NCBI GenBank assembly: GCA_021842465.1
Contig: JAKBZN010000002.1
Span: 1-64,000, forward strand
Length of the DNA stretch: 64,000 nucleotides
Source of the DNA: Pseudomonadota bacterium
GTDB taxonomy: Bacteria > Pseudomonadota > Gammaproteobacteria > Burkholderiales > Burkholderiaceae_F
Reading direction: 5' to 3'
Made by a program: the position numbers and the translations under genes. The notes under the pieces are model-generated. The model saw only the letters and a program-made list of their open reading frames with translations, searched no databases and was not told the origin of the DNA. Positions 1-64,000 of the stretch are shown piece after piece (position 1 is the stretch's first letter; every line of letters starts with the position of its first letter).

Positions 1-46
1 CGGCCACATGCTGCTCCCACTTCGCCCGTCCTTCCGCTTCGTCCAT
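1..46 (-). CDS. Start of an IS66-type accessory transposition protein (TnpA-like), cut by the window edge
   Basis: Only the first 15 residues are visible: MDEAEGRAKWEQHVA. The start ATG is at 44-46 and sits 6 nt after a strong AAGGAG ribosome binding site. The Ala/Glu/Trp-rich opening with an R-x-x-W-E-x-H pattern is like the N-terminus of the small first ORF of IS66-family elements, which precedes a helix-turn-helix. The assignment depends on context (terminus at 127) and too little is present for certainty. Confidence 0.4.
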   Translation of the reverse strand, partial: MDEAEGRAKWEQHVA

Positions 47-127
47 CCGTCGCTCCTTCGTGGTGAAAAGCAACGATGTACGCCGGCCCCAATCACGAGG
101 GAAGAACGTGCTCTACTGACCGCTTAC
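1..127 (-). mobile_element. Left end of an IS66-family-like insertion sequence (partial)
   Basis: Read on the minus strand, the segment ending at 127 starts GTAAGCGGTCAG, which resembles the GTAAGC-type termini of IS66-family elements. About 80 bases further in, a good ribosome binding site (AAGGAG) precedes an ORF entering the window edge. The rest of the element lies outside, so the other inverted repeat and the 8-bp target duplication typical of the family cannot be seen. The family call is inference from terminus plus ORF start. Confidence 0.5.
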
Positions 128-1523
128 GAAAAGCCCTCGCGTCGATGACGGAGGGCTTGTCTTGAGGGTGATCGCTCTGGGGCGTGGGCCCAATTTTCCG
201 CGGACGAGAGCTTTCGCGCGTGAAAGCACCGGCCGATCTGCTAATAATTCAGCTTTCCGGCAATCTGAAATGGCAAGGTGGCGGTTGCTAACCTCTGGGG
301 TGCGCGCCGCAAATTTCGCGACCGGCTCCCTCGAGATTGGATGCTCTTCCCCACCACTGATGCGGCATGCAAAATTTGTCGACGGACTTTATTTGGCACG
401 AATTGACCGCCAGGGAGGTTTTCCGATCTTTCGACGGACTTTACTCCGTTGACGAAGTCGTGAAAAATCAATCCGTTAAAGACCGAATCTTCGACGGACT
501 TTATTTTCCGCCATCAGGTCGCGAATAATAAAGTTCCGAAACTGCTAATAAAGTTCCGAAATTTGAATGGGTGACGACGTAATTAAGTTCCGAAATGGAT
601 GTTCCGGCCAAGTAAATTCGCAAACTGGTGAGGGCGGAAAATGAAGTTCGTCGGGAGCCCTTCATAATGCGGAACGCGGACTGGCGCATCAGGAGGAAAG
701 ATCTATCCTAGCCGGGCGGCTAGCCCCATGCGGGGTTTCCCCGTGAGGCGCTCGGGTTGGTCTTTCGCCGCCACTTAGCGTGTATCGCGGGTCGACGCCA
801 GCAGCCTCCCTGCCTTGAGGGGACTTTGGGGACCAATCCACTCGACCATCTCCGTTCGACCCGATCCGGCTTTTCAAGGTGGTATTGGTTCAGCAGCCGG
901 TATCCAAGTGAAGCGGTCGCCCACCACGCCCGATCAGGGACGGCACGTCGGCCATTCCGGAATTGGGAGCCGGCGGGCAGCGCAGCGGCAAAGCGGCGGA
1001 AAGCCGCCGCCCAAGGGCCCGAGTGATTTGCGCTTCGGCGACGCCCGCTTTCGGGCATCACGCCGAAACCTGGACCCGACCCAATCCGGTCCCCGACGGT
1101 CTCCATAGACCGGTCGCGCGCGCTCCACAGCGGACGTTCTGTCCGCTTGACATTGCCATGATCTCGTTGTGGAATTGAAAAATAATAACGCTACCCTTCG
1201 TGCCAATTCTGCAGCAAACATAGCCGCACGGGTTCCTCCGCGGTTGGTGTCGTATCAGCAGCCCCCGCAAGTCCAGTATTTTGTCCGCCATCCGAGTTTG
1301 CGATGCCGCGGCAGGAAGTACGCAGCAAGCAGTGACGCAGTTGGATCGTCGCACGCATCTTCGTGCGTATCGATTCGTGGTTCAACACGTCGTCGTTTGA
1401 CAAAAGCGTGCTGCGTTTGCGCAGCCAAAAACTTAGATCGGAACCGTGAATCGCTCCTGTACCGCTGCAGCATTCGCCATGCTCCCTTCACGGACCCACA
1501 GAAATGCCTGAAGGACCAAAGTT
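128..1523. other. Long region without a convincing gene
   Basis: Several overlapping ORFs of 60-180 codons exist on both strands, but none has a recognisable domain, a good ribosome binding site and sensible composition together. 239-655 holds the iteron cluster described separately. 700-1110 is GC-rich, with a small hairpin near 722-745 (CCCCATGCGGGG) and overlapping open frames on both strands that look like non-coding or decayed mobile DNA. 1110-1523 is lower in GC. I see no RNA gene here. Confidence 0.5.
239..655. repeat. Cluster of short iterons in two opposite orientations (possible transposase binding sites)
   Basis: Three copies read TCGACGGACTTTAtT on the plus strand (about 379-393, 431-445 and 491-505). 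Three copies read TAATaAAGTTCCGAAA in the other orientation (about 526-541, 546-561 and 580-595). The reverse complement of the first type, AATAAAGTCCGTCGA, resembles the second, so the two sets face each other across about 20 bp. Degenerate copies occur near 239-258, 610-624 and 640-655. Spacing is irregular (20-61 bp). Such arrays are seen at ends of transposons whose transposase binds several sites (IS21, Tn7 and Mu relatives), but no transposase gene remains. Confidence 0.55.
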
Positions 1524-1919
1524 ATGTCACTCATTTCATCTTGTTTTTCGCTTTACGACAATGCAGAGAAAAAAAAGCGACTCTGGTTTCTGTTTTTTTT
1601 TCCTCCTTTTCCCTGGACGTTGGCGCTCTTCTTGGTGGAATCCAACAAGTACATCATGCCCAAGGTGATACCCAAGGGGCACTTCTCATGGCCAATCCTT
1701 GTCTTGTCGGCGTTTTCTTTTGAGTTAGCCATCGGGTTGGTGGCTGTAGGTCTCCTCGTGCCATTTTTCGCTGCCTGGTTGGAGATGGCGGCACGAAGAG
1801 CAAAAAGCATCAATTCATACAATGCCATTGCACTTGTTGGAATCGCGTGGGTTATGGTCTCATGGTTAATTTTCGGCAGGGTAGTTGCTAAATATTGTGT
1901 GTCACTGCTATTCGGTTAA
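1524..1919 (+). CDS. Hypothetical membrane protein, low-GC accessory gene
   Basis: I do not recognise this 131-residue protein. It has three hydrophobic stretches likely to span the membrane: roughly residues 22-42 (Phe/Leu/Pro-rich, after a KKKR patch), 58-85 and 103-126. A loop between them carries AARRAKS. A GAAGGACC sequence upstream is a plausible ribosome binding site. The gene is clearly poorer in GC than the housekeeping genes further on and lies between an IS66 end and a toxin-antitoxin pair, which suggests acquired DNA. No function can be inferred. Confidence 0.5.
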   Translation: MSLISSCFSLYDNAEKKKRLWFLFFFPPFPWTLALFLVESNKYIMPKVIPKGHFSWPILVLSAFSFELAIGLVAVGLLVPFFAAWLEMAARRAKSINSYNAIALVGIAWVMVSWLIFGRVVAKYCVSLLFG

Positions 1920-2035
1920 AGTGGCTCAGGAATCGCGGAGAACGAGTATTTATGCGGATTTCCAGGCATTTTGGTGTCACGCTTCCAATGTGACCCGCGA
2001 TGTCGAAAGTCCCTCAATAGTATGAAGGTGAGCTA

Positions 2036-2155
2036 ATGAATTCTCGCTGGGTGCTCGTGCGGTGGCGCCGCTGGCGATGGGTTGAGAATCATTCGCTTCG
2101 CATTATTCCGGATCCCATCGACCCAGAAATCTCTTTGCGTGTTCGCGCCGACTGA
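2036..2155 (+). CDS. Possible small Arg/Trp-rich protein of 39 residues
   Basis: This short ORF starts MNSRWVLVRWRRWRWVENH and is preceded by AAGGTGAG about 4 nt before the ATG, a good ribosome binding site for its length. It is rich in Arg and Trp in the first half. There is no homology I can name. It may be a genuine small gene or a chance ORF in an accessory region; the ribosome binding site is the only positive evidence. Confidence 0.28.
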   Translation: MNSRWVLVRWRRWRWVENHSLRIIPDPIDPEISLRVRAD

Positions 2156-2353
2156 AAAATGAGCAGATTCGCCATGGTATGCCGGTCATCGAGTGACCAG
2201 CAAGCAACCCAGCTCTTGCAGCAAGATCAACCTCTCACCCGCGATCGTGCTGATCACGGGCAGGTCGGCGCGTCTGGTCAAACTCCGCGCGGCCGCAACA
2301 CGCTGGAGCTGCAACCGTGGTGGCCGAGCGGGGGAAACTGGGCACGAACCGCC

Positions 2354-2545
2354 ATGGCTACGAAGGGGTTGGCGATGGGCGCCCTGGTGGTCATGGCCGA
2401 TTGCGCTGCGAGGGTCTACGGAATCCCGCGGCGCACGGCCGCGCGGCGTCGGTTGATGGGATATTTCGTCGGGCCCTGGATCGCGCTCGCGCTCGTGGGG
2501 TTGGTGGTCGGCATCATCCTCGGTCTGCTGCACCGGCACGGATGA
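2354..2545 (+). CDS. Possible small membrane protein
   Basis: The frame is open from 2159, but only its last part looks protein-like. From the internal ATG at 2354 it gives 63 residues with one clear C-terminal membrane segment (GYFVGPWIALALVGLVVGII) after an Arg-rich stretch (IPRRTAARRRL). The upstream part of the frame is low-complexity and looks like a shadow. No good ribosome binding site is seen at 2354. Function unknown; it could be the remnant of a longer gene. Confidence 0.3.
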   Translation: MATKGLAMGALVVMADCAARVYGIPRRTAARRRLMGYFVGPWIALALVGLVVGIILGLLHRHG

Positions 2546-2823
2546 CGCCTCGATCAAGCGGCGGTGGATTTGGCACGCCGTTTTTGAATACGCCTATCGT
2601 GATAATCCTTCTTATTCATGTCGTCAGGCAGGTTTCAGAGTGGACCAGCCCTTCAGGCGTCCGGTCCGGAGATAGCGTGCCCGACCGGTTATGGCCGGGC
2701 CCGGGCGCCCGCCGCGCCCGGTTTCCGGCGCCGAAATTTTCGCTACTGTACCGAAGCATTGAGGTCCGCGGGAGAGTTCGTGCCAATTTTCACGGCCGCT
2801 TTCTCGGAGAGCGCCCGGAGGCG

Positions 2824-3052
2824 ATGGACGGCGCCCGGGTGGTGATGTGCCACTACCCGCTGCCATCGCGGCACCGTACCATCGGCAGAGCGTACATGCT
2901 GCATGGTCGCAGCCACAACACGATTCCGTTCGACACGTATCGTGGACAGCGACGCGATGTCGGAGTCGATGCGCAGAGCTATACACCGGTCTCCTGGAAG
3001 GAAATTCAGAAGAATCTGGATGCGGTCGCCGCCATGGATGCGCGGGTATCGG
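2824..3052 (+). pseudogene. C-terminal fragment of a calcineurin-like metallophosphoesterase
   Basis: The frame reads VVMCHYPLPSRHRTIGRAY, then MLHGRSHNTIP, then RRDVGVDAQSYTPVSWKEI. This matches the last third of single-domain metallophosphoesterases, which have a metal-binding H-Y-P motif, an H-G-H-S-H motif and a D-V-G-V-D motif followed by P-(I/V)-S. The N-terminal metal motifs (GDxH and GNHD) are absent upstream in any frame, and HGHSH has become HGRSH, so it should be inactive. The fragment ends where the toxin-antitoxin promoter region begins. I read it as a decayed gene interrupted by acquisition of that module. Confidence 0.6.
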
Positions 3053-3053
3053 A

Positions 3054-3416
3054 ATGGACAGCTTGCGCAGAGCGAAGAGAAATCTTGACGCATTGTATTC
3101 GATCGAATACAATGATTTTACGTACTCGATCAAGCCTCTTCCCGAATTTTCGCAATGGCTTGCTGAGATCAAAGACGGCATGACGAAGCGACGGTTGGCT
3201 CGTCGACTGGAAAAGGCGCAACTCGGAAACCTGGGAGACGTAAAAGCGATCGGCGAAGGCGTGTTCGAGATGCGCGAACACTTCGGACCTGGCTGGCGCA
3301 TGTACTACGCGAAGCGCGGCGCGATCCTGATCGTGATGCTGGGCGGTGGCGAAAAATCCACGCAAGCCGGCGATATTGCCAAGGCTCTACATCTGGCCGC
3401 CACGTTGGAGGATTAA
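3054..3416 (+). CDS. RelE/HigB-like (Gp49 type) toxin of a type II toxin-antitoxin module; start uncertain
   Basis: From about 3117 the frame encodes a typical small RNase-type toxin of the phage Gp49/HigB-like family: YSIKPLPEFSQWL, then RLARRLEKAQLGNLGDVKAI, GEGVFEMREHFGPGWRMYY and GGGEKSTQAGDIAKA. These proteins usually cut mRNA on ribosomes when free of antitoxin. The only in-frame ATG upstream is 3054, which would place the promoter and operator inside the gene. The family normally starts right where ATGATTTT occurs at 3112, but that ATG is one base out of frame. The gene could use a non-standard start or carry a one-base loss. The antitoxin gene follows after 3 bp. Confidence 0.75.
   Translation: MDSLRRAKRNLDALYSIEYNDFTYSIKPLPEFSQWLAEIKDGMTKRRLARRLEKAQLGNLGDVKAIGEGVFEMREHFGPGWRMYYAKRGAILIVMLGGGEKSTQAGDIAKALHLAATLED
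3085..3113 (+). promoter_or_regulatory. Sigma-70-like promoter overlapping a perfect 22-bp palindrome (likely toxin-antitoxin operator)
   Basis: TTGACG at 3085-3090 and TACAAT at 3108-3113 are separated by 17 nt. The interval 3092-3113 is a perfect palindrome with half-sites ATTGTATTCGA and TCGAATACAAT, covering the spacer and the -10 box. Antitoxins of this type usually autorepress by binding palindromes over their own promoter, so this is the expected operator for the pair downstream. Confidence 0.65.
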
Positions 3417-3419
3417 GCG

Positions 3420-3719
3420 ATGAGCAAGAAAGTCAAGGTTTCCGATTTGCCGGAGTTTGATGTCACCGAATACCTGGATAGCCCGGAAGCGCTGGCCGAG
3501 TACCTGACCGTCGTCATGGAAGAAAACGACCCCGCTGCGCTGGCTCAGGCGCTCGGAACCATCGCCCGCGCTCGCGGCATGACGGAGATCGCGAAAGCGG
3601 CCGGACTGGGCCGTGAAGCGCTGTACAAGGCGCTTCGCCCTGATGCACATCCGCGCTTCGATACTGTGAACCGCGTATGCACTGCGCTCGGCGTAAAACT
3701 GGTGGCGCAGCCCGTATAG
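3420..3719 (+). CDS. Antitoxin of the addiction module (HigA-like, helix-turn-helix)
   Basis: This 99-residue protein belongs to the probable addiction-module antidote family. It begins with a short basic tail, then the conserved FDVTEYLDSPEALAEYL segment, and a helix-turn-helix in the C-terminal half (MTEIAKAAGLGREALYKAL), ending RFDTVNRVCTALGVKLVAQP. It should bind and neutralise the toxin encoded 3 bp upstream and repress the operon through the palindrome at 3092-3113. The order toxin first, antitoxin second is normal for this subclass. Frame, start and family are clear. Confidence 0.88.
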   Translation: MSKKVKVSDLPEFDVTEYLDSPEALAEYLTVVMEENDPAALAQALGTIARARGMTEIAKAAGLGREALYKALRPDAHPRFDTVNRVCTALGVKLVAQPV

Positions 3720-3796
3720 ATGGCAATTTGCTGGCCCGCAAGGACAGCTCATCGCCGCATTGCCGCCCCGATGCCCGGCGGCAACGATGTCCGGTC

Positions 3797-4014
3797 TGGC
3801 CGAGAACCAGACATGTAGCCTGCAGGACCAGATTCAAGCAGTGGTGTTGCGCGTTGACCCTCACCCCCGCCCTCTCCCGCACGCGGGAGAGGGGGAACGC
3901 AAGCGCGGCGACCTCGACATTGCCAACTCGGATGCCTGCAAACCGGGCTTCTGCTCAGGCCGAGAACCGGATAGGTAGCCTGCAGGACTAGATTCCAGCA
4001 CTTGTATTGCGCGC
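3797..4014. repeat. Pair of 57-bp direct repeats flanking a REP-like hairpin
   Basis: 3797-3853 and 3958-4014 are near-identical: both run GGCCGAGAACC, then GTAGCCTGCAGGAC, AGATTC and AGCA, and end TTGCGCG, offset by about 160 bp. Between them 3870-3893 forms an 11-bp perfect stem (CCCTCTCCCGC / GCGGGAGAGGG) with a 2-nt loop inside a CCTCACCCCCGCCCTCTCCC context. That is a common proteobacterial repetitive extragenic palindrome type. 3720-4058 contains no gene; it lies between the 3' ends of the antitoxin gene and moeB, so the hairpin may also aid termination. Confidence 0.6.
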
Positions 4015-4058
4015 GTCCCCGCCCCCTCTTCCGCGCACCCGGTTCCCGCGCTGATGCC

Positions 4059-4805
4059 TCAACCGCCGCAGACCCCGCAGCGCGGATCGCGCGCGAAGCG
4101 CAGTTCCTGGAACCCTCCCCGCAGTGCGTCGAACCGGATCAGCCGCCCGCTCGAGGGCGACCCGGCGCCGGCCAGGATCTTGATCGCTTCGCCGGCCTGC
4201 AGGGAGCCGATCACGCCGGTCAGCGGCGCGAACACTCCGGTGGTCGCGCAGGGTTCGTCCTCGCCCTGCGCATCCTCGGGGAAGAGGCAGGCGTAACACG
4301 GGCTTTGCGGATCGCGGAAGTCAAACACGGCGAGCTGTCCCGCGAAGCCGCTCGCCGCACCCGACACCAGAGGAATCTTCGCCGCGCGGCAGGCGCGGTT
4401 GGCGGCGTAGCGCGTGGCGCGATTGTCGGAACAATCGACGACGACATCGACGTCCGGCAGCGCATCGGCGAGATTGGCCGCCGTCGCCCGCTCGCCATGC
4501 GCTTCGATGCGCACCTCGGGATTGAGCGCCGCAAGCGCCGCGCGCGCCGACTCGACCTTCGGCATGCCGAGCCGATCGGTCGTGTGCAGGATCTGGCGTT
4601 GCAGGTTCGTGAGGTCGACGCGATCGGCGTCGAACAGGACCAGCCGGCCCACGCCCGCCGCGGCGAGATAGATCGCCGCCGGCGAGCCCAGGCCGCCCGC
4701 GCCGATCACGAGCGCGCACGACGCCCGCAGGCGCTCCTGCCCTTCGACGCCGATCTCGTCGAGCAGGATGTGGCGCGAATAGCGAAGCAGCGTTTGGTCG
4801 TCCAT
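4059..4805 (-). CDS. moeB: Molybdopterin-synthase adenylyltransferase (MoeB/ThiF family)
   Basis: MoeB activates the C-terminal glycine of MoaD by adenylation in molybdenum cofactor synthesis. Related ThiF enzymes do the same for ThiS, so ThiF activity cannot be excluded. The 248-residue protein starts MDDQTLLRYSRHILL and has the nucleotide-binding GAGGLGSP near residue 38, the NLQRQ loop, and D-C-S-D-N near residue 125. Two CxxC zinc pairs are present (CYAC and the C-terminal CGVC), and the PCATTGVF segment carries the conserved cysteine. An in-frame extension upstream is GC-rich and not conserved, so the ATG at 4803-4805 is preferred. No moa or thi genes are adjacent. Confidence 0.9.
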   Translation of the reverse strand: MDDQTLLRYSRHILLDEIGVEGQERLRASCALVIGAGGLGSPAAIYLAAAGVGRLVLFDADRVDLTNLQRQILHTTDRLGMPKVESARAALAALNPEVRIEAHGERATAANLADALPDVDVVVDCSDNRATRYAANRACRAAKIPLVSGAASGFAGQLAVFDFRDPQSPCYACLFPEDAQGEDEPCATTGVFAPLTGVIGSLQAGEAIKILAGAGSPSSGRLIRFDALRGGFQELRFARDPRCGVCGG

Positions 4806-4985
4806 CGATGGCCGGGAAACCGATCCGCGAACCCGATGTCCGCGGCCCCGCGGACGATGCCGGATCGGCCCTGCTCCGCAGATTACCAAACCGGGCGGTG
4901 GCGAACCGGACGACCGGACCTCGCCTCCGGCATCCGCGCGCTTCGCACTTCCCTATAATCCGGCGAGCGACTGCATACCGACCCC

Positions 4986-5810
4986 ATGTCCACTCCCGCC
5001 CCTTCTGCGATCCACTTCCTCTCCGGCCTGCCGCGCTCCGGCTCCACGCTGCTGACCGCGCTGCTGCGCCAGAATCCGCGCTTCCACGCCGACATCACCA
5101 GTCCGCTCTACACGATGGTGACCGCGATGGCGCAGAAGATGAGCGACGAGACCGAGTACGGAACGTTCTTCACCGACGCGCGGCGCCAGGCCGTCATGCG
5201 GGGGCTCTTCGAAAGCTATTACCGCGACGCCGGAGCTGCCGTGGTCTTCGACAACAATCGCGGATGGTGCGGCATGCTGCCGGCGCTGGCGCAGCTCTTT
5301 CCGCAGACGCGCGTCATTGCCTGCGTGCGCGAGGTGGCCTGGATCATCGACAGCTTCGAGCGCATCCTGCGCCGCAATCCGTTCCGCCCGACGGTGTTGA
5401 CCGGATTCAAGCTCGACACCACCGTCTACACGCGGGCCAACGGCTTGGCGTCCCCGGGCGGATCGGTCGGCTTCGCCTACGAGAGCCTCAAAGAGGCGTT
5501 CTACGGCGAACACGCCGGGCGGCTGATGCTGCTGCAGTATGAAACGCTGACCCGCGAACCGGCTCGGGCGATGGCGGCGGTCTATCGCTTCCTCGGCGAA
5601 CCCGCGTTCGAGCACGATTTCGAGCGCGTCGAGTTCGAGGCGCTGGCGTTCGACGAACGGATGGGCGCCCCCGGCATGCACCGCATCACCGGGCGCGTGC
5701 GCATCAACGAACGGCCGTCGATCCTGCCCCCGGATCTCATCCGCCGCTGCGAAAACGATTCCTTCTGGCGCGATCCCGGCGCCAACCCGCATGGGGTGCT
5801 GATCGTCTGA
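4986..5810 (+). CDS. Sulfotransferase family protein
   Basis: The 274-residue protein opens with the PAPS-binding loop of cytosolic-type sulfotransferases, IHFLSGLPRSGSTLLTALLR near residue 10-29. It has the second conserved region R-V-I-A-C-V-R-E near 106-113 with the following serine in IIDSFERIL. Such enzymes transfer sulfate from PAPS to an acceptor; the acceptor here is unknown. The last third (YETLTREPARAMAAVYRFLGEP) is also typical. It stands alone between the divergent moeB and the convergent LuxR-type gene, so context gives no substrate clue. Confidence 0.85.
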   Translation: MSTPAPSAIHFLSGLPRSGSTLLTALLRQNPRFHADITSPLYTMVTAMAQKMSDETEYGTFFTDARRQAVMRGLFESYYRDAGAAVVFDNNRGWCGMLPALAQLFPQTRVIACVREVAWIIDSFERILRRNPFRPTVLTGFKLDTTVYTRANGLASPGGSVGFAYESLKEAFYGEHAGRLMLLQYETLTREPARAMAAVYRFLGEPAFEHDFERVEFEALAFDERMGAPGMHRITGRVRINERPSILPPDLIRRCENDSFWRDPGANPHGVLIV

Positions 5811-5856
5811 GGGCGCACCCGGCCCGGCCCACACCGCGGCGAACCGCGGCCGGCGT

Positions 5857-6783
5857 TCAGAGTTTCCCCAAGTTGTGCATGACCCGCGCGAACTCCCGCG
5901 GCTTGATCCCGCCGATCGCCCCCGGAATCTGGTTCTTGAATTTGCGGAAGTAGTAGCGGATCGCATCCACCGTGAGGCCGAGGCGGTCGGCGATTTCGTC
6001 GTCGGCCTCCCCCAGCAGCCCGGCTCGCAGCACGTCGGCTTCGCGCGGGGTGAACCGCATCGCGAGCAGCTCGTGGATGTAGGGGCGATATCGCAGCTCC
6101 ATCGCGATCGCGATGCGTTGCGCGGCATAGAACAGCGCGAACACGCCGGTGTCGGACGGCGGCGCGGAGAAGAACGCGAACAGGGCCCCGCGCGAAAGCC
6201 CGCCGCGCGCCGGCACCACCGCAAGACTCGACGCGTCGTCGGTCGCGTTGCGCCGCAGCCAGGTCTTGATGACGTCGGGATGGCGGATTTTCGAGTGGAT
6301 CCAGGAACAATGCTCCGCGATCGTTCCGATCAGCGGACGCCATTCCTGGCTCGCCCGCAGCAGCAGCGGATCGCGCTCGGCGATCATCGTCGCATACAGC
6401 CTTTGCAGGTCCGGCGACATGGTTCCGTGCATGCGTGGCGGAAGCGGGTCGAGTCCGGTGCAGCCGTGGTCGACCAGCACGCACAGGCACTGGCGCATCG
6501 GCACGATGCGGTCCAGACGCTCGCCCAGTTCCGGATCGAGCCGGTCGGAGCCCATGGTTTGCAGCGGCAGCATGAGATCGTCGATGCGCCGCCGAAGCTC
6601 GGAACTCAGGTGCGATGCCGGCTCGCGCCACGGCTCGGACCCGGCGTCGCGCCGGAGCACCGGATGGTCCGGGCGGTCTGCGGCCGGCCGCAGGGTCCGG
6701 CACGGGTCCGGGCGCGTGGCCTGCGGCACGCGGGAATGCAGGGGGGTGGGCTCGGCGAACTGCTTGGCAGACCAGGAAACCAC
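5857..6783 (-). CDS. LuxR-family transcriptional regulator
   Basis: This 308-residue protein ends in a LuxR/FixJ-type helix-turn-helix (MRFTPREADVLRAGLLGEAD, then EIADRLGLTVDAIRYYFRKF, roughly residues 240-285). The N-terminal 230 residues look like a ligand- or signal-sensing domain I cannot assign; there is no receiver aspartate pattern. The start is a GTG at 6781-6783 with a strong AAGGAG site about 6 nt upstream. It lies just downstream of, and in the same direction as, the hybrid kinase, 71 bp away, so the two may be co-transcribed and part of one signalling unit. The signal is unknown. Confidence 0.8.
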   Translation of the reverse strand: MVSWSAKQFAEPTPLHSRVPQATRPDPCRTLRPAADRPDHPVLRRDAGSEPWREPASHLSSELRRRIDDLMLPLQTMGSDRLDPELGERLDRIVPMRQCLCVLVDHGCTGLDPLPPRMHGTMSPDLQRLYATMIAERDPLLLRASQEWRPLIGTIAEHCSWIHSKIRHPDVIKTWLRRNATDDASSLAVVPARGGLSRGALFAFFSAPPSDTGVFALFYAAQRIAIAMELRYRPYIHELLAMRFTPREADVLRAGLLGEADDEIADRLGLTVDAIRYYFRKFKNQIPGAIGGIKPREFARVMHNLGKL

Positions 6784-6854
6784 GAGTCGCTCCTTCCGTT
6801 TTCGTATGCCGGATTCGAATGCTGCGGAGGATGTTGCAACCGACCGCCGGCGCG

Positions 6855-8984
6855 CTACGGATCGGCGTCGACGCGACGCAGATCGAATTCGAATCGCGCG
6901 CCGTGCGGCGACTCGTTCTCCGCGCGCAGCGTGCCGCCGTGCGCGCGGACGATCGCGTTGCAGATCGCCAGGCCGAGGCCGAGACCGGCGCCGACTTCCT
7001 TGGTGGTGAAAAACGGCTCGAACATGCGGGCCATCGCCGCCGGCGTGATGCCCTTGCCGTTGTCCCGGACGGCGATGACGATCCGCTCGTCCTCAATTCG
7101 CGTTTCGATGCGAACCCAGGCCGGCGGGGCCGCGGCGTCGGGGGACCGCGCGCTCGGAGTGCGGGTCGCGGCGGCGGCGTTGGACAGCAGGTTGATCAGC
7201 ACCTGGGTGATTTCGCGCTCGGTTCCGACGGCCCGGCACGACCGTGCGCGCACTTCCACCCGCACCTGCGCCAGTTCGTGGCGACAGAAGCGCAGCGCGG
7301 CGTCGATCGCGGTGGTGACGTCGAAGAGCTGCCGTTCCGCCGTGTCGGGATCGGCGTTTGCGTCGGCTTTCGCGTCGTCACGATGGCGGAACGCGAACAC
7401 CCGCAGGCCGGCGACGATGTGCCCGATCCGGTCGAGGCCGTCGCGGATCGTCTCCACCAGTTCGGCAACCCGGTCGGGTGGTTCCCGCGGCGCCTCGCGC
7501 AGCAAGGCGACGGCGCCCTGCATGTATGACACCGGGTTCTGGATCTCGTGCAGGACGCCGGCGGCGAGCACGCCGATCGACTTGAGTTTTTCGTGCTGGA
7601 TCAGGGCGGCGCGGACCGAGGCGAGCTCGCGGTTGGTGGCCTCGAGCCGGTCGTTGAGCGTGCGCTGCGCGCGCTCGGCCATCGCCGCGCGCGCCAGGTT
7701 GCCCAGGCGTGCGGAGAGTTCGGCGAACGAGAACGGCTTGGCCAGGAAATCGTCGATTCCGCTTTGCAGCGCGGCGAGCCGTTCGGATTCCTCCATGCGT
7801 GCAGTGATCAGCACGACCTTGCATGCGAGGCCTTCGCGCCGCAAGGCGCGCACCAGTTCCAGGCCGTTGATGCCGGGCAGCATCCAGTCCGTGAGCAGCA
7901 CGTCGGGAGCCTGGGTGCGTGCCTGCGCCAGGCCCTCGATGCCGCTGGCCGCGGTCGCCACGTCGAAGCGGTCGGACAGCGCCTGCGCGATCAGCCAGCG
8001 CAATTCGGGCTCGTCCTCGACCAGCAGCACCGTGGGGCGCCGATCGACGATTTCGGCGGACGTCGGGAGGCCTACGTCCGCGGACGGTTCGCAGGCAATC
8101 CAGTTCGATCCCTCGGCGGCGAGATCCGGGGCCGGGGTTGGCGGATGATCCCGGTTCCTCGGCGCGGCATGGGCCGGTCCCCGCCGGGAGATCGGTAGCC
8201 AGACCGTGAACCGCGCACCTTTGCCGGGTGCGCTGCGCAGTTCCAGGCGGCCCGCCAGTTCGCGCGTCCACTCGCGGACCAGGGCCAGGCCGATGCCAAG
8301 GCCCTCATGACGGCACGATGGCGGCACGTTCATCTGACGGAACGGCTCGAAGACGGCGTCGTGGTGTTCCGGGGCGATGCCGATTCCCTGATCCTCGATG
8401 AAAAAGCCGGCTTCGTTTCCCCGCACGCAAGATCCGATGCGGATCTCCCCGCGTCCTGCGGAAAACTTCACGGCGTTGCTGAACAGGTTGAGGACGATGC
8501 ATTCGAGGCCGCGCACGTCGGCGCGGACGCGGACCCCGTCGGCCGCCAACGCGGCGACCAGCGTCGCTGCGCCCAGCCCGGGATGGTGCGAGGCGACGGT
8601 CGTCATACCGCGCAACCACGGATCGAGCGCCACCTCCTCGATCTGCAACGGTTGCCGTCGATCGTGCCGGATCCGTTCCCGCAGCCTTTCCGAAAGATGA
8701 ATCAGTCGCAGGCAGTTTTGCCGTGCGATGCGCACGCATTCTTCCGCCTCCGGTCCGAGTCCCGGCATGCCTGCAAGTCGCTGCAGCGGGCCGTCGACGA
8801 GGGTCAGCGGCGTACGCAACTCGTGCACGAGATGCAGCAGCGACCACAAGCGCCGCACCTCCCGCATTTCGGCGGGAATATTCGCGACTGCCGATCCCGG
8901 CAGCAACCGGCGCCGCAGATTGTGGAACCATGGCCCGTGCCCGCCCCATCCGGAGGCGTCACCCCGGGAGTTGATTGCGCTCAT
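6855..8984 (-). CDS. Hybrid sensor histidine kinase with kinase-receiver-kinase architecture
   Basis: The 709-residue protein has an unusual order. A first dimerisation/phosphoacceptor helix (LVHELRTPLTL, His54) is followed by a first HATPase domain (NLFSNAVKFSAG, EDQGIGIAPE, GLGIGLALV). A receiver follows (VLLVEDEPELRWL, phosphoacceptor in LLTDWMLPGINGLEL, KPFSFAEL), then a second phosphoacceptor helix (AAGVLHEIQNPVSYM) and a second HATPase (LLSNAAAA, DNGKGI, GLGLGLAIC). No membrane segment is seen, so it is probably cytoplasmic. The ATG at 8982-8984 has a good GGAAGGA site and overlaps the start of the divergent response-regulator gene. A phosphorelay between the modules or to that regulator is inferred. 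Confidence 0.88.
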   Translation of the reverse strand: MSAINSRGDASGWGGHGPWFHNLRRRLLPGSAVANIPAEMREVRRLWSLLHLVHELRTPLTLVDGPLQRLAGMPGLGPEAEECVRIARQNCLRLIHLSERLRERIRHDRRQPLQIEEVALDPWLRGMTTVASHHPGLGAATLVAALAADGVRVRADVRGLECIVLNLFSNAVKFSAGRGEIRIGSCVRGNEAGFFIEDQGIGIAPEHHDAVFEPFRQMNVPPSCRHEGLGIGLALVREWTRELAGRLELRSAPGKGARFTVWLPISRRGPAHAAPRNRDHPPTPAPDLAAEGSNWIACEPSADVGLPTSAEIVDRRPTVLLVEDEPELRWLIAQALSDRFDVATAASGIEGLAQARTQAPDVLLTDWMLPGINGLELVRALRREGLACKVVLITARMEESERLAALQSGIDDFLAKPFSFAELSARLGNLARAAMAERAQRTLNDRLEATNRELASVRAALIQHEKLKSIGVLAAGVLHEIQNPVSYMQGAVALLREAPREPPDRVAELVETIRDGLDRIGHIVAGLRVFAFRHRDDAKADANADPDTAERQLFDVTTAIDAALRFCRHELAQVRVEVRARSCRAVGTEREITQVLINLLSNAAAATRTPSARSPDAAAPPAWVRIETRIEDERIVIAVRDNGKGITPAAMARMFEPFFTTKEVGAGLGLGLAICNAIVRAHGGTLRAENESPHGARFEFDLRRVDADP

Positions 8985-9972
8985 GACGGTCCTTCCCCTG
9001 TTTTTTCCGACGCGCGTCGTGCTCATCGACGATGAGCCGCGAATCCTGCGCACCACTTCCTTGTTGCTCGAACGCCTCGCCGCGGTGGCTCAGGTCCTGT
9101 GCTTTGAACGGGCCCAGGACGCCCTCGACCACTTCGCGCGCGTGCGTTCCGGGACCGTCGGCCGCGATCCGTTTCCGTCCATCCGCGCGCGCGACGACTA
9201 CCGCGACGGACCGAACCGCGAAGCGCCCCGCATCCTGCGCGCGCTCGACCTTTCTTCCTGCTGCCTGCGTGCCGCGCTCGATGCGGCGCTGTGCGACCCC
9301 GTCGATTCGCTGGTCGTATGCGACTACGCGATGCCGCAGATGGACGGCATCGCGTTCTTCGAACGCCTTCCCGATCCGCATGTGCGGCGCGTCCTGCTCA
9401 CCGCGCTCTGCGACGAGCGGTTCGCCGTTCAGGCGTTCAATCGCAACCAGATCCACCAGTTCGTCCACAAGGCGGACCCGTCCGGACCCGCGGGGTTGGT
9501 GGTGCTGCTGACCGAGCAACTGCGCGCGTTTTTTCGCGCCCGCACCGCGGCGACGCAGGCCGCCCTCGCCGTGGGAGCCGGCGGCGAGTTTCTCCGCCAT
9601 CCCGGCGTCGGGACATTGCTTGATGTGGTGACGCGCGAATGCGGGGGGCGGGGGTTCGTTTTCCAGCCCGATCCTCCCGGATTTCTCCTGCACTGCGGCC
9701 CGGGGGACTACCGCCTTTTGGCACTGGCCGACGACGCGAGCCTCGACCGCTGCGCCCGGGTCGTCGAGGAAATCGACGGCCCGGGAGCGCTCGCCCGCGC
9801 GCTGCGGGCCCGCGAAGTGATGTCCGTGGGCCGCGACGGCCGGCCCATCTATGAGGCGCACGCCGATTGGCCTGCCGTCGCCCTCGCGCCGAACCGGCAG
9901 GGAGAGCGCGGCGATGCCATCCTGTTCTGGGCGGTGATTCCGTTGGCGCATCGGTGCGAAGAAGGTCGGTGA
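8983..9972 (+). CDS. Response regulator with an expanded receiver domain and an unassigned C-terminal region
   Basis: The N-terminus reads RVVLIDDEPRILRTTSLLLE, the acidic pocket of a receiver. The phosphoacceptor motif VVCDYAMPQMDGIAFFERL follows only near residue 115, and TA then K complete the site (RVLLTALCDE, QFVHKADP). A stretch of about 50 extra residues separates the first two motifs, much longer than in ordinary receivers. The last 130 residues (from about 195) have no recognisable DNA-binding or enzymatic domain. The gene diverges from the hybrid kinase, and their start codons overlap on one CATG, so the two are probably partners. Confidence 0.75.
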   Translation: MTVLPLFFPTRVVLIDDEPRILRTTSLLLERLAAVAQVLCFERAQDALDHFARVRSGTVGRDPFPSIRARDDYRDGPNREAPRILRALDLSSCCLRAALDAALCDPVDSLVVCDYAMPQMDGIAFFERLPDPHVRRVLLTALCDERFAVQAFNRNQIHQFVHKADPSGPAGLVVLLTEQLRAFFRARTAATQAALAVGAGGEFLRHPGVGTLLDVVTRECGGRGFVFQPDPPGFLLHCGPGDYRLLALADDASLDRCARVVEEIDGPGALARALRAREVMSVGRDGRPIYEAHADWPAVALAPNRQGERGDAILFWAVIPLAHRCEEGR

Positions 9973-10104
9973 GCGGCGCGGCCCGCGGACGGACCCGCCG
10001 GCATGGGGTCCGGGAGCGGAGCCCGAACACTAGGCGAGCTCCGCCGCCCTGCCACTACCGGGTCCGGGAGTCCCGTACCGGACCAATCGGCAAACAATGC
10101 CGAC

Positions 10105-11097
10105 ATGCCCTCTTCTCCGTCGCCGTCCCGGTTTCGTTCGCTTTTGGTGACGCTGCTGGCGATCGCCGTCGTTCCCGCATGGGCTGCGCAATGGAACGGG
10201 CTCGGCGCGGTGGCCGGTCTGCTCGACCCGGCCACCGCCTGTGCCGCACCGCAGGTGATCGGCATCTGCACTTGCGGCGGCGTGCCTTGCGGAGTGCGTA
10301 TCCGGCGCTACGTGCCGGTCGCGATCGTGGAGACCGTGCGTAGCCCGGGGGATTCGATGATCGCGGCGATGCCGTTCCTGCCGTCGACGTTCCGCGACGC
10401 GCTGGCGGCGGCGAGCGGACTCGGCGCCACCGGCAGTTCGTCGCTTTCCACCACCGACAACACCGCCGAGGCGCACGTCTGGACCCTGACGGATCTGCCG
10501 ATTCCGGGGCTGTCCTGCCTCGCCTGCGGCCCCGCTTCGGCGCTGGTTCCCGCCGCCCCGCCGGCCGGCGGCGGAGCCGTCGCCGCAATCTGCGGCGCGG
10601 TCGCCGCGACGGATCAGGCGCTTGCCGCCGCGGCCGGCGCGCTTGCGACACCGGGCATGCCGCGCCTCGTTTATGCCTCCGAACTCGATGCGGTGAATTG
10701 GCGGACGGGATGTCGCGATGTGGCCTCGGCGCTTGCCGCGATCGCCGCCGGATCGATCCCGACGGTCGGCGCCTGGGGCGCGTTGCTGCCGCGCCAGATG
10801 CGCGACATCGGTCCGCCGCCGCGGCTGGCTTCCGCCCTGACCGGCGTGCGCGCGATGAGCTTGGCGCGCGAGCAACTGGGCGTGTTCCCGTTTCCGGTCG
10901 ACACGCAGGGCAAGATGCAGGAGGCGTATCCGGTTGTGAGCGCTTGCTTTCGGGTCGGTCGCCTTCCTCTACCGACCGCGCCCGCGGCAGCGATGCCCGC
11001 CGAGGTCAGCCCCGACGGTCGGTATGCCTGGGTGTACTGGCGCCCGGTGGTCTGCTGCATCGGCGCATCGATGCAGGCGCAATGCCTCCGGCCCTAG
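10105..11097 (+). CDS. Orphan TraU-like protein resembling the integrating conjugative element PFL_4710 family
   Basis: The 330-residue protein has a signal peptide (FRSLLVTLLAIAVVPAWAA). Further features recall TIGR03756-type proteins of genomic-island conjugation systems: a Cys-rich segment VIGICTCGGVPCGVRIRRYV, LDAVNWRTG, GAWGALLPRQ, and an ending YAWVYWRPVVCC. Those proteins work in the periplasm in mating-pair assembly. Conserved cysteines are retained. No other conjugation gene is nearby, so its role is doubtful: remnant or repurposed. The start at 10105 is chosen because it gives the signal peptide; upstream codons are not protein-like. The stop codon overlaps that of the convergent bioC-like gene on one CTAG. 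Confidence 0.65.
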   Translation: MPSSPSPSRFRSLLVTLLAIAVVPAWAAQWNGLGAVAGLLDPATACAAPQVIGICTCGGVPCGVRIRRYVPVAIVETVRSPGDSMIAAMPFLPSTFRDALAAASGLGATGSSSLSTTDNTAEAHVWTLTDLPIPGLSCLACGPASALVPAAPPAGGGAVAAICGAVAATDQALAAAAGALATPGMPRLVYASELDAVNWRTGCRDVASALAAIAAGSIPTVGAWGALLPRQMRDIGPPPRLASALTGVRAMSLAREQLGVFPFPVDTQGKMQEAYPVVSACFRVGRLPLPTAPAAAMPAEVSPDGRYAWVYWRPVVCCIGASMQAQCLRP

Positions 11098-12011
11098 CGC
11101 GGCCTCCGCGACCCCGGCATGGCGATGGTCGCGATGCCCGCCGCCGCCGTTGCGCGCGGCCGCCCCTTCCATCCGTGTCCGATCACGATCTCGAAGGTGA
11201 GCGCGATGCGTCCTTCCGCATCCCGCAGGGCGTCGAGTTCGGCGTGCAGCGCACGGGCCACCCGGCCCGATGGCAGGCCGCGCGCCCGGTCCCCGCGCGG
11301 GTTGGCGCCGAGGGCGCGCACTTCGGTCAGCAATGCGGTCGCGTCGGCGAAGGTGAGCCGCAGCGTTTCGGACTCGGTCACCGGCGTCTCAAATCCCGCC
11401 GAGATCAGCATGTCGCCAAAATCGTGCATGTCGACGTAGGGCATCGGCCGCGCCGCCACCCCGGCACGCAGGCAGGCGGCGCGCAATTCCCGCAGGGTGT
11501 CCGGCCCATAGGCGCTGAACAGCACGAGGCCGCCCGGCCGCAACACGCGGGCGACTTCGGCGACGACGTCGTGGGGCGCCGGGTGCCAGGGCAGCATGAG
11601 GTTGGAGAACACCAGATCGATCGACTCGTCGGGCCACGGCAGGTGGCTGGCGTCGGCGCACACCGCCCACGGAGGCTCGGCCCGGCGCGACAGCAGCGCG
11701 CGCCAGCGCCGCAGGCCGCTCGCATGGGCGCGACCGTCATGCGCCGGATCCGCCCGCAGCATGGCCTCCGAGAGATCAGCGCCGAAGATCCGCGCGTCGG
11801 GAAACCGTGCCTGCAGCGCGGCGCGGCTTCGTCCCGCGCCGCAGCCCAGGTCGAGGATGCGGGCCGGGGCGTGGCGCAGCACCGACATCCGCTCGATCAG
11901 CCGGTTGCCGGTTTCCCGCACCAGCGCGTCGTGTTCCGCGAAGCGCGCAGCGCGGGCATCGAACTGGCGGCGAACGGTGGGAACGAGGATTTGGGTGCGG
12001 TCGGAGTTCAT
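11094..12011 (-). CDS. bioC: Malonyl-ACP O-methyltransferase-like SAM methyltransferase (BioC family)
   Basis: A class I SAM-dependent methyltransferase of 305 residues. Motif I is ARILDLGCGAGRSRAAL near residue 52, followed by FGADLSEAML, a motif near residue 125 with DASHLPWPDESIDLVFSNLM, and RPGGLVLFSAYGPDTL. The DLVFSNLxLxW signature and the FGPDTL-like motif fit BioC, which methylates malonyl-ACP to start pimelate synthesis for biotin. No bioF, bioA, bioD or bioB is adjacent. Its ATG directly follows the ftsX stop (TAGATG), so it is translationally coupled to ftsEX. BioC is favoured over a generic methyltransferase but not certain. Confidence 0.8.
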   Translation of the reverse strand: MNSDRTQILVPTVRRQFDARAARFAEHDALVRETGNRLIERMSVLRHAPARILDLGCGAGRSRAALQARFPDARIFGADLSEAMLRADPAHDGRAHASGLRRWRALLSRRAEPPWAVCADASHLPWPDESIDLVFSNLMLPWHPAPHDVVAEVARVLRPGGLVLFSAYGPDTLRELRAACLRAGVAARPMPYVDMHDFGDMLISAGFETPVTESETLRLTFADATALLTEVRALGANPRGDRARGLPSGRVARALHAELDALRDAEGRIALTFEIVIGHGWKGRPRATAAAGIATIAMPGSRRPR

Positions 12012-12956
12012 CTAGCCGGCGCCGCCCGCCCGGCGCAGGGCGGACCGGGTTGCCTGCGATGCGACGGCGGCGCCCAGCAGCCCGCCCACCGGGCACAGCA
12101 GCCATGCGAACGCCAGCGGGGTCGGGGCGTCCGCCCATCGCAGGGAATATTCGGTGGCGAGTTCGGCAACGACCGGGGCCAGCCGGGCGCCGGCCCAGAC
12201 CACGATGGCGGCGGCGAACCCACCGGCCACCGCCATGCTGATCGCGCCCGCATAGACGTAGGGCCGCCGCAGTGCCGCAGGCTCCATGCCGAGGATCTGG
12301 AACACCCGCAGTTCCTCCGGGTCGAGCCGCAACGCCACCCGGGGCCACAGATCGGCGATCAGCGAGAACCCGGCCACCAGCGCCGCAAGCAGCGTCAGGC
12401 CCAGCAGCGTTCCGGCGCGGGTGGCGAAATGGGTCAACGCGGCGAGCTTGCGCGCCGTCCCCGGTTCGTAGGCCACCGCGGTGACGCCCTTGTGCGCCCG
12501 CATCGCCGCGACCGCCGCTTCGATCGCGGCGGGCGTCGCGGCGGGGTCGAAGCGCACGATGAACGCATTGGGCAAGGGGTTGGGCTGCAGATCATTCAAG
12601 CCGCTGTCGGCCAGGCTTTTGCGCGCCACCAGCGCCGCGCGCGCGGCGTCGCGGCCGACGAACTCGACGGCAACGACGGGCCCGGCCTGGCGCAGGTCGC
12701 TGCGCATCGCATCAAGGTCGGCCAAGCGTTCGTTGCGCGCCGCGAACACGAGCGCGGACGGAACCGCCCAGGCCGGGCGTTCGGGCGGCCACGTACGCCA
12801 TGCCGCGGTGCCGATCAGGACCGCCGCCGCGACGACCGCCCCGGTGCACAGTGCCGAAACCGCCAGCGTCAACGGCTTGCGGAACAGCCCGCGCAAGGCG
12901 AACCGCAATGCCGCGGCCCGGCTCGACCCGATGCGTTGCGCCGCGGCGGCACTCAT
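12012..12956 (-). CDS. ftsX: Cell division protein FtsX
   Basis: FtsX is the membrane subunit of FtsEX, which links cytokinesis to activation of peptidoglycan hydrolases. The 314-residue protein has four membrane segments in the normal order: one near residues 27-50 (LAVSALCTGAVVAAAVLIG), then a periplasmic domain of about 120 residues (NAFIVRFDPAATP, then KGVTAVAYEP), then three more near 185-205, 235-260 and 280-305. RLDPEELRVFQILGM is the conserved cytoplasmic loop. Its start overlaps the ftsE stop by 4 bp (ATGA). The family call is secure although the sequence is divergent and Ala-rich, matching the decayed partner FtsE. Confidence 0.88.
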   Translation of the reverse strand: MSAAAAQRIGSSRAAALRFALRGLFRKPLTLAVSALCTGAVVAAAVLIGTAAWRTWPPERPAWAVPSALVFAARNERLADLDAMRSDLRQAGPVVAVEFVGRDAARAALVARKSLADSGLNDLQPNPLPNAFIVRFDPAATPAAIEAAVAAMRAHKGVTAVAYEPGTARKLAALTHFATRAGTLLGLTLLAALVAGFSLIADLWPRVALRLDPEELRVFQILGMEPAALRRPYVYAGAISMAVAGGFAAAIVVWAGARLAPVVAELATEYSLRWADAPTPLAFAWLLCPVGGLLGAAVASQATRSALRRAGGAG

Positions 12957-13720
12957 GCGGCGACCCTCCCGTCCCGAAGGCGCAGGATCCGGGCGCGCGC
13001 CGGCCAGCGCCCGGCGGCCCGATGCTCTGGCGCGGAGGTCGCGTCGGGGTTGAGATCGGCATCCGGCCGGGAATCTGCCGGCGCGCGGGTCGACGCGACG
13101 ACCGTCACGCCCGCCCCGGCGAACTGATCGACGACCGCGACGAGCTGCGCCGCGACCGGCGCGTCGAGATTTTCGAGCAGATCGTCGAGCAGCAGCAGCG
13201 CCGGCCGGTTCACGAGTGCGCGCGCCAGCGCGACGCGGCGCGCCTCGCCGCTCGCCAGGTCGGCACAACGGATCCCGCCGAGGCGATTCGCATCCAGGCC
13301 TACGAGTTCGAGCGCCGCGCGTGCGCGCCGCAACCCCTCGTCGGTGCCGACGTCGGCCACCCACGCCGCGAACGCCACGTTGTCCAGCACGCTGTGCCGG
13401 GCCAGTAGCGGCGCGGCCGCCGACAGGATGCCCAGGGATCGTCGCAGATGGGCGCGCGCCAACGGACCGACCGCAGCGAGGTCTTCCCCGGCGATACGGA
13501 TCACGCCCGCGCTGGGAACGTCCAGACCGGCGAGCAGGCGCAGCAGAACGCTCTTGCCGCTGCCGCCGGGGCCTTCGACCACGACGAACTCGCCGCGTCG
13601 CACCTGCAGGTCGATTCCCTGCAGCGCCGGGCGAAGCGCGCCGTAGCGCTTTTCCACGCCCTCGGCGGACAGCACCGGGGTGGCGACGTTGGGGGCCGAC
13701 AGGGTGGGTTCTTTTTTCAC
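12953..13720 (-). CDS. ftsE: Cell division ATP-binding protein FtsE, with degenerate ATPase motifs
   Basis: This ABC ATPase of 255 residues is placed as FtsE by its position directly before ftsX and by its overall length. Walker A is intact (GPGGSGKS near residue 50). Other motifs deviate: the Q-loop glutamine is missing (GILSAAAPLL); the signature reads LASGEARR instead of LSGGEQQR; Walker B reads LLLLDDLLENLD, with Asp in place of the catalytic Glu; and the H-loop reads VVASTRAP, with Arg in place of His. It probably binds ATP but hydrolyses it poorly, if at all (inference). The C-terminal 40 residues are an Arg/Pro/Ala-rich extension. The start is a GTG at 13718-13720; no in-frame ATG is near. 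Confidence 0.82.
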   Translation of the reverse strand: MKKEPTLSAPNVATPVLSAEGVEKRYGALRPALQGIDLQVRRGEFVVVEGPGGSGKSVLLRLLAGLDVPSAGVIRIAGEDLAAVGPLARAHLRRSLGILSAAAPLLARHSVLDNVAFAAWVADVGTDEGLRRARAALELVGLDANRLGGIRCADLASGEARRVALARALVNRPALLLLDDLLENLDAPVAAQLVAVVDQFAGAGVTVVASTRAPADSRPDADLNPDATSAPEHRAAGRWPARARILRLRDGRVAA

Positions 13721-13809
13721 GGCTTCCGGAGGAAGGCAGGAACTGGCGCGGATTGTACGTGGGGGCGATACCCGCTCCGGCCCGCCGCGCGTCTGTCACA
13801 CTCCCTTTC

Positions 13810-13815
13810 TATAAT
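13810..13815 (+). promoter_or_regulatory. Consensus -10 box (TATAAT) upstream of ppk
   Basis: TATAAT at 13810-13815 lies 35-40 nt before the likely start of the ppk frame and about 90 nt from the divergent ftsE start. No good -35 hexamer is seen at 16-18 nt spacing, so an activator may be involved; PhoB control is common for ppk, but I see no clear Pho box. A transcript starting near 13822 would have a leader of about 28 nt. Confidence 0.4.
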
Positions 13816-13849
13816 CGCACCAACCGGTTTCCGCCCAAAAGGTCGCAAG

Positions 13850-15931
13850 ATCGCCCCGCTCCCGCTCGATCCCGAAAAGTTCCTGAACCGGGAACTGTCT
13901 CAGCTTGCCTTCAACGAACGGGTCCTGTCCCTGGCCCAGCGTGAAACCACGCCGCTGGGCGAGCGGCTGCGGTTTCTCTGCATCGTCTCATCGAACCTCG
14001 ACGAGTTCTTCGAGATCCGCGTTCCGGATCTCCTCGACGAGATGCGCGAAGCCGGCGGCATCGGTCCATCGGCGCCGCAGTGGGAAGCGTTCACGCGGAT
14101 CTCCGAACGGGCGCACGCGCTCGTCGAACGGCAGTACACGCTCTACAACGAGGAGATCATCCCCGCGTTCGCGCGCGCGCGGGTCGTCATCGCCGGGCAC
14201 CGGGAGCGCAGCGAGCCGCAGCGCGCGTGGGTGCGCGATTATTTCGTGCGCGAGGTGGCGCCGTTGCTTTCGCCGATCGGCCTCGATCCGGCGCACCCGT
14301 TCCCGCAGGTGATGAACAAGGCGCTGAACTTCATCGTCCAGCTCGAAGGCAAGGATGCCTTCGGCCGACCGACCGGCGTCGCCATCGTCAAGGTGCCGCG
14401 GGCGCTGCCTCGGGTCATCGCGTTGCCCCAGCGGCTTGCGCCGGGGCGGCAAACCTTCGTGCTGTTGTCGTCGGTGATCCGGGCGCACCTCGGCGACTTG
14501 TTTCCGCGACGCACGGTGACGGGGTTTTCCCAGTTTCGCGTCACCCGCGACTCCGATCTGTGGGTCGACGAGCGCGAAGTTTCCAACCTGCGGCAGGCGG
14601 TGAAGTTCGAGCTTGCCCAGCGGCATTTCGGCAACGCCGTGCGGCTGGAGATTCTGCGCAGCTGTCCGCCGCAGTTGGAGGCCCTGCTGTGCAGCCAGTT
14701 CGCGCTGCCGCCCGAAACCGTGTATCGCGTCAACGGCCCGGTCAACCTCGTCCGGCTGAACCAGCTCGTCGACCATCTCACGCAGCCCCGCCATCGCTTC
14801 CCGCCGCTGGTGCCGGCATGGCCAAAGGGGGTGGGCGAAGATTCGGACATGTTCGCCGCGATCCGCCGGGGCGACATCCTGCTGCACCACCCGTTCGAGA
14901 GCTTCGAGCCGGTGGTCGAACTGTTGCGGCAGGCGATCACCGATCCGCAGGTGGTCGCGATCCGCATGACGCTGTATCGCACGGGAACCGGCTCGGTGCT
15001 GGTCGACCTGCTTGCGGAAGCGGCGCGGCGCGGCAAGGAAGTGACGGTCGTCGTCGAGTTGCAGGCGCGCTTCGACGAGGAGGCGAACGTCAATCTTGCC
15101 GAGCGGCTGGAAACCGTCGGCGCACAGGTGGTCTACGGCGTCGTCGGCATGAAGACCCACGCCAAGATGTTGCTGATCCTGCGGCGGGAGGAACGGCGCG
15201 GTCGGGTGCGGGTCGTGCCGTACGTGCATCTCGGCACCGGCAATTACCACCCCGCGACCACCAAGCTCTATACCGACTTCGGCCTGATGACGGCCGAGCC
15301 GGCGATCTGCGAAGACGTCGAGAAGATCTTCCTCCATCTCACGAGCCTCACGCGCGTGCAGCGCCTGCGGCATCTGTGGATGGCGCCATTCACGCTGCAG
15401 CGGCACATCATCGCCGCAATCGAGGCCGAGGCGCGCCACGTTCGCGGCGGCAAGCCCGGGCGGGTGGTCGCCAAGGTCAACGCCCTGACCGACGAGGCGA
15501 CCATCGAGGCGCTCTATGCCGCTTCTCAGGTCGGCGTCAGCATCGACCTGATCGTGCGCGGCGCCTGCGCGCTGCGCCCCGGCGTCAAGGGCCTTTCCGA
15601 GAACATCCGTGTGCGCTCGATCGTGGGCCGGTTTCTCGAGCACCACCGGATCTACTATTTCCGCGCCGGCGGCGCCGACAAGGTCTATCTCGCCAGTGCC
15701 GACTGGATGGGACGCAATCTCCTGCGGCGCATCGAGATCGCCTGGCCGCTGCTCGATCCCGTGCTCAAGGAGCGCGTGATCGACGAGGGCCTGCGCCCGT
15801 ACCTGTACGATACGGCCGACGCCTGGATCCTCGGTTCCGACGGCGCGTATGCGCCGCCGCGCAATCCAGATCGCGGATTCCGTGCCCAGCAAACGCTGAT
15901 CGAAGGACGTTCGTCGTCCGGGGAGGAATAG
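13850..15931 (+). CDS. ppk1: Polyphosphate kinase 1 (no canonical start codon)
   Basis: PPK1 makes polyphosphate from ATP. The frame covers the whole family: FLNRELSQLAFNERVLSLA at the N-terminus, SSNLDEFFEIRV, HPFPQVMNKALNF, RMTLYRTG, the phosphorylated histidine in MKTHAKMLLILRRE (His near residue 437), HLGTGNYHPATTKLYTDFGL, and EHHRIYYF. The frame is open back into antisense ftsE, but between 13451 and the conserved N-terminus it contains no ATG, GTG or TTG. The best-placed initiator is an ATC at 13850, 7 nt after AAAAGG. A rare AUC start or a sequence error is possible. sixA follows with no gap. Confidence 0.9.
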   Translation: MAPLPLDPEKFLNRELSQLAFNERVLSLAQRETTPLGERLRFLCIVSSNLDEFFEIRVPDLLDEMREAGGIGPSAPQWEAFTRISERAHALVERQYTLYNEEIIPAFARARVVIAGHRERSEPQRAWVRDYFVREVAPLLSPIGLDPAHPFPQVMNKALNFIVQLEGKDAFGRPTGVAIVKVPRALPRVIALPQRLAPGRQTFVLLSSVIRAHLGDLFPRRTVTGFSQFRVTRDSDLWVDEREVSNLRQAVKFELAQRHFGNAVRLEILRSCPPQLEALLCSQFALPPETVYRVNGPVNLVRLNQLVDHLTQPRHRFPPLVPAWPKGVGEDSDMFAAIRRGDILLHHPFESFEPVVELLRQAITDPQVVAIRMTLYRTGTGSVLVDLLAEAARRGKEVTVVVELQARFDEEANVNLAERLETVGAQVVYGVVGMKTHAKMLLILRREERRGRVRVVPYVHLGTGNYHPATTKLYTDFGLMTAEPAICEDVEKIFLHLTSLTRVQRLRHLWMAPFTLQRHIIAAIEAEARHVRGGKPGRVVAKVNALTDEATIEALYAASQVGVSIDLIVRGACALRPGVKGLSENIRVRSIVGRFLEHHRIYYFRAGGADKVYLASADWMGRNLLRRIEIAWPLLDPVLKERVIDEGLRPYLYDTADAWILGSDGAYAPPRNPDRGFRAQQTLIEGRSSSGEE

Positions 15932-16405
15932 ATGGAACTCGTACTGTGGCGCCACGCGGAAGCGGAAGACGCGGGCAACGGGATCCTCGACCTGGAACGC
16001 AAACTGACCGCCAAGGGCGAGAAGCAGGCGCGCCGGGTTGCGCAATGGCTCAACGACCGGCTACCGGATGCGACGCGGATTCTCGTTAGTCCGGCCGTGC
16101 GCACGCAGCAGACGGCGCAGGCGCTCGTCGAACTGTCCGATCGCAAATGGAAGACCGTGCCCGCCATCGCCCCGGGTGCCGAAGTCGACGCGTTCCTGGC
16201 CGCGGTCAACTGGCCGCATGCCCGCAACCCGGTCGTCGCCGTCGGTCACCAGCCCACGCTGGGTCTGGTCGCCAGTCGCCTGCTGACCGGGACCTCGCTG
16301 CCGTGGGTGGTCAAGAAGGGCCAGATCTGGTGGATCAGCTCCCGCGCCGACAACGGCGATGCGCTGGCCTCGCTCGTCGCCGCGATCGGACCGGGGCAGT
16401 TGTAG
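15932..16405 (+). CDS. sixA: Phosphohistidine phosphatase SixA
   Basis: A small histidine-phosphatase superfamily enzyme of 157 residues. The catalytic motif is LVLWRHAEAED (RHG-type, with His8), then SPAVRTQQTAQAL and the second catalytic histidine in VVAVGHQPTLGLVAS. SixA removes phosphate from phosphohistidine in histidine-containing phosphotransfer domains or, in some bacteria, from the nitrogen PTS. Its ATG directly follows the ppk stop (TAGATG), so the two are coupled; the pairing ppk-sixA facing ppx is common in betaproteobacteria. It converges with ppx. Confidence 0.9.
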   Translation: MELVLWRHAEAEDAGNGILDLERKLTAKGEKQARRVAQWLNDRLPDATRILVSPAVRTQQTAQALVELSDRKWKTVPAIAPGAEVDAFLAAVNWPHARNPVVAVGHQPTLGLVASRLLTGTSLPWVVKKGQIWWISSRADNGDALASLVAAIGPGQL

Positions 16406-16469
16406 GTCGGTCCGGTGTTCTCCCTTGTTGGCCGGTTGCGGCCGACGGGGTCGCGGCGCTTCCCGCGGC

Positions 16470-17936
16470 TCAGATTTCGCGCACCCGGAACAGGATCCCG
16501 ATCCGCGCCCACTGCTGCGCCTCTTCCTCCAGCAGGTATCGCGTCAATGGGCGGCGAGCGAGCCAGCCGCGTTCGATGCCGAGGTCGAAGGCGCCGCGGG
16601 CGCGCAGGGTCCAGCGCGGCAGCCGCACGGTGCCGCGGGCGTGGTGGAAGATGATCGCCAGCCGCAGCGCGAGCAGTCGGCCGGCGCGGACCGGGTCGGC
16701 CAGCGCGTCGATCACCTTGCGCAGGTTGCCGCGCTGGCCGAGCACCAGTTCGGCGATGCGTTCCTGATCGGAGGTCGAAAACCCCGGCAGGTCGCCGTTG
16801 CGGATCAGGTAGGCGGAGTGCTTGTGGTGGTCGCTGTGCGACACGGCGAAGCCGATCTCGTGCAATTGGCAGGCGAAGCGCAGCACCCGGGCGTCGTCGT
16901 CCGATGCGTTGGGCAGGAGCGCCCGATGGAACTTCGCCGCCGTGGCGCAGATCAGGCCCGCCAGCCTGCGGTCGACGCCGAAACGCTCCTGCCAGCGCAG
17001 CACGGTGGCGTCGCGCACGTCGTGGTGTTCCCGCCGTCCGAGCAGGTCGTAGAGCAGTCCGGCGCGCAGGGCGCCCCGGGCCGGCCGCATCTCGCCGATG
17101 CTGAAGGTGTCGAACACCGCCGACAGGGCCGCCACGCCGCCCGCCAGCACTTCCGTGCGCTCGATCTTGATGTTGTCGAACCGGACGCGGCGGACGTCGC
17201 CGAACCCGATGAGGAGGTCGCGGAGTTCCTGCAGTCCGCGCGGCGTGATCACGCCATCGGCCCAGCCGCGATTGCGCAGGATGAGCGATGCCGCGCCGAT
17301 GGTGCCGCTGGAGCCGAACGCCTCGTCCCAGCCGAAGCGCCGGTACGCGGCCTGCGCTTCTTCCAGTTCGGCCGCGCAGGCCACCTGGGCGCGGCGCATC
17401 GCTTCGCGGTCGATGCGTCCGCCGGGAAAGAACCGCAGCGTCGCATCGACGCAGCCGATCTTGAACGATTCGGCGTGGGCGGGAACCGTTCCCTGGCCCA
17501 CGATCACCTCGGTCGAGGCACCGCCGATATCGACCATCATCCGGCGCTTGCGCGACGGCGGCAGGGTGCGGGCGCAGCCTTCGAACACCAGCCGCGCTTC
17601 CTCGCGGCCCGAGATGATCTCGATCGGATGGCCGAGGACGCGCTGCGCGCGGGCGAGGAACTCTTCCGCGTTGACCGCCTGTCGCAAGGTCTGGGTGCCG
17701 ACGGCGCGCACCTGCGCCGCATCGATTCCGCGCAGGCGTTCGTTCATCCGGGCGAGGCAGACGCAGGCGGCGTCGATCGCGGCCCGGCTCAGCCGGCCGT
17801 CCGAGCCGATTCCGGCCGCAAGACGTACGGTTTCCTTCCAATACCCGCTGCGCTCGAGGTGCGACCCGACCGCCCGGGCGATTTCCAGGCGGAAGCTGTT
17901 CGAGCCCAGGTCGATGGCGGCCAGCAGCATGCCCAT
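16470..17936 (-). CDS. ppx: Exopolyphosphatase (Ppx/GppA family)
   Basis: Ppx degrades polyphosphate from the chain end to phosphate; GppA-type pppGpp hydrolysis is a possible side activity. The 488-residue protein starts MLLAAIDLGSNSFRLEIAR, the ASKHA-fold phosphate-1 motif. It has the catalytic region MMVDIGGASTEVIVG and GSSGTIGAASLIL, followed by a C-terminal HD-type helical domain (QLHEIGFAVSHSDHHKHSAY, LVLGQRGNLRK). Length is right for full-length Ppx. It converges on ppk-sixA with 64 bp between, placing synthesis and breakdown of polyphosphate side by side. A short gap (10 bp) separates it from the ftsY stop. Confidence 0.94.
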   Translation of the reverse strand: MGMLLAAIDLGSNSFRLEIARAVGSHLERSGYWKETVRLAAGIGSDGRLSRAAIDAACVCLARMNERLRGIDAAQVRAVGTQTLRQAVNAEEFLARAQRVLGHPIEIISGREEARLVFEGCARTLPPSRKRRMMVDIGGASTEVIVGQGTVPAHAESFKIGCVDATLRFFPGGRIDREAMRRAQVACAAELEEAQAAYRRFGWDEAFGSSGTIGAASLILRNRGWADGVITPRGLQELRDLLIGFGDVRRVRFDNIKIERTEVLAGGVAALSAVFDTFSIGEMRPARGALRAGLLYDLLGRREHHDVRDATVLRWQERFGVDRRLAGLICATAAKFHRALLPNASDDDARVLRFACQLHEIGFAVSHSDHHKHSAYLIRNGDLPGFSTSDQERIAELVLGQRGNLRKVIDALADPVRAGRLLALRLAIIFHHARGTVRLPRWTLRARGAFDLGIERGWLARRPLTRYLLEEEAQQWARIGILFRVREI

Positions 17937-17946
17937 TTCGTGCCGA

Positions 17947-18873
<927 letters not shown>

Positions 18874-18998
18874 TTCTGCAATGATTCGGGGTGAATGGGC
18901 CTGTCGCGTGCGAGTGTATCCCGGATGGCGGCCCGACCCGGCTTCCGGCGTGGCGGTTTTGCGCGCTGCTGCCGCTTTCCTGCATCCTGCACCAAGAC

Positions 18999-19610
18999 AT
19001 GCCGCCTCCTCCGCAGAAACGAAAGGCCGGCCCGGCGGACAAGCCCGGGCGCATCCGCATCATCGGCGGCGCATATCGCCGCACCCCGATTCCGGTTCCG
19101 GACATCCCGGGGCTGCGGCCGACCCCCGATCGCGTGCGCGAAACCGTGTTCAACTGGTTGCGGCATCTGTTGGGGGGAGACTTCGCCGGCATCCGCGCGG
19201 TGGATTGTTTCGCCGGCAGCGGCGCGCTGGGCTTCGAAATGGCGTCGCGGGGCGCGAGCCGGGTCGTGCTGGTGGAACGGAACGCCCGGGCGGCGGAAGC
19301 GCTGCGGGATCTGCAGCGCAAGCTCGGCGCCGGCAACGTCGAGGTGGTGCAAGCCGACTGGAAGCTGGCGGCCGCCCGCTTCGCCCCCGCGTCGTTCGAC
19401 GTCGCGTTTCTCGACCCGCCGTTCGCGGCGGGCCTGCTGCCGCAGGCATTGGATGTGGTGATGCCGCTGCTGGCCCCCGGCGGGATCGTCTATGCGGAAT
19501 CCGCCGATCCGCTCACCGCGGAGGCGATGCAGCCGCTCGGACTGGAACTCGTGCGCGCCGATCGTGCGGGGGCGGTGCACTACCATTTGCTGCGGCGACG
19601 CGCTTCCTGA
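18999..19610 (+). CDS. rsmD: 16S rRNA (guanine966-N2)-methyltransferase RsmD
   Basis: RsmD methylates G966 of 16S rRNA in the 30S subunit. The 203-residue protein has the family markers [14 protein letters not shown] near the start, [17 protein letters not shown], motif [21 protein letters not shown], and the catalytic DPPF motif in [14 protein letters not shown]. The frame is open upstream, but the ATG at 18999 gives the usual length after a short Lys/Pro-rich tail. It lies directly upstream of coaD, a conserved pairing, and starts a plus-strand run rsmD-coaD-ferredoxin-DUF418. Confidence 0.93.
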
Positions 19611-19650
19611 AATAATGCGAATCCCGCCCCGACAGGCGGAGCATCCCGAC

Positions 19651-20145
19651 ATGGTCACCGCCGTCTACCCTGGAACATTCGATCCGCTCACGCGCGGCCA
19701 CGAAGACATCGTGCGTCGCGCCGCGGGCCTGTTCGATCGCGTCGTCGTCGGGATCGCCGACAGCCGCGGCAAGAAGCCGGTCTTCACCCTCGATGAGCGG
19801 GTGGCGCTCGCCCGCGAGGCCCTCGGCCAGTACGCCAACGTCGAGGTATTCGGCTTCCAGGGACTGCTGCGCGACTTTGCTCGCGAGCGCCACGCCCGGG
19901 TGATCATCCGCGGCCTGCGCGCGGTTTCGGATTTCGAGTACGAGTTCCAGATGGCGGGCATGAACCGCTATCTGCTGCCCGAAGTCGAAACGATCTTCCT
20001 CACGCCTTCGGACCAGTACCAGTTCGTCTCCGGCAGCATCGTGCGCGAGATCGCCGCGCTGGGCGGCGACGTGAGCAAGTTCGTCTGCCCTTCGGTCGAA
20101 CGCCGGCTCAAGGAAAAGCTCGGCCGGCCCGACCCCGAAACCTGA
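19651..20145 (+). CDS. coaD: Phosphopantetheine adenylyltransferase
   Basis: CoaD makes dephospho-CoA from 4'-phosphopantetheine and ATP, the penultimate step of CoA synthesis. The 164-residue length is normal. Motifs: [18 protein letters not shown] with the T/HxGH nucleotidyltransferase signature, [20 protein letters not shown], and the C-terminal [11 protein letters not shown]. The ATG at 19651 has GGCGGAG about 9 nt upstream; an upstream in-frame ATG at 19615 would add 12 unconserved residues. It is followed after 20 bp by the ferredoxin gene. Confidence 0.96.
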
Positions 20146-20165
20146 TCCGCGATTTCCCCGTTGCC

Positions 20166-20441
20166 GTGGCGCTCATCATCACCGAGGACTGCATCAACTG
20201 CGACGTCTGCGAGCCGGTCTGCCCCAACAGCGCGATCCGGCCCGGCGAGTCGATCTACGTCATCGATCCCGAGCGTTGCACCGAGTGCGTCGGTCACTTC
20301 GACGAGCCGCAGTGCCAGGCGATCTGCCCCGTTTCCTGCATCCCGAAAGATCCGAGCCGATGGGAGACGCGGGAGCAGTTGTTGGAGAAGTTCGAGCGCC
20401 TGCAAAACGGCAGCGTCCCCTCTCCCCGGGGAGAGGGATAG
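20166..20441 (+). CDS. YfhL-type 4Fe-4S dicluster ferredoxin
   Basis: The 91-residue protein carries two 4Fe-4S binding motifs: CINCDVCEPVCPNSAI and, with the longer insertion typical of this class, CTECVGHFDEPQCQAICPVSCI. It should act as a cytoplasmic one-electron carrier. The start is a GTG at 20166. The final residues NGSVPSPRGEG and the TAG stop are encoded by a REP-like palindrome (20418-20437), so the native C-terminus has been replaced or extended by the repeat. The pairing with coaD is common in proteobacteria. Confidence 0.92.
   Translation: MALIITEDCINCDVCEPVCPNSAIRPGESIYVIDPERCTECVGHFDEPQCQAICPVSCIPKDPSRWETREQLLEKFERLQNGSVPSPRGEG
20418..20437. repeat. REP-like 20-bp perfect palindrome bridging two genes
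   Basis: CCCTCTCCCC followed directly by GGGGAGAGGG. It is related to the hairpin at 3870-3893. It supplies the last codons of the ferredoxin gene, with the stop at 20439-20441, and the GGAGAGGG stretch that serves as ribosome binding site for the GTG of the DUF418 gene at 20447. Confidence 0.7.
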
Positions 20442-20446
20442 CGCGC

Positions 20447-21667
20447 GTGGGAAACGGGCGCGGAGAGAAGCGGCATCTCCGCATCGAGCGCATCGATGCC
20501 CTGCGCGGCTTCGCGCTCTTCGGCATCCTGCAGGTCAACATCCAGGGGTTCGCCTGGGGCGCCGCCGATCCGCTGGGCTATCTGACGCCGCACGCCGGCA
20601 CCTTCGACGTTGCGCTGCGCTTCCTGCAGGCGGCCTTCTTCGAAGGCAAGTTCTACCCCATCTTCGCGTTCCTGTTCGGCGCTGGCCTGGCGATGCAGAC
20701 GCGCAAGCTGCGCCACATGGCCCACGGCGACGCGGTGGTCGCCCGCCGCGCGCTCCGGCGCCGGCTGGGGATCCTGCTCGGGATGGGCATTGCGCACGGG
20801 TTCCTGCTCTATTGCGGCGACGTGTTGAGCGCCTACGCCGTCTGCGGCCTGCTGTTCCTGTGGGCTTTCGATGCGGCCGGGACCGGCCCGGCGCCGTCCT
20901 CGCAGCGCTTGCGCGCGTGGAGCGTGGTCTGTGCGATCGGCGCGGCGGCGACGATCTTCATTCCCTTGGCGATCGCGACGCTCGCGCCCGCCGCCACCTC
21001 GCCCGGGGAGATTCCGTCCGACCTGTTGCGGGCTCATGGCACCTACGTCCATGGCGGATTGCTTGCGCAGCTCGCACAACGGCGCGACGATGAGATCGCC
21101 CAGCAGCTGGGGTCCATCCCGACGTTCTGGCCGCAGGTGTTCGCGTTCCTCGCGCTCGGCATGCTCGCCGGCCATGCCGGCTGGCTGCATCATCCGCAGC
21201 GGTATGCGCGGATCTGGGCCGCGGCCCGGCGCATCGGCCTGGCGGTCGGCCTGCCCTGCGCGATCCTCGGCGGCGTCTGGGACACCGGCCACGCGCTGCA
21301 CGCACCGGGACGGGAAGGCGGCTGGAACGACGTCCTGCTCGGCGCGAGCAGCCTGCTCGCCGCCGCGTACGTCGCGGGGCTGCTCGCCTGGTTCGCAACC
21401 GACCTGGGCGGCCGGGTGTCGCGCTGGCTGGCGTATGCCGGCCGCATGTCGCTCACCAACTACGTCGGCCAGTCCCTCGCCATGAACGGCCTGCTTTCGG
21501 CCTGGGGTTGCGGTCTGGGCGCGCACGCCGATCGCGCCGGACTGGCGGCGCTGGGCGTGGCGGTCTTCGCCGCGCAGATCGGGTTCAGCCGATGGATCCT
21601 GTCCCGCTACCGCCAGGGGCCGCTGGAGGCGATGTGGCGGATGGGAACCTACGCCGGGTTGCGTTGA
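20447..21667 (+). CDS. DUF418 family integral membrane protein
   Basis: The 406-residue protein begins HLRIERIDALRGFALFGILQ, the hallmark of the YeiB/DUF418 family, with NIQGFAWG and FEGKFYPIFAFLFGAGLAM following. About nine hydrophobic segments are visible. The C-terminal DUF418 part has AYAGRMSLTNYVGQSLAMNG and SRYRQGPLEAMWR. These are acyltransferase-like membrane proteins of unknown function. Start: a GTG at 20447-20449, placed 9 nt after GGAGAGGG within the REP-like palindrome. Other in-frame starts upstream would overlap the ferredoxin gene heavily. Confidence 0.88.
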   Translation: MGNGRGEKRHLRIERIDALRGFALFGILQVNIQGFAWGAADPLGYLTPHAGTFDVALRFLQAAFFEGKFYPIFAFLFGAGLAMQTRKLRHMAHGDAVVARRALRRRLGILLGMGIAHGFLLYCGDVLSAYAVCGLLFLWAFDAAGTGPAPSSQRLRAWSVVCAIGAAATIFIPLAIATLAPAATSPGEIPSDLLRAHGTYVHGGLLAQLAQRRDDEIAQQLGSIPTFWPQVFAFLALGMLAGHAGWLHHPQRYARIWAAARRIGLAVGLPCAILGGVWDTGHALHAPGREGGWNDVLLGASSLLAAAYVAGLLAWFATDLGGRVSRWLAYAGRMSLTNYVGQSLAMNGLLSAWGCGLGAHADRAGLAALGVAVFAAQIGFSRWILSRYRQGPLEAMWRMGTYAGLR

Positions 21668-21668
21668 C

Positions 21669-21726
21669 GGCCGTGGCGACCCAGGCGGCGTGCTGGATTG
21701 CTTCGGGCTACGCCCTCGCAATGACG
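21669..21726 (+). repeat. Truncated copy of a dispersed palindromic repeat (CGTCATnGCGAGG type)
   Basis: GGCCGTGGCGACCCAG, an 8-nt centre, then CTGGATTGCTTCGGGC, TACGCC and CTCGCAATGACG. It matches the right three quarters of the complete element at 49082-49159 and lies immediately after the DUF418 stop codon. Confidence 0.7.
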
Positions 21727-21767
21727 ATGGTGGCCGATCGCTACGACTCCTCGACAGTCCTCGGTTT

Positions 21768-22568
21768 CTATTGCGGCAGAACCTTGACCCAGACGCCGGT
21801 GGACGGCGCGCCGTCGGGCACCGCACCGAGCGTCTGCGTGGTCTGGGTTCCGGGTTCGCCCAGTTCGATCCATTGGCCCACCTGCCCGCGGATGCGGAAC
21901 GGCCGGGGCTTGTTCTGCACCCCATAGCCGTAGGGCGCGGCGACGCCGCCGATCTGCAGCGGCAGCAGGTCGGCGACCACCTCGCGGCCCTGCACCGCGA
22001 AGCGCACGGAAAACGCCGAGACGCCCTGGAAGAACACGGCGCCTCCGACCCCGGGGCCAATGCCTTGCGTCGTGCCCGTCGCGGAATTCGCCGCCGCGGC
22101 GCCGGAGGTGCCGGCACCGGCGCTGGCGATCGGCGCATAGAACTGCAGCGATTGCACCGAGGGGAGGTTCATGCGCACCACCTCGCCTTCGACGACTTCG
22201 TATCGCGCGATGTGGGTGTTCACCGAAACCGAGGTCGATCCGTCGGCGCCGTTGGTCGCGTCGGCCTCGGCGGCCCCGCCACCCGAGTCCGTCGACACCG
22301 AATAGCCGTTGTCGGCGCTGCCGTTGGCGCTCGCGGCGGCATCCGACGAGGCCGTGCCGTCGCTGTCGTCCCCGGTCCCGGTGGACACCGAATAGGAGTT
22401 GTCCGATCCCTGCCGGACCGTCGCCGGCGCGTCCGGCGGCGTGTCGCGCACCAGGACGGTCAGTTGGCGCGGCATTTCGCCGCCGTAGTCCTGGGCCGTC
22501 GCGGAGGTGCACAGCGCGGTGGACAGCGCTGCGAACAGCGCTGCGGACAGAGTCTGTCGACAACCCAT
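21768..22568 (-). CDS. Hypothetical secreted protein with a Ser/Thr/Asp-rich repeat region
   Basis: I do not recognise this 266-residue protein. It has a signal peptide (LSAALFAALSTALCTSATA, cleavage likely before QDYGG) and no lipobox, so it should be periplasmic or exported. Residues 55-105 contain two imperfect repeats (NSYSVSTGTGDDSD and NGYSVSTDSGGG) in a low-complexity Gly/Ser/Asp stretch. The rest looks beta-rich (VVEGEVVRMNLPSVQSLQFY, VRFAVQGREVVADLLPLQIG). It is alone between the convergent DUF418 gene and ychF; a cell-surface or envelope role is only a guess. Confidence 0.7.
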   Translation of the reverse strand: MGCRQTLSAALFAALSTALCTSATAQDYGGEMPRQLTVLVRDTPPDAPATVRQGSDNSYSVSTGTGDDSDGTASSDAAASANGSADNGYSVSTDSGGGAAEADATNGADGSTSVSVNTHIARYEVVEGEVVRMNLPSVQSLQFYAPIASAGAGTSGAAAANSATGTTQGIGPGVGGAVFFQGVSAFSVRFAVQGREVVADLLPLQIGGVAAPYGYGVQNKPRPFRIRGQVGQWIELGEPGTQTTQTLGAVPDGAPSTGVWVKVLPQ

Positions 22569-22646
22569 GATCGCTCCCTCCGGCCTGTCGAGATGGGGCG
22601 TCCGCGGAGCCGGATGCCCCCGTTCTCCCGGACGGATGCTGCAAGA

Positions 22647-23753
22647 CTACACGTTGAACCGGAAATGCAGCACGTCGCCGTCCTTGACGACGTATTCCTT
22701 GCCTTCCAGGCGCATCCGGCCCGCCTCCTTGGCGCCCTGCTCTCCCTTGTACCGGATGAAGTCGTCGTAGGCGATGGTCTCGGCGCGGATGAAGCCGCGT
22801 TCGAAGTCGGTGTGGATGACGCCGGCGGCCTGCGGCGCCGTGGCGCCGATGGCGACCGTCCAGGCGCGCACTTCCTTGACCCCGGCGGTGAAGTAGGTTT
22901 GCAGCCCGAGCAGCGCATAGGCGGCGCGGATGACGCGGTCGAGGCCGGGTTCGGCCATGCCCATGTCCTGAAGGAATACGACCTTGTCCTCGTCGGACAG
23001 GTCGGCGATGTCGGCTTCGGTGCGCGCGCACACCGCGACGACCGGCGCGCCTTCGCGCTGGGCGCGCTCGCGCACCCGGTCGAGCAGGGGATTATTCTCG
23101 AAGCCGTGTTCCTCGACGTTGGCGACGTACATGGTGGGCTTCATCGTCAGCAGGAACAGCGGCCGCAGCGCGGCGCGTTCGTCGTCGTCGAGCGCGACCG
23201 TGCGGGCCGGCTTCGCCTGGTCGAGCGCGGGCTGGATCTTATCCAGCGCGGCGACGATGCGCTGCGCCTCCTTCTTCTCTTCGCTCACCGCCGAACTGCG
23301 CGCGACTTTGGAATAGCGGTTCATCGCCTTCTCGACCGACTGCAGGTCGGAGAGCGCGAGTTCGGTGTCGATGACTTCGATGTCGCGGATCGGATCGACG
23401 CCGCCGGCGACGTGGACGATGTTGGGGTCATCGAAGCAGCGCACCACGTGGGCGATGGCATCGCACTCGCGGATGTTGGCGAGGAACTGGTTGCCCAGGC
23501 CTTCGCCCTTGCTCGCGCCCGCGACCAGGCCCGCGATGTCGACGAACTCGACGGTCGCCGGCAGCACGCGCTGCGGCTGCACGATCTGCGACAGCGCCTG
23601 CAGGCGCGGGTCGGGCACCTCGACGACGCCGGTGTTGGGTTCGATGGTGCAGAACGGATAGTTCTCGGCGGCGATCCCCGCCTTGGTGAGCGCGTTGAAC
23701 AGCGTCGACTTGCCGACGTTGGGTAGTCCGACGATGCCGCATTTGACTGCCAT
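22647..23753 (-). CDS. ychF: Redox-regulated ATPase YchF (Obg-related)
   Basis: YchF is a conserved ribosome-associated P-loop NTPase that prefers ATP over GTP. The 368-residue protein is full length: G1 [14 protein letters not shown], the switch region [17 protein letters not shown]3 [19 protein letters not shown], and an altered G4 (YVANVEE) where NKxD is replaced, which explains the ATP preference. A C-terminal TGS domain follows ([30 protein letters not shown]). Position after pth and rplY is conserved in proteobacteria, although here a peptidase gene sits between pth and ychF. Confidence 0.97.
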
Positions 23754-23818
23754 GATTCCGGTTCCTCAGGTTGTTTGTCGTGGGGGCCCGGCGCCCGAGG
23801 GCGGGGGCGGCGTGTGGT

Positions 23819-25294
23819 TCAGGTGTCGGCGAACGAACCTCCGCCGCCGCGATGCGGCTGCAGCATCCGGAGGCGCGCCCGGATGCCGTTGCCGATGAAG
23901 ATCTGCGGCCGGGACGGAATTTCGTGCTCGCGGGTTTCGCGGACGGCGATTGCCTTGACCGCGGTGCGGAACGCATCCTCGAACGATCCGTCGCGGGCCA
24001 GCGCATCGGCGAAGAACGCGCGCCCGAAGTCGGTCCATTGCGCGCCGTCGCGGCAGCCGAACGAGGAGCGATCCGCCGCGGAGGCGGTGATCACCATGGT
24101 GTCCGGTGTTTCCAGGGGGGCGACGAAGGCGCCCGAGTAGCAGGCCGAAACGATGATCACGCGGTACCGGACGCCGGCCTCGTCGAGCATGCCGCGCAGC
24201 GTCTGGGGCGTGATGTCGTCGAACTGATACGGGGGCAGCGATACGACGAGACGGTGATCCGGGCTGCCGTGCGAGGTCAGGAACACTGCCAGGACGTCGC
24301 TGCCGAGATCCATCTTGTCGGCCATGGCGTCGATCGCACGCTCCAGCGAACTGGCTGTGGCGAATGGATGTTCATCCGGGTGCGCGCTGCTGTTGGCGAG
24401 CACGATGTCGTGGCCGGACGTATCGAACACGTTGGCCATGATCGCGTCGGCGGCCGTCGCTTCGCGGAGGAACACATCCTGCGTGCCGTCGCCGGCGAAG
24501 CTGATGGTGAAGAGCTGCGTCTGCCCAGCGTGCGCCGGCGTCACGGCGGCCAGCGCCTGGTCGAGCAGGTCGAACTGCGAATAGAGCGTCTGTTCGGACT
24601 GGGCATCGTCGGCCCGTACGGCGTTCGCGTCGGGCGGCGCATTCCACAGTTGCGCGCCGGGATCGATTGCCCACTGGGGTCCGAGCGTCAGGGCGAACGC
24701 CAGCGTGAACGCCCCCGCGCGGCGCCAGGGGGAAAACGACGCGGGCGGATGCCGCGCCGCCCCATCCGCAGGGTCGCCGGTCGCCGCGGTTGGCGTCGCC
24801 CCGGCGGATTCCGGAAGGCGCACGGCCGCCACCGCGTACGCCAGCGACAGCCAGATGAGCGGCGCCCAGGACAGGGTGTCGTATCGGTGATCGATCGCCG
24901 GAATGGCGTCCGCTGCCACCGCCAGCGCCGAGGCGGCGAGCGATTCGATGCAGGACAGCGCGAACGCCGCCGTTGCCAAGGGAAGGAACCCGCGCCGCGC
25001 GCTCAGCGGCCCGTCCGCCAGTCCGGCGATCCACCATGCCGCGACGAGGGCGGGCAGCGCCCAGAAGCTGACCGCCGGCAGGGCGAGCGGATCGAACTGA
25101 CCGGCCCCGGTGCCAACCGCATAGAAGTCGTAGGTCACGCCCAGCACCAGGTTCAACACGAACAGCCAGAGCAGTTGGGTGCCGCTTGCGCGCACCCGGT
25201 GCCATGCGCCGGGCAGGAAGAACCAGAAGGCGAAGCCGCTCAGCAGATTGCCGGCGAGTCCGCCGGCGAAATCCCGTTCGGGATCGGGCCTCAC
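23819..25294 (-). CDS. C13 (legumain-like) family peptidase with an N-terminal membrane domain
   Basis: The 491-residue protein has an N-terminal half with five or six hydrophobic segments (LLWLFVLNLVLGVTYDFY, ALPALVAAWWIAG and others). The C-terminal domain has the caspase-fold dyad of clan CD peptidases: His in VFLTSHGSPDHRLVVSLP and Cys in VIIVSACYSGAFVAPL, plus FGCRDGAQWTDFGRAFF. Bacterial C13 proteins of this form are annotated as putative membrane-bound cysteine proteases; substrates are unknown. Its GTG start lies 1 bp after the pth stop, so translation is coupled to pth. ychF follows on the other side. Confidence 0.85.
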   Translation of the reverse strand: MRPDPERDFAGGLAGNLLSGFAFWFFLPGAWHRVRASGTQLLWLFVLNLVLGVTYDFYAVGTGAGQFDPLALPAVSFWALPALVAAWWIAGLADGPLSARRGFLPLATAAFALSCIESLAASALAVAADAIPAIDHRYDTLSWAPLIWLSLAYAVAAVRLPESAGATPTAATGDPADGAARHPPASFSPWRRAGAFTLAFALTLGPQWAIDPGAQLWNAPPDANAVRADDAQSEQTLYSQFDLLDQALAAVTPAHAGQTQLFTISFAGDGTQDVFLREATAADAIMANVFDTSGHDIVLANSSAHPDEHPFATASSLERAIDAMADKMDLGSDVLAVFLTSHGSPDHRLVVSLPPYQFDDITPQTLRGMLDEAGVRYRVIIVSACYSGAFVAPLETPDTMVITASAADRSSFGCRDGAQWTDFGRAFFADALARDGSFEDAFRTAVKAIAVRETREHEIPSRPQIFIGNGIRARLRMLQPHRGGGGSFADT

Positions 25295-25295
25295 G

Positions 25296-25916
25296 TCAGC
25301 GCCCCGAGGATTTGCCGCCGGACGTTGGTGCGTCGGGGCGCAGGCGTAGCGCCGCCGCGTCGGATTTTCCGGCGACGATCGAATCGATCGCCGCCAATGC
25401 CCGGCCGATTCCGGCGTCGATCGCGGCCTGCTCTTCGCGCCGCGGCGGATGCAGCACGAAGTCGGCGACTTCCTGCGCCAGGCCCTGCGTGCGCGGGTGG
25501 CCGATGCCGATGCGCAGGCGCCAGAAATCGGGGGTGCCGATCCGGGCGCAGATGTCCTTCAAGCCGTTGTGTCCCGCGAGGCCGCCGCCCTTCTTGAGGC
25601 GTACGTCGCCCGGCGAGAGGTCCAGTTCGTCGTGCGCGACGAGGATCTCTGCGGGGGTGATGCGGTAGAAGCCCGCCACGGCCTGGACGGCCTGTCCCGA
25701 CAGGTTCATGTACGTCGACGGCTTGAGCAGCCATATCTCCCGCCCTTCGACCGATGCGCGCGCGACGTCGCCGAAGAACTTTTTTTCGGAACGAAACGAC
25801 GCCCGCGTGCCCGCAGCCAATTCGTCGACGAACCAGAATCCGGCGTTGTGACGGGTACGCTCGTATTCGGCCCCCACATTGCCGAGGCCGACGATCAGGC
25901 GGATGCCTTGGGTCAT
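25296..25916 (-). CDS. pth: Peptidyl-tRNA hydrolase
   Basis: Pth recycles tRNA from peptidyl-tRNA dropped during translation. The 206-residue protein starts [20 protein letters not shown] and has the catalytic histidine in [13 protein letters not shown], the [15 protein letters not shown] motif, [18 protein letters not shown], and GHNGLKDI. The usual glycine-pair G-N-P-G is here G-N-V-G. An in-frame extension upstream is unconserved. rplY lies upstream (108 bp, with a strong hairpin between), an arrangement shared widely with proteobacteria. Confidence 0.96.
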
Positions 25917-25976
25917 TGCGATATCACTGAAACGCAACGGGGATGCGCCCCCGCGGGATGGCTGCACAGCCAGACT

Positions 25977-26001
25977 CCCCCGCTCCTTGACGGAGCGGGG
26001 G
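25977..26001 (-). terminator. Strong GC hairpin between rplY and pth
   Basis: CCCCCGCTCC (25977-25986), loop TTGAC, GGAGCGGGGG (25992-26001): a perfect 10-bp stem located 24 bp after the rplY stop in transcription direction. No U-tract follows, so it may be a weak terminator, an mRNA-stabilising stem or a Rho-associated pause rather than a classical intrinsic terminator. Confidence 0.45.
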
Positions 26002-26024
26002 GAGCGAACCGCTTCCGCGCTTCC

Positions 26025-26681
26025 TTACTTCTTCTTGGCCGGCGCCGCGGCTGGCGCCTTCGCGCCACCCTTGGCCGGGGCGGCCGCCCCGGCATCCGCC
26101 GCCGGCGCCTCTTCCTGCGCACCCGCGGGCACGGTCACCGTGACGAGCACCGGATCTTCCTTGCCGCGCCGCACGAGCGACACGCCTTCCGGCAGCTTGA
26201 TGTCCGATGCGTGGATGGTCTGCTGGGCCGTCAGGCCGGACAGGTCGACCTCGATGAATTCGGGCAGATGGCGCGGCAGGCAGGAGATGTCGACCTCGGA
26301 GGCGACATGGCCGACGATCGCTGCGGAGACTTTCACCGCCGGCGAATTCTCGGTGCCGACGAAGTGCAGCGGCACGCGCATGTGGATCGGCTGATCTTCG
26401 GCGACGCGCTGGAAGTCGATGTGCAGCACGCTGGGCTTGTAGGCGTGCATCTGGAAGTCGCGCAGCAGGACGCGCTCGCTCTGGCCGTCGAGTTCCATTT
26501 CCAGGATCGAGGAGTGGAACTTCTCGCGCCGCAGGGCGTGGAACAGCGGGTTGTGGGCGATCTCGATGCTCACCGGCTCCTTGCCGGCCCCGTACAGGAT
26601 GCCCGGAACTTTGTCCTGGCGGCGCAGGCGGCGGCTCGCACCAGTGCCTTGCGCGGTTCGTTTGCTGGCGATGACTTTCAT
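26025..26681 (-). CDS. rplY: 50S ribosomal protein L25 (general stress protein Ctc type)
   Basis: The long Ctc form of bL25 binds 5S rRNA. The 218-residue protein starts MKVIASKRTAQGTGASRRLR and has the L25 N-domain (VPGILYGAGKEPVSIEI, then VLLRDFQMHAYKPSVLHIDFQRV). The Ctc beta domain follows (CLPRHLPEFIEVDLSGL, IHASDIKLPEGV). It ends in a low-complexity Ala/Pro/Lys tail common in betaproteobacteria. The ATG at 26679-26681 is chosen because it starts the conserved domain. It lies between prs and pth as usual. Confidence 0.97.
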   Translation of the reverse strand: MKVIASKRTAQGTGASRRLRRQDKVPGILYGAGKEPVSIEIAHNPLFHALRREKFHSSILEMELDGQSERVLLRDFQMHAYKPSVLHIDFQRVAEDQPIHMRVPLHFVGTENSPAVKVSAAIVGHVASEVDISCLPRHLPEFIEVDLSGLTAQQTIHASDIKLPEGVSLVRRGKEDPVLVTVTVPAGAQEEAPAADAGAAAPAKGGAKAPAAAPAKKK

Positions 26682-26756
26682 TTCATACTCCGTTGGTTTG
26701 CGATACCCCTTTGGGTCGGGCATTTCCGCGGATGCGGAGCATTGCCCGGTGTCGTC

Positions 26757-26788
26757 GGTCCGCGGGCCGCGACCAGCCGCGGCGGACC
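26757..26788 (-). terminator. GC-rich hairpin after prs
   Basis: GGTCCGC (26757-26763) can pair with GCGGACC (26782-26788), with further GC pairing inside. It lies 9-40 bp after the prs stop and before rplY, without a U-tract. It could attenuate read-through from prs into rplY. This call rests on base pairing only. Confidence 0.3.
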
Positions 26789-26796
26789 GGCCGCAC

Positions 26797-27756
26797 TCAC
26801 TCGATGAACAGGGAACTCACCGAGTCTCCGCGCGCGATGCGCGAAATCGTCTCCCCCAGCAGCGCCGCACAGGAAAGCTGCCGGATCTTCGGGCAGCTTG
26901 CCGCCGCTTCGCTCAGGGGAATCGAATCGGTGACGACGATTTCGTCGAGCACCGAGTCCATGATCCGGTCCACCGCCTTGCCGGACAGCACCGGATGGGT
27001 GCAGTAGGCGCTCACGCGCACCGCGCCGCGCTCCCGCAACGCGGTGGCGGCGTGGCACAGCGTGTTGGCGGTGTCCACCATGTCGTCCATGATCACGCAG
27101 CTGCGACCGTTCACGTCGCCGATGATGTTCATCACCTCGGCAACGTTGGCGCGCGGGCGGCGCTTGTCGATGATTGCCAGATCGGCGTCGAGGCGCTTGG
27201 CCAGCGCGCGCGCGCGCACCACGCCGCCGATGTCCGGCGACACGACGACGAGGCCGGCCGGATTGCGCTTCCAGACGTCGCCCAGCAGGATGGGGCTTGC
27301 GTAGATGTTGTCGACCGGGATGTCGAAGAAGCCCTGGATCTGGTCGGAATGGAGATCCATCACCAGCACCCGGTTCACCCCGGCGATCTGCAGCAGGTTG
27401 GCCACCACCTTGGCGCTGATGGCGACCCGTGCGGAACGTGGACGCCGGTCCTGGCGCGCATATCCGAAGTAGGGAATCGCCGCCGTGATCCGGCCGGCCG
27501 ACGCGCGCTTGAGCGCATCGACCATGATGACCAGTTCCATGAGGTTGTCGTTGGTCGGCGCGCAGGTCGACTGGAGCACGAAGACGTCCTTGCCGCGGAC
27601 GTTCTCGTTGATCTCGACGAAGATCTCGCCATCGGAAAAGCGCGATACGGACGCGCGTCCCAGCGGGATGTTGAGATGCTGGACGACGGCGTGCGCGAGT
27701 TTCGGGTTGGCGTTACCCGAAAACACCATCAAATTATCCGGCACTAGTGCGGACAT
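26797..27756 (-). CDS. prs: Ribose-phosphate pyrophosphokinase
   Basis: Prs makes PRPP from ribose 5-phosphate and ATP, feeding nucleotide, histidine and tryptophan synthesis. The 319-residue class I enzyme has [35 protein letters not shown], the flexible loop region [20 protein letters not shown], the [19 protein letters not shown] motif and the PRPP-binding [18 protein letters not shown]. The start is clear. The tRNA-Gln gene lies about 110 bp upstream on the same strand, the arrangement seen in many betaproteobacteria. Confidence 0.98.
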
Positions 27757-27867
27757 ACGAGGCAGTCTTTCTCAACCGGAAGCACACGCAGGGCGGCCGC
27801 GGGGGGTGCGCGAAGGGGGTCGCAGACCGCCTTCGGAGCGGGTCCGCAGGTACCTCGCAAGTGCTGT

Positions 27868-27944
27868 TGGCTGGGGAGGAAGGATTCGAACCCTCGTATG
27901 GCGGAATCAAAATCCGCTGCCTTAACCAACTTGGCGACTCCCCA
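27868..27944 (-). tRNA. tRNA-Gln (anticodon UUG)
   Basis: Read on the minus strand the 77-nt gene starts TGGGGAGTCGCCAAG and ends CTCCCCAGCCA, so the acceptor stem pairs TGGGGAG with CTCCCCA and CCA is encoded. The anticodon arm is GCGGATTTTGATTCCGC with anticodon TTG (27908-27910 on the complement). The T arm contains GGTTCGAATCC. It sits between ispE and prs as in related genomes. No integrated element or duplicated 3' end is seen next to it. Confidence 0.96.
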
Positions 27945-27974
27945 GCACGAAACCGAAACCGCAAAACCGGTACG

Positions 27975-28865
27975 CTACCAATCCGCCAGCGCGAACTCCG
28001 GCAAGCCAGGCACCGCCCAGACGGACCATTGCTGCCCGGGTGGAACCGCGTCCCGCAACGAGCCGGCGACCCGCTGCGCTGCATCCAGGCTTCGGAACAC
28101 GCCAAAACACGCGGATCCCGAGCCGCTCATGCGGGCCGGACCATGCCGTTCCAGCGCCTCCAGCGCATCGTTCACCGGCGGAACGCTCTGCCGCACCACC
28201 GCTTCGAGATCGTTCGATCCGAAGAGGTCGGCCGCAGGGTCGGAAAGCGCCGCGGAAAAGCCCGACATTGTCGTCCGTTTGTGATCCCGTGTCAATTTCG
28301 GATCGGAAAACACCCCTGCCGTGGCGACCGGAACGCCCGGAAACACAATGACATACGCGACCTCGGGTGCCGGAACCGGAACGCACCGTTCCCCGATTCC
28401 TTCGACGAACGCCGCACCGCGGCCGAGGAAGAACGGCACGTCCGCCCCCAGGCCGAGCGCCAGCGCCGCCAGTGCGTCGCGGCTCCGTCCCAGGCCCCAC
28501 AGGCGGTTGAGCGCGATCAGCGTGGTTGCCGCGTCTGACGATCCGCCGCCCAGCCCGGCGCCGACGGGAATGCGTTTCTCCACCCGGATCTCGACCCCGG
28601 GGCGCTTGTCGCCGGGCAGGGTCGCCTGCAGCGCGCGCGCCGCCCGCACCGCGAGATCCCGGTCCTCCGGACCCGTCAGGTCGCCGCCGCGCACGACCTG
28701 TCCGTCGCCGCGCCATTCGAAATCGAGGGTGTCGCAGAGATCCACCGGCACGAACACCGATTGCAGTTCGTGGTACCCGTCGTCCCGCCGCCCGACGACG
28801 TGCAGGAAGAGATTCAGCTTGGCGGGCGCGGGCAGGCCCAAAAACCGACGCGGCAAATCCATCAT
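27975..28865 (-). CDS. ispE: 4-diphosphocytidyl-2-C-methyl-D-erythritol kinase
   Basis: IspE is the GHMP kinase of the MEP isoprenoid pathway. The 296-residue protein has APAKLNLFLHVVGRRDDGYHEL near the start, the ATP-binding PVGAGLGGGSSDAATTLIAL, and the C-terminal MSGSGSACFGVF. It may start at the ATG at 28865 or the next codon; the first lies 1 bp after the lolB stop, implying coupling. The order lolB-ispE-tRNA-prs is conserved in beta- and gammaproteobacteria. Confidence 0.96.
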   Translation of the reverse strand: MMDLPRRFLGLPAPAKLNLFLHVVGRRDDGYHELQSVFVPVDLCDTLDFEWRGDGQVVRGGDLTGPEDRDLAVRAARALQATLPGDKRPGVEIRVEKRIPVGAGLGGGSSDAATTLIALNRLWGLGRSRDALAALALGLGADVPFFLGRGAAFVEGIGERCVPVPAPEVAYVIVFPGVPVATAGVFSDPKLTRDHKRTTMSGFSAALSDPAADLFGSNDLEAVVRQSVPPVNDALEALERHGPARMSGSGSACFGVFRSLDAAQRVAGSLRDAVPPGQQWSVWAVPGLPEFALADW

Positions 28866-28866
28866 T

Positions 28867-29433
28867 TCACGATCCCGTTTGATCCAGTACCACCCGAAGG
28901 CCCACCTGCGGCATGCCATCCTGCGCCGGCCGGTTCATCCGCAGCCGCCGGCGCGCGCCGAAATCCACCGTGACGACCCATCCGTCCTGCTCGAACCGCC
29001 GGGTGAACCCGTCCGCGGCGAGCGCCCGGAACGGCCGCCCCGGCGACGGGCGGCCCTGCACCCAGTCTGGCAGCCCGGCCACCGGCAGCGACCAGCCCAG
29101 CACGCGGCGGGACAGGGATTGGGCGTCCGGCCCGCGCTCGATCCGCACCGTGCCGCCCTCGGGCACGAGCACTTGCGCGCCGCCGCGTTCGGTTTCGATG
29201 CGCGCCAGCGTGGCGCCCAAGGGGGAGACGAGGTCCAGCGTCAGTGCCTGCTTGCCGACCAGTAGCGAAAACCGGCCTGTCCAGGCCTTTTGCTGCTGGA
29301 CTCCGGTCACGGCCAGCGCGAAGCGTCCTTCGTAGTCGCGCTGCGCCGCCGGCGGTGGCGGCAGGGTTGCGCACGCCGCGAGCAGCAATGCCGCGGCGGC
29401 AGCCGAACTTCTCGACCGCAACGATCCGGGCAT
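28867..29433 (-). CDS. lolB: Outer-membrane lipoprotein LolB
   Basis: LolB accepts lipoproteins from LolA and inserts them into the outer membrane. The 188-residue protein has a lipoprotein signal (SAAAAALLLAACATLPPPP, lipobox LLAAC). The LolB fold follows, with YEGRFALAVTGVQQQKAWTG, LVSPLGATLARIE, LGWSLPVAGLPDWVQGRP and RFEQDGWVVTVDF. The start ATG (29431-29433) overlaps the stop of the TPR gene by one base (TGATG), so the two are coupled. An upstream in-frame extension is not protein-like. Confidence 0.94.
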   Translation of the reverse strand: MPGSLRSRSSAAAAALLLAACATLPPPPAAQRDYEGRFALAVTGVQQQKAWTGRFSLLVGKQALTLDLVSPLGATLARIETERGGAQVLVPEGGTVRIERGPDAQSLSRRVLGWSLPVAGLPDWVQGRPSPGRPFRALAADGFTRRFEQDGWVVTVDFGARRRLRMNRPAQDGMPQVGLRVVLDQTGS

Positions 29434-31352
29434 CAAGGCTTGATGTGCAGCCGCCGCAGGGTTTCCTGCAGCGTATCGCTGTCGCTTTCGGTGTTGCGGC
29501 GCTGCGCCTGCAGGAGCAGCGCGCGCGCCCCTTGGTGGTCGCCCAGCGTCCACAGCACTTCCCCGAGATGCGCGGCGACGTCCGGATCCTCTTTGAGGCG
29601 GTAGGCCCGCAGCAAGGTCTGCCGCGCCGCTTGCAGATTCCCCTGGCGGAACTGCAGCCAGCCCTTGGAGTCGACGATGAACCCGTCGTCCGGGGCCAGC
29701 GCGAGCGCACGGTCGATCAGCCTGGCGGCTTCGTGCAGGCGGATGTTCCGGTCCGCGAACGTGTAGCCGAGGGCGTTGTAGGCATGCGCGTAATCCGGGT
29801 GCAGGGTCATGAGACGGCGCAGGAGTTTCTCCATCACGTCCACCCGGTTGATCTGTTCGGCGGCCATGGCGGCGCCGTACAACAGGTCGGGATCGCCCGG
29901 GTACCGCTTCAGAGCACGCCGCAACAGCCGGTAGGCTTCCTGATCGTGATGCCCGTCGCGCAGCAACTCCGCCTGGGCGAGGAGGTGCTGCACCTGATCC
30001 GCGGGAGTGGGCGCCGAGACCGCGTCCAGCTTGCGGGTCGCTTCGGCGATGCGCCCCATCCGTCCCAGGACGAGCGCTTCGCTCACCGATGCGACGGCGC
30101 GCTGTTTCGCGCCCCGCACCTTGCGCAGCCAGGAGATGGCCTCGCCATATCGCCGTTCGCCTTCGGCAACCTGGGACATGTCGGTGTACAGGAGATCCTC
30201 GTTGTGTCCCAGCTCGGAGGGGCCGGCCGCGGCGAGATACCGGCGGAAATATTCCCGCGCCGCCCCGTAGCGCTCCGCTTCGAGCGCCAGCGCGCCCAGC
30301 GCGAACAGGGGTTCCGGGTTCTGCGGATCCATGTGCGCCAGTTCCTGGAACTGCGCACGCGCCTCCTCCAACCGTCCTTCTCCCAGCAGCAGGCGCGCAT
30401 AGGCCTCGCGGACCCGCGCGGATTCCGGATGCTTCACGAGGAAGCCGGACAGCGTGGCAATCGCCTGGCTGCGGCCGTCGTCGGCGCCGTCGGGCCGCCG
30501 GTTGTCGTCGGGCGACGTGCCGCCGCCATTGAGCCAGATCTGCGCGACCAGGATCGTTGCCAGGGCCGAGTCCGGTCGCAGGGCGAGCGCCGCCTGGGCG
30601 TGTTCCAGGGTCGCGGCGCGGTCGCCCGCGGCACGTGCGGCGCGCGCGGCGATGACTTGGGTCGGGAAACCCCGGATCGGGTCATGGTAATACGGTTGCG
30701 CGAGTCCATCGAGCAGGGCAAACCCGCGTTTGCGCTCCGGCGCATGTGCCAGTACGGTCTGCAACTGATCCAGGAACGCGACCGGATCGGGAGTCTGGGC
30801 GAGGTCCTGTTCCAGGTACGGCCGCACGGTCCGGTACCGTCCGTTGGCCAGCAGCAGGGACACATACGCCTGGAGTGCCCCAGGGTCGCGCGGCGCGACG
30901 GTATGCCACAAGGCCGCGCCCTGCAGGGCGCGGCCCGCATCCCGCGCATCGATTGCGATTTCCGTCGCCCGCCGCGCGAGCCGGGGATCGTGAGTGTCCC
31001 GTGCCGACTTCATCATCGCCGCGAATGCCGCTTCCGGTTCGCCCCGCTGTGCGGCAATTTCCGCAAAGATCAGCCGGTACAGCAAACCGCTGGTCAGGGC
31101 GACGTTCGGCGGGGCGCCGGGCGCGGTCGTCGCCGGCACCGACGTCGATCGTTTGGCGTAATGCGGCATGCCGGAGTCCGGCGCGAACGGCTGGTGCGAG
31201 ACGGAATGCGTCGTCGCGCAGCCCCCCAGAATCAGCGAAGCGGAAAGCAGTGCCACGGTACCGGACGCCAATTTGCCGGAACGCCGGGAGGGGTTGCGCG
31301 GAACAGGGAGCATTTCGAGGCCGGGAGGTTGGGAATTGCGATTGGACCTCAT
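29433..31352 (-). CDS. TPR-repeat outer-membrane lipoprotein
   Basis: A 639-residue protein with a lipoprotein signal (LLSASLILGGCATTH, lipid on the Cys) and about ten tetratricopeptide repeats, for example NEDLLYTDMSQVAEGERRYGEA, HAYNALGYTFADRNIRLHEA and DSKGWLQFRQGNLQAARQ. This family precedes lolB in many betaproteobacteria and is thought to be an envelope scaffold; its exact role is unknown. The ATG at 31350-31352 has AAAGGGA 6 nt upstream, which supports this start over the ATG at 31313. The divergent mutM start is only 27 bp away. Confidence 0.88.
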   Translation of the reverse strand: MRSNRNSQPPGLEMLPVPRNPSRRSGKLASGTVALLSASLILGGCATTHSVSHQPFAPDSGMPHYAKRSTSVPATTAPGAPPNVALTSGLLYRLIFAEIAAQRGEPEAAFAAMMKSARDTHDPRLARRATEIAIDARDAGRALQGAALWHTVAPRDPGALQAYVSLLLANGRYRTVRPYLEQDLAQTPDPVAFLDQLQTVLAHAPERKRGFALLDGLAQPYYHDPIRGFPTQVIAARAARAAGDRAATLEHAQAALALRPDSALATILVAQIWLNGGGTSPDDNRRPDGADDGRSQAIATLSGFLVKHPESARVREAYARLLLGEGRLEEARAQFQELAHMDPQNPEPLFALGALALEAERYGAAREYFRRYLAAAGPSELGHNEDLLYTDMSQVAEGERRYGEAISWLRKVRGAKQRAVASVSEALVLGRMGRIAEATRKLDAVSAPTPADQVQHLLAQAELLRDGHHDQEAYRLLRRALKRYPGDPDLLYGAAMAAEQINRVDVMEKLLRRLMTLHPDYAHAYNALGYTFADRNIRLHEAARLIDRALALAPDDGFIVDSKGWLQFRQGNLQAARQTLLRAYRLKEDPDVAAHLGEVLWTLGDHQGARALLLQAQRRNTESDSDTLQETLRRLHIKP

Positions 31353-31357
31353 AATAT
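31329..31357 (+). promoter_or_regulatory. Possible mutM promoter inside the start of the TPR gene
   Basis: TTGGGA (31329-31334), 17-nt spacer, TAATAT (31352-31357): four of six consensus bases in each box, ending 22 nt before the mutM GTG. It overlaps the start codon of the divergent TPR gene. Weak prediction. Confidence 0.28.
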
Positions 31358-31379
31358 CCCTTTGGGTTCAGGATCCGCC

Positions 31380-32210
31380 GTGCCGGAATTGCCAGAGGTC
31401 GAAGTCACAGCGCGGGAATTGGCGCGGCGGTTCACGGGAAGCCGCGTGCGTGCGCTGCGCGTCTTCCATCGCGGCTTCCGGTTGCCGGTCTCGGCGGCAC
31501 TGCCCGCGGCCGTATTGGGGCAGCCGGTCGAAGGGGTCGGGCGGCGGGGGAAATACCTGCTTTGGCACTTTCCGAACGGGGTGCTCCTGTCCCACCTCGG
31601 CATGTCCGGCGCGTGGCGGATCCACGAGCCGGGATCGGCTCCGCCGCGCCGCGCCCACGATCACGTGGAAATCGAATGCGCCGACGCGCTGGCCCGCTTG
31701 AATGATCCGCGGCGCTTCGGCGTCGTGCTCTGGCATCCCGCCACGGGGGGCGACGTGGCCGCTCACCCCCTGCTGGCCACCTTGGGCATCGAACCGTTCG
31801 ATCCGCGCTTCGACGCCGACTGGCTGGTCGAGCACACCCGGAACCAGCGCAGCGCGATCAAGTCGGTCCTGCTCGCCGGCCGCGTCGTCGTCGGGGTCGG
31901 GAACATCTACGCGTCCGAAACCTTGTTCGAGGCCGGGATCCACCCGGCAACGGCGGCCGGGCGCATATCGCGGCGGCGATACATCCGGCTTGCCGATGCC
32001 GTGCGGCAGGTGCTCGCCCAGGCCATCGCCGCCGGCGGATCGACCTTGCGGGACTTTTCCGGCGCCGACGGAGCCCAGGGGCACTATACGAACGCGGCGC
32101 GCGTGTACGGCCGCGCCGGCCAGCCCTGCCTGCGTTGCGGGACGCCGATCCGGCGAATCGTACAGGCACAGCGGGCAACGTACTTCTGTCCGGCGTGTCA
32201 GAAATCCTGA
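31380..32210 (+). CDS. mutM: Formamidopyrimidine-DNA glycosylase
   Basis: MutM excises 8-oxoguanine and formamidopyrimidines. The mature N-terminus PELPEVEVTARELARR carries the catalytic Pro (residue 2) and Glu3. Other hallmarks are the LSHLGMSGAWRI motif, RFGVVLWHP, the helix-two-turn-helix VVVGVGNIYASETLFEAGI, and the C-terminal zinc finger (CLRCGTPIRR, CPACQ). The start is a GTG at 31380-31382 with AGGA upstream. At 276 residues it is full length. It begins a plus-strand run with the dynamin-like gene and mutY; MutM and MutY are partners in the GO repair system. Confidence 0.97.
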   Translation: MPELPEVEVTARELARRFTGSRVRALRVFHRGFRLPVSAALPAAVLGQPVEGVGRRGKYLLWHFPNGVLLSHLGMSGAWRIHEPGSAPPRRAHDHVEIECADALARLNDPRRFGVVLWHPATGGDVAAHPLLATLGIEPFDPRFDADWLVEHTRNQRSAIKSVLLAGRVVVGVGNIYASETLFEAGIHPATAAGRISRRRYIRLADAVRQVLAQAIAAGGSTLRDFSGADGAQGHYTNAARVYGRAGQPCLRCGTPIRRIVQAQRATYFCPACQKS

Positions 32211-32268
32211 AAGGGTGCTAGTGTCCGGGGCGTCGTCCCGCACTGGGAACCCGCCCCGTTTCTCGAGC

Positions 32269-34311
32269 ATGCCGCAATCTCCAGACGTACCGGACGCAAT
32301 GGCAGAAGGTTCTTCGGAAACGTCCGGATTGCTCGCCGGCGTCGCGCGTTTTGGCGTCTGGCGCGACAACCTCGCCGCCTCGATCGACCGGCTTCGGCGC
32401 TGGCTGGAATCCGAGGACCTCCTCGACCCGGAGGCGGCGCGGCGCTTGCGCCACGCCCAGGACCGGCTGGTGGGGGATCGTTTCGTGGTCGCGTTCGTCG
32501 CGGAGTTTTCGCGCGGCAAGTCGGAACTGATCAATGCGATGTTTTTCGCGGACTACGGCCAGCGCGTCCTGCCGTCCGCTGCCGGCCGGACGACCATGTG
32601 TCCGACCGAAATCCTCTATGACGAAGCCATGCCGCCCTGCATCCGCACGCTGCCGATCGAGACGCGCGCGCGCGGCGGCAGCGCATCGGACTTCAAGCGT
32701 TCGGCCGGCGCGTGGCAGGTATTTCCGCTCGATGTCGAATCGGTGGAAGGCATGCACGAAGCGTTCCGGCTCGTTGCGCAGACGATGCGGGTACCGGCGG
32801 AAGAGGCGCGCGTCTATGGGTTGTACGACCCCGACGATCCGGAACAGGCCGCGATGCTGGGCGACGACGGGACGATCGAGATTTCGCGCTGGCGGCATGC
32901 GGTGATCAACTTCCCGCATCCGCTGTTGCAGAACGGGCTCGTCATCATCGACACTCCCGGCCTGAACGCCATCGGCACGGAACCCGAACTCACGCTCTCG
33001 CTCGTGCCCAGCGCGCATGCCGTGCTCTTCGTGCTGGCCGCTGATGCCGGGGTCACCCGCAGCGACCTGGCGATCTGGAAGCGTGTCGTCGGCGGCGAAC
33101 CCGACAATGGCAATCACCTCGTGGTGCTCAACAAGATCGACGGCCTTTGGGATCCGCTCAAGACCGCCGGGGAGACCGAAGCGGAGGTCGCACGCCAGGT
33201 CGAAAGCGTCGCGGCGACGCTGCACGTCGACGCGTCGCGGGTGTTCCCGGTGTCGGCGCAGAAGGGCCTGTTCGCAAAGGTGGCTTTCGACGGCGCGCTG
33301 CTGCAGCGCAGCCGCCTGCCGCAACTGGAGGCGGCGCTCGCCGCGCTGCTCGCTCCCGCACGGCGCGAGTTGCTGCAATGGCAGACCATCGCGACGATCG
33401 AGCGCATCATCGGCGACGCCCGGCGCACCTTGACCGCGCGCGAACGCGGTCTGGTCGAGCAACTCTACGAGCTTCGCACCCTGCAGGGGAAGAACCAGAG
33501 CGCGATCGAGCGCCTGCTGCTTCGCGCCCAGGCCGAACAGCGGGAGTTCGAGGAGGCCATCCGCAAGACGCTGGCGGCGCGTTCCGTGCTCTGGCGGCTG
33601 GCGCAGGACGCGACCGCGCAACTGCGCGGCGACGCGGTGCACCGGTTGGCGCAGGACACTCAGGAGCGGATGCGAGGGGCGCGGTTGAGCCACCAGTTGC
33701 AGGCGATCGCCCGCGGCCATTTCGAGGACCTGCGCGCACGACTGCGTCAGGCCGGATCGGGCCTGGCCGAGATCGAGCGCATGGTTTCGGGGGTTCAGCG
33801 CAGCTTCGCGGAGCAGTTGGGTTGGAGCCTGCCGCCGCCGATGCAATTTTCGCTGGATGCGTACGTCGCCGAGATCGATCGGCTCGAGACGGCCCACGCG
33901 GCCCAACTCAAGCCGATCGCGTTGTTCACGCGTGAGCAGCGCGCGTTCGTCGACTGGTTCCTCGAGACGGTGGTGCGCAAATCCTCCGGAATCATCGCCG
34001 GCGCCGAGCGCGACGCCGACGCCTGGGTGCGGTCCCTGTTGCCGCCGTTGGAAACCCAGGTCCGCGAGCAGCGCCAGCAGTTGAAGAAGCGCACGCAGGC
34101 CGTGGAGCGCATCCGCGATGCCCAGGGATCCCTGGACGAACAGATCGGGTGCCTCGAGGAGGCCCTGCAAAACGTGCATCGCCAACTCGACGCGCTGCGG
34201 CAGCACGCTGAGCGGATCCGTCCGTCGCGCCCCGACTTTTCCGGCCGGGGGACCTTCCCCCCGGAAATCGCGACGCGCGCCATGGAGGCGGCCGAGCGCC
34301 TGCTGTCCTGA
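32269..34311 (+). CDS. Dynamin-like GTPase
   Basis: A 680-residue large GTPase. The G domain occupies roughly residues 55-330: G1 FVAEFSRGKSELINAMF, G2 region AAGRTTMCPTEI, G3 VIIDTPGLNAIGTEPEL and G4 VVLNKIDGLWD. A long helical stalk with coiled-coil character follows to the end (LEAALAALL, RERGLVEQLYELRTLQGK, REQRQQLKKRTQAVERI). Bacterial dynamin-like proteins remodel membranes or aid envelope stress responses; the function of this subgroup is unknown. The ATG at 32269 is chosen, though a GTG at 32221 is possible. mutY begins 24 bp after the stop, suggesting an operon with the repair genes. Confidence 0.87.
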   Translation: MPQSPDVPDAMAEGSSETSGLLAGVARFGVWRDNLAASIDRLRRWLESEDLLDPEAARRLRHAQDRLVGDRFVVAFVAEFSRGKSELINAMFFADYGQRVLPSAAGRTTMCPTEILYDEAMPPCIRTLPIETRARGGSASDFKRSAGAWQVFPLDVESVEGMHEAFRLVAQTMRVPAEEARVYGLYDPDDPEQAAMLGDDGTIEISRWRHAVINFPHPLLQNGLVIIDTPGLNAIGTEPELTLSLVPSAHAVLFVLAADAGVTRSDLAIWKRVVGGEPDNGNHLVVLNKIDGLWDPLKTAGETEAEVARQVESVAATLHVDASRVFPVSAQKGLFAKVAFDGALLQRSRLPQLEAALAALLAPARRELLQWQTIATIERIIGDARRTLTARERGLVEQLYELRTLQGKNQSAIERLLLRAQAEQREFEEAIRKTLAARSVLWRLAQDATAQLRGDAVHRLAQDTQERMRGARLSHQLQAIARGHFEDLRARLRQAGSGLAEIERMVSGVQRSFAEQLGWSLPPPMQFSLDAYVAEIDRLETAHAAQLKPIALFTREQRAFVDWFLETVVRKSSGIIAGAERDADAWVRSLLPPLETQVREQRQQLKKRTQAVERIRDAQGSLDEQIGCLEEALQNVHRQLDALRQHAERIRPSRPDFSGRGTFPPEIATRAMEAAERLLS

Positions 34312-34335
34312 ACCGCAGATCCCGTGGAACCGTCG

Positions 34336-35409
34336 ATGGAATTTGCGCGCGCGCTGCTGCGCTGGCAGCGAATGCATGGGCGCAACGATTTGCCCTGGCA
34401 GGGAACGCGCGACCCGTATCGCGTGTGGCTGAGCGAGATCATGCTGCAGCAGACGCGGGTCGCGACCGTGCTTTCCTACTACCCGCGCTTTCTCGATCGA
34501 TTCCCCGACGTCGACACGCTGGCCGGCGCTTCGACCGAATCCGTGCTGCAGGCCTGGGCCGGACTGGGCTACTACGCGCGGGCCCGCCTCGCCCATGCCT
34601 GTGCGAAGGCCGTGGTGACCGAATGCGGCGGCGCGTTTCCGCGCTCGGCGGCGGAACTGGCGCGGTTGCCGGGGATCGGCCGGTCCACGGCGGCGGCGAT
34701 TGCCGCGTTCTGCTTCGGCGAGCGCGCGGCGATCCTGGACGCGAACGTGCGGCGGGTGCTGGCGCGCCGGCAGGCGATCGACGGTGATCCCGCACAGCGC
34801 GCGGTCGCGGATTCGCTGTGGGCGGTCGCTGAGTCGCTGTTGCCCGGCCGCCGCGACATGCCCCGCTACACCCAGGCGATCATGGACCTGGGGGCCGGCA
34901 TCTGCACCGCCCGCAAGCCGCAGTGCGACATCTGTCCGGTGCGGGATGGCTGTCGCGCGCACGGCATGGGGCGTGTCGAGGACTTCCCGGCACGGCGCAA
35001 GGCGGCGCCGCGACCGGTCCGGTCGGCCCATTTCCTGGTCGTCCTGCGGGGGCCGCATGTTCTGGTCGAGCAGCGTGCCGCCGACGGGATCTGGGGGGGG
35101 CTGCTCAGCCTGCCGGAACACCCGGAAGTTCGGGCCTTGCGGCGCCATGCGCGGTCGTTGGGCGCCCTGGCGCCGCCGACGCCGCTGGCGCCCCGGCGCC
35201 ACGCGTTCACCCACTTCACGCTGGCGTTCACCCCGCACGTCACCCGGCTCGGCCCCGATTCGCACCGCGTGGCGGTCGACGGCACTTGGCGCTGGCTTGC
35301 CTTGGGCGAGATCGAAAGCGCGGCCTTGCCGGCGCCGGTTCTCGCGCTGCTGCGCGAGGTCCGGGACGACTCGCCGGCCGTCCGCTCAGGACTTGCCGGA
35401 ACGCGATAG
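34336..35409 (+). CDS. mutY: Adenine DNA glycosylase
   Basis: MutY removes adenine mispaired with 8-oxoguanine. The 357-residue protein has GRNDLPWQGTRDPYRVWLSE with the catalytic Glu, IMLQQTRVATVLSYYPRF, the helix-hairpin-helix LPGIGRSTAAAIAAF, and the catalytic Asp in ILDANVRRVLAR. The 4Fe-4S loop is C-x6-C-x2-C-x5-C (CTARKPQCDICPVRDGC). A C-terminal NUDT1-like domain for 8-oxoG recognition follows (DGIWGGLLSLPEHPE, HAFTHFTLAF). A GTG at 34324 could add four residues. Its 3' end overlaps the convergent rapZ by 24 bp. Confidence 0.97.
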   Translation: MEFARALLRWQRMHGRNDLPWQGTRDPYRVWLSEIMLQQTRVATVLSYYPRFLDRFPDVDTLAGASTESVLQAWAGLGYYARARLAHACAKAVVTECGGAFPRSAAELARLPGIGRSTAAAIAAFCFGERAAILDANVRRVLARRQAIDGDPAQRAVADSLWAVAESLLPGRRDMPRYTQAIMDLGAGICTARKPQCDICPVRDGCRAHGMGRVEDFPARRKAAPRPVRSAHFLVVLRGPHVLVEQRAADGIWGGLLSLPEHPEVRALRRHARSLGALAPPTPLAPRRHAFTHFTLAFTPHVTRLGPDSHRVAVDGTWRWLALGEIESAALPAPVLALLREVRDDSPAVRSGLAGTR

Positions 35410-36264
35410 GTTGCGGTGGCGGGCGAGCACGACGTTGCCCTGTCCGGCGAAGCGCGCCGCCAGGCGTTCCACCACATACGGAGAGCGGTGCTGGCCGCCT
35501 GTGCAGCCGATGCCAACCGTCAGGTACTGCCGGTTGTCTTCGACATAGCTCGGTAGCCATTTTTCGAGGAACCGGGCGATGTCGTCGATCATCTCGTTGA
35601 CGAGCGGAATGCGCGCAAGGAAATCGGCCACCGGCGGATCCAGCCCGGTCAAGGGGCGTAGCCCCGGCTCGTAGTGGGGGTTGGGGAGGTTGCGGACGTC
35701 GAACACGAGGTCGGCGGCGACGGGAATGCCGTTCTTGAACGCGAACGACTCGAACGCCAGCATCAGGCCGGCGCGATCGAGATCCACGAACGATCGGACC
35801 CACTGGCGCAAGGTGCTCGCGCTGAGGCCGCTGGTGTCGATTTCGTGGGCCAGCGCCTGTAGCGGAGCCAGCATTTCGCGTTCCCGTTCGATGGATTCCT
35901 CGAGCGTCGGCTCCCGGTCCGTACCCGCATCCCCCTCGCGCAGGGACAGCGGGTGGCGCCGCCGCGTTTCGGAGAACCGCTGCACCAGCGCTTCCGTCGA
36001 TGCGGTCAGGAAGAGAACCCGGACGTCGTGGCTCGCTGCGCGCAATTGGTCGAGCACCGCCGGCAACCCTTCCAGGGATAGCGCCGTCCGGGCGTCGATG
36101 GAGACCGCCAGCTTCGCATATCCCGCCTCGGAAAGCAGGGCGCATACCTGGCCCAACAGCGGCGCGGGGAGGTTGTCGACGCAGTAATAGCCGATGTCCT
36201 CGAGCAGCCGGATCGTCACCGACTTGCCGGAGCCCGACATTCCCGAGATCAGCACCAGGCGCAT
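35386..36264 (-). CDS. rapZ: RNase adapter protein RapZ (P-loop nucleotide-binding)
   Basis: RapZ-type proteins have a P-loop N-domain and a C-domain that in E. coli binds a small RNA and guides RNase E; the role in betaproteobacteria is less known. The 292-residue protein has MRLVLISGMSGSGKSVTIRL, YYCVDNLPAPLL, and the diagnostic C-terminal IGCTGGQHRSPYVVERLAA. The ATG at 36262-36264 starts the conserved fold; the upstream frame is not conserved. It belongs to the rpoN-hpf-hprK-rapZ cluster, here interrupted by a psiF-like gene. Confidence 0.95.
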   Translation of the reverse strand: MRLVLISGMSGSGKSVTIRLLEDIGYYCVDNLPAPLLGQVCALLSEAGYAKLAVSIDARTALSLEGLPAVLDQLRAASHDVRVLFLTASTEALVQRFSETRRRHPLSLREGDAGTDREPTLEESIEREREMLAPLQALAHEIDTSGLSASTLRQWVRSFVDLDRAGLMLAFESFAFKNGIPVAADLVFDVRNLPNPHYEPGLRPLTGLDPPVADFLARIPLVNEMIDDIARFLEKWLPSYVEDNRQYLTVGIGCTGGQHRSPYVVERLAARFAGQGNVVLARHRNLSRSGKS

Positions 36265-36489
36265 CGCGTGGCTACCCTGCGCAAGAACCGCGGCATGCGC
36301 GACGGCCGGACCGCTTCCCGAACGCGCTCCGCCGCCGAACGGCGGGCGCGCCCACCCCGAGGGGCCGTCGAGGGGGACGCAGACTTCCCTCGAGGCCGAT
36401 CTTCCCGGACGCTTTCCGCAGGAAACGCCATTGTCGAAGCCATGGTGATGCGCGATGGGAAACGACCAGCATGGCGTGATTATCAACGA

Positions 36490-36750
36490 TTAAGCGGCCG
36501 AGCCGCCATCGGTTCCCGCGTCCGCCTCCGTCCGGGTCCGCTTTGCCCGCTTGGCCGCCGAAATGCATTCGGAAATGAATTTCCGCCGGACCGGCCCGTG
36601 CAGCCCTTTCGCATGGGCCTGCTTGCTGCACTGGCCGAGCAGCGACGTGCGGTGGCGGTGCCGCTTGACGGGGTGGTCGGTCGCCGTGCTGCCGGCGGCA
36701 AAGCCCGCGACAGGCAGGACCAGCAGGGCGGTTGCCAGGATCTTTTTCAT
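36490..36750 (-). CDS. PsiF-like small exported protein
   Basis: The 86-residue protein has a signal peptide (MKKILATALLVLPVAGFAAG) and one PsiF-type repeat: LGQCSKQAHAKGLHGPVRRKFISECI, where two cysteines flank a basic helix. PsiF was found as a phosphate-starvation-induced gene in E. coli; the function is unknown. A strong AAGGAG sequence precedes the ATG. It sits between hprK and rapZ, which are usually adjacent. A Lys/Arg/Thr-rich tail follows the repeat. Confidence 0.82.
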   Translation of the reverse strand: MKKILATALLVLPVAGFAAGSTATDHPVKRHRHRTSLLGQCSKQAHAKGLHGPVRRKFISECISAAKRAKRTRTEADAGTDGGSAA

Positions 36751-36872
36751 GATGCCTTCTCCTTCTCGGAAATCATTGCGAGGATGTCCACCCGGTTCGG
36801 GCGTGGGAAGGCATTGCAGCACCGGCGGGCGCAGCGCGCACTGCCGGAAACGGTAGGAGCCGCGCGGGGCGG

Positions 36873-37802
36873 TCAGGACTCCATCGCCTTGCGCTGGCGC
36901 TGCTGGAACTCGGCCAGGACGTCGATGCCCCGCAGCTTGAGGATCGTGGTCCGCACGGCGGCCTCGATCAGCACGGCGAGGTTGCGTCCCGCCGCAACCG
37001 GGACCATGACCTTGTGGATGTTCACGCCCAGCACCGACTGCATCGTGTCGGACATGGGCAGGCGTTCCATGGTGTCCACGGCGCTGCGGCGGATGAGTTC
37101 GACGATCAGCAGCAGTTTCATCTTGCGGCGTACTGCGGTCTCGCCGAAGATCGCCCGGATGTCCAGCAGGCCCAAGCCGCGGACTTCCAGCAGGTTCGCC
37201 AGCAGCGGCGGACATCGGCCCTCGACCGTGTTGGGTGCGATGCGCGCGAAGTCCACGACGTCGTCGGCCACCAGGCCGTGGCCGCGGCTGATCAGCTCCA
37301 GTGCCAGTTCGCTCTTGCCCAGGCCGGACTCGCCGGCGATCAACACGCCCATGCCGAGCACGTCCATGAACACCCCGTGCATCGAACAGTGCGGCGCCAG
37401 GGCTTTGGCGAAGTAGATCCGCAGCACGTCGATCACCTCCGCCGCCGCGTGCGTGGTGGCGAACACCGGCAGCGGCGCCGCCTCGATCAGCGCTTGGGTT
37501 TCGGGCGGCAGGACGCGTCCTTCGGCAAGCACCATCCCGAGCAGTCCGCCCTCGATCAGTTCGTTGGTGAAATGGGTGCGCCGCGCGGCGCTCATGCGCT
37601 CGATGTAGTCGATCTCGACCGCGCCGAGCACGTGGATCCGCCGCGGGTGGATGAGATTCAGGTGCCCGACCAGTTCCGACGCGCCGCCGCTGGGAAAGGC
37701 GTCCTCGGGAATCGCCCGCGAGGCGTGCGCCTCGCCGGAAATCCAGTGCAATCCCAGAAGTTCCCGGTTTTTCTCGAACAGGGCGCGCAGGGTGGCGGGC
37801 AT
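36873..37802 (-). CDS. hprK: HPr kinase/phosphorylase
   Basis: HprK phosphorylates and dephosphorylates HPr on serine; in proteobacteria it belongs to the regulatory nitrogen-related PTS. The 309-residue protein has the N-domain (ALFEKNRELLGLHWISG, then ELVGHLNLIHPRRIHVLG). The kinase domain has P-loop GESGLGKSELALELISRGHG, VADDVVDF and the signature LEVRGLGLLDIRAIFGETAV, and KVMVPVAAGRNLAVLIEAAV is the C-terminal helix region. It lies downstream of hpf and rpoN as in Burkholderiales. No ptsN gene is seen between hpf and hprK here. Confidence 0.97.
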   Translation of the reverse strand: MPATLRALFEKNRELLGLHWISGEAHASRAIPEDAFPSGGASELVGHLNLIHPRRIHVLGAVEIDYIERMSAARRTHFTNELIEGGLLGMVLAEGRVLPPETQALIEAAPLPVFATTHAAAEVIDVLRIYFAKALAPHCSMHGVFMDVLGMGVLIAGESGLGKSELALELISRGHGLVADDVVDFARIAPNTVEGRCPPLLANLLEVRGLGLLDIRAIFGETAVRRKMKLLLIVELIRRSAVDTMERLPMSDTMQSVLGVNIHKVMVPVAAGRNLAVLIEAAVRTTILKLRGIDVLAEFQQRQRKAMES

Positions 37803-37883
37803 TCCGGTTTCCTCTTTTGCGCCGCCCGCCTTTCGCGACGATGCGCGGGGGCGGGGCGGCCGGGACGTGATTGCCGAATCGCG

Positions 37884-38219
37884 CTATTCGCCGGATTCTG
37901 CAGCCGGTTGATGCTTGATCGGGTCGTGTGGATAGTTCTTCTTGAGTCGGTCCCGGTGCTTGAGGATCTGGCGGTCCAGCTTGTCCATCAGCCCGTCGAT
38001 GGCCGCGTACAGGTCGCCGTCGACCGCTTCCGCGTGCAGTGCGGATCCGCTGACGCGCAGCGTGATTTCGGCCTTCTGGTGCAGCTTCTCCACCGACAGC
38101 TGGACGTCCGCTTCGATCACCTGATCGAAATGCCGTCGCACCTTCTCGAGCTTCTCTTCCACGTACCGACGCAGGGCCTCCGTGACTTCGATGTGATGGC
38201 CATGGATTGCGAATTTCAT
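37884..38219 (-). CDS. hpf: Ribosome hibernation promoting factor (short HPF/RaiA family)
   Basis: The 111-residue protein starts MKFAIHGHHIEVTEALRRYV and contains EKLEKVRRHFDQVIEADVQLSV, KAEITLRVSGSALHAEA, and DLYAAIDGLMDKLDRQILKHRDR. This is the short HPF type that binds the 30S subunit and promotes ribosome dimerisation in stationary phase. It lies 56 bp after rpoN, the usual position. An acidic tail follows. Confidence 0.97.
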   Translation of the reverse strand: MKFAIHGHHIEVTEALRRYVEEKLEKVRRHFDQVIEADVQLSVEKLHQKAEITLRVSGSALHAEAVDGDLYAAIDGLMDKLDRQILKHRDRLKKNYPHDPIKHQPAAESGE

Positions 38220-38275
38220 ACGGTCCCCTTTCTGATCAGTCGGTAAAAAACGAACTCGCGTCCGTTGGAAACATC

Positions 38276-39847
38276 CTATATCGTTCGGCGCAAGGCGGCG
38301 GTCGGGATTTGCGTCTGTTCTCGATATTTCGCAACAGTCCTTCGGGCCACCACCATCCCCTGTTCCGCAAGCAATTGCGCAAGGCGGCTGTCGGAGAGCG
38401 GGTTGCGCTTGTCCTCGGCGTCGACGAGTTGGCGGATCAGGGCGCGGATGGCGGTGCTGGACGCCTCGCCCCCGGCATCCGTCGCGACGTGGCTGCCGAA
38501 GAAATAGCGTAGCTCATATACGCCGAACGGCGTTTCCATGTACTTGTTGGACGTGACCCGCGAAACCGTGGATTCGTGCAGGTCCAGGGTTTCGGCGATC
38601 TCCCGCAGCACCAGCGGCCGCATCGCGATCGCGCCATAGGTGAAAAACCGGCTCTGGCGGTCGACGATGGCCTGCGCGACCCGTTCGATGGTCTGGAAGC
38701 GCTGCCGCAGGTTGCGGATCAGCCAGCGTGCGTCTTGCAGGCGCGATGCCCAGTCGACGCCCGCCGCTGCGTCCCCGGGCGCGCCGTTCGAACCGGCGGT
38801 TCCGGCCGGCGGCGTCCTGGGGGTGTTTTCCGTCCGCAGGATGGACGCGTACGCGGTGTTGATGCGCAACCGCGGCATGACTTCAGGATTGAGCCGCGCC
38901 ACCCAGCGTCCGCCGGCGCGGCGCACGAAGATGTCCGGCACGACGTAATCCGAGGCCGTCGCGGCGAAGCCCACGCCCGGATACGGATTGAGTCCGCGGA
39001 TGCAGAGGTGCGCCGCGCGCAACAGGTCGTCGTCGACGCCCAGCAGCTTGCGCAGCTTGGGAAAATCCCGCGCCGCGAGCAGCGGCAGGTGGTCGCGAAC
39101 GATCGCCCGCGCCACTTCGAGGACCCGGCGCGCGCGGACCGATTCCGGATCCTCCCGGGCGCCGAGCGCCTGCAGGTGCGCATCGATCTGCAGGCGCATG
39201 CACTCGGAGGCGTTGCGCGCGGCGACCCCCGGGGGATCGAAGCTTTGCAGCAGGCGCAGGGCGGTGAGCAGTTCCTGCTCGTCGATGCCGTCCTCCGGGT
39301 CGGACATCGCGAGCAGGTCGTCCAGCGAAACGCCGAGGTAGCCGTTGTCGTCGACGGCCTCGATCAGGCCCAGGATGATCGCGCGGTCGCGATCGGTCGC
39401 CGTCGTTGCCCCGAGCTGCATCCGCAGGTGGTCACGCAGCGTCGGCGCCGCAGTGGCCCAGTCCTGCGGCCGTTCCCCGCTGTCGTCATCGGTCGCCCGC
39501 GCCGTGGTCTGGGCCTCCGGCAGCCAGGACTCGGCCTCCCCCGCCGCGCTGTCGCGATCGCCGTCGGTCGTCGGTTCGGAACTCGGCCCGGACGGCTCGC
39601 CTTCGCCGCCTTCGCCGCCCGCGGCGTCCGCCGCCGGCGGCGCCTGCAGGATCGAGCCGTCGGCACCCAGGCGCAGATGGCTCGAAAGCGGGTCGTCGTC
39701 GCGCTCGAGCAAGGGGTTTTCCTGCAGCGCCTGTTCGACCTCCTGGTTCAGCTCCAGCGTTGAGAGCTGCAACAGACGAATCGACTGCTGGAGCTGAGGG
39801 GTCAGCGTCAGTTGTTGCGAGAGGCGAAGCTGAAGTCCCGGTTTCAC
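38276..39847 (-). CDS. rpoN: RNA polymerase sigma-54 factor
   Basis: Sigma-54 directs RNA polymerase to -24/-12 promoters that need an AAA+ activator. Region I is LRLSQQLTLTPQLQQSIRLLQLS and NPLLERDD. A variable Gly/Glu/Asp-rich region II (about residues 60-120) follows. The core-binding region has LQSFDPPGVAARNASECMRLQ, and the C-terminal part has the helix-turn-helix (ESTVSRVTSNKYMETPFGVYEL) and RpoN box ARRTVAKYREQTQIP. At 523 residues it is full length. A GTG at 39845-39847 is the likely start, 14 bp after the lptB stop; no ATG is available before region I. Confidence 0.97.
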   Translation of the reverse strand: MKPGLQLRLSQQLTLTPQLQQSIRLLQLSTLELNQEVEQALQENPLLERDDDPLSSHLRLGADGSILQAPPAADAAGGEGGEGEPSGPSSEPTTDGDRDSAAGEAESWLPEAQTTARATDDDSGERPQDWATAAPTLRDHLRMQLGATTATDRDRAIILGLIEAVDDNGYLGVSLDDLLAMSDPEDGIDEQELLTALRLLQSFDPPGVAARNASECMRLQIDAHLQALGAREDPESVRARRVLEVARAIVRDHLPLLAARDFPKLRKLLGVDDDLLRAAHLCIRGLNPYPGVGFAATASDYVVPDIFVRRAGGRWVARLNPEVMPRLRINTAYASILRTENTPRTPPAGTAGSNGAPGDAAAGVDWASRLQDARWLIRNLRQRFQTIERVAQAIVDRQSRFFTYGAIAMRPLVLREIAETLDLHESTVSRVTSNKYMETPFGVYELRYFFGSHVATDAGGEASSTAIRALIRQLVDAEDKRNPLSDSRLAQLLAEQGMVVARRTVAKYREQTQIPTAALRRTI

Positions 39848-39861
39848 CGTGTGCGCTGCCG

Positions 39862-40686
39862 TTACAGGCGAAAGTGGTCGCCGAGGTACACGCGCCGGAC
39901 CGCGGGGTTGTCGACGATCTCGTCCGGTCGACCATCCGACAGCACCTGCCCCTCGTTGATGATGTACGCGTGGTCGCAGATTCCCAGCGTCTCCCGGACG
40001 TTGTGATCGGTGACCAGGACCCCGATTCCGCGCTGTTTGAGAAAGCGCACGATGCGCTGGATCTCGATCACGGCGATCGGGTCGACCCCCGCGAACGGTT
40101 CGTCCAGGAGGATGAAGCGCGGGCGCGACGCCAGCGCCCGTGCGATTTCCACCCGCCGCCGTTCGCCGCCGGACAGACTCAGTGCGGGGTTGGTCCGAAG
40201 CTCCTCGATCTGCAGGTCGGCCAGCAGATCGCGCAGCCGTTCCGTGATCTCCGTCGCCGACAGCGCGGCGCCGTCCTTGCCGACCTGCAACTCGAGGACG
40301 GCGCGGATGTTCTCTTCCACCGTCAGTTTGCGGAACACCGATGCTTCCTGCGGCAGATACGACAGGCCCATGCGCGCCCGCCGATGAATCGGGAGATGGG
40401 TGATCGGGTGCCCGTCCAGCGTAATGGTTCCGGAATCGAGCGGGACGAGTCCCACGACCATGTAGAAACAGGTGGTCTTGCCCGCGCCGTTGGGCCCCAG
40501 CAGTCCGACCACGCTGCCCGCTTCGACCCGCAGCGATACGTCCTTGACGACCTGCCGTTTTCCATACCGCTTGGCGAGGTTCCGCACCACGAGTTCGGCC
40601 GGCGCCGGCGCCGATTCCTCGCCGGCGGGCTGCCGCGCTTCGTCGGTGGCGATGGCAACGCCGCGTTCGGCCGCCGCGGTGCTCAT
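39862..40686 (-). CDS. lptB: LPS export ABC transporter ATP-binding protein LptB
   Basis: LptB powers lipopolysaccharide extraction from the inner membrane with LptF/LptG. The 274-residue ATPase has Walker [16 protein letters not shown], the Q-loop [18 protein letters not shown], signature [17 protein letters not shown], Walker [17 protein letters not shown] and the H-loop [12 protein letters not shown]. It carries a 30-residue N-terminal extension compared with E. coli. Its start overlaps the lptA stop by 4 bp. Confidence 0.97.
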
Positions 40687-41426
40687 TTGCTGCCGTCCCG
40701 GGTCGTTGCCGTCGGGACGGCGGACGCCCCCGCAGGGCCGTTCGATGTCGTCGCCGGGATGGGGGAGGATCCCGCCGGGACGGGGGATGTCTCGGCCGGA
40801 TGCAGCCCGACCGCCTGGGACGTCCCGGCAACCGTGGTGCTGCGCGGCGCGATCCGGATGTGGACCCGCCCGTCGTCGGTGCCGGAGTTGCCGCTCGTCA
40901 CGTCGTAGGTGGCGTCACGTTCGTTGTAGACGATGCGGGCGCCTTGCAATTCGTCCTGCAGTACGCCATTGTCGAACCGCTTGACGATCGCCTTGCCGGT
41001 CATGATCACCTTGTCGCTCTTGTCGTCGTAATCGATCCGTTCGGCGGCGCCATCGATTGTCGAGATCACTCCTGGCCGCACCGGGTCGCGCCGCTCGTGG
41101 TATCGCGCGAGGTTTCCGGGATCGGCGGTCGCGACGTAATGCTGATACCCCTCCGGATCCTGCCGATGCACCATGCGATCGCCGGTCAGGCGCATCGTGC
41201 CCTTCACCAGCAGGACGTGGCCGGTCAGCACCTCGACCTGGGTCAGGTCGTCGAGGGTGGAGTGGTCGGCCGTGACGTAGGCTTCCTTGTTGCGGTCCGC
41301 CCGCTCCGCATGGGCCGGCGCCATCGTCAAGGCGCCCCAGGCCAGCGCGCACGCGCACGCCGCAGCCCAGGCGCGGGCCCGCCGGGGGCTGCATTCCGCG
41401 GAGCGATTGGGATCGAGGTGCGTCAT
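40683..41426 (-). CDS. lptA: LPS transport periplasmic protein LptA
   Basis: LptA forms the periplasmic bridge for LPS between LptC and LptD. The 247-residue protein has an export signal ([20 protein letters not shown]). The OstA beta-jellyroll follows ([67 protein letters not shown]). A long Pro/Ser/Thr/Ala-rich tail of about 60 residues (from residue 185) is not needed for the fold. It overlaps lptC upstream and lptB downstream by 4 bp each. Confidence 0.93.
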
Positions 41427-41998
41427 GGGTTCTCCCGCGGCGGGAACCGGCCGGCGACCTGGGAATGCAGGACCATCCGGTCCGTGATGTTGTTGTAGTC
41501 CATGCCGACTGCCTGCAGATGCGACGATCCGCTGTCGATCGTCACGGGATGCTCCGTCTGCATGCGATCCTGGTCCGGGATCACCAGCATTTCCTCCGTC
41601 TCCATGCGCAAGGGGGGGCGCTTGGCGGTGCCGGCCCGCGTGGCGACGACGTGGCCGCGCATGTCCACCGTTTCGAAATCGTTGACCGTGTGCGCCGTGT
41701 CCGACACCACCTGCAACTGCGGCCGGTCCGGGCGCAGGCTCACGGCGCGCGGATGCAGGAGATCGGCGTCGTCGGTCGCATCGTAGTGGGTGACCTTGTC
41801 GGCAAACACGCGCAGGTTCGGTCGTCCTTGCGTATCGAATTCGGTGAGCACGACGTTGTCGGCGTAAAAGTCGACCCGGCCGATCCGGCCCACGCTGCGC
41901 ACCGAGCCCGCGCGCAGATCGCCGGCGTACCAGTAGCTCATCACGAGGACCGTGCCGAGGATGGCAACTGCGACCCAGCTTGCGATTCGTTCGCCCAT
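41423..41998 (-). CDS. lptC: LPS export ABC transporter periplasmic protein LptC
   Basis: LptC anchors LptA to the LptBFG transporter. The 191-residue protein has one N-terminal membrane anchor (SWVAVAILGTVLVMSYWYA). The periplasmic beta domain follows: DFYADNVVLTEFDTQGRPNLRV, ADKVTHYDATDDADLLHPRA, and VDMRGHVVATRAGTAKRPPL. The gene lies 7 bp after kdsC and overlaps lptA, giving the conserved kdsD-kdsC-lptC-lptA-lptB order. Confidence 0.93.
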   Translation of the reverse strand: MGERIASWVAVAILGTVLVMSYWYAGDLRAGSVRSVGRIGRVDFYADNVVLTEFDTQGRPNLRVFADKVTHYDATDDADLLHPRAVSLRPDRPQLQVVSDTAHTVNDFETVDMRGHVVATRAGTAKRPPLRMETEEMLVIPDQDRMQTEHPVTIDSGSSHLQAVGMDYNNITDRMVLHSQVAGRFPPRENP

Positions 41999-42005
41999 CG
42001 CTCGC

Positions 42006-42578
42006 TCACACCCACTCCCGCAGCAGCGGCTCCAGACGGCGCTGCGCCTTCAGCACGAACTGCGCCAGATCGCGGACGGCGCCGCGTCCGCCGGGCGATG
42101 GCGCCACCCAGTGCACCCGGTCCCGCACCTCCGGCAAGGCGTCCGCCGGCGCGGCGGCAAACCCGACGAGGGCGAGCGCGGACAGGTCGATCCAGTCGTC
42201 GCCCATGTAGGCGCATTCCTGCGGCGCGATGCCGGCATCGGCCGAAATGCGCTGCAAGGCGGCGCGCTTGTCGTCCTGGCCTTGCAGGACGCGGTCGATC
42301 CCGAGATCCCGGGCGCGGGCGGTGACGATGCCGGAGCTGCGGCCGGTGATGATCGCCATTTCAATTCCGGCCTGCCGCAACAGGCGGATGCCGAATCCAT
42401 CGCGCACATCGAACGCCTTGAGCGCTTCGCCACGGCTGTCGAAATAGAGCCGACCGTCGGTCAGCACGCCGTCGACGTCGAAGGCGACGAGGCGAACGCG
42501 CGCCGCCCGACGCGCCGGCGACAGCCGTTCCAAGGTCGGCGATTCCGCCGCCCGAGCTCGGGTGCTGCGCGTCGCCAT
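42006..42578 (-). CDS. kdsC: 3-deoxy-D-manno-octulosonate-8-phosphate phosphatase
   Basis: KdsC, a HAD-family tetrameric phosphatase, releases Kdo from Kdo-8-phosphate for LPS inner core synthesis. The 190-residue protein has the HAD motif LVAFDVDGVLTDGRLYFDSRG, motif II AIITGRSS, DDKRAALQ and the motif III/IV region YMGDDWIDLSAL, then GFAAAPADALPEVR. The ATG overlaps the kdsD stop by one base. A 25-residue Arg/Ala-rich N-tail precedes the fold. Confidence 0.96.
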   Translation of the reverse strand: MATRSTRARAAESPTLERLSPARRAARVRLVAFDVDGVLTDGRLYFDSRGEALKAFDVRDGFGIRLLRQAGIEMAIITGRSSGIVTARARDLGIDRVLQGQDDKRAALQRISADAGIAPQECAYMGDDWIDLSALALVGFAAAPADALPEVRDRVHWVAPSPGGRGAVRDLAQFVLKAQRRLEPLLREWV

Positions 42579-43594
42579 CAGATGACCTTCGCCGCCATCA
42601 GGTCGTGCATGTGCAGGGCGCCTTGCACGCGTCCCGCCGCATCGACGACGAGCAACTGGTTCTTGCGCCCGACCTCGAGCATCTGCGCGGCTTCCGCCGC
42701 CAGGGCGTCGGCGGCGATGGTGAGGGGAGTCCGCGTCATCACGTCGGCGACACGAGTCGCCCGGACGTCGGCGCCGGCCTCGAGCAGGCGGCGCAGGTCG
42801 CCATCGGTGAAGATCCCCGCCAGGCTCCCGTCGGGTTCGACGACCGCGGTCATGCCGAGCTGCTTGTGCGAAATCTCGTGCAAGGCCTCCATCACCGTCG
42901 CGTCCCGGCCGACCGCGGGAACCGCGGCGCCGGTGCGCATGACGTCGGCCACGCGGGTCAACAGCTTTCTACCGAGCGTGCCGCCGGGATGGGAGCGCGC
43001 GAAATCCTGCGCGCCGAATCCGCGGGCGTCGAGGCAGGCGATCGCCAGGGCGTCACCCATCGCCAGCATCGCCGCCGTCGAGGAGGTCGGCGCCAGATTC
43101 AATGGGCAGGCCTCCCGCTCGACGCGGCAGTCGAGATGGACATCCGCAGCTTGCGCCAGCGGCGATCGGCTCGAGCCGGTCATCGCGATCAGTGGTGTCC
43201 CTTCCCGCTTGACGATTGGCACGATGGTCATCAGTTCCGGCGAGTTGCCGGAATTGGATAGACCGATCACGACGTCCTCGGGGGTGATCATCCCGAGGTC
43301 GCCATGTGCCGCCTCGGCGGCATGCACGAACATCGCCGGCGTGCCGGTCGATGCCAGGGTGGCGGCGATCTTGCGACCGATGTGGCCGCTTTTGCCGATG
43401 CCGCTTACGACGACCCGGCCGCGGCAGGCCAGCAGCAGGTTGACCGCGTCGAGGAACGTCTGGTCGAGGCGGTCCGCCAGGGCGGCCACCGCCTGCGCTT
43501 CGATCTCGATCACGGAGCGCGCCAGCGCCACGGCCGAGGGCCCGGCCCGGCCGTCGGCGCCTTGCACGGAAGGGGCGTGAGAGGAATTCGTCAT
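42578..43594 (-). CDS. kdsD: Arabinose-5-phosphate isomerase (KdsD/KpsF)
   Basis: KdsD converts ribulose 5-phosphate to arabinose 5-phosphate, the first step to Kdo. The 338-residue protein has a SIS domain (VVVSGIGKSGHIGRKIAATL, STGTPAMFVHAAEAAHGDLG, NSGNSPELMTIVPIVK, APTSSTAAMLAMGDALA) and two C-terminal CBS repeats (VADVMRTGAAVPAVGRDATV, VADVMTRTPLTIAADALA). It heads the minus-strand LPS operon; its start faces the plus-strand gene at 43823 across 228 bp, where the shared regulatory region should lie. Confidence 0.97.
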   Translation of the reverse strand: MTNSSHAPSVQGADGRAGPSAVALARSVIEIEAQAVAALADRLDQTFLDAVNLLLACRGRVVVSGIGKSGHIGRKIAATLASTGTPAMFVHAAEAAHGDLGMITPEDVVIGLSNSGNSPELMTIVPIVKREGTPLIAMTGSSRSPLAQAADVHLDCRVEREACPLNLAPTSSTAAMLAMGDALAIACLDARGFGAQDFARSHPGGTLGRKLLTRVADVMRTGAAVPAVGRDATVMEALHEISHKQLGMTAVVEPDGSLAGIFTDGDLRRLLEAGADVRATRVADVMTRTPLTIAADALAAEAAQMLEVGRKNQLLVVDAAGRVQGALHMHDLMAAKVI

Positions 43595-43822
43595 GGTTGT
43601 CCGGGAATCCGGTCGCCGATCATACTCCGCCGGGCCCGGTCATTGGCACGGGAATTGCTGTGATTTCCCGGCCGCCGCCGCGGTTCCGGGAGGTTCCGGA
43701 TTCCATTTGACCGCCCTGCCGCCGTCTGCGACGATTCGCCCGTCTCGGCGAACCCGCATCCGCTCCTGCCGTTCCCGCCCCCTGGGAATCCGTCCGAAAC
43801 CGCCGAGAGAAAGCGCCGCACC

Positions 43823-44656
43823 GTGCCGATCCCTTCGTCCTGCCCGGAAATCCTGCTCGCCCCCCGTGTGCCCGCCCTGCGCGGCATCGCCTGGTGGACC
43901 GAGTCCGTCTCGTGGTTGTTCCGGGGCATCGCAGGCATCGGGGTGTGGGTGGGGATGCTGCTCATCCTGTTCGGTTCGCTGGCGCTGCTGCACCTCGTCC
44001 CATACCTCGGGTTCCTCGTTTCCCATCTACTGTTCTTCGTGTTCACCGGGGGCCTCATGGTTGCCGCCGACAAGACCGCGCGCGGCCAGACGCCCACGTT
44101 CTCCGACCTGTTTGCCGGATTCGGACCCAAGGGGGGAGCGCTCCTCGGCGCGGCGCTCGTGCTGCTGGTGGCGAGCATCGGCGCCACCGCGGTCGTCGCC
44201 CTGATCGGCGTCGGCAGTTACTACGACGTGATGTTTCACGGCGCCGGCCATTTCGATCCGGATTCGCTCCCGGATCTCTCGGGCACCGCCACCGGGTCCA
44301 CCATGATGGCGCTGGGCTGGCGAACGTTCGGGCTGCTCGTCCTCGCGCTGGTGCTCTACCTGCCGATCACCATGGCCAGTTGGCTTGCGCCGGCGCTCAT
44401 CATGCTGCGCGACGCCGCGCCCGGGGAGGCGCTGCGGCTCAGCCTGCGCGCGGGCTGGCGCAACGGCGCCGCGCTGACGATGTATGGCTTGTTCGCGATC
44501 GGACTGGCGCTGCTCGCGACCCTGCCGGTGCTCGTCGGCTGGCTCTTTTTCGGTCCGCTGGCCTATCTGTCCACGTATGCCGCGTCCCGCGACCTGTTCG
44601 AGTGCGCGGGGCGGGACGAAGCAGCGGGCGAGATCGTCGCGGAAATCCTCGACTGA
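43823..44656 (+). CDS. BPSS1780-type integral membrane protein
   Basis: A 277-residue protein with about five or six membrane segments, for example VWVGMLLILFGSLALLHLVP, GGALLGAALVLLVASIGATA and FAIGLALLATLPVLVGWLFF. The motifs LMVAADKTARGQTPTFSDLF and ASWLAPALIMLRDAAPGEAL fit a betaproteobacterial membrane family (BPSS1780) of unknown function. A GTG at 43823 is the likely start, since no ATG lies earlier in the frame near it. It stands alone between the divergent kdsD and the convergent dsrC-like gene. Confidence 0.75.
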   Translation: MPIPSSCPEILLAPRVPALRGIAWWTESVSWLFRGIAGIGVWVGMLLILFGSLALLHLVPYLGFLVSHLLFFVFTGGLMVAADKTARGQTPTFSDLFAGFGPKGGALLGAALVLLVASIGATAVVALIGVGSYYDVMFHGAGHFDPDSLPDLSGTATGSTMMALGWRTFGLLVLALVLYLPITMASWLAPALIMLRDAAPGEALRLSLRAGWRNGAALTMYGLFAIGLALLATLPVLVGWLFFGPLAYLSTYAASRDLFECAGRDEAAGEIVAEILD

Positions 44657-44695
44657 CCGCGCCCGCGTTCCGTCGCCTCGGAAGAATCCGCGAGC

Positions 44696-45025
44696 TCAGT
44701 AACCGCCCTTGCCGTATGGTTTCGGCAGACCGGCGATGCGCACGCCCTGCTTGGCCGGCCCCATCGGGAACAGGTCGTAGAGACGCTTGCTGTCGCAGCC
44801 ATCGAGGATTTCGCCGACATCCTTCAACATCGCCCGGAAGTTGGGGGTATGCCCTTCCTGGCGGAACTGATCCCGCAGGTAGCGGATGACCGCCCAGTGA
44901 TCGTCGGTCAACTCCACTCCTTCGGCCGCCGCGATGGCCGTGCAGGCGGCGTCCGAGAAGTCCGGCTCCAGCAGATAGCCCTCCTCGTCCGCTGCCACCG
45001 TCCTGCCGTCGATCGTGTATTCCAT
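44696..45025 (-). CDS. DsrC/TusE-family protein lacking the C-terminal redox cysteines
   Basis: DsrC-family proteins carry persulfides on cysteines of a flexible C-terminal arm. The 109-residue protein has the whole fold: DGRTVAADEEGYLLEPDFSD, LTDDHWAVIRYLRDQFRQEG, PNFRAMLKDVGE, and SKRLYDLFPMGPAKQGVRIA. The arm reads GVRIAGLPKPYGKGGY. The penultimate cysteine of DsrC and TusE (normally in PKPTGCV) is replaced by an extended GKGGY, and the second DsrC cysteine is Val. It therefore resembles the cysteine-less regulatory members of the family and should not act as a sulfur relay. The ATG at 45023-45025 starts the conserved domain. Confidence 0.85.
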   Translation of the reverse strand: MEYTIDGRTVAADEEGYLLEPDFSDAACTAIAAAEGVELTDDHWAVIRYLRDQFRQEGHTPNFRAMLKDVGEILDGCDSKRLYDLFPMGPAKQGVRIAGLPKPYGKGGY

Positions 45026-45199
45026 GACGTCGTCTCCTGTCTTGTAAATCGAGACGCCGATTAACGAACCGGACGGACGCCCCGTCAACACCCGGCACGG
45101 GGTATGCGCGACGCTACCCGCGCGGGGGGCGTTCGCCGCCATGGTCTTTTCGCGTCGATGCGCAGGGCGGTGCCGGACCGCGTCGCGGCCGGGACGCGG

Positions 45200-46237
45200 T
45201 CAACGCGTCCTGCGCGCAACCACGACCCGATTCCGGCCTTCGCGCTTGGCAGCGTAGAGCGCCTGATCGGCGCGCTCGACCAAGGATTCCACCGTGTCGG
45301 CGCCCTCCCAGCCGGCGACGCCGGCCGACATCGTGATCGAGGCGATCGATTCCTCGTTCGAACGACTGCGGATCCGACCCTGTTCGACCCGGGTCCGGAT
45401 CGTCTGGGCAAGCGATTCGGCGGCCTCGATCGGATGTCCGGGAAGCAGGACCGCGAATTCTTCGCCGCCGTAGCGCGCGGTCGTCCCGGCAGGGCCGACA
45501 CAGGACAGGATCGCGTTGCCGACCGCCACGATCACCCGATCCCCGAGCGGGTGGCCATAGGTATCGTTGATGCGCTTGAAGTGATCGATGTCGAGCAGGA
45601 TCAGCGACAGCCGCGACGGATCACCGCCGGTCTGCCGTACCGCCAGCTCCAGTTCCCGATCGAAGCCGCGGCGATTGAGCAATCCCGACAGGGCATCGGT
45701 CACCACGTCGGTCTGCAGCTTGTCGATTTTCTCGGTCAAGGACCGGATCTTGCTGTGCGCCTGCTCCAACTGGCCGGAGAGCTGCCGGATATCCCCGCTC
45801 ATCCGTCCCGCCCCCGCCTGCATGGCGAGAATCGCCGAGGCAAGATCCTCCATCGACGTCGCGGACGAGAGCTCTTCCTGGAACTGCGCGAGCTGGTGAC
45901 GGAATTCGGACGCGCCCTGCCCGGTCTGCGCGGCGTTGCGCTGGATCTCCTCCAGCATCTCCATGAGGCTGGCGCGCGCGGTCAGGATCATCCGCTCGGC
46001 CGGTTCCACCATGTGCTGCATGTACAGCGAATAGGTGCGCGACGGCGCGAGGCGCGGCCGCTGCGCCAGTTCCTGGTCCACCGCGTTCTGGAGCTGGGGG
46101 CGGTCGCCTTTCGCGTACTCGTACCAGAGCGCGTAGCTGATCGGGTAATACCCCGCGGCGTGCCGCGTCATCAGCGGGATGGTTTTTTTCAGGAGCTCGG
46201 TATTGAGCGCGAGGTCTTCAGCGGAATCGTCCAGCAT
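45200..46237 (-). CDS. Diguanylate cyclase (GGDEF domain)
   Basis: The 345-residue protein makes cyclic di-GMP. The C-terminal GGDEF domain has DALSGLLNRRGFDRELELA, LILLDIDHFKRINDTYGHPL, the active-site loop RYGGEEFAVLLPG and DQALYAAKREGRNRV. The inhibitory RxxD site expected before the active loop is absent (the equivalent position reads GPAG). The N-terminal 170 residues have no membrane segment and a coiled-coil region (QLSGQLEQAHSKIRSLTEKI) leading into the cyclase. It is likely cytoplasmic; its signal is unknown. It is monocistronic, with 174 bp before dsrC. Confidence 0.92.
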   Translation of the reverse strand: MLDDSAEDLALNTELLKKTIPLMTRHAAGYYPISYALWYEYAKGDRPQLQNAVDQELAQRPRLAPSRTYSLYMQHMVEPAERMILTARASLMEMLEEIQRNAAQTGQGASEFRHQLAQFQEELSSATSMEDLASAILAMQAGAGRMSGDIRQLSGQLEQAHSKIRSLTEKIDKLQTDVVTDALSGLLNRRGFDRELELAVRQTGGDPSRLSLILLDIDHFKRINDTYGHPLGDRVIVAVGNAILSCVGPAGTTARYGGEEFAVLLPGHPIEAAESLAQTIRTRVEQGRIRSRSNEESIASITMSAGVAGWEGADTVESLVERADQALYAAKREGRNRVVVARRTR

Positions 46238-46420
46238 GGCGCACCCGAGAACATTCGACCACGACGACCCGGACGCGGTGCATCACGGGATGATGTTTGG
46301 CCAACGATAGCCAAAACGAAACGCCCGAAATCGCCCAAATAACGGCCCGAACGGCCGGCACTTCCGTCCTGGACACTCGCGCCAGCCCATCGCCGGCGAT
46401 CGGATACCGCAGACGGCGAA

Positions 46421-48958
46421 TCAATCCCGCAGGCCCAGCGCCCTCCGCAGATGCGGTGCGGTATGGCTTTCGGTCGCGGTGGCGACCTCTTCGGGCGTGC
46501 CGGCGGCGAGGATGCGTCCTCCGCCCTCACCGCCTTCCGGGCCGAGATCGACCACCCAGTCCGCGGACTTGATCACGTCGAGGTTGTGCTCGATGGCGAG
46601 GACCGTGTTCCCCAGGTCGCGCAACCGCCGCAGGACGTCGAGCAGCATCGCAATGTCGTGGAAATGGAGGCCGGTCGTCGGTTCGTCGAGGACGTAGAGC
46701 GTGCGCCCCGGATCGCGCTTCGACAACTCCTGCGACAGCTTGACCCGCTGCGCTTCGCCGCCGGAAAGGGTGGTCGCGCTTTGTCCCAGGCGCAGATACC
46801 CCAGCCCGACCTCCGCCAGCGTGCGCAGCCGCCGCTCGAGTGCCGGAACCGCGCCGAAGAATTCCAGCGCTTGATCGACGGTGCAATCGAGCACCTCGGC
46901 GATGTTGCGGCCTTTGTACAGGACGTCCAGCGTTTCGCGGTTGTAGCGGCTTCCCCCGCAGACCTCGCAGGGGACGGTCATGTCCGGGAGGAAGTGCATC
47001 GCCACGGTAATGACTCCTTCGCCCTGGCACTCCTCGCAGCGGCCGCCCGGCACGTTGAACGAAAACCGCCCGGCGTCGTAGCCGCGGCTGCGCGCCGTGA
47101 CCGTGGCCGCGAACAGTTCGCGGATGGTGGCGAAGATTCCGGTATAGGTGGCGGGGTTGCTGCGCGGGTTGCGGCCGATCGGCGCCTGATCCACGGTCAC
47201 GACCCGGTCGATGTGTTCCGCCCCGTCCAGTCCGTCATAGGGCGCGGCGCTGCGCCCGGCCGCGCCGCCGCGCGCCAGCGCGGGCACCAGGGTATCGAGC
47301 ACGAGGGTCGACTTGCCTGAACCGGACACGCCCGTGACGCAGACCAGGCAGCCCAGCGGCACCGCCAGGTCGATGCCGCGCAGGTTGTTGCCGCGCGCGC
47401 CGCGCAGGCGCAGCCATTGCGGACCGGCGGGTGCCCGTTGCGCGGGCACCGGAATCGAGCGGCGGCCCGCCAGGTAGTCGCCGGTGAGCGATTGCGGATT
47501 CGCGGCAACCGCTTCGGGGGCGCCCTGCGCGACCACGGCGCCGCCGCGCGCGCCGGCACCGGGCCCCATGTCGACGAGATGGTCCGCGGCGCGCATGGTG
47601 TCTTCGTCGTGTTCGACCACGAGCACCGTATTGCCGAGATCCCGCAGGCGCTCCAGGGTGCGGATCAGGCGGGCGTTGTCGCGCGGATGCAGGCCGATCG
47701 ACGGCTCGTCGAGCACGTACAGCACGCCGGCCAGTCCGGCGCCGATCTGGGAGGCGAGGTGGATGCGCTGCGCCTCGCCGCCCGAAAGCGTGTCGGCGCT
47801 GCGCGCCAAGTTGAGGTATCCCAGGCCGATCTCATCAAGCAGGCGCACGCGGCCGGCGATCTCTCCGACGATGCGCGCCCCGACCGCGTGCCGCGGCCCG
47901 GCGATCGCCAGCGTTTCGAAGTAGGCCCGGGCCCGGGTCACCGGCATCGTCTCGATCTCGTGGATCGCGCGCCGTTGCGGCCCCTCCCCGACGAACACGA
48001 AGCGTGCTTCGCGGCGCAGGCGGGCTCCGCCGCAGTCCGGGCAGGGCTCGGACGCCGCGCCGGCCGCTTGCGCGGTGTCCGGCGCGGCACCGCCGCGCGC
48101 CACCACACCGAGCCCACTGCAGCGAGGGCAGGCGCCCGCCGGATTGTTGAACGAAAACAGCCGCGGCTCCAGCACGGGCGCGGCGTAGCCGCATTGCGGA
48201 CAGGGGTGCCGGCTGGAAAACAGGGTCTCGGCGCCGGCCTCCGGCTCGACGAGCAGCGCCGTTCCGCCAGTCAGCTTGAGCGCGGTTTCGAGTGATTCCG
48301 CCAGTCGCGATCGCGCTTGCGGGCTGGCGCGCAGACGATCGACGACGACGTCGAGTCGCGGCGCCGCCCCCGCCGTCGCTGCCGCCGCCATGCGGTCCGC
48401 GTCGACGATCGTGCCGTCGACGCGGAACCGGACGAAGCCGCGCGCGCGCAGGTCGTCGATTCGGGCGGCGACCGGACCGCCGTCTTCCCCGCGCAGCGGC
48501 GCGAGAATGTGCAGCATGGTGCCGGCTGGACGCGACATGGCCGCATCGACCATCTGGGCCACGCTCTGCGCGGCGAGCGGAATATCGGGATGATCCGGGC
48601 AATGGGGCTGGCCTACGCGGGCGAACAGTAGCCGGAGGTGATCGTGCAGTTCCGTCACCGTGCCCACGGTCGAGCGCGGATTGGCGGTGGCGCGCGCCTG
48701 TCGGATCGCAATCGCCGGGCTCAGGCCCTCGATCGAATCGACATCCGGCCGCTCCATCAGCGGCAGGAACTGGCGCGCGTATGCCGACAGCGACTCGACG
48801 TACCGGCGCTGGCCTTCGGCATAGAGCGTATCGAAGGCCAACGAACTCTTGCCGGACCCCGAGGGGCCGGTGATGACGATCAAGCGGCCGCGCGGCAGGT
48901 CGAGGTCGACATCGCGCAGATTGTGGCTGCGCGCACCGCGCACCCGGATCGGGTTCAT
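46421..48958 (-). CDS. uvrA: Excinuclease ABC subunit UvrA, lacking the insertion domain
   Basis: UvrA finds bulky DNA lesions and loads UvrB. Two ABC modules are present: Walker [15 protein letters not shown] (residues 31-38) and [14 protein letters not shown], two LSGGEAQR signatures, and [13 protein letters not shown] and [13 protein letters not shown]. The first zinc module is intact (Cys 253, 256, 276, 279), as are the UvrB-binding region (about 117-245) and the second zinc finger ([14 protein letters not shown]). Between Cys279 and [14 protein letters not shown] only 25 residues remain instead of about 120, so the insertion domain is missing. Length is 845 residues against about 940. 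The ATG at 48956-48958 starts the conserved [14 protein letters not shown]; 48982 is an alternative. Confidence 0.93.
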
Positions 48959-48963
48959 CGCAT

Positions 48964-49063
48964 CATGAAACGTCCGTGCCATCGGGAGCCCTGAACGTCC
49001 GCCTCATCGTGAGCCGTGAACGCCCGCGCATCGTGAGCGGTGAACGCTCGCGTCATCGCGAGC
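48964..49063. repeat. Short tandem repeat upstream of uvrA, unit about 24 bp
   Basis: Successive units at about 48964-48989 (degenerate), 48991-49014, 49015-49038 and 49039-49063 follow the pattern GTGAACGCCCGCGCATCGTGAGC with few differences. The array lies directly before the uvrA start codon and next to the dispersed palindromic element at 49082. Confidence 0.7.
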
Positions 49064-49081
49064 CCTGCAACCGACCCACTT

Positions 49082-49211
49082 CGTCATCGCGAGGCCCGCA
49101 GGGCCGTGGCGATCCAGCGGGCAGCCTGGGTTGCTTCGGGCTTCGCCCTCGCAATGACGATTGCTGCTTCGCCCTCGCAATGACGATTGCTGCTTCGTCC
49201 TCGCAATGACG
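49082..49211 (+). repeat. Complete dispersed palindromic element with tandemly repeated right half
   Basis: 49082-49159 starts CGTCATCGCGAGGCCCGCAG, has GGCGATCCAG and CTGGGTTGCTTCGGGC around an 8-nt centre, and ends CCTCGCAATGACG, forming a long imperfect hairpin. The right end is repeated twice more as 26-bp units ATTGCTGCTTCG(C/T)CCTCGCAATGACG. It is homologous to 21669-21726 and, inverted, to 61396-61473. The interval between uvrA and the response-regulator gene (263 bp) consists almost wholly of repeats. Confidence 0.75.
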
Positions 49212-49221
49212 ATCATCTCCC

Positions 49222-49950
49222 TTACAGCTCGGTTTCGGCCGGCCCCTCATAGCGCTCGGTACGCCGTGCGCCCCGGCCAAGCTCCACGCCCAGCTGCTTG
49301 AGCTTGCGGTACAGATGGGTGCGCTCCAGCCCGGCCCGGTCGGCGACGCGGGTCATGCTGTAGTTTTCCTTGACGAGGAGATGCTCGAAGTAGATGCGCT
49401 CGAACTGGTCGCGCGCATCGCGCAAGGGCTGATCCAGGTTGATGCCCAGGGCCGCAGCTTCGCTCCCGACCGGCGCCGCGTCGGAAAACGCGGCCGACAC
49501 GGCGCCATTCGTCTCGGGACCGCCGGGCTCCGGAGCGCTCGCGCCGCCGCCGGCGCCCAACGCCCGGGCCGGCTCCCGCCGTTGTTGTCCGTGGCGCAAG
49601 CCGTCGCGGACCGCGGTCAACAGGCGGGAGAGGGTGATCGGTTTTTCCAGGAAATCGAGCGCGCCCAGGCGGGTCGCCTCCACCGCGGTCTCGAGCGTCG
49701 CATGTCCCGACATCATGATGACCGGGGCATGCAACTGTCCCGCGGCCACCCACTCCTTGAGCAAGGTCACGCCATCGGTGTCCGGCATCCAGATGTCGAG
49801 CAGTACCAGATCGGGGGGCGTCTGTTCGCGGTGGATCCGCGCACGCGCGGCATTTTCGGCCGTCACCACGACATGCCCCTCGTCGGAGAGGATCTCCGAC
49901 AGCAATTCCCGAATTCCGACTTCGTCGTCGACAACCAGTATGTTTGCCAT
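49222..49950 (-). CDS. NtrX-like response regulator without the AAA+ domain
   Basis: The 242-residue protein has a receiver domain (ILVVDDEVGIRELLSEIL, phosphoacceptor in LVLLDIWMPDTDGVTLLKE, VIMMSGHATLETAVEA, LEKPITLSRLL). A Gly/Ala/Pro-rich linker of about 50 residues leads to a C-terminal Fis-type helix-turn-helix (YSMTRVADRAGLERTHLYRK). The central sigma-54 ATPase domain of classical NtrX is absent, so it should bind DNA but not activate sigma-54 directly. The ATG at 49948-49950 is chosen. Its ORF abuts the kinase gene with 17 bp between, and the two form a pair. Confidence 0.9.
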   Translation of the reverse strand: MANILVVDDEVGIRELLSEILSDEGHVVVTAENAARARIHREQTPPDLVLLDIWMPDTDGVTLLKEWVAAGQLHAPVIMMSGHATLETAVEATRLGALDFLEKPITLSRLLTAVRDGLRHGQQRREPARALGAGGGASAPEPGGPETNGAVSAAFSDAAPVGSEAAALGINLDQPLRDARDQFERIYFEHLLVKENYSMTRVADRAGLERTHLYRKLKQLGVELGRGARRTERYEGPAETEL

Positions 49951-49967
49951 GACCTGCTTCGCTTGCG

Positions 49968-52370
49968 TCAAACAGCGTCCGCCGCTGCAGGCTCCGAAAG
50001 CCGATGCAAAAGGACCGTCACCACCGCGCCACCCCGATCCCGGTTGACGATCTCGATCGTCCCGCCGTGCTCGTCAATGATCTTCTTCACCAAGGCCAAA
50101 CCCAACCCCGTTCCGTGCGGCTTCGTCGTGACGTACGGTTCGAACGCACGGCGAAGTATATTCGTCGGGAAGCCGGGGCCGTTGTCCTCGATGGAAAGAC
50201 GGACGGCGGGCCGGGCCGCACCCGGCCCCGCTCTGCCGGGCGGGGCCGCACGGACCACCTCGGTGCGCACGACCACCATCCCCGGCCGGTCCCGGCCGCG
50301 GCGATCCGCCTCGGCGACGCCGGCGATCGATTCGATGGCATTGCCGATCAGGTTGTGGATCACCTGCCGCAACTGCTCGGCATCGGCCTCGACGAGCGGC
50401 ACCTCGGGGTGCAGGTGCAGTGTAACCCGGGGAATCGCTTCGCCCCCATCGCCGGCCGCCGGAGGGGGGCCGCCCCCGTTTTCCGCCTCTGCCGTCGTGT
50501 CTGCCCCGTACATCGAGCCGACCTCCTCCACCAGCGCATTGAGGTCGAGCGGGGCGAGGCGGGCCGCGGGCAGACGCGCGTAGTCGCGAAACTCGTCAAC
50601 CATGTGCTTCATCGCCGCGACTTGGTTGACGATCGTCGTGGTGCCGCGGTCGAGCACGGCACAGTGTTCTTGCGGCAGCACCGGCGTGAGCTTCATGCGC
50701 AGGCGTTCGGCGGCGAGCTGGATCGGTGTCAGGGGATTCTTGATTTCGTGGGCGAGCCGTCGCGCCACCTCGCCCCAAGCCACCGCGCGCTGCGCGGAAA
50801 TGACTTGGGTGATGTCGTCGAACACCACGACGTAGCCCAGTCCATCCTCCAGGGGCAGCCGCGAGCCGCGCGCCAGCAGCGCCAGCGGCTCCGCACCGAT
50901 GTCGCCACCGACACGGGGTACGTGCATCTGCTGCTGCCAGGAATCCTTTGGCGTCGCGGCCAATGCCTGATCGTGAAACGCTCGGGAAATGTCCTTCGCC
51001 AGCTGCGGCATTTCGTCATGCAGCGATCGGCCGACGCGGGACGCCAGCGAGGTTCCCAGAATCCGCGCCGCGCCGTAGTTGGCGGTGACGATGGCGAAAT
51101 GCTGGTCCAGGACGATCACGCCGGCAGACAGGTTCGCGAGCAGACGTTCCAGATAGGCGCGCGCCGCCTCGAGTTGCCGCGAGCGGGTTTCGACGGCGTT
51201 GCGGGCTTCTTCCAACTGGCGCGTCATCGCGTTGAACGACTGCGGCAGCAGGTTGAGCTCGTCGTTGCCCCGGAATTCCCGCACCGGGCGGAAATCGCCT
51301 TCGGCGACCGCCTTCGTGCCCGCGGCCAGTTCCACCAGGGGGGCCGTCATCGCCCCGGCCAGCATCATGCTGGCGGCAATCGCGGCGAATACCGCCAGCA
51401 ACAGCGCCAGCGTCAGCGTCAGGCGGTAGATCCGCTGCAGGCCGAGGCGCGCCAGCGAGCGCTCCTGATAGTCGCCGTAGCCGGTCTGCAGCGCTTGTGC
51501 GTTTGCTGCGATTGTCGGTGGCACCGCTTGGACGAGCTCGAGCAGACGCGGTTCGTCGAGGCGGATCGAGCCCATTCCGGCGGATGGCCGCATTCCGTCC
51601 CGCGGGTGGGCGGCCGGCGCGAACCGGTAGGACGGTTCCGGTCCGCCCGACTCGAAGGGATTGCCGGGGATCGGCACGATGACGCGGACGCGCAGGCCCC
51701 TGCCCGGCTCGGTCGATAGCTCATCGCCTTCGATGGCGGCGTACCCGCCGGTTGCGAGGGCGCTGCGCAGGGCGCTTGCGGACGGAAGGAAGTAGGCAAG
51801 CTGGAATTTGCGGGCGGTGCTGGCCCAGACCACCTGACCGTTCGCCCGGACGATCAATGCCTGGTCGGCCCCCGTCCGGTCACGCAGGCGGGCCAAGGCG
51901 GCGCCCCGCTCCGGCGCCGGAGTATCCGCCAGCTCCTGCGCCATCGTGCGCGCCTTGGCGTTGAGTTCCTCCCGCTGCGCCGCCAGGACGGCGCGACCCA
52001 GCGCGAACCCGGACTCGAGCGCCCCTTCCACCTTGACGTTGAACCACGACTCGATCGAGCGCAGCAGGAACTGGGACGAGACCACGTAGACGAGCACGCC
52101 CGGCAATACGCCCATCAGCGCGAACGCAATGGCGAACCGGGCCATCAGGCGGGCGCCGAACACCCGCGCGCGCACGCGCCGCAAGAGGCGTACCGCCAGC
52201 CCGGTGACGACCGTGAAAAGAACGAAGGCGAGTGCGCCGTTCGCGGCCAGGAGGATGGGGTAGTCCCGCTCGAATGCGCGCGAATTGGCGCTTGCCGACA
52301 TCAGGACGAACAGCAGCACTCCGGCCAGGGCCAAGGCCCCGATGAGGGAGTACCGAAGGACACGGGACAT
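49968..52370 (-). CDS. NtrY-like membrane sensor histidine kinase
   Basis: The 800-residue kinase has membrane segments near residues 7-27, 40-63, 80-105 and 325-345 and a periplasmic region of about 220 residues between the last two. A HAMP domain (MTAPLVELAAGTKAVAEGDF), a PAS domain (LERLLANLSAGVIVLDQHFA), the phosphoacceptor helix LAHEIKNPLTPIQLAAERLR, and an HATPase domain (IHNLIGNAIES, EDNGPGFP, TTKPHGTGLGLALVKKII) follow. NtrY homologues respond to nitrogen or redox signals; the signal here is unknown. It lies in an operon with rsmB, fmt and def upstream and its regulator downstream. Confidence 0.94.
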   Translation of the reverse strand: MSRVLRYSLIGALALAGVLLFVLMSASANSRAFERDYPILLAANGALAFVLFTVVTGLAVRLLRRVRARVFGARLMARFAIAFALMGVLPGVLVYVVSSQFLLRSIESWFNVKVEGALESGFALGRAVLAAQREELNAKARTMAQELADTPAPERGAALARLRDRTGADQALIVRANGQVVWASTARKFQLAYFLPSASALRSALATGGYAAIEGDELSTEPGRGLRVRVIVPIPGNPFESGGPEPSYRFAPAAHPRDGMRPSAGMGSIRLDEPRLLELVQAVPPTIAANAQALQTGYGDYQERSLARLGLQRIYRLTLTLALLLAVFAAIAASMMLAGAMTAPLVELAAGTKAVAEGDFRPVREFRGNDELNLLPQSFNAMTRQLEEARNAVETRSRQLEAARAYLERLLANLSAGVIVLDQHFAIVTANYGAARILGTSLASRVGRSLHDEMPQLAKDISRAFHDQALAATPKDSWQQQMHVPRVGGDIGAEPLALLARGSRLPLEDGLGYVVVFDDITQVISAQRAVAWGEVARRLAHEIKNPLTPIQLAAERLRMKLTPVLPQEHCAVLDRGTTTIVNQVAAMKHMVDEFRDYARLPAARLAPLDLNALVEEVGSMYGADTTAEAENGGGPPPAAGDGGEAIPRVTLHLHPEVPLVEADAEQLRQVIHNLIGNAIESIAGVAEADRRGRDRPGMVVVRTEVVRAAPPGRAGPGAARPAVRLSIEDNGPGFPTNILRRAFEPYVTTKPHGTGLGLALVKKIIDEHGGTIEIVNRDRGGAVVTVLLHRLSEPAAADAV

Positions 52371-52397
52371 ATGACGGACGCGGCGGACGGTGCGCGG

Positions 52398-53024
52398 TCA
52401 ATGCGCTCCGGAAACCGAGAGCACGCACTCTTCCCAGCCGGATGTCCAGTCCCAGTCATGATCGGTGATCGCATTGACCTGGAACGGTTTGGGCAGCATC
52501 GACGTATCGAGCATCATGCGGATGCGGGCATGCACATGCTCGACGCTGTCGTCCAGCAGCGTCGCATCCCCGACACGCCAATGCGCCACGCGCCGCATCG
52601 TCGCCACCGCCTGGTCCAGCGTATCGAACGGCAAGGCCAGTCCGCCCCGCGAGAGGTGGTATTGCCGCGTCAGCGGGCTGTAGCTCAAACGGTATTCGAT
52701 CGTGCGGTCGAGCAGGTCCTTGTCGAACCAGTACCAGCGGGAGCGTCGGATCTGGACTTCGATCCGGAAATACAAGGCGATCCCGTGATCGACGGCCGAG
52801 CGCAGCGACGGCGGCATGGCGAAGGCGAACTGCGCGTCGACGAAGGTTCCCGGGTCGCTTCCGTGCTGCACCGTCACGGCGGCGACGGCACCGTCCGTTC
52901 CGTCCGGAGACGCGTGCGCCGCGGTACCCGCCAGCGACAGCGCCACCGCGCAGGCGAACGCGAGCGCGCAGCGGCGAACCGCCGCCGCGCATGCCCGGGC
53001 GTCAAACCTTTTCCAGCAGCGCAT
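52398..53024 (-). CDS. DUF4390 family secreted protein
   Basis: The 208-residue protein has a signal peptide (LAFACAVALSLAGTAAHA) and the DUF4390 fold: DAQFAFAMPPSLRSAVDHGI, ALYFRIEVQIRRSRWYWFDK, YRLSYSPLTRQYHLSRGG and FQVNAITDHDWDWTSGWEEC. The function is unknown, but this gene sits between rsmB and the ntrY-like kinase in many betaproteobacteria, so it may modulate the kinase in the periplasm (inference). Its ATG at 53022-53024 overlaps the 3' end of rsmB by 23 bp. Confidence 0.87.
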   Translation of the reverse strand: MRCWKRFDARACAAAVRRCALAFACAVALSLAGTAAHASPDGTDGAVAAVTVQHGSDPGTFVDAQFAFAMPPSLRSAVDHGIALYFRIEVQIRRSRWYWFDKDLLDRTIEYRLSYSPLTRQYHLSRGGLALPFDTLDQAVATMRRVAHWRVGDATLLDDSVEHVHARIRMMLDTSMLPKPFQVNAITDHDWDWTSGWEECVLSVSGAH

Positions 53025-54384
53025 AAAAGAAACCGTCCTGGAATACCGGCTGTTTGCTGTAATCGAATTCCATCGGCGCGGTCTGCGCGCTACGGGGCAG
53101 CAACTGCCATCCGCCGGGCTCGCCCTGCCGGAGCGGAACGATCCGGGCGTCGGGATGGCGCTCGACGAACGACGAACTTTGCTGTCGCCCCTCTTCCGGG
53201 AAGATGGAACAAACCGCGTAGAGCAATCTACCAGTCCGCGCGAGGAGGGGCCACAAGGCATCCAGCAATTTCGCCTGTTGCGTTGCCAATTTCGCAACAT
53301 CTCCCGGACGGCGCAACCATACGACGTCGGGGTGGCGGCGTACGATTCCCGAGGCGGTGCAGGGGGCGTCGAGCAGGATGCGGTCGTACGGCCGACCATC
53401 CCAGAACCGGCCCGGGTGCCGCGCGTCGGCCACCAGAACCCGCGCGCGCGGCCCGGTCAGCGCCAAGCGCTGGAGGTTGGCGTCGATCCGGCGCGCGCGT
53501 TCCGGGTCGCGCTCGACGGCATCGACGGAGCAATCGCCAAGCTCGAGCAGATGCGCGGTCTTGCCGCCGGGCGCCGCGCAGGCGTCCAGCACCCGCATAC
53601 CCGGCGCGACCCCGAGCAGGGCCGCCGCAAGCTGGGCCCCTGCATCCTGCACCGAAACCTGGCCCTCGGTGAACCCCGGAATGCGCTCCACCGGCAGCGC
53701 GCGATGCAGCCACACCGCCGATTCGCCGGCCCGGCTTGCCGCCAGTCCTTCCGCCGCCAGCTGGTCGAGGTAGGCGGGAACCGTGGTGCAGCGCACATTG
53801 ACGCGCAGGACCAACGGCGGCTCTTCATTCTGCGCGGCGAGGATTTCCTGCGTCCGGCGCGCGCCGTATTCGCGGTGCAGCCGGGCCAGCCACCAGGGCG
53901 GTACGTTGCCGTGCCGCGCCGGATCCTGCTCGGCCTCCCGCACGAGTTCCTCCCGGCGGCGCAGGAACTCGCGCAGCAGCGCATTCAGGAATCCTGCCGC
54001 CGCCGCGGTTGCTTCGCGCGCGCGCGCTGCGCGCACGGCCTGGTCGACCAAGGTGAAATCGGGATACGCGCCGGCAAGCAGCTGCGCCGCGGATACGGCG
54101 AACAGGGCGCGCACGTCCGGGTCGGGCGGGCGGTGCGCAAGCCGGGTCAACAGGAATTCGGTCACCGCGAACCGGCGGACGGCCGTGGTCGTGACGTCGC
54201 GCAGCGCGCCGGCCAGCGCGGCCGAGGCGCCCCGACTCGTTTCCAGGGCCGCATCGAGCGCGCGGTCGAGGGACTGCCCGGCCTGAAAGCCGGACCATGC
54301 CTGCGCCGCGAGCATCAGCACGCGGCCGAGCGGGGGGCTGGCGGCGGCGGGGGCCGCCGGTTTGTCCGCTGCCATCGGTTCCAT
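53002..54384 (-). CDS. rsmB: 16S rRNA (cytosine967-C5)-methyltransferase RsmB
   Basis: RsmB methylates C967 of 16S rRNA. The 460-residue protein has an N-terminal NusB-like helical domain (residues 20-155, TEFLLTRLAHRPPDPDVRAL), then the methyltransferase domain with VSVQDAGAQLAAALLG, motif I VLDACAAPGGKTAHLLEL, DRILLDAPCTASGIVRRHPD with the release cysteine, and the catalytic cysteine in LLYAVCSIFPEEG. The ATG overlaps the fmt stop by one base (TGATG). Full length. Confidence 0.95.
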   Translation of the reverse strand: MEPMAADKPAAPAAASPPLGRVLMLAAQAWSGFQAGQSLDRALDAALETSRGASAALAGALRDVTTTAVRRFAVTEFLLTRLAHRPPDPDVRALFAVSAAQLLAGAYPDFTLVDQAVRAARAREATAAAAGFLNALLREFLRRREELVREAEQDPARHGNVPPWWLARLHREYGARRTQEILAAQNEEPPLVLRVNVRCTTVPAYLDQLAAEGLAASRAGESAVWLHRALPVERIPGFTEGQVSVQDAGAQLAAALLGVAPGMRVLDACAAPGGKTAHLLELGDCSVDAVERDPERARRIDANLQRLALTGPRARVLVADARHPGRFWDGRPYDRILLDAPCTASGIVRRHPDVVWLRRPGDVAKLATQQAKLLDALWPLLARTGRLLYAVCSIFPEEGRQQSSSFVERHPDARIVPLRQGEPGGWQLLPRSAQTAPMEFDYSKQPVFQDGFFYALLEKV

Positions 54385-55424
54385 CAATGCGCCCCCTCGG
54401 CGCCGGCCGGTTCCGGCGCGGGGCCCGGCGGGAGCGTCGTTCCGACGGAGAGCGGAACCGCGGCGAAAAACGCTCGCGCGTCGATTCGCCGGCCACCGGG
54501 GCGCTGGAGGCGGGTGATGCGCAGCGCGCCATCCCCGGTTGCGACCAGCAGCCCCGCGGAGTCCGCGGCGAGTACCGTGCCCGGGGCCGGGGACGCCGCT
54601 CCGGTCGGGCGGTCGACCGGCTGCGCGAGCCAGAACTTGACGGTTTGTCCGGCGATGCCGCCGCACGCGCCGGGAAACGGGTCGAAGGCCCGGATGCGCG
54701 CCGCGAGGCGGGTGGCGGGTTCCCGCCAATCGAGCCACGCTTCGTTCTTGTGGACCTTGGCCGCATAGGTGACGCCCTCGGCCGGTTGCGGCTGCGGCTG
54801 GATCTCCCCGCGCTCCAGCGCGCGCAGGGTTTCCACCGCCAGCCGTCCTCCGAGATCCGCCAGCCGCTCCGTGAGCGTGCCCGCCGAGATGTCCGGCGGG
54901 ATGTCGATCGATTCCCAGCGCAGCATCGGCCCGGTGTCGAGGCCGGCGTCCATCTGCATGATGGTGATGCCGGTGCGGAGGTCGCCCGCCTCAATTGCGC
55001 GCACCACCGGCGCGGCGCCCCGCCAGCGGGGCAGCAGCGAGGCGTGGATGTTCACCGCCGTCACCCGCTGGGTCCCTGCGGAAATTCCCTGCGGCAGTTG
55101 CAGAACATCCTCCGGCAGCAGCAAGCCATAGGCCGCCACGACCAGCACGTCCGGAGCGAGCGCCCGCAGGCGCTCCCGCGCGGTCGCCGCATCGTCTCCG
55201 CCGCGATCCGGACGCAGGCTCATCGGCGTGCAGACCGGGATGCCCCGCTCCGACGCGAGCACCTTGACCGGACTCGCCTGCAATCGCTGTCCCCGGCCGG
55301 CCGGGCGATCCGGCTGGGAGAGGACCAGGCCGACCTCGAAACCGGCATCGAGCAGCGCCGCAAGCCCGGTCGCGGCGAATGCGGGGGTACCCGCGTAGGC
55401 GATCCGCATCGGCCGTCCGGTCAT
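54384..55424 (-). CDS. fmt: Methionyl-tRNA formyltransferase
   Basis: Fmt formylates initiator Met-tRNA. The 346-residue protein has MRIAYAGTPAFAATGLAALL, VLSQPDRPAGRGQRLQASPV, the catalytic region AVNIHASLLPRWRGAAPV (Asn, His) with Asp in ITIMQMDAGLDTGPML, and the C-terminal OB-like domain (YAAKVHKNEAWLDW, RIRAFDPFPGA). It starts at 55424 or at the ATG at 55409 before MRIAYAG. It lies 2 bp after def, the standard pair, and its stop overlaps rsmB. It is somewhat longer than the usual 315 residues because of loops and a Pro/Ala-rich end. Confidence 0.96.
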   Translation of the reverse strand: MTGRPMRIAYAGTPAFAATGLAALLDAGFEVGLVLSQPDRPAGRGQRLQASPVKVLASERGIPVCTPMSLRPDRGGDDAATARERLRALAPDVLVVAAYGLLLPEDVLQLPQGISAGTQRVTAVNIHASLLPRWRGAAPVVRAIEAGDLRTGITIMQMDAGLDTGPMLRWESIDIPPDISAGTLTERLADLGGRLAVETLRALERGEIQPQPQPAEGVTYAAKVHKNEAWLDWREPATRLAARIRAFDPFPGACGGIAGQTVKFWLAQPVDRPTGAASPAPGTVLAADSAGLLVATGDGALRITRLQRPGGRRIDARAFFAAVPLSVGTTLPPGPAPEPAGAEGAH

Positions 55425-55426
55425 GC

Positions 55427-55975
55427 TCACAGGCCCGCCGGCTCGCGCCGGGTGCCGCGAGGCTGCTCCCGCTGTTGCTCCATGTGCCGCTTGCGCAGCT
55501 TGGCGCGCGCCCGCGCCTGCTTGAGCAGAGACAGCTTTTCCACGAACACCTTGCCATCCAGATGATCGATTTCGTGCTGGATCGCCACCGCGAGGCGGTC
55601 TTCGCATTCGATTTCGAAGCCGTTGCCATGCGCGTCCTGCGCGCGCACGCGCACCTTGGCAGGCCGGGTCACTTTGTCGAACACGCCGGGAACGGACAGG
55701 CAGCCCTCCTCGCCCTCGGCGGTTTCCGGCGAAACCCATATCAGCGTTGGATTGACGAATACGCGCAGATCGCTCCGCGTTTCCGAGAGGTCGAGCAGGA
55801 CCACCCGTTCGTGCACGTCGACCTGCGTCGCCGCCAGGCCCACGCCGTTGGCGGCGTACATCGTCTCGGTCATGTCCGCGAGCAGTTTGTGCAGACGGTC
55901 GTCGAACGCCGTCACCGGCCGCGCCACCTTGTGCAGACGCCGGTCCGGGTATTCCAATATCGTCAAGATCGCCAT
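55427..55975 (-). CDS. def: Peptide deformylase
   Basis: Def removes the formyl group from new proteins. The 182-residue protein has motif 1 GVGLAATQVDVHERV, motif 2 EGCLSVPGV with the metal-binding cysteine, and motif 3 QHEIDHLDGKVF with HExxD/H. It starts MAILTILEYPDRRLHKVA at the ATG at 55973-55975. It is first in the operon def-fmt-rsmB-DUF4390-ntrY-ntrX-like, whose promoter must lie in the 343-bp interval upstream. Confidence 0.97.
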   Translation of the reverse strand: MAILTILEYPDRRLHKVARPVTAFDDRLHKLLADMTETMYAANGVGLAATQVDVHERVVLLDLSETRSDLRVFVNPTLIWVSPETAEGEEGCLSVPGVFDKVTRPAKVRVRAQDAHGNGFEIECEDRLAVAIQHEIDHLDGKVFVEKLSLLKQARARAKLRKRHMEQQREQPRGTRREPAGL

Positions 55976-56318
55976 AAAACCATCCAACCGCGGAGAGCAG
56001 GGCCTTCCGCGCAAAAAACCGGCAGGGATGCGTCCCGGATTCTCCGGGCGTCCTGCAAAACCCCGGCCCGGGGGGAATCATGCCCGCCGCGGTCCGATCC
56101 ATTCATCATCCGTCCGGACTGACCATTCCAGGCGCCGATTCGAGCCCGGATCGGCGCCGAATCGATTGTGGCAGTACCGGATTCGGTAGAAAATTTCCGC
56201 TTCAACCCGCTATCGTAGCGGTACGATGCGCGCACCGCCCGTCTTGCGGCCGGGCCTTGCGGCCGGGCCTGCTTCCGCTGGACGGGCGGGCCACATCAAA
56301 AATAGGGTCGATCCGAAC
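55976..56318. other. Divergent intergenic region between def and the LysM gene
   Basis: 343 bp without a convincing ORF. It should carry the promoters of the minus-strand def operon and the plus-strand LysM gene. The stretch 56161-56225 is AT-richer (GTAGAAAATTTCC) with a small inverted repeat CGCTATCGTAGCG, but no promoter matches consensus well. Nothing else is recognised. Confidence 0.4.
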
Positions 56319-57635
56319 ATGATGAGTCCCGAAGATTGCCCGCGCAACGCGCGCTGCGGCCAACCTGCCCCTGTCCGCGAGTCTACCCCGCCGGCGGCCC
56401 GCGCCCCTGTGCGAGCCCGCACCCGATCGGGAGGGCCGGCTTCGATCCTGCGGGTGGCGTTGGTCGCCGCTCTGGTGCCGTGGGCGCTCGCGGGTTGGGC
56501 CGCGCCACGGCCCGAGGCGGTTACGGCCGGCCAGCGTGCGATCGCGGATCAGGTCGCGCGCGCTGGCGTGCCGCTCTCGGCGCTGGCGCCCGATGCGCCG
56601 GATCGCTATGTCGTGCGCCGCGGCGACACCCTGTGGGCCCTGGCCTCGCGCTACCTCCGCTCCCCCTGGCGCTGGCCGGAACTGTGGGGGATGAATCGCA
56701 ACCAGATCCGAAATCCGCACTGGATCTATCCGGGCCAAGTCCTGGTGTTGATCAAGACGAACGGGCGTGCGCGGCTGACGCTGGAAGGCGGCGCCGGGCA
56801 AGCGGGCGTCGTGGCGACCGGTTCGGGTCGCGGCTCGGTGTTTGAAATCGTGAAGCTGACCCCGCGGATCCGGGACCTCGGCCCGACCTCGGCCAAGCCG
56901 ATTTCGAGCATCCCGAACAACCTGATCGAGCCGTTCCTCGCGCAACGCAGGGTGATGAGCGCGTCCGAACTCGACAAGTTTCCCGAAATCATCGCCACGC
57001 AGGACGATCGCCTGTACCTCGGGGCGAATGACTTTTTCTACGCCCGCGGGATCCGCAAGGACGCTGCGCAGACGTACCACGTGTTCGGGGCCGCCCAACC
57101 GATCTACGAGCCCGACGACGTCGGCCACAAGAAGCCCATCGCCTACGAGGCGCGCTATCTGGGCACTGCGCAGGTGATCCAGGCGGGGTCGATCTCGAAG
57201 CTGCGGATCCTCGACAGCGTTCGCGAGATCGGGGCGGGCGACCGGCTGGTTCCGATCGAGCATCAAGACCTCATCGCGTACGTTCCCCGGCGTCCCGAGA
57301 GGCCGGTGCATGGACGGATCGTCTCCGTCTACGGCGGCGTGACCAGTGTCGGTGCGGACAGTGTCGTCGCCATCGATCGGGGCGCGCGGGACGGCTTGGA
57401 GATCGGTGACGTGCTGACCGTCCTGCAGCCTGGCGCGACCATCGTCGACCAGACTCGTTCCGATCACGAACAGGTGCGTCTCCCCGACATTCATGCCGGG
57501 CGCATGTTCGTGTTCCGGGTCTTCGACGGGGTTTCCTATGCGTTGCTCATGACCGCTACCAATCCGATCCGCGTCGGCGATTATTTCCAGCAGCCCGGCG
57601 ACACGGCGTCGACGGCGGACATGGCGGCGCGGTAA
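56319..57635 (+). CDS. LysM domain-containing exported protein
   Basis: A protein of up to 438 residues. A hydrophobic signal (ILRVALVAALVPWALAGWAA) is followed by one LysM module for peptidoglycan binding (YVVRRGDTLWALASRYLRSP, then WPELWGMNRNQIRNPHWIYP). A long C-terminal region of about 280 residues without catalytic motif is conserved in betaproteobacterial genes upstream of dprA. The start is uncertain: ATG at 56319 or 56322 gives a long Arg/Pro-rich leader, while a GTG at 56409 would give a normal signal peptide. Likely periplasmic cell-wall protein. Confidence 0.88.
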   Translation: MMSPEDCPRNARCGQPAPVRESTPPAARAPVRARTRSGGPASILRVALVAALVPWALAGWAAPRPEAVTAGQRAIADQVARAGVPLSALAPDAPDRYVVRRGDTLWALASRYLRSPWRWPELWGMNRNQIRNPHWIYPGQVLVLIKTNGRARLTLEGGAGQAGVVATGSGRGSVFEIVKLTPRIRDLGPTSAKPISSIPNNLIEPFLAQRRVMSASELDKFPEIIATQDDRLYLGANDFFYARGIRKDAAQTYHVFGAAQPIYEPDDVGHKKPIAYEARYLGTAQVIQAGSISKLRILDSVREIGAGDRLVPIEHQDLIAYVPRRPERPVHGRIVSVYGGVTSVGADSVVAIDRGARDGLEIGDVLTVLQPGATIVDQTRSDHEQVRLPDIHAGRMFVFRVFDGVSYALLMTATNPIRVGDYFQQPGDTASTADMAAR

Positions 57636-57657
57636 TCCGTCCCACCCCGGGGACGCT

Positions 57658-58599
57658 GTGCGGTTCGGGGCGGCGGTGGGCGGTGTGGAAAGGCGATCGG
57701 AATCGGCTCCCGATGCCGTGCGGCGCTGGCTGTCCGGCGGCCCCGGGCGTTTCGTGCTGACCCGCGACGAACCGGACTACCCGCCGTTTCTGCTGCATTT
57801 GAACGATCCGCCGCCCGTGCTCTTCGGCGCAGGTCGGCGCGATTTGCTGCAGGTGCCGGCGATCGCCATCGTCGGCAGCCGCAACGCCACCGAGCAGGGG
57901 AAATGCGATGCGCGGGCGTTTTCCGGCCATCTGGCGCGCGTCGGCTATTGCATCGTCAGCGGCATGGCGCGCGGCATCGACAGCGCCGCGCACTGGGGGG
58001 CCCTTGAGGTTGGCGGCGGCACGATCGCCGTCCTCGGGACCGGAATCGACGTCGTCTATCCGCCGTCGAATCGGCCACTCGCCGAAGCGCTGGCGCGTGA
58101 CGGGTTGCTGATCGCCGAATTTCCGCCGGGAATGGGCGTGCGCCGCGATCACTTCCCCCGGCGCAACCGCATCATTGCGGCGCTTGCCCGTGGCGTTCTG
58201 GTCGCCGAGGCGACGTTGCGTTCGGGATCCCTGATCACCGCGCGCTGGGCCGCCGATCTCGGCAGGGAGGTGTTTGCGCTGCCCGGTTCGATCCACTCCC
58301 CGATGCACCGCGGCTGCCATCGCTTGATCCGCGACGGCGCGAAGCTCGTCGAGTCGGCGCAGGACATCTTCGAGGAATTCCATGACGGGGGTGCGCCCAA
58401 TCCGCCGGTGCAGCCCTCCCGGGCCGGATCGGGCGAGGATCGCCGGCTTGCGGCCATGGGATACGACCCGGTCGATCTCGATACTCTGGCGGCCCGTCTG
58501 CGGGAAGATCCGGGAAGCCTCGCCGCGGCCTTGCTGGAACTCGAGTTGATGCGGAAGGTGGAGCGTCTTCCCGGAAATCGTTACCAGCGGCTGGCCTAG
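57658..58599 (+). CDS. dprA: DNA-processing protein DprA
   Basis: DprA protects incoming single-stranded DNA and loads RecA during natural transformation. The 313-residue protein has the Rossmann core: AIAIVGSRNATEQGKCDARA, IVSGMARGIDSAAHWGAL, AVLGTGIDVVYPPSNRPLAE, FPRRNRIIAALARGVLVAEA, SGSLITARWAADLGREVFAL and PGSIHSPMHRGCHRLIRDGA. A winged-helix-like C-terminus follows (VDLDTLAARLREDPG, LELELMRKVERLPGNRYQR). The usual N-terminal SAM domain is mostly missing, making it shorter than most family members. The start is a GTG at 57658, 22 bp after the LysM gene. Confidence 0.94.
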   Translation: MRFGAAVGGVERRSESAPDAVRRWLSGGPGRFVLTRDEPDYPPFLLHLNDPPPVLFGAGRRDLLQVPAIAIVGSRNATEQGKCDARAFSGHLARVGYCIVSGMARGIDSAAHWGALEVGGGTIAVLGTGIDVVYPPSNRPLAEALARDGLLIAEFPPGMGVRRDHFPRRNRIIAALARGVLVAEATLRSGSLITARWAADLGREVFALPGSIHSPMHRGCHRLIRDGAKLVESAQDIFEEFHDGGAPNPPVQPSRAGSGEDRRLAAMGYDPVDLDTLAARLREDPGSLAAALLELELMRKVERLPGNRYQRLA

Positions 58600-58702
58600 G
58601 CCGGGATCCGCTGCCGGATCCAGGGGACGAGTCGTCCGTGGCAGTTTGTTATCCTGAAAAAAAGGAGCGGGCTTACTGGAGCCGACGCGTGCCGACCCCA
58701 CC

Positions 58703-61318
58703 ATGAGCAAAAAGACCCTCATCATCGCGGAAAAACCATCGGTTGCTGCCGACATCGCACGCGCGCTCGGCGGCTTCACGAAAGAGCAGGACTATTTTGA
58801 AAGCGACGAATACGTCCTGTCGTCCGCCGTCGGCCATCTCCTGGAACTGCACGCGCCGGAAGAGTACGAGGTCAAGCGGGGCAAGTGGAGCTTCGCCCAC
58901 CTGCCCGTCATTCCGCCGCACTTTGCTTTGCACCCGATCGAACGGTCCGAGGCGCGCCTCAAGCTGCTCGCCAAACTCGTCAAGCGCAAGGACGTCGGCG
59001 CGCTCATCAACGCGTGCGACGCGGGCCGCGAAGGCGAGCTGATTTTCCGATACATCGTCCAGCATGCCGGCGCCAAGCAGCCGATTCAGCGCCTCTGGCT
59101 GCAGTCGATGACCCCGGCCGCAATCCGGGATGCCTTTGCGCATCTGCGTTCGGATGAGGCGATGCAGCCGCTCGCCGACGCCGCCCGGTGCCGTTCCGAA
59201 GCCGACTGGCTGGTGGGAATCAACGGCACGCGCGCCATGACGGCGTTCAACAGCAAGGACGGCGGCTTCTTTCTTACCACCGTGGGCCGGGTTCAGACGC
59301 CGACGCTCGCGGTGGTCGTCGATCGCGAAGATCGCATCCGGAAATTCGTGCCGCGCGACTATTGGGAAGTGCGCGCGCAGTTCGGGTGTCGCGCCGGCAC
59401 GTACGAAGGGCGATGGATCGACCCCAAGTTCAAAAAGCCGGAGGACGACGCGGAAGCCCGGGCGGAACGGCTATGGAACCGTGCCGATGCCGATGCGATC
59501 GTCGCCGCCTGCCGCGGCCAGACCGGAACGGCAAGCGAAGAGTCCAAGCCGGCGACCCAGCAATCGCCGCTGCTCTTCGATCTCACCTCGTTGCAGCGCG
59601 AGAGCAATGCCCGGTTCGGTTTTTCCGCGAAGAACACCCTGGCGCTTGCGCAGGCGCTCTACGAAAAACACAAGGTCCTGACCTACCCCCGGACCGATTC
59701 GCGTGCGCTGCCCCAGGATTACATCGAAGTCGTGAAGCAGACGCTGCAGCTGATGACCGGGGACGGAACCGCTCCGTCGGGACGCGGGCGATCGAAGGCC
59801 AAGAGCGCGGCGGACGCCGGGATGGAGGGATTCGCGCAATATGCCGGCTTCGCGGCGACCATCCTGCAGAACGATTGGGTGCGTCCGAACAAGCGCGTGT
59901 TCGACGACTCGAAGGTGTCCGACCACTTCGCCATCGTTCCGACCCTGCAGGCGCCGGGAACCCTCTCCGAACCCGAGTGGCGCATCTATGACCTGGTCGT
60001 GCGGCGCTTCCTGTCCGTCTTCTATCCGGCGGCGGAGTATCTCGTCACCACGCGCCTCACGGAGGTGCAAGGCCACCGCTTCAAGACCGAGGGGAAGGTG
60101 CTCGTAAAGCCGGGATGGCTGGAAATCCACGGCCGCGACGCGCAGTCCGAGCAGGGGTCGCTGGTGGCGATCGAGTCCGGGGAGCCGATCCGCACCGAAT
60201 CGATCGATGCGCTTGCCCTGCAGACCAAGCCGCCGGCGCGATACACCGAGGCAACCCTGCTGTCGGCGATGGAGGGCGCGGGGAAACTGGTCGACGACGA
60301 CGAGCTGCGCGCGGCGATGGAGGGCAAGGGCCTGGGCACGCCGGCCACCCGGGCCGCGATCATCGAAGGGTTGCTTACGGAGCGCTACCTGGTTCGGGAC
60401 GGCCGCGAACTGCATCCGACCGCGAAGGCGTTCCAGCTCATGACGCTGTTGCGCGGATTGGGCGTCGACGAGTTGACGGCACCGGAGCTTACCGGCGACT
60501 GGGAGCAACGGCTGGCGATGATCGAACACGGCGCGCTGGATCGCGCGACGTTCATGCGCGACATCGCGACCATGACCAGCCGGATCGTCGAGCGGGCCAA
60601 GAGCTACGAGTCCGACACCGTGCCGGGGGATTACGCCACGCTGCGCACGCCGTGTCCGAAATGCGGCGCCGTGGTGCAGGAGAACTATCGCCGCTTTGCC
60701 TGCACCCACTGCGATTTCTCGATTCCGAAACATCCGGGTAGCCGGACGTTCGAGATCGAAGAAGTCGAGCAACTGTTGCGCGACCGCCAGATCGGACCCC
60801 TCTCCGGTTTCCGCAGCAAGATGGGCCGGCCGTTCTCGGCCGTGTTGAAGCTTTCCCCGGAGTTCAAGCTGGAGTTCGATTTCGGCAACGCCAACGATGC
60901 GGAAGACGGCGGCGCGGTCGATTTCACCGGATTGACCCCCCTTGGGCCGTGCCCGAAATGCGGCGCGGGAGTGTTCGAGCAGCCGATGGCCTACGTTTGC
61001 GAGAAATCGGTCGGGCCGACGCGCAGTTGCGACTTCCGTTCGGGGCGCGTCATCCTGCAGCAGCCGATCGAGCCCGAGCAGATGCGCAAGCTGCTCACCC
61101 AGGGCCGCACCGATCTGCTGCGCGGCTTCGTATCCAATCGAACGCGGCGCAAGTTCGCGGCGTTCCTGCTGACCAAGCCGGACGGCACGATCGGGTTCGA
61201 GTTCGAGCCCCGCGGCGCCGCGGCGTCCGCGGAGAAGGATGGCGAAGGGACGGCCAGGAAGCGGCCTGCGGCCCGCAAGACGATGTCGCGGGCGAAGAAG
61301 ACGGTGGCGGCGGAATAG
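58703..61318 (+). CDS. topB: DNA topoisomerase III
   Basis: This type IA topoisomerase of 871 residues decatenates DNA. It has the TOPRIM domain (LIIAEKPSVAADIARALGG, then NACDAGREGELIFRYI), the gate region (SEADWLVGINGTRAMT, VGRVQTPTLAVVVDRE) and the catalytic tyrosine in LTYPRTDSRALPQDY (Tyr328). GKGLGTPATRAAIIEGLL follows. C-terminal zinc elements are CPKCGAVVQENYRRFACTHC and CPKCGAGVFEQ, and the end is a basic tail (KRPAARKTMSRAKKT). The position next to dprA is common in betaproteobacteria. Confidence 0.97.
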   Translation: MSKKTLIIAEKPSVAADIARALGGFTKEQDYFESDEYVLSSAVGHLLELHAPEEYEVKRGKWSFAHLPVIPPHFALHPIERSEARLKLLAKLVKRKDVGALINACDAGREGELIFRYIVQHAGAKQPIQRLWLQSMTPAAIRDAFAHLRSDEAMQPLADAARCRSEADWLVGINGTRAMTAFNSKDGGFFLTTVGRVQTPTLAVVVDREDRIRKFVPRDYWEVRAQFGCRAGTYEGRWIDPKFKKPEDDAEARAERLWNRADADAIVAACRGQTGTASEESKPATQQSPLLFDLTSLQRESNARFGFSAKNTLALAQALYEKHKVLTYPRTDSRALPQDYIEVVKQTLQLMTGDGTAPSGRGRSKAKSAADAGMEGFAQYAGFAATILQNDWVRPNKRVFDDSKVSDHFAIVPTLQAPGTLSEPEWRIYDLVVRRFLSVFYPAAEYLVTTRLTEVQGHRFKTEGKVLVKPGWLEIHGRDAQSEQGSLVAIESGEPIRTESIDALALQTKPPARYTEATLLSAMEGAGKLVDDDELRAAMEGKGLGTPATRAAIIEGLLTERYLVRDGRELHPTAKAFQLMTLLRGLGVDELTAPELTGDWEQRLAMIEHGALDRATFMRDIATMTSRIVERAKSYESDTVPGDYATLRTPCPKCGAVVQENYRRFACTHCDFSIPKHPGSRTFEIEEVEQLLRDRQIGPLSGFRSKMGRPFSAVLKLSPEFKLEFDFGNANDAEDGGAVDFTGLTPLGPCPKCGAGVFEQPMAYVCEKSVGPTRSCDFRSGRVILQQPIEPEQMRKLLTQGRTDLLRGFVSNRTRRKFAAFLLTKPDGTIGFEFEPRGAAASAEKDGEGTARKRPAARKTMSRAKKTVAAE

Positions 61319-61395
61319 GCGCGACCACCTCAACGGGAACTGGTCGTCCTTGTCCTTGCCGTTCCCGGCCCCGTGACCGCGCCAAGGGAGCGAGT

Positions 61396-61564
61396 CGTCA
61401 TTGCGAGGGCGCAGCCCGAAGCAATCCAGTGCGTTTCCTGGATCGCCGCGGCCCTGCGGGCCTCGCGATGACGGGGGGGCGGGCCTCGCGATGACGGGGG
61501 GGCGGGCCTCGCGATGACGGGGTGCGGGCTCCGCGATGACGGGGAGGTGCGGGCCTCGCGATGA
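61396..61564 (-). repeat. Inverted copy of the dispersed palindromic element with tandem GGGCCTCGCGATGACGGGG units
   Basis: 61396-61473, read on the minus strand, starts CGTCATCGCGAGGCCCGCAG and ends CCTCGCAATGACG, matching 49082-49159 closely. Its outer end is repeated about four more times in units of 19-25 bp (GGGCCTCGCGATGACGGGGG with variable G runs) up to 61564. The element fills the space between topB and the convergent HDOD gene. Confidence 0.75.
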
Positions 61565-61578
61565 GGGGGACGTTCGGA

Positions 61579-62826
61579 TCAGACCAGCGCCAGCATCGAG
61601 TCCGCCATCGCGATGGCGCGCAGCAGGGACTTGTTGATGAGGTCGGGGTCAACCGGCGATTCGACCCCGACCGGGCCCGACTCGTCGGCGTCCGATTCGA
61701 GCGCAAGCACGGTTTCGAGGTAGGGACCGAGCGGCCCATCGCGGCGCAACAGGGCGGAGTTTGCCGTCTCCGGCAGATCGATCTCCCGGAGCAGCACGTC
61801 GAGATCCTGGCCGATGATCCGGTCCAGCAGCGTGAACGCGCCGACGATGAACGCTTCGTCCGCCTGGGCGGTCGAACGGGTGGCGGCGAGTACCAGCGCT
61901 TCCATGCAGTGGGCGCGCACCAGCGACACGAAGATCAGCGGCGTATTCTGGCCGTCCCGATTGGAAATCGCGAGCAGCAGGACCAGCCATTTGACCAGGC
62001 GGCCGTATCCGATCGATGCCACCGCCTGGCGCAGCGAAGTCGTTGGTCCGCCGCGGCGGAAGGCAGGGCTGTTCGCCAGCGTGAGCAGCATGTACGCCAG
62101 CAGGGGTTCGGCCTCGAAAACCTGCTCTACCGCGCGCAGGTCGGCATCCGTTTGCACCAGTCGCACCAGTTCGAGGATTGCCCGTTGCGACGGCGAAAAC
62201 CCGTGCTCCGCATCCGGCGCCTTGGAGCCCAAGGGCCATCCGATGACCGCGTGCGCGCCCCCATCCAAGGCCGCCGCGGCCTGGTCGAGCGATCCGGCAT
62301 CCAGCGACAACAGCGGAACCGGCAGTGCCGCCGCGCCCGCCCGGATGTCCGCGACGTGTCCGATCACGTATTGGAAGAACTGCAGGCCTTCGCGCTCCGG
62401 CAGCGCGCCGCTTGCCCGCAGGACGTGGCGCACGCCCTGCCGCCGGGTCTCGAAACGGACGCGGGTCCGCTCCTCGTCCCCCAGTTCGCTGTCGGGAACT
62501 TCGATGAGGACGTTGCGCGGTGCGGTCCAGCGTGCCATCGCCGCGTCATACGGGAAACCCTGTGGAGCAAGCACGACGAGTCCATGCGGAAACACGCCGT
62601 TTCCGCCGTCGGTGAATCCGCGCACCACGCCGCTCATCAGTCCGGACAGCGGTGCCGTATCGGCTGCGCCGCGTGAGCGCATCGCCAGGCGTACGCCGAC
62701 CGGACGTCGGCCCTGGCCGACGAGCATCTGCCACCGCATGGCGAGCGAGTCGAGGGCGAGCGGCGCACCGGCACCCGGATCGTCGCTTGGCGACGCGTCT
62801 TCCGATCTGGGAGGGAAATCAAACAA
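61579..62826 (-). CDS. HDOD domain signalling protein (YuxH-like, with degenerate EAL-type N-terminus)
   Basis: The 415-residue protein ends in an HDOD domain (AVEQVFEAEPLLAYMLLTLA, TSLRQAVASIGYGRLVKWLV, then AHCMEALVLAA and EAFIVGAFTLLDRIIGQDL), an HD-related output module that lacks catalytic residues. The first 200 residues resemble the EAL-like half of YuxH-type proteins, but no EAL or metal-binding motif is intact, so phosphodiesterase activity is unlikely. It probably acts as a regulatory scaffold in second-messenger signalling. Monocistronic, converging with topB and diverging from the SET gene. Confidence 0.85.
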   Translation of the reverse strand: MFDFPPRSEDASPSDDPGAGAPLALDSLAMRWQMLVGQGRRPVGVRLAMRSRGAADTAPLSGLMSGVVRGFTDGGNGVFPHGLVVLAPQGFPYDAAMARWTAPRNVLIEVPDSELGDEERTRVRFETRRQGVRHVLRASGALPEREGLQFFQYVIGHVADIRAGAAALPVPLLSLDAGSLDQAAAALDGGAHAVIGWPLGSKAPDAEHGFSPSQRAILELVRLVQTDADLRAVEQVFEAEPLLAYMLLTLANSPAFRRGGPTTSLRQAVASIGYGRLVKWLVLLLAISNRDGQNTPLIFVSLVRAHCMEALVLAATRSTAQADEAFIVGAFTLLDRIIGQDLDVLLREIDLPETANSALLRRDGPLGPYLETVLALESDADESGPVGVESPVDPDLINKSLLRAIAMADSMLALV

Positions 62827-62967
62827 GGCGCTACTCCGTATACTTTTCCAGCGGGATGCCCACTCTATCGGCGCGCCGCGGGGAAAAGTTGAAAGAGAAA
62901 ACGGATTAGTCCCTACCAGTTAATGCGATACTTCGGCGCGATTCTTAAGAAGCCGGGTTCCCGAGCC

Positions 62968-63549
62968 ATGCCCAAGTCCACCGCCAAGTCCATTGAGAAA
63001 GCCGTTTCCAGCGGCCGCAAGTCCTCTGCGAAAAAGACTGCCGCCCCGGCGCGCAAGTCCACCCGGACCGCGGCGGTCCCCGCGTCCGCCGCCCGCAAAG
63101 CCAAGATCGTGGTTCGCGATTCCGGCATTCATGGCCGGGGGGTTTACGCCGCCCGCGAGATCCGTGCCGGCGAACGCATCATCGAATACCGCGGGGAGGT
63201 CATTTCCTGGAAGGAAGCGGACCGCCGCCCGCCTTCGGATCCTGACGATCCCAGCCATACGTTCTTTTTTTCGCTGTCGGACGGCAAGCGGGTGATCGAT
63301 GGCTCGATCGGAGGGAATTCCTCGCGCTGGATCAATCACTCCTGCGCTCCGAACTGCGAAACGACGGAAACCGAATCGGGTCGCGTCTACGTCGAGGCGC
63401 TGCGTGACATCCACGCCGGCGAGGAACTCGTTTACGACTATTGCTTGATCATCGACGAGAAGATCACGAAGAAGTTGAAGAAGCAGTATCGGTGCCTGTG
63501 CGGTGCGGTCGATTGCCGCGGGACGATGCTGGCGAAGAAAAAAAAGTAA
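62968..63549 (+). CDS. SET-domain protein lysine methyltransferase with histone-H1-like N-terminal tail
   Basis: The 193-residue protein has a Lys/Ala/Ser-rich basic tail (MPKSTAKSIEKAVSSGRKSS, then KKTAAPARKSTRTAAVPAS, residues 1-48). A complete SET domain follows: GIHGRGVYAAREIRAGERII, EYRGEVISW, the pseudoknot SRWINHSCAPNCE, EELVYDYCLI with the catalytic Tyr, and a post-SET CLCGAVDCRGTM with cysteines for zinc. SET enzymes transfer methyl groups from SAM to lysines; the bacterial substrate is unknown. The tail could bind DNA or be an automethylation site (inference). An upstream ATG at 62923 would add 15 residues. Confidence 0.88.
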   Translation: MPKSTAKSIEKAVSSGRKSSAKKTAAPARKSTRTAAVPASAARKAKIVVRDSGIHGRGVYAAREIRAGERIIEYRGEVISWKEADRRPPSDPDDPSHTFFFSLSDGKRVIDGSIGGNSSRWINHSCAPNCETTETESGRVYVEALRDIHAGEELVYDYCLIIDEKITKKLKKQYRCLCGAVDCRGTMLAKKKK

Positions 63550-63578
63550 TTCGCCGCTGCCGCCCGACTCGCTCGGCC

Positions 63579-63803
63579 TCAGCGCTGCGGGGTGTTCTGC
63601 CGGCTTCCAAATGGCCGGTCGTCCAGGGTCATTACCGCCCGGAACAACGCGTGGGCAGTTTCCGCGACCACCAGCGCGAGCATGGTCGCGCATGCCGTTC
63701 GGATCGCCGCGCTGCCGAGCGCCATCATCGAATGCACCTCCGGCCCGGCAATCCATTCATAGGCGATTGCCGCGGCCAGCGAGAGCAGAATCCGAAAGCC
63801 CAT
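63579..63803 (-). CDS. Hypothetical small membrane protein
   Basis: A 74-residue ORF with two hydrophobic stretches: an N-terminal one with LLSLAAAIAYEWIAG and a central one with ACATMLALVVAETAHALFRAV. It ends in a polar tail (DDRPFGSRQNTPQR). No ribosome binding site is clear. It lies between the SET gene (convergent) and the DsbD-like gene on the same strand. Composition is plausible for a real small protein, but no family is recognised. Confidence 0.42.
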   Translation of the reverse strand: MGFRILLSLAAAIAYEWIAGPEVHSMMALGSAAIRTACATMLALVVAETAHALFRAVMTLDDRPFGSRQNTPQR

Positions 63804-63891
63804 GGTAGGCGCCTGTCATGCAAAACATAGGGGACGTCCCCTTTACCAATCGGCATTGGCGCTGTCGACTTGAGGGCTTCGGCTCGAGTGC

Positions 63892-64000
63892 CTACTGCAG
63901 GCGGTTCAGCGCATCCAGCACTACGGTTGTGGACAGGATCTCGGGCAGCAGGTGCGGGTCGCCGGAGCGGTTATAGACCACGTACATCGGTACGCCGCTG
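63892..64000 (-). CDS. C-terminus of a DsbD-like thiol:disulfide interchange protein (cut by window edge)
   Basis: Only the last 35 codons are inside: SGVPMYVVYNRSGDPHLLPE, then ILSTTVVLDALNRLQ and a TAG stop. The pattern G-V-P-x-Y-V-x-Y followed by L-P-E-I-L-(S/T)-x-x-x-V-L-x-A-L is the end of the thioredoxin-like domain of DsbD/ScsB-family membrane reductases, with the cis-Pro in GVP. The catalytic CxxC and membrane domain would lie outside the window. Confidence 0.6.
   Translation of the reverse strand, partial: SGVPMYVVYNRSGDPHLLPEILSTTVVLDALNRLQ

Follow-up and report, generated by a model that had tools for sequence, protein, structure and literature searches.

Alpha-hydroxyketone quorum sensing is the known setting of LqsR-type regulators, one of which has also been co-opted in Ralstonia (PhcX). 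In the locus described here, such a regulator stands beside a hybrid kinase of another type, and the two genes run in opposite directions from a single CATG. It was analysed within a 64,000-nucleotide stretch of DNA, referred to below as the window, and its features are listed in Table 1. Our main reading, to which we give a probability of roughly 0.6, is that an LqsR regulator uncoupled from quorum sensing is paired, head-to-head, with a single-chain, LvrA/LvrB-like cytosolic HK-REC-HK cascade.

Table 1. Features of the locus in window coordinates
Feature	Position	Strand	Remarks
LuxR-like gene (GerE below the Pfam cut-off), separable neighbour	5857..6783	-	71 nt after the kinase stop
Hybrid kinase, 709 aa, HK1-REC-HK2	6855..8984	-	No membrane span; no Pfam-recognised sensor domain
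HK2 core, about residues 456-709, phospho-acceptor His479	6858..7619	-	Pfam domains, motifs
Receiver domain, residues 319-427, phospho-acceptor Asp366	7704..8030	-	Pfam domains, motifs
HK1 core, about residues 46-275, phospho-acceptor His54	8160..8849	-	Pfam domains, motifs
Kinase codons 14-51, few synonymous changes; candidate regulator promoter region	8832..8945	+	Weak signal
GGGAG, possible weak ribosome site of the regulator	8966..8970	+	12 nt from the ATG; conserved in 4/4 loci
Shared CATG, divergent start codons, 2-base overlap	8982..8985		Kept in 4/4 genus loci
LqsR/PhcX-type response regulator, 329 aa, Asp114; receiver with long insertion and LqsR-type C-terminal domain	8983..9972	+	Sequence, profile, model
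Shine-Dalgarno-like AGGGGAAGGA of the kinase gene	8990..8999	-	Within regulator codons 3-6; conserved in 4/4 loci
TraU/TIGR03756-like gene after the regulator	10105..11097	+	ORF open from 10003; start at 10105 chosen by us

Gene Organization and Overlapping Start Codons

The sequence-only reading had described start codons that overlap by two bases, and this was confirmed. The regulator ATG occupies 8983-8985 and the kinase ATG 8984-8982 on the opposite strand, with bases 8983-8984 common to both; open reading frames of 329 and 709 codons, respectively, extend from them. The CATG was invariant in all four orthologous loci of the genus when the loci were compared, making this, at the level of sequence, a conserved divergent overlapping gene pair. 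Both starts are well supported by the CATG identity, by the kinase Shine-Dalgarno sequence, which lies five bases upstream of the kinase ATG in each of the four loci, and by like regulator N-termini (MTVLPLFFPT here and MSLPLFYFPT in a distant regulator, L041). A GTG at 9056 was not preferred as the kinase start, with AAGGA one base away as against the five bases between AGGGGAAGGA and the ATG at 8984. An upstream regulator start at TTG 8971 was likewise rejected: it occurs in the window and in none of the three orthologs. Both genes are under purifying selection (dN/dS of 0.18-0.30 for the regulator and 0.26-0.31 for the kinase, six pairs each), which, together with the start evidence, rules out a chance pair of reading frames.

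It follows from the head-to-head geometry that each promoter should lie within the opposite gene, as had been proposed. Since each gene thus carries the upstream control region of the other, expression of the kinase and the regulator is probably coupled. A weak depletion of synonymous change was detected just upstream of the regulator, where kinase codons 14-51 showed such change in 1 of 26 scorable codons. In a scan of two genes at three window widths, the best 25-codon window gave a shuffle P of 0.014, and the other two widths gave 0.098 and 0.68. No sigma-70-like sites were found (0.1 in shuffles), a result that is little informative in a genome near 70% GC; the terminator scan found none (0.5 in shuffles), and the inverted repeats near the start were short and not convincing.

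The odds are about even that the start overlap carries no regulatory meaning and is a by-product of compaction, with independent promoters in the coding regions and no interference between them, an interpretation compatible with our main reading. For 58 genomes, our calculation from the data in PMC2174442 (Tables 2 and 3) gives 331 divergent cases among 14,958 overlaps, 57 of these being shorter than 5 nt; short divergent overlaps are, by those tables, rare yet known. The synonymous depletion, being weak and one-sided, also fits compaction. Against it stand the invariance of the arrangement in all four loci and the retention of the kinase Shine-Dalgarno region inside the regulator, where the uncommon leucine codon CTT is used (10 of the 196 leucine codons counted in four genes of the window), although neither is proof of regulation.

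Domain Structure of the Hybrid Kinase

The proposal that one protein carries two complete kinase cores around a receiver agrees with the Pfam domains, which comprise two HisKA, two HATPase_c, and one Response_reg (319-427). The phospho-site motifs are complete in all four orthologous loci, at H54, D366, and H479 of the kinase and D114 of the regulator (window numbering); in the G003 kinase, H54 lies in HEWRTP. The search for membrane spans covered this kinase and the three orthologs, and the window kinase has none (maximum 19-residue hydropathy, 1.35).

In the mechanism that we propose, HK1 would autophosphorylate at His54 and then hand the phosphate to the internal receiver at Asp366. Positioned as in the Rec-controlled kinase LvrB, this receiver would turn HK2 on or off. 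HK2 (His479) would in turn phosphorylate or dephosphorylate the LqsR-type regulator at Asp114, and the C-terminal domain of the regulator would provide the output. The input is probably intracellular or relayed, because two components of lqs loci are missing here, the autoinducer synthase and the sensor kinase of LqsS type. HK2 could also act on another regulator, or HK1-REC could work via an unseen HPt protein.

The same sites could instead form a four-step relay in one chain, running from His54 to Asp366 to His479 to Asp114, in which the HK2 helix hairpin would be an HPt-like step and not a receiver-gated kinase. The H-D-H site order and the partner Asp114 fit a BvgS-like His-Asp-His-Asp relay, and the BvgS comparison has been made for Lvr in the cited passages of PMC5863495. 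However, the ATP-binding core of HK2 is complete and conserved (N, G1, F, and G2 boxes in 4/4) and a HExxN box is present, features needless for a pure HPt, and the LvrB receiver is described as gating a competent kinase (PMC13269768). We consider this relay unlikely.

Identity of the Response Regulator

The gene opposite the kinase had been called a divergent response regulator, and its 329-aa product indeed contains a partial Response_reg in Pfam (109-163). D114, the equivalent of LqsR D108, lies in a CDYAMP motif and is accompanied by the DD, T, and K sites in all four loci, indicating an intact receiver phospho-site. The best solved match is Legionella LqsR (6SY9). With phmmer, the single sequence matched 6SY9 at E 2.9e-16 over residues 5-186 only, and a nine-sequence profile, which includes distant relatives of the regulator, matched it at E 3.4e-86 over 3-312. 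The structural model of the regulator (mean pLDDT 72) aligned with 6SY9 at Z 21.7 and rmsd 3.4 over 278 residues, whereas the next matches reached Z about 18 and covered the receiver only. Sequence and fold thus match across both the receiver and the C-terminal domain, placing the protein in the LqsR/PhcX family.

The regulator is a very divergent member of this family. It is 17-27% identical to five relatives outside the genus, and the genus stem, flagged by a long-branch warning, measured 2.79 changes per column in a tree that left out L061, L080, L063, and L073. Because of this divergence its output may differ from that of LqsR. The C-terminal domain contains no recognised DNA-binding domain. 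The sequence-only reading overlooked both the LqsR/PhcX type of the regulator and the different arrangement of most of its relatives.

Quorum-Sensing Genes and Kinase Arrangement in Relatives

An LqsA/CqsA-type synthase scoring over the NF005526 cut-off was found in none of the seven genus genomes (completeness 89% for G000, and given as 100% for G002 and G003). The cut-off was passed by 4 of 101 relatives; matches below it occurred in 6/7 genus genomes and 8/14 control genomes. LqsR-type genes without a synthase over the cut-off are also present in relatives G096 and G100, so that its absence proves less for this locus, and the cited passages of PMC10653808 describe a similar situation for PhcX in most of Ralstonia. 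The adjacent kinase, the one gene considered in this comparison, has no membrane span and an HK-REC-HK order, and is therefore not an LqsS-type membrane sensor. With neither such a sensor next to the regulator nor a synthase over the cut-off, the locus differs from an Lqs alpha-hydroxyketone quorum-sensing system.

Thirty-six LqsR-family loci outside the genus were surveyed, mostly with 1500 bases on each side; they represent part of the places listed, with at most six candidates scored per genome and several loci from one genome. A same-strand kinase was located upstream in 24 of them, a count that allows for distances of up to 1,114 bases to the end of the kinase domain. The coordinates used for L061 and L080 were one base off, with no effect on the position assigned to the kinase. 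Ten had no kinase within the sampled DNA, and an adjacent head-to-head kinase was seen in 0/36.

Conservation and Neighboring Genes

Conservation of the arrangement had been suggested as a check. Both genes, their phospho-sites, and the CATG are kept in four of the seven genus genomes, three of them in 30-150 contigs and G002 in one contig. The remaining three hold a regulator fragment (G004), a kinase fragment (G006), or neither (G005); as these three genomes are only 64-88% complete, the absence from G005 may be a gap. The genes adjoin in all four genomes holding either intact, and no genus genome combines an intact copy of one with the absence of the other. From this adjacency and joint retention we infer that the kinase and the regulator are cognate. 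That they are mere neighbours, the regulator depending on some other kinase or on no kinase at all, and the hybrid kinase acting on a different regulator, is quite improbable: the 47-78 loose first-look kinase-like matches per genome, the Ralstonia LqsR relative PhcX, which works away from lqs genes (cited passages of PMC10653808), and the ten surveyed loci without a kinase in the sampled DNA would all agree with it, but the joint retention just described argues against it.

A contig scan returned three loci; L031 and L032 were judged to be the contigs of G001 and G003, and the match in L033 comprised 55 residues of the receiver only. Among plasmid records, the regulator matched three distant records and the kinase matched none at 1e-40. 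Flanking repeats that would mark the pair as an insertion did not exceed chance at any of the three loci examined; the best reached 8 bases (shuffle P 0.46).

The LuxR-like gene had been regarded as part of the phosphorelay, a role that was not borne out. No receiver domain was found in its product by Pfam, and the gene persists where the pair is absent; it is kept in 7/7 genus genomes, the three that lack an intact pair among them, and in two genomes of the related genus g7 without the pair. We therefore rule it out of the phosphorelay and regard it as separable from the pair. Its match in G001 was in two pieces in one search and end-to-end in another alignment, and its protein had no meaningful match among solved structures. 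In g7, the TraU-like gene directly adjoins the LuxR-like gene. A BioC-like methyltransferase is encoded at 11094-12011.

A more far-reaching version of our main reading is that the pair is a separable cassette, in which an LqsR regulator would have left quorum sensing, been re-paired with a single-chain double kinase, and been set or kept between the divergent LuxR-like and TraU-like genes. Nested divergent promoters would then drive both neighbours, and the kinase and the regulator would be transcribed in competition, their ratio being set by promoter interference. We regard this version as doubtful.

Comparison with Known Systems

The locus would represent a further uncoupled LqsR-type case, in which the neighbouring kinase is of another kind and the gene order is inverted, and it bears on partner change by a regulator without a recognised DNA-binding domain. 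It also offers a single-chain model of a cascade of the LvrA/LvrB kind and a naturally conserved two-base divergent start overlap suited to questions of promoter interference; it does not overturn known biology. Among the titles listed in the literature search, none described an LqsR-type regulator paired with a divergent hybrid kinase. In the comparisons below, the names LqsS-, PhcS-, and PhcR-like are labels that we gave to kinases on the basis of architecture and neighbouring genes; no database assigned them.

The regulator shares with LqsR and PhcX the receiver with an insertion, the LqsR-type C-terminal domain, and a fold that matches 6SY9 over almost its whole length. A precedent for uncoupling from lqsA/lqsS exists in PhcX of Ralstonia solanacearum (cited passages of PMC10653808). 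In contrast to those systems, the partner of the regulator here is soluble, of HK-REC-HK type, and head-to-head; the regulator is accompanied neither by a synthase over the cut-off nor by an adjacent LqsS-type kinase. In L. pneumophila, lqsS and lqsR point towards each other and are separated by hdeD (PMC3376566). The lqs/jqs-like loci of order-mates (L037, L039, and L040, with an LqsS-like kinase) and of family-mate G017 (L036) likewise have an LqsR-type regulator adjoining a histidine kinase gene, but in those loci the kinase gene precedes the regulator in the same orientation and a synthase over the cut-off is near, whereas here the kinase is divergent and of another type.

Compared with the Phc system (PhcS kinase, PhcR REC-HK, and PhcQ), HK2 and the PhcS-like kinase in L038 share 38.6% identity over 264 residues, and the kinase REC is 30% identical over 110 residues to the PhcR-like REC of the same locus. 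However, the window kinase is fused and has no membrane span, and the match of HK2 to the PhcR-like kinase core is limited to 48 residues.

In layout, the kinase resembles LvrA of Leptospira, predicted to be cytoplasmic with the order PAS-HK-REC-HK; LvrB is a REC-HK protein (PMC5863495, PMC13269768). The window kinase differs in having no detectable PAS domain, in its score of 198 bits against the curated NF047465 cut-off of 1200, and in its neighbour, an LqsR-type regulator in place of LvrB/LvrC. Nevertheless, it has the HK-REC-HK order in a protein without a membrane span, and the NF047465 model aligns as one stretch over residues 52-704. In vitro results in the cited passages of PMC5863495 suggest transfer from the first-kinase histidine of LvrA to the LvrB receiver, and Rec-controlled switching of the kinase is described for LvrB (PMC13269768).

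Structure of the Gene Pair and Its Shared Start

The kinase and regulator genes are divergent, and a single CATG holds both ATGs. Besides the window, three further genomes of its genus (seven genomes in total) contained both genes, with identities of 86-89% for the regulator and 77-82% for the kinase. The dN/dS values were 0.18-0.30 and 0.26-0.31, respectively (six pairs each). The CATG was conserved in all four loci, where the genes were always head-to-head and adjacent, confirming the sequence-only reading of a divergent response regulator on overlapping starts.

Coordinates of the gene pair and other features in the window
Feature	Position	Strand	Remarks
Shared start (CATG)	8982-8985		both divergent ATGs
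Kinase gene	ATG in CATG, end 6855	-	709 codons
Low synonymous change	8832-8945		kinase codons 14-51; 38-151 nt upstream of regulator
Regulator gene	ATG in CATG, end 9972	+	329 codons
TraU/TIGR03756-like gene	10003-11097, likely start 10105	+	lone, integrating-conjugative-element type
BioC-like methyltransferase	11094-12011	-	under its family cut-off
FtsX-like ORF	12012-13799	-	595 aa; NCBIfam match only at residues 347-588
Low-GC segment	1-4000		GC down to 55-61% versus 65-72% elsewhere in the window

A Shine-Dalgarno-like AGGGGAAGGA lies five bases 5' of the kinase ATG; it overlaps regulator codons 3-6, yet was conserved in 4/4 loci. It is accompanied by the Leu codon CTT, used for 10 of the 196 leucines that four window genes encode. 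The ribosome site of the regulator was poor (GGGAG, 12 nt from the ATG). Its start is supported by distant relatives, which begin with a similar N-terminus.

Because the genes overlap at their starts, the geometry dictates that each control region must lie inside the other gene. Kinase codons 14-51 showed one synonymous change in 26 scorable codons, which may hint at such a region. The best 25-codon window gave a shuffle P of 0.014, two other widths gave 0.098 and 0.68, and no width in the regulator gene fell below P 0.116. A sigma-70 scan found no sites.

Identity of the Kinase and Regulator

As the sequence-only reading had stated, two kinase cores surround one receiver. Pfam detected two HisKA domains, two HATPase_c domains, and one receiver (residues 319-427), and the catalytic motifs sought were present: H54 with N and G boxes, D366, and H479 with its boxes. 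The protein has no membrane span, and Pfam recognised no sensor domain in it. At E 1e-60, with four candidates scored per genome, the kinase was found in 2 of 250 genomes of the order, both within the genus. The second core (HK2) was nearest, among the kinases compared, to a kinase in locus L038 labelled PhcS-like (38.6% over 264 aa), and the first (HK1) showed only general similarity.

In the regulator, a long insertion splits the receiver domain; the Pfam match was partial (residues 109-163), and D114 was present. The best solved match was Legionella LqsR (6SY9), at E 2.9e-16 over residues 5-186 with the single sequence and E 3.4e-86 over residues 3-312 with a nine-row profile. The predicted model (mean pLDDT 72) matched 6SY9 with Z 21.7 and rmsd 3.4 over 278 aligned residues; the next structural matches reached Z of about 18 and covered the receiver only. 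These sequence, profile, and model matches place the regulator in the LqsR/PhcX family. A tree of 36 rows grouped the genus clade with the regulators of G017 and G108 (support 85/83) on a stem measuring 2.79 changes per column, a placement carrying a long-branch warning.

HK1 would most likely phosphorylate the internal receiver, which is predicted to gate HK2, and HK2 would in turn act on D114 of the regulator, the whole chain being cytosolic. The alternative to a receiver-gated HK2 is a linear four-step relay.

Flanking Genes and Distribution of the Pair

The pair is flanked by a LuxR-like gene and the TraU/TIGR03756-like gene, the latter downstream of the regulator and kept in 4/4 genus loci having the pair. 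The LuxR-like gene occurred in 9 of 67 family genomes, comprising all seven of the genus and two (G012 and G026) of the related genus g7. In the g7 loci (L093 and L094) it and the TraU-like gene are immediate, divergent neighbours, and neither the kinase nor the regulator gene separates them. Kinase and regulator were intact in the same four genus genomes. Since all seven carry the LuxR-like gene, it is independent of the pair, and its proposed membership in the phosphorelay was discarded. The remaining three genomes were 64-88% complete. Beside LuxR, G004 had a regulator fragment interrupted by stops, and a search there found no kinase; G006 had a kinase fragment whose match begins at residue 493, so that both His479 and the receiver are missing from it, with the contig ending 576 bases further on; and in G005 neither gene was found beside LuxR. 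No flanking repeats marking insertion of the pair were found, and the genus may have acquired the pair or g7 may have lost it.

Elsewhere in the window, the methyltransferase was conserved in 3/3 orthologous loci and the FtsX-like gene in 2/3. Two ORFs tested in the low-GC segment had no Pfam match.

Comparison with Known Systems

The kinase shares the HK-REC-HK order with Leptospira LvrA, a PAS-HK-REC-HK protein (PMC5863495). The LvrA model aligned to residues 52-704 as one stretch, and its score of 198, below the cut-off of 1200, ruled out membership in that family. REC-HK2 is laid out like the Rec-controlled kinases; their prototype, LvrB, is described as switched by receiver phosphorylation (PMC13269768).

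In three order-mates (G067, G076, and G082), the regulator relative adjoins a kinase labelled LqsS-like and a synthase that passes the NF005526 (LqsA/CqsA-type) cut-off; in the family-mate G017, synthase and regulator share a contig, and a kinase gene precedes the regulator in the same orientation. Kinase position was compared at 40 LqsR-family loci. It was head-to-head and adjacent in the four genus loci. Among the 36 others, 24 had a kinase upstream and in the same orientation as the regulator; in one (L042) it was on the opposite strand and downstream, and in one (L038) on the opposite strand about 2.1 kb upstream, past another ORF; ten had no kinase within the flanking DNA examined. A synthase passed the cut-off in 4 of 101 relatives, none of which belongs to the genus (0/7 genomes). 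Given this and the locus arrangement, the genus regulator looks uncoupled from alpha-hydroxyketone signalling. Such uncoupling is not peculiar to the genus: G096 and G100 also carry LqsR-type genes while no synthase in them passes the cut-off, and Ralstonia PhcX is described as likewise uncoupled (PMC10653808).

L038 (G096) is another non-lqs setting of an LqsR relative: near its LqsR-type regulator lie the kinase labelled PhcS-like, a REC-HK labelled PhcR-like, and one more protein with a receiver. L042, with its convergent kinase, is a third arrangement; its genome, G100, has four regulator matches.

Short divergent overlaps are rare: counts computed from tables in PMC2174442 give 331 divergent overlaps among 14,958 (58 genomes), 57 of them under 5 nt. 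The LqsR-type regulator, the HK-REC-HK kinase, and such an overlap are each already known singly. A further arrangement is reported for L. pneumophila, where lqsS faces lqsR convergently with hdeD in between (PMC3376566). Among the genomes and loci searched, the combination with this flipped, overlapping gene order was seen only in this genus.
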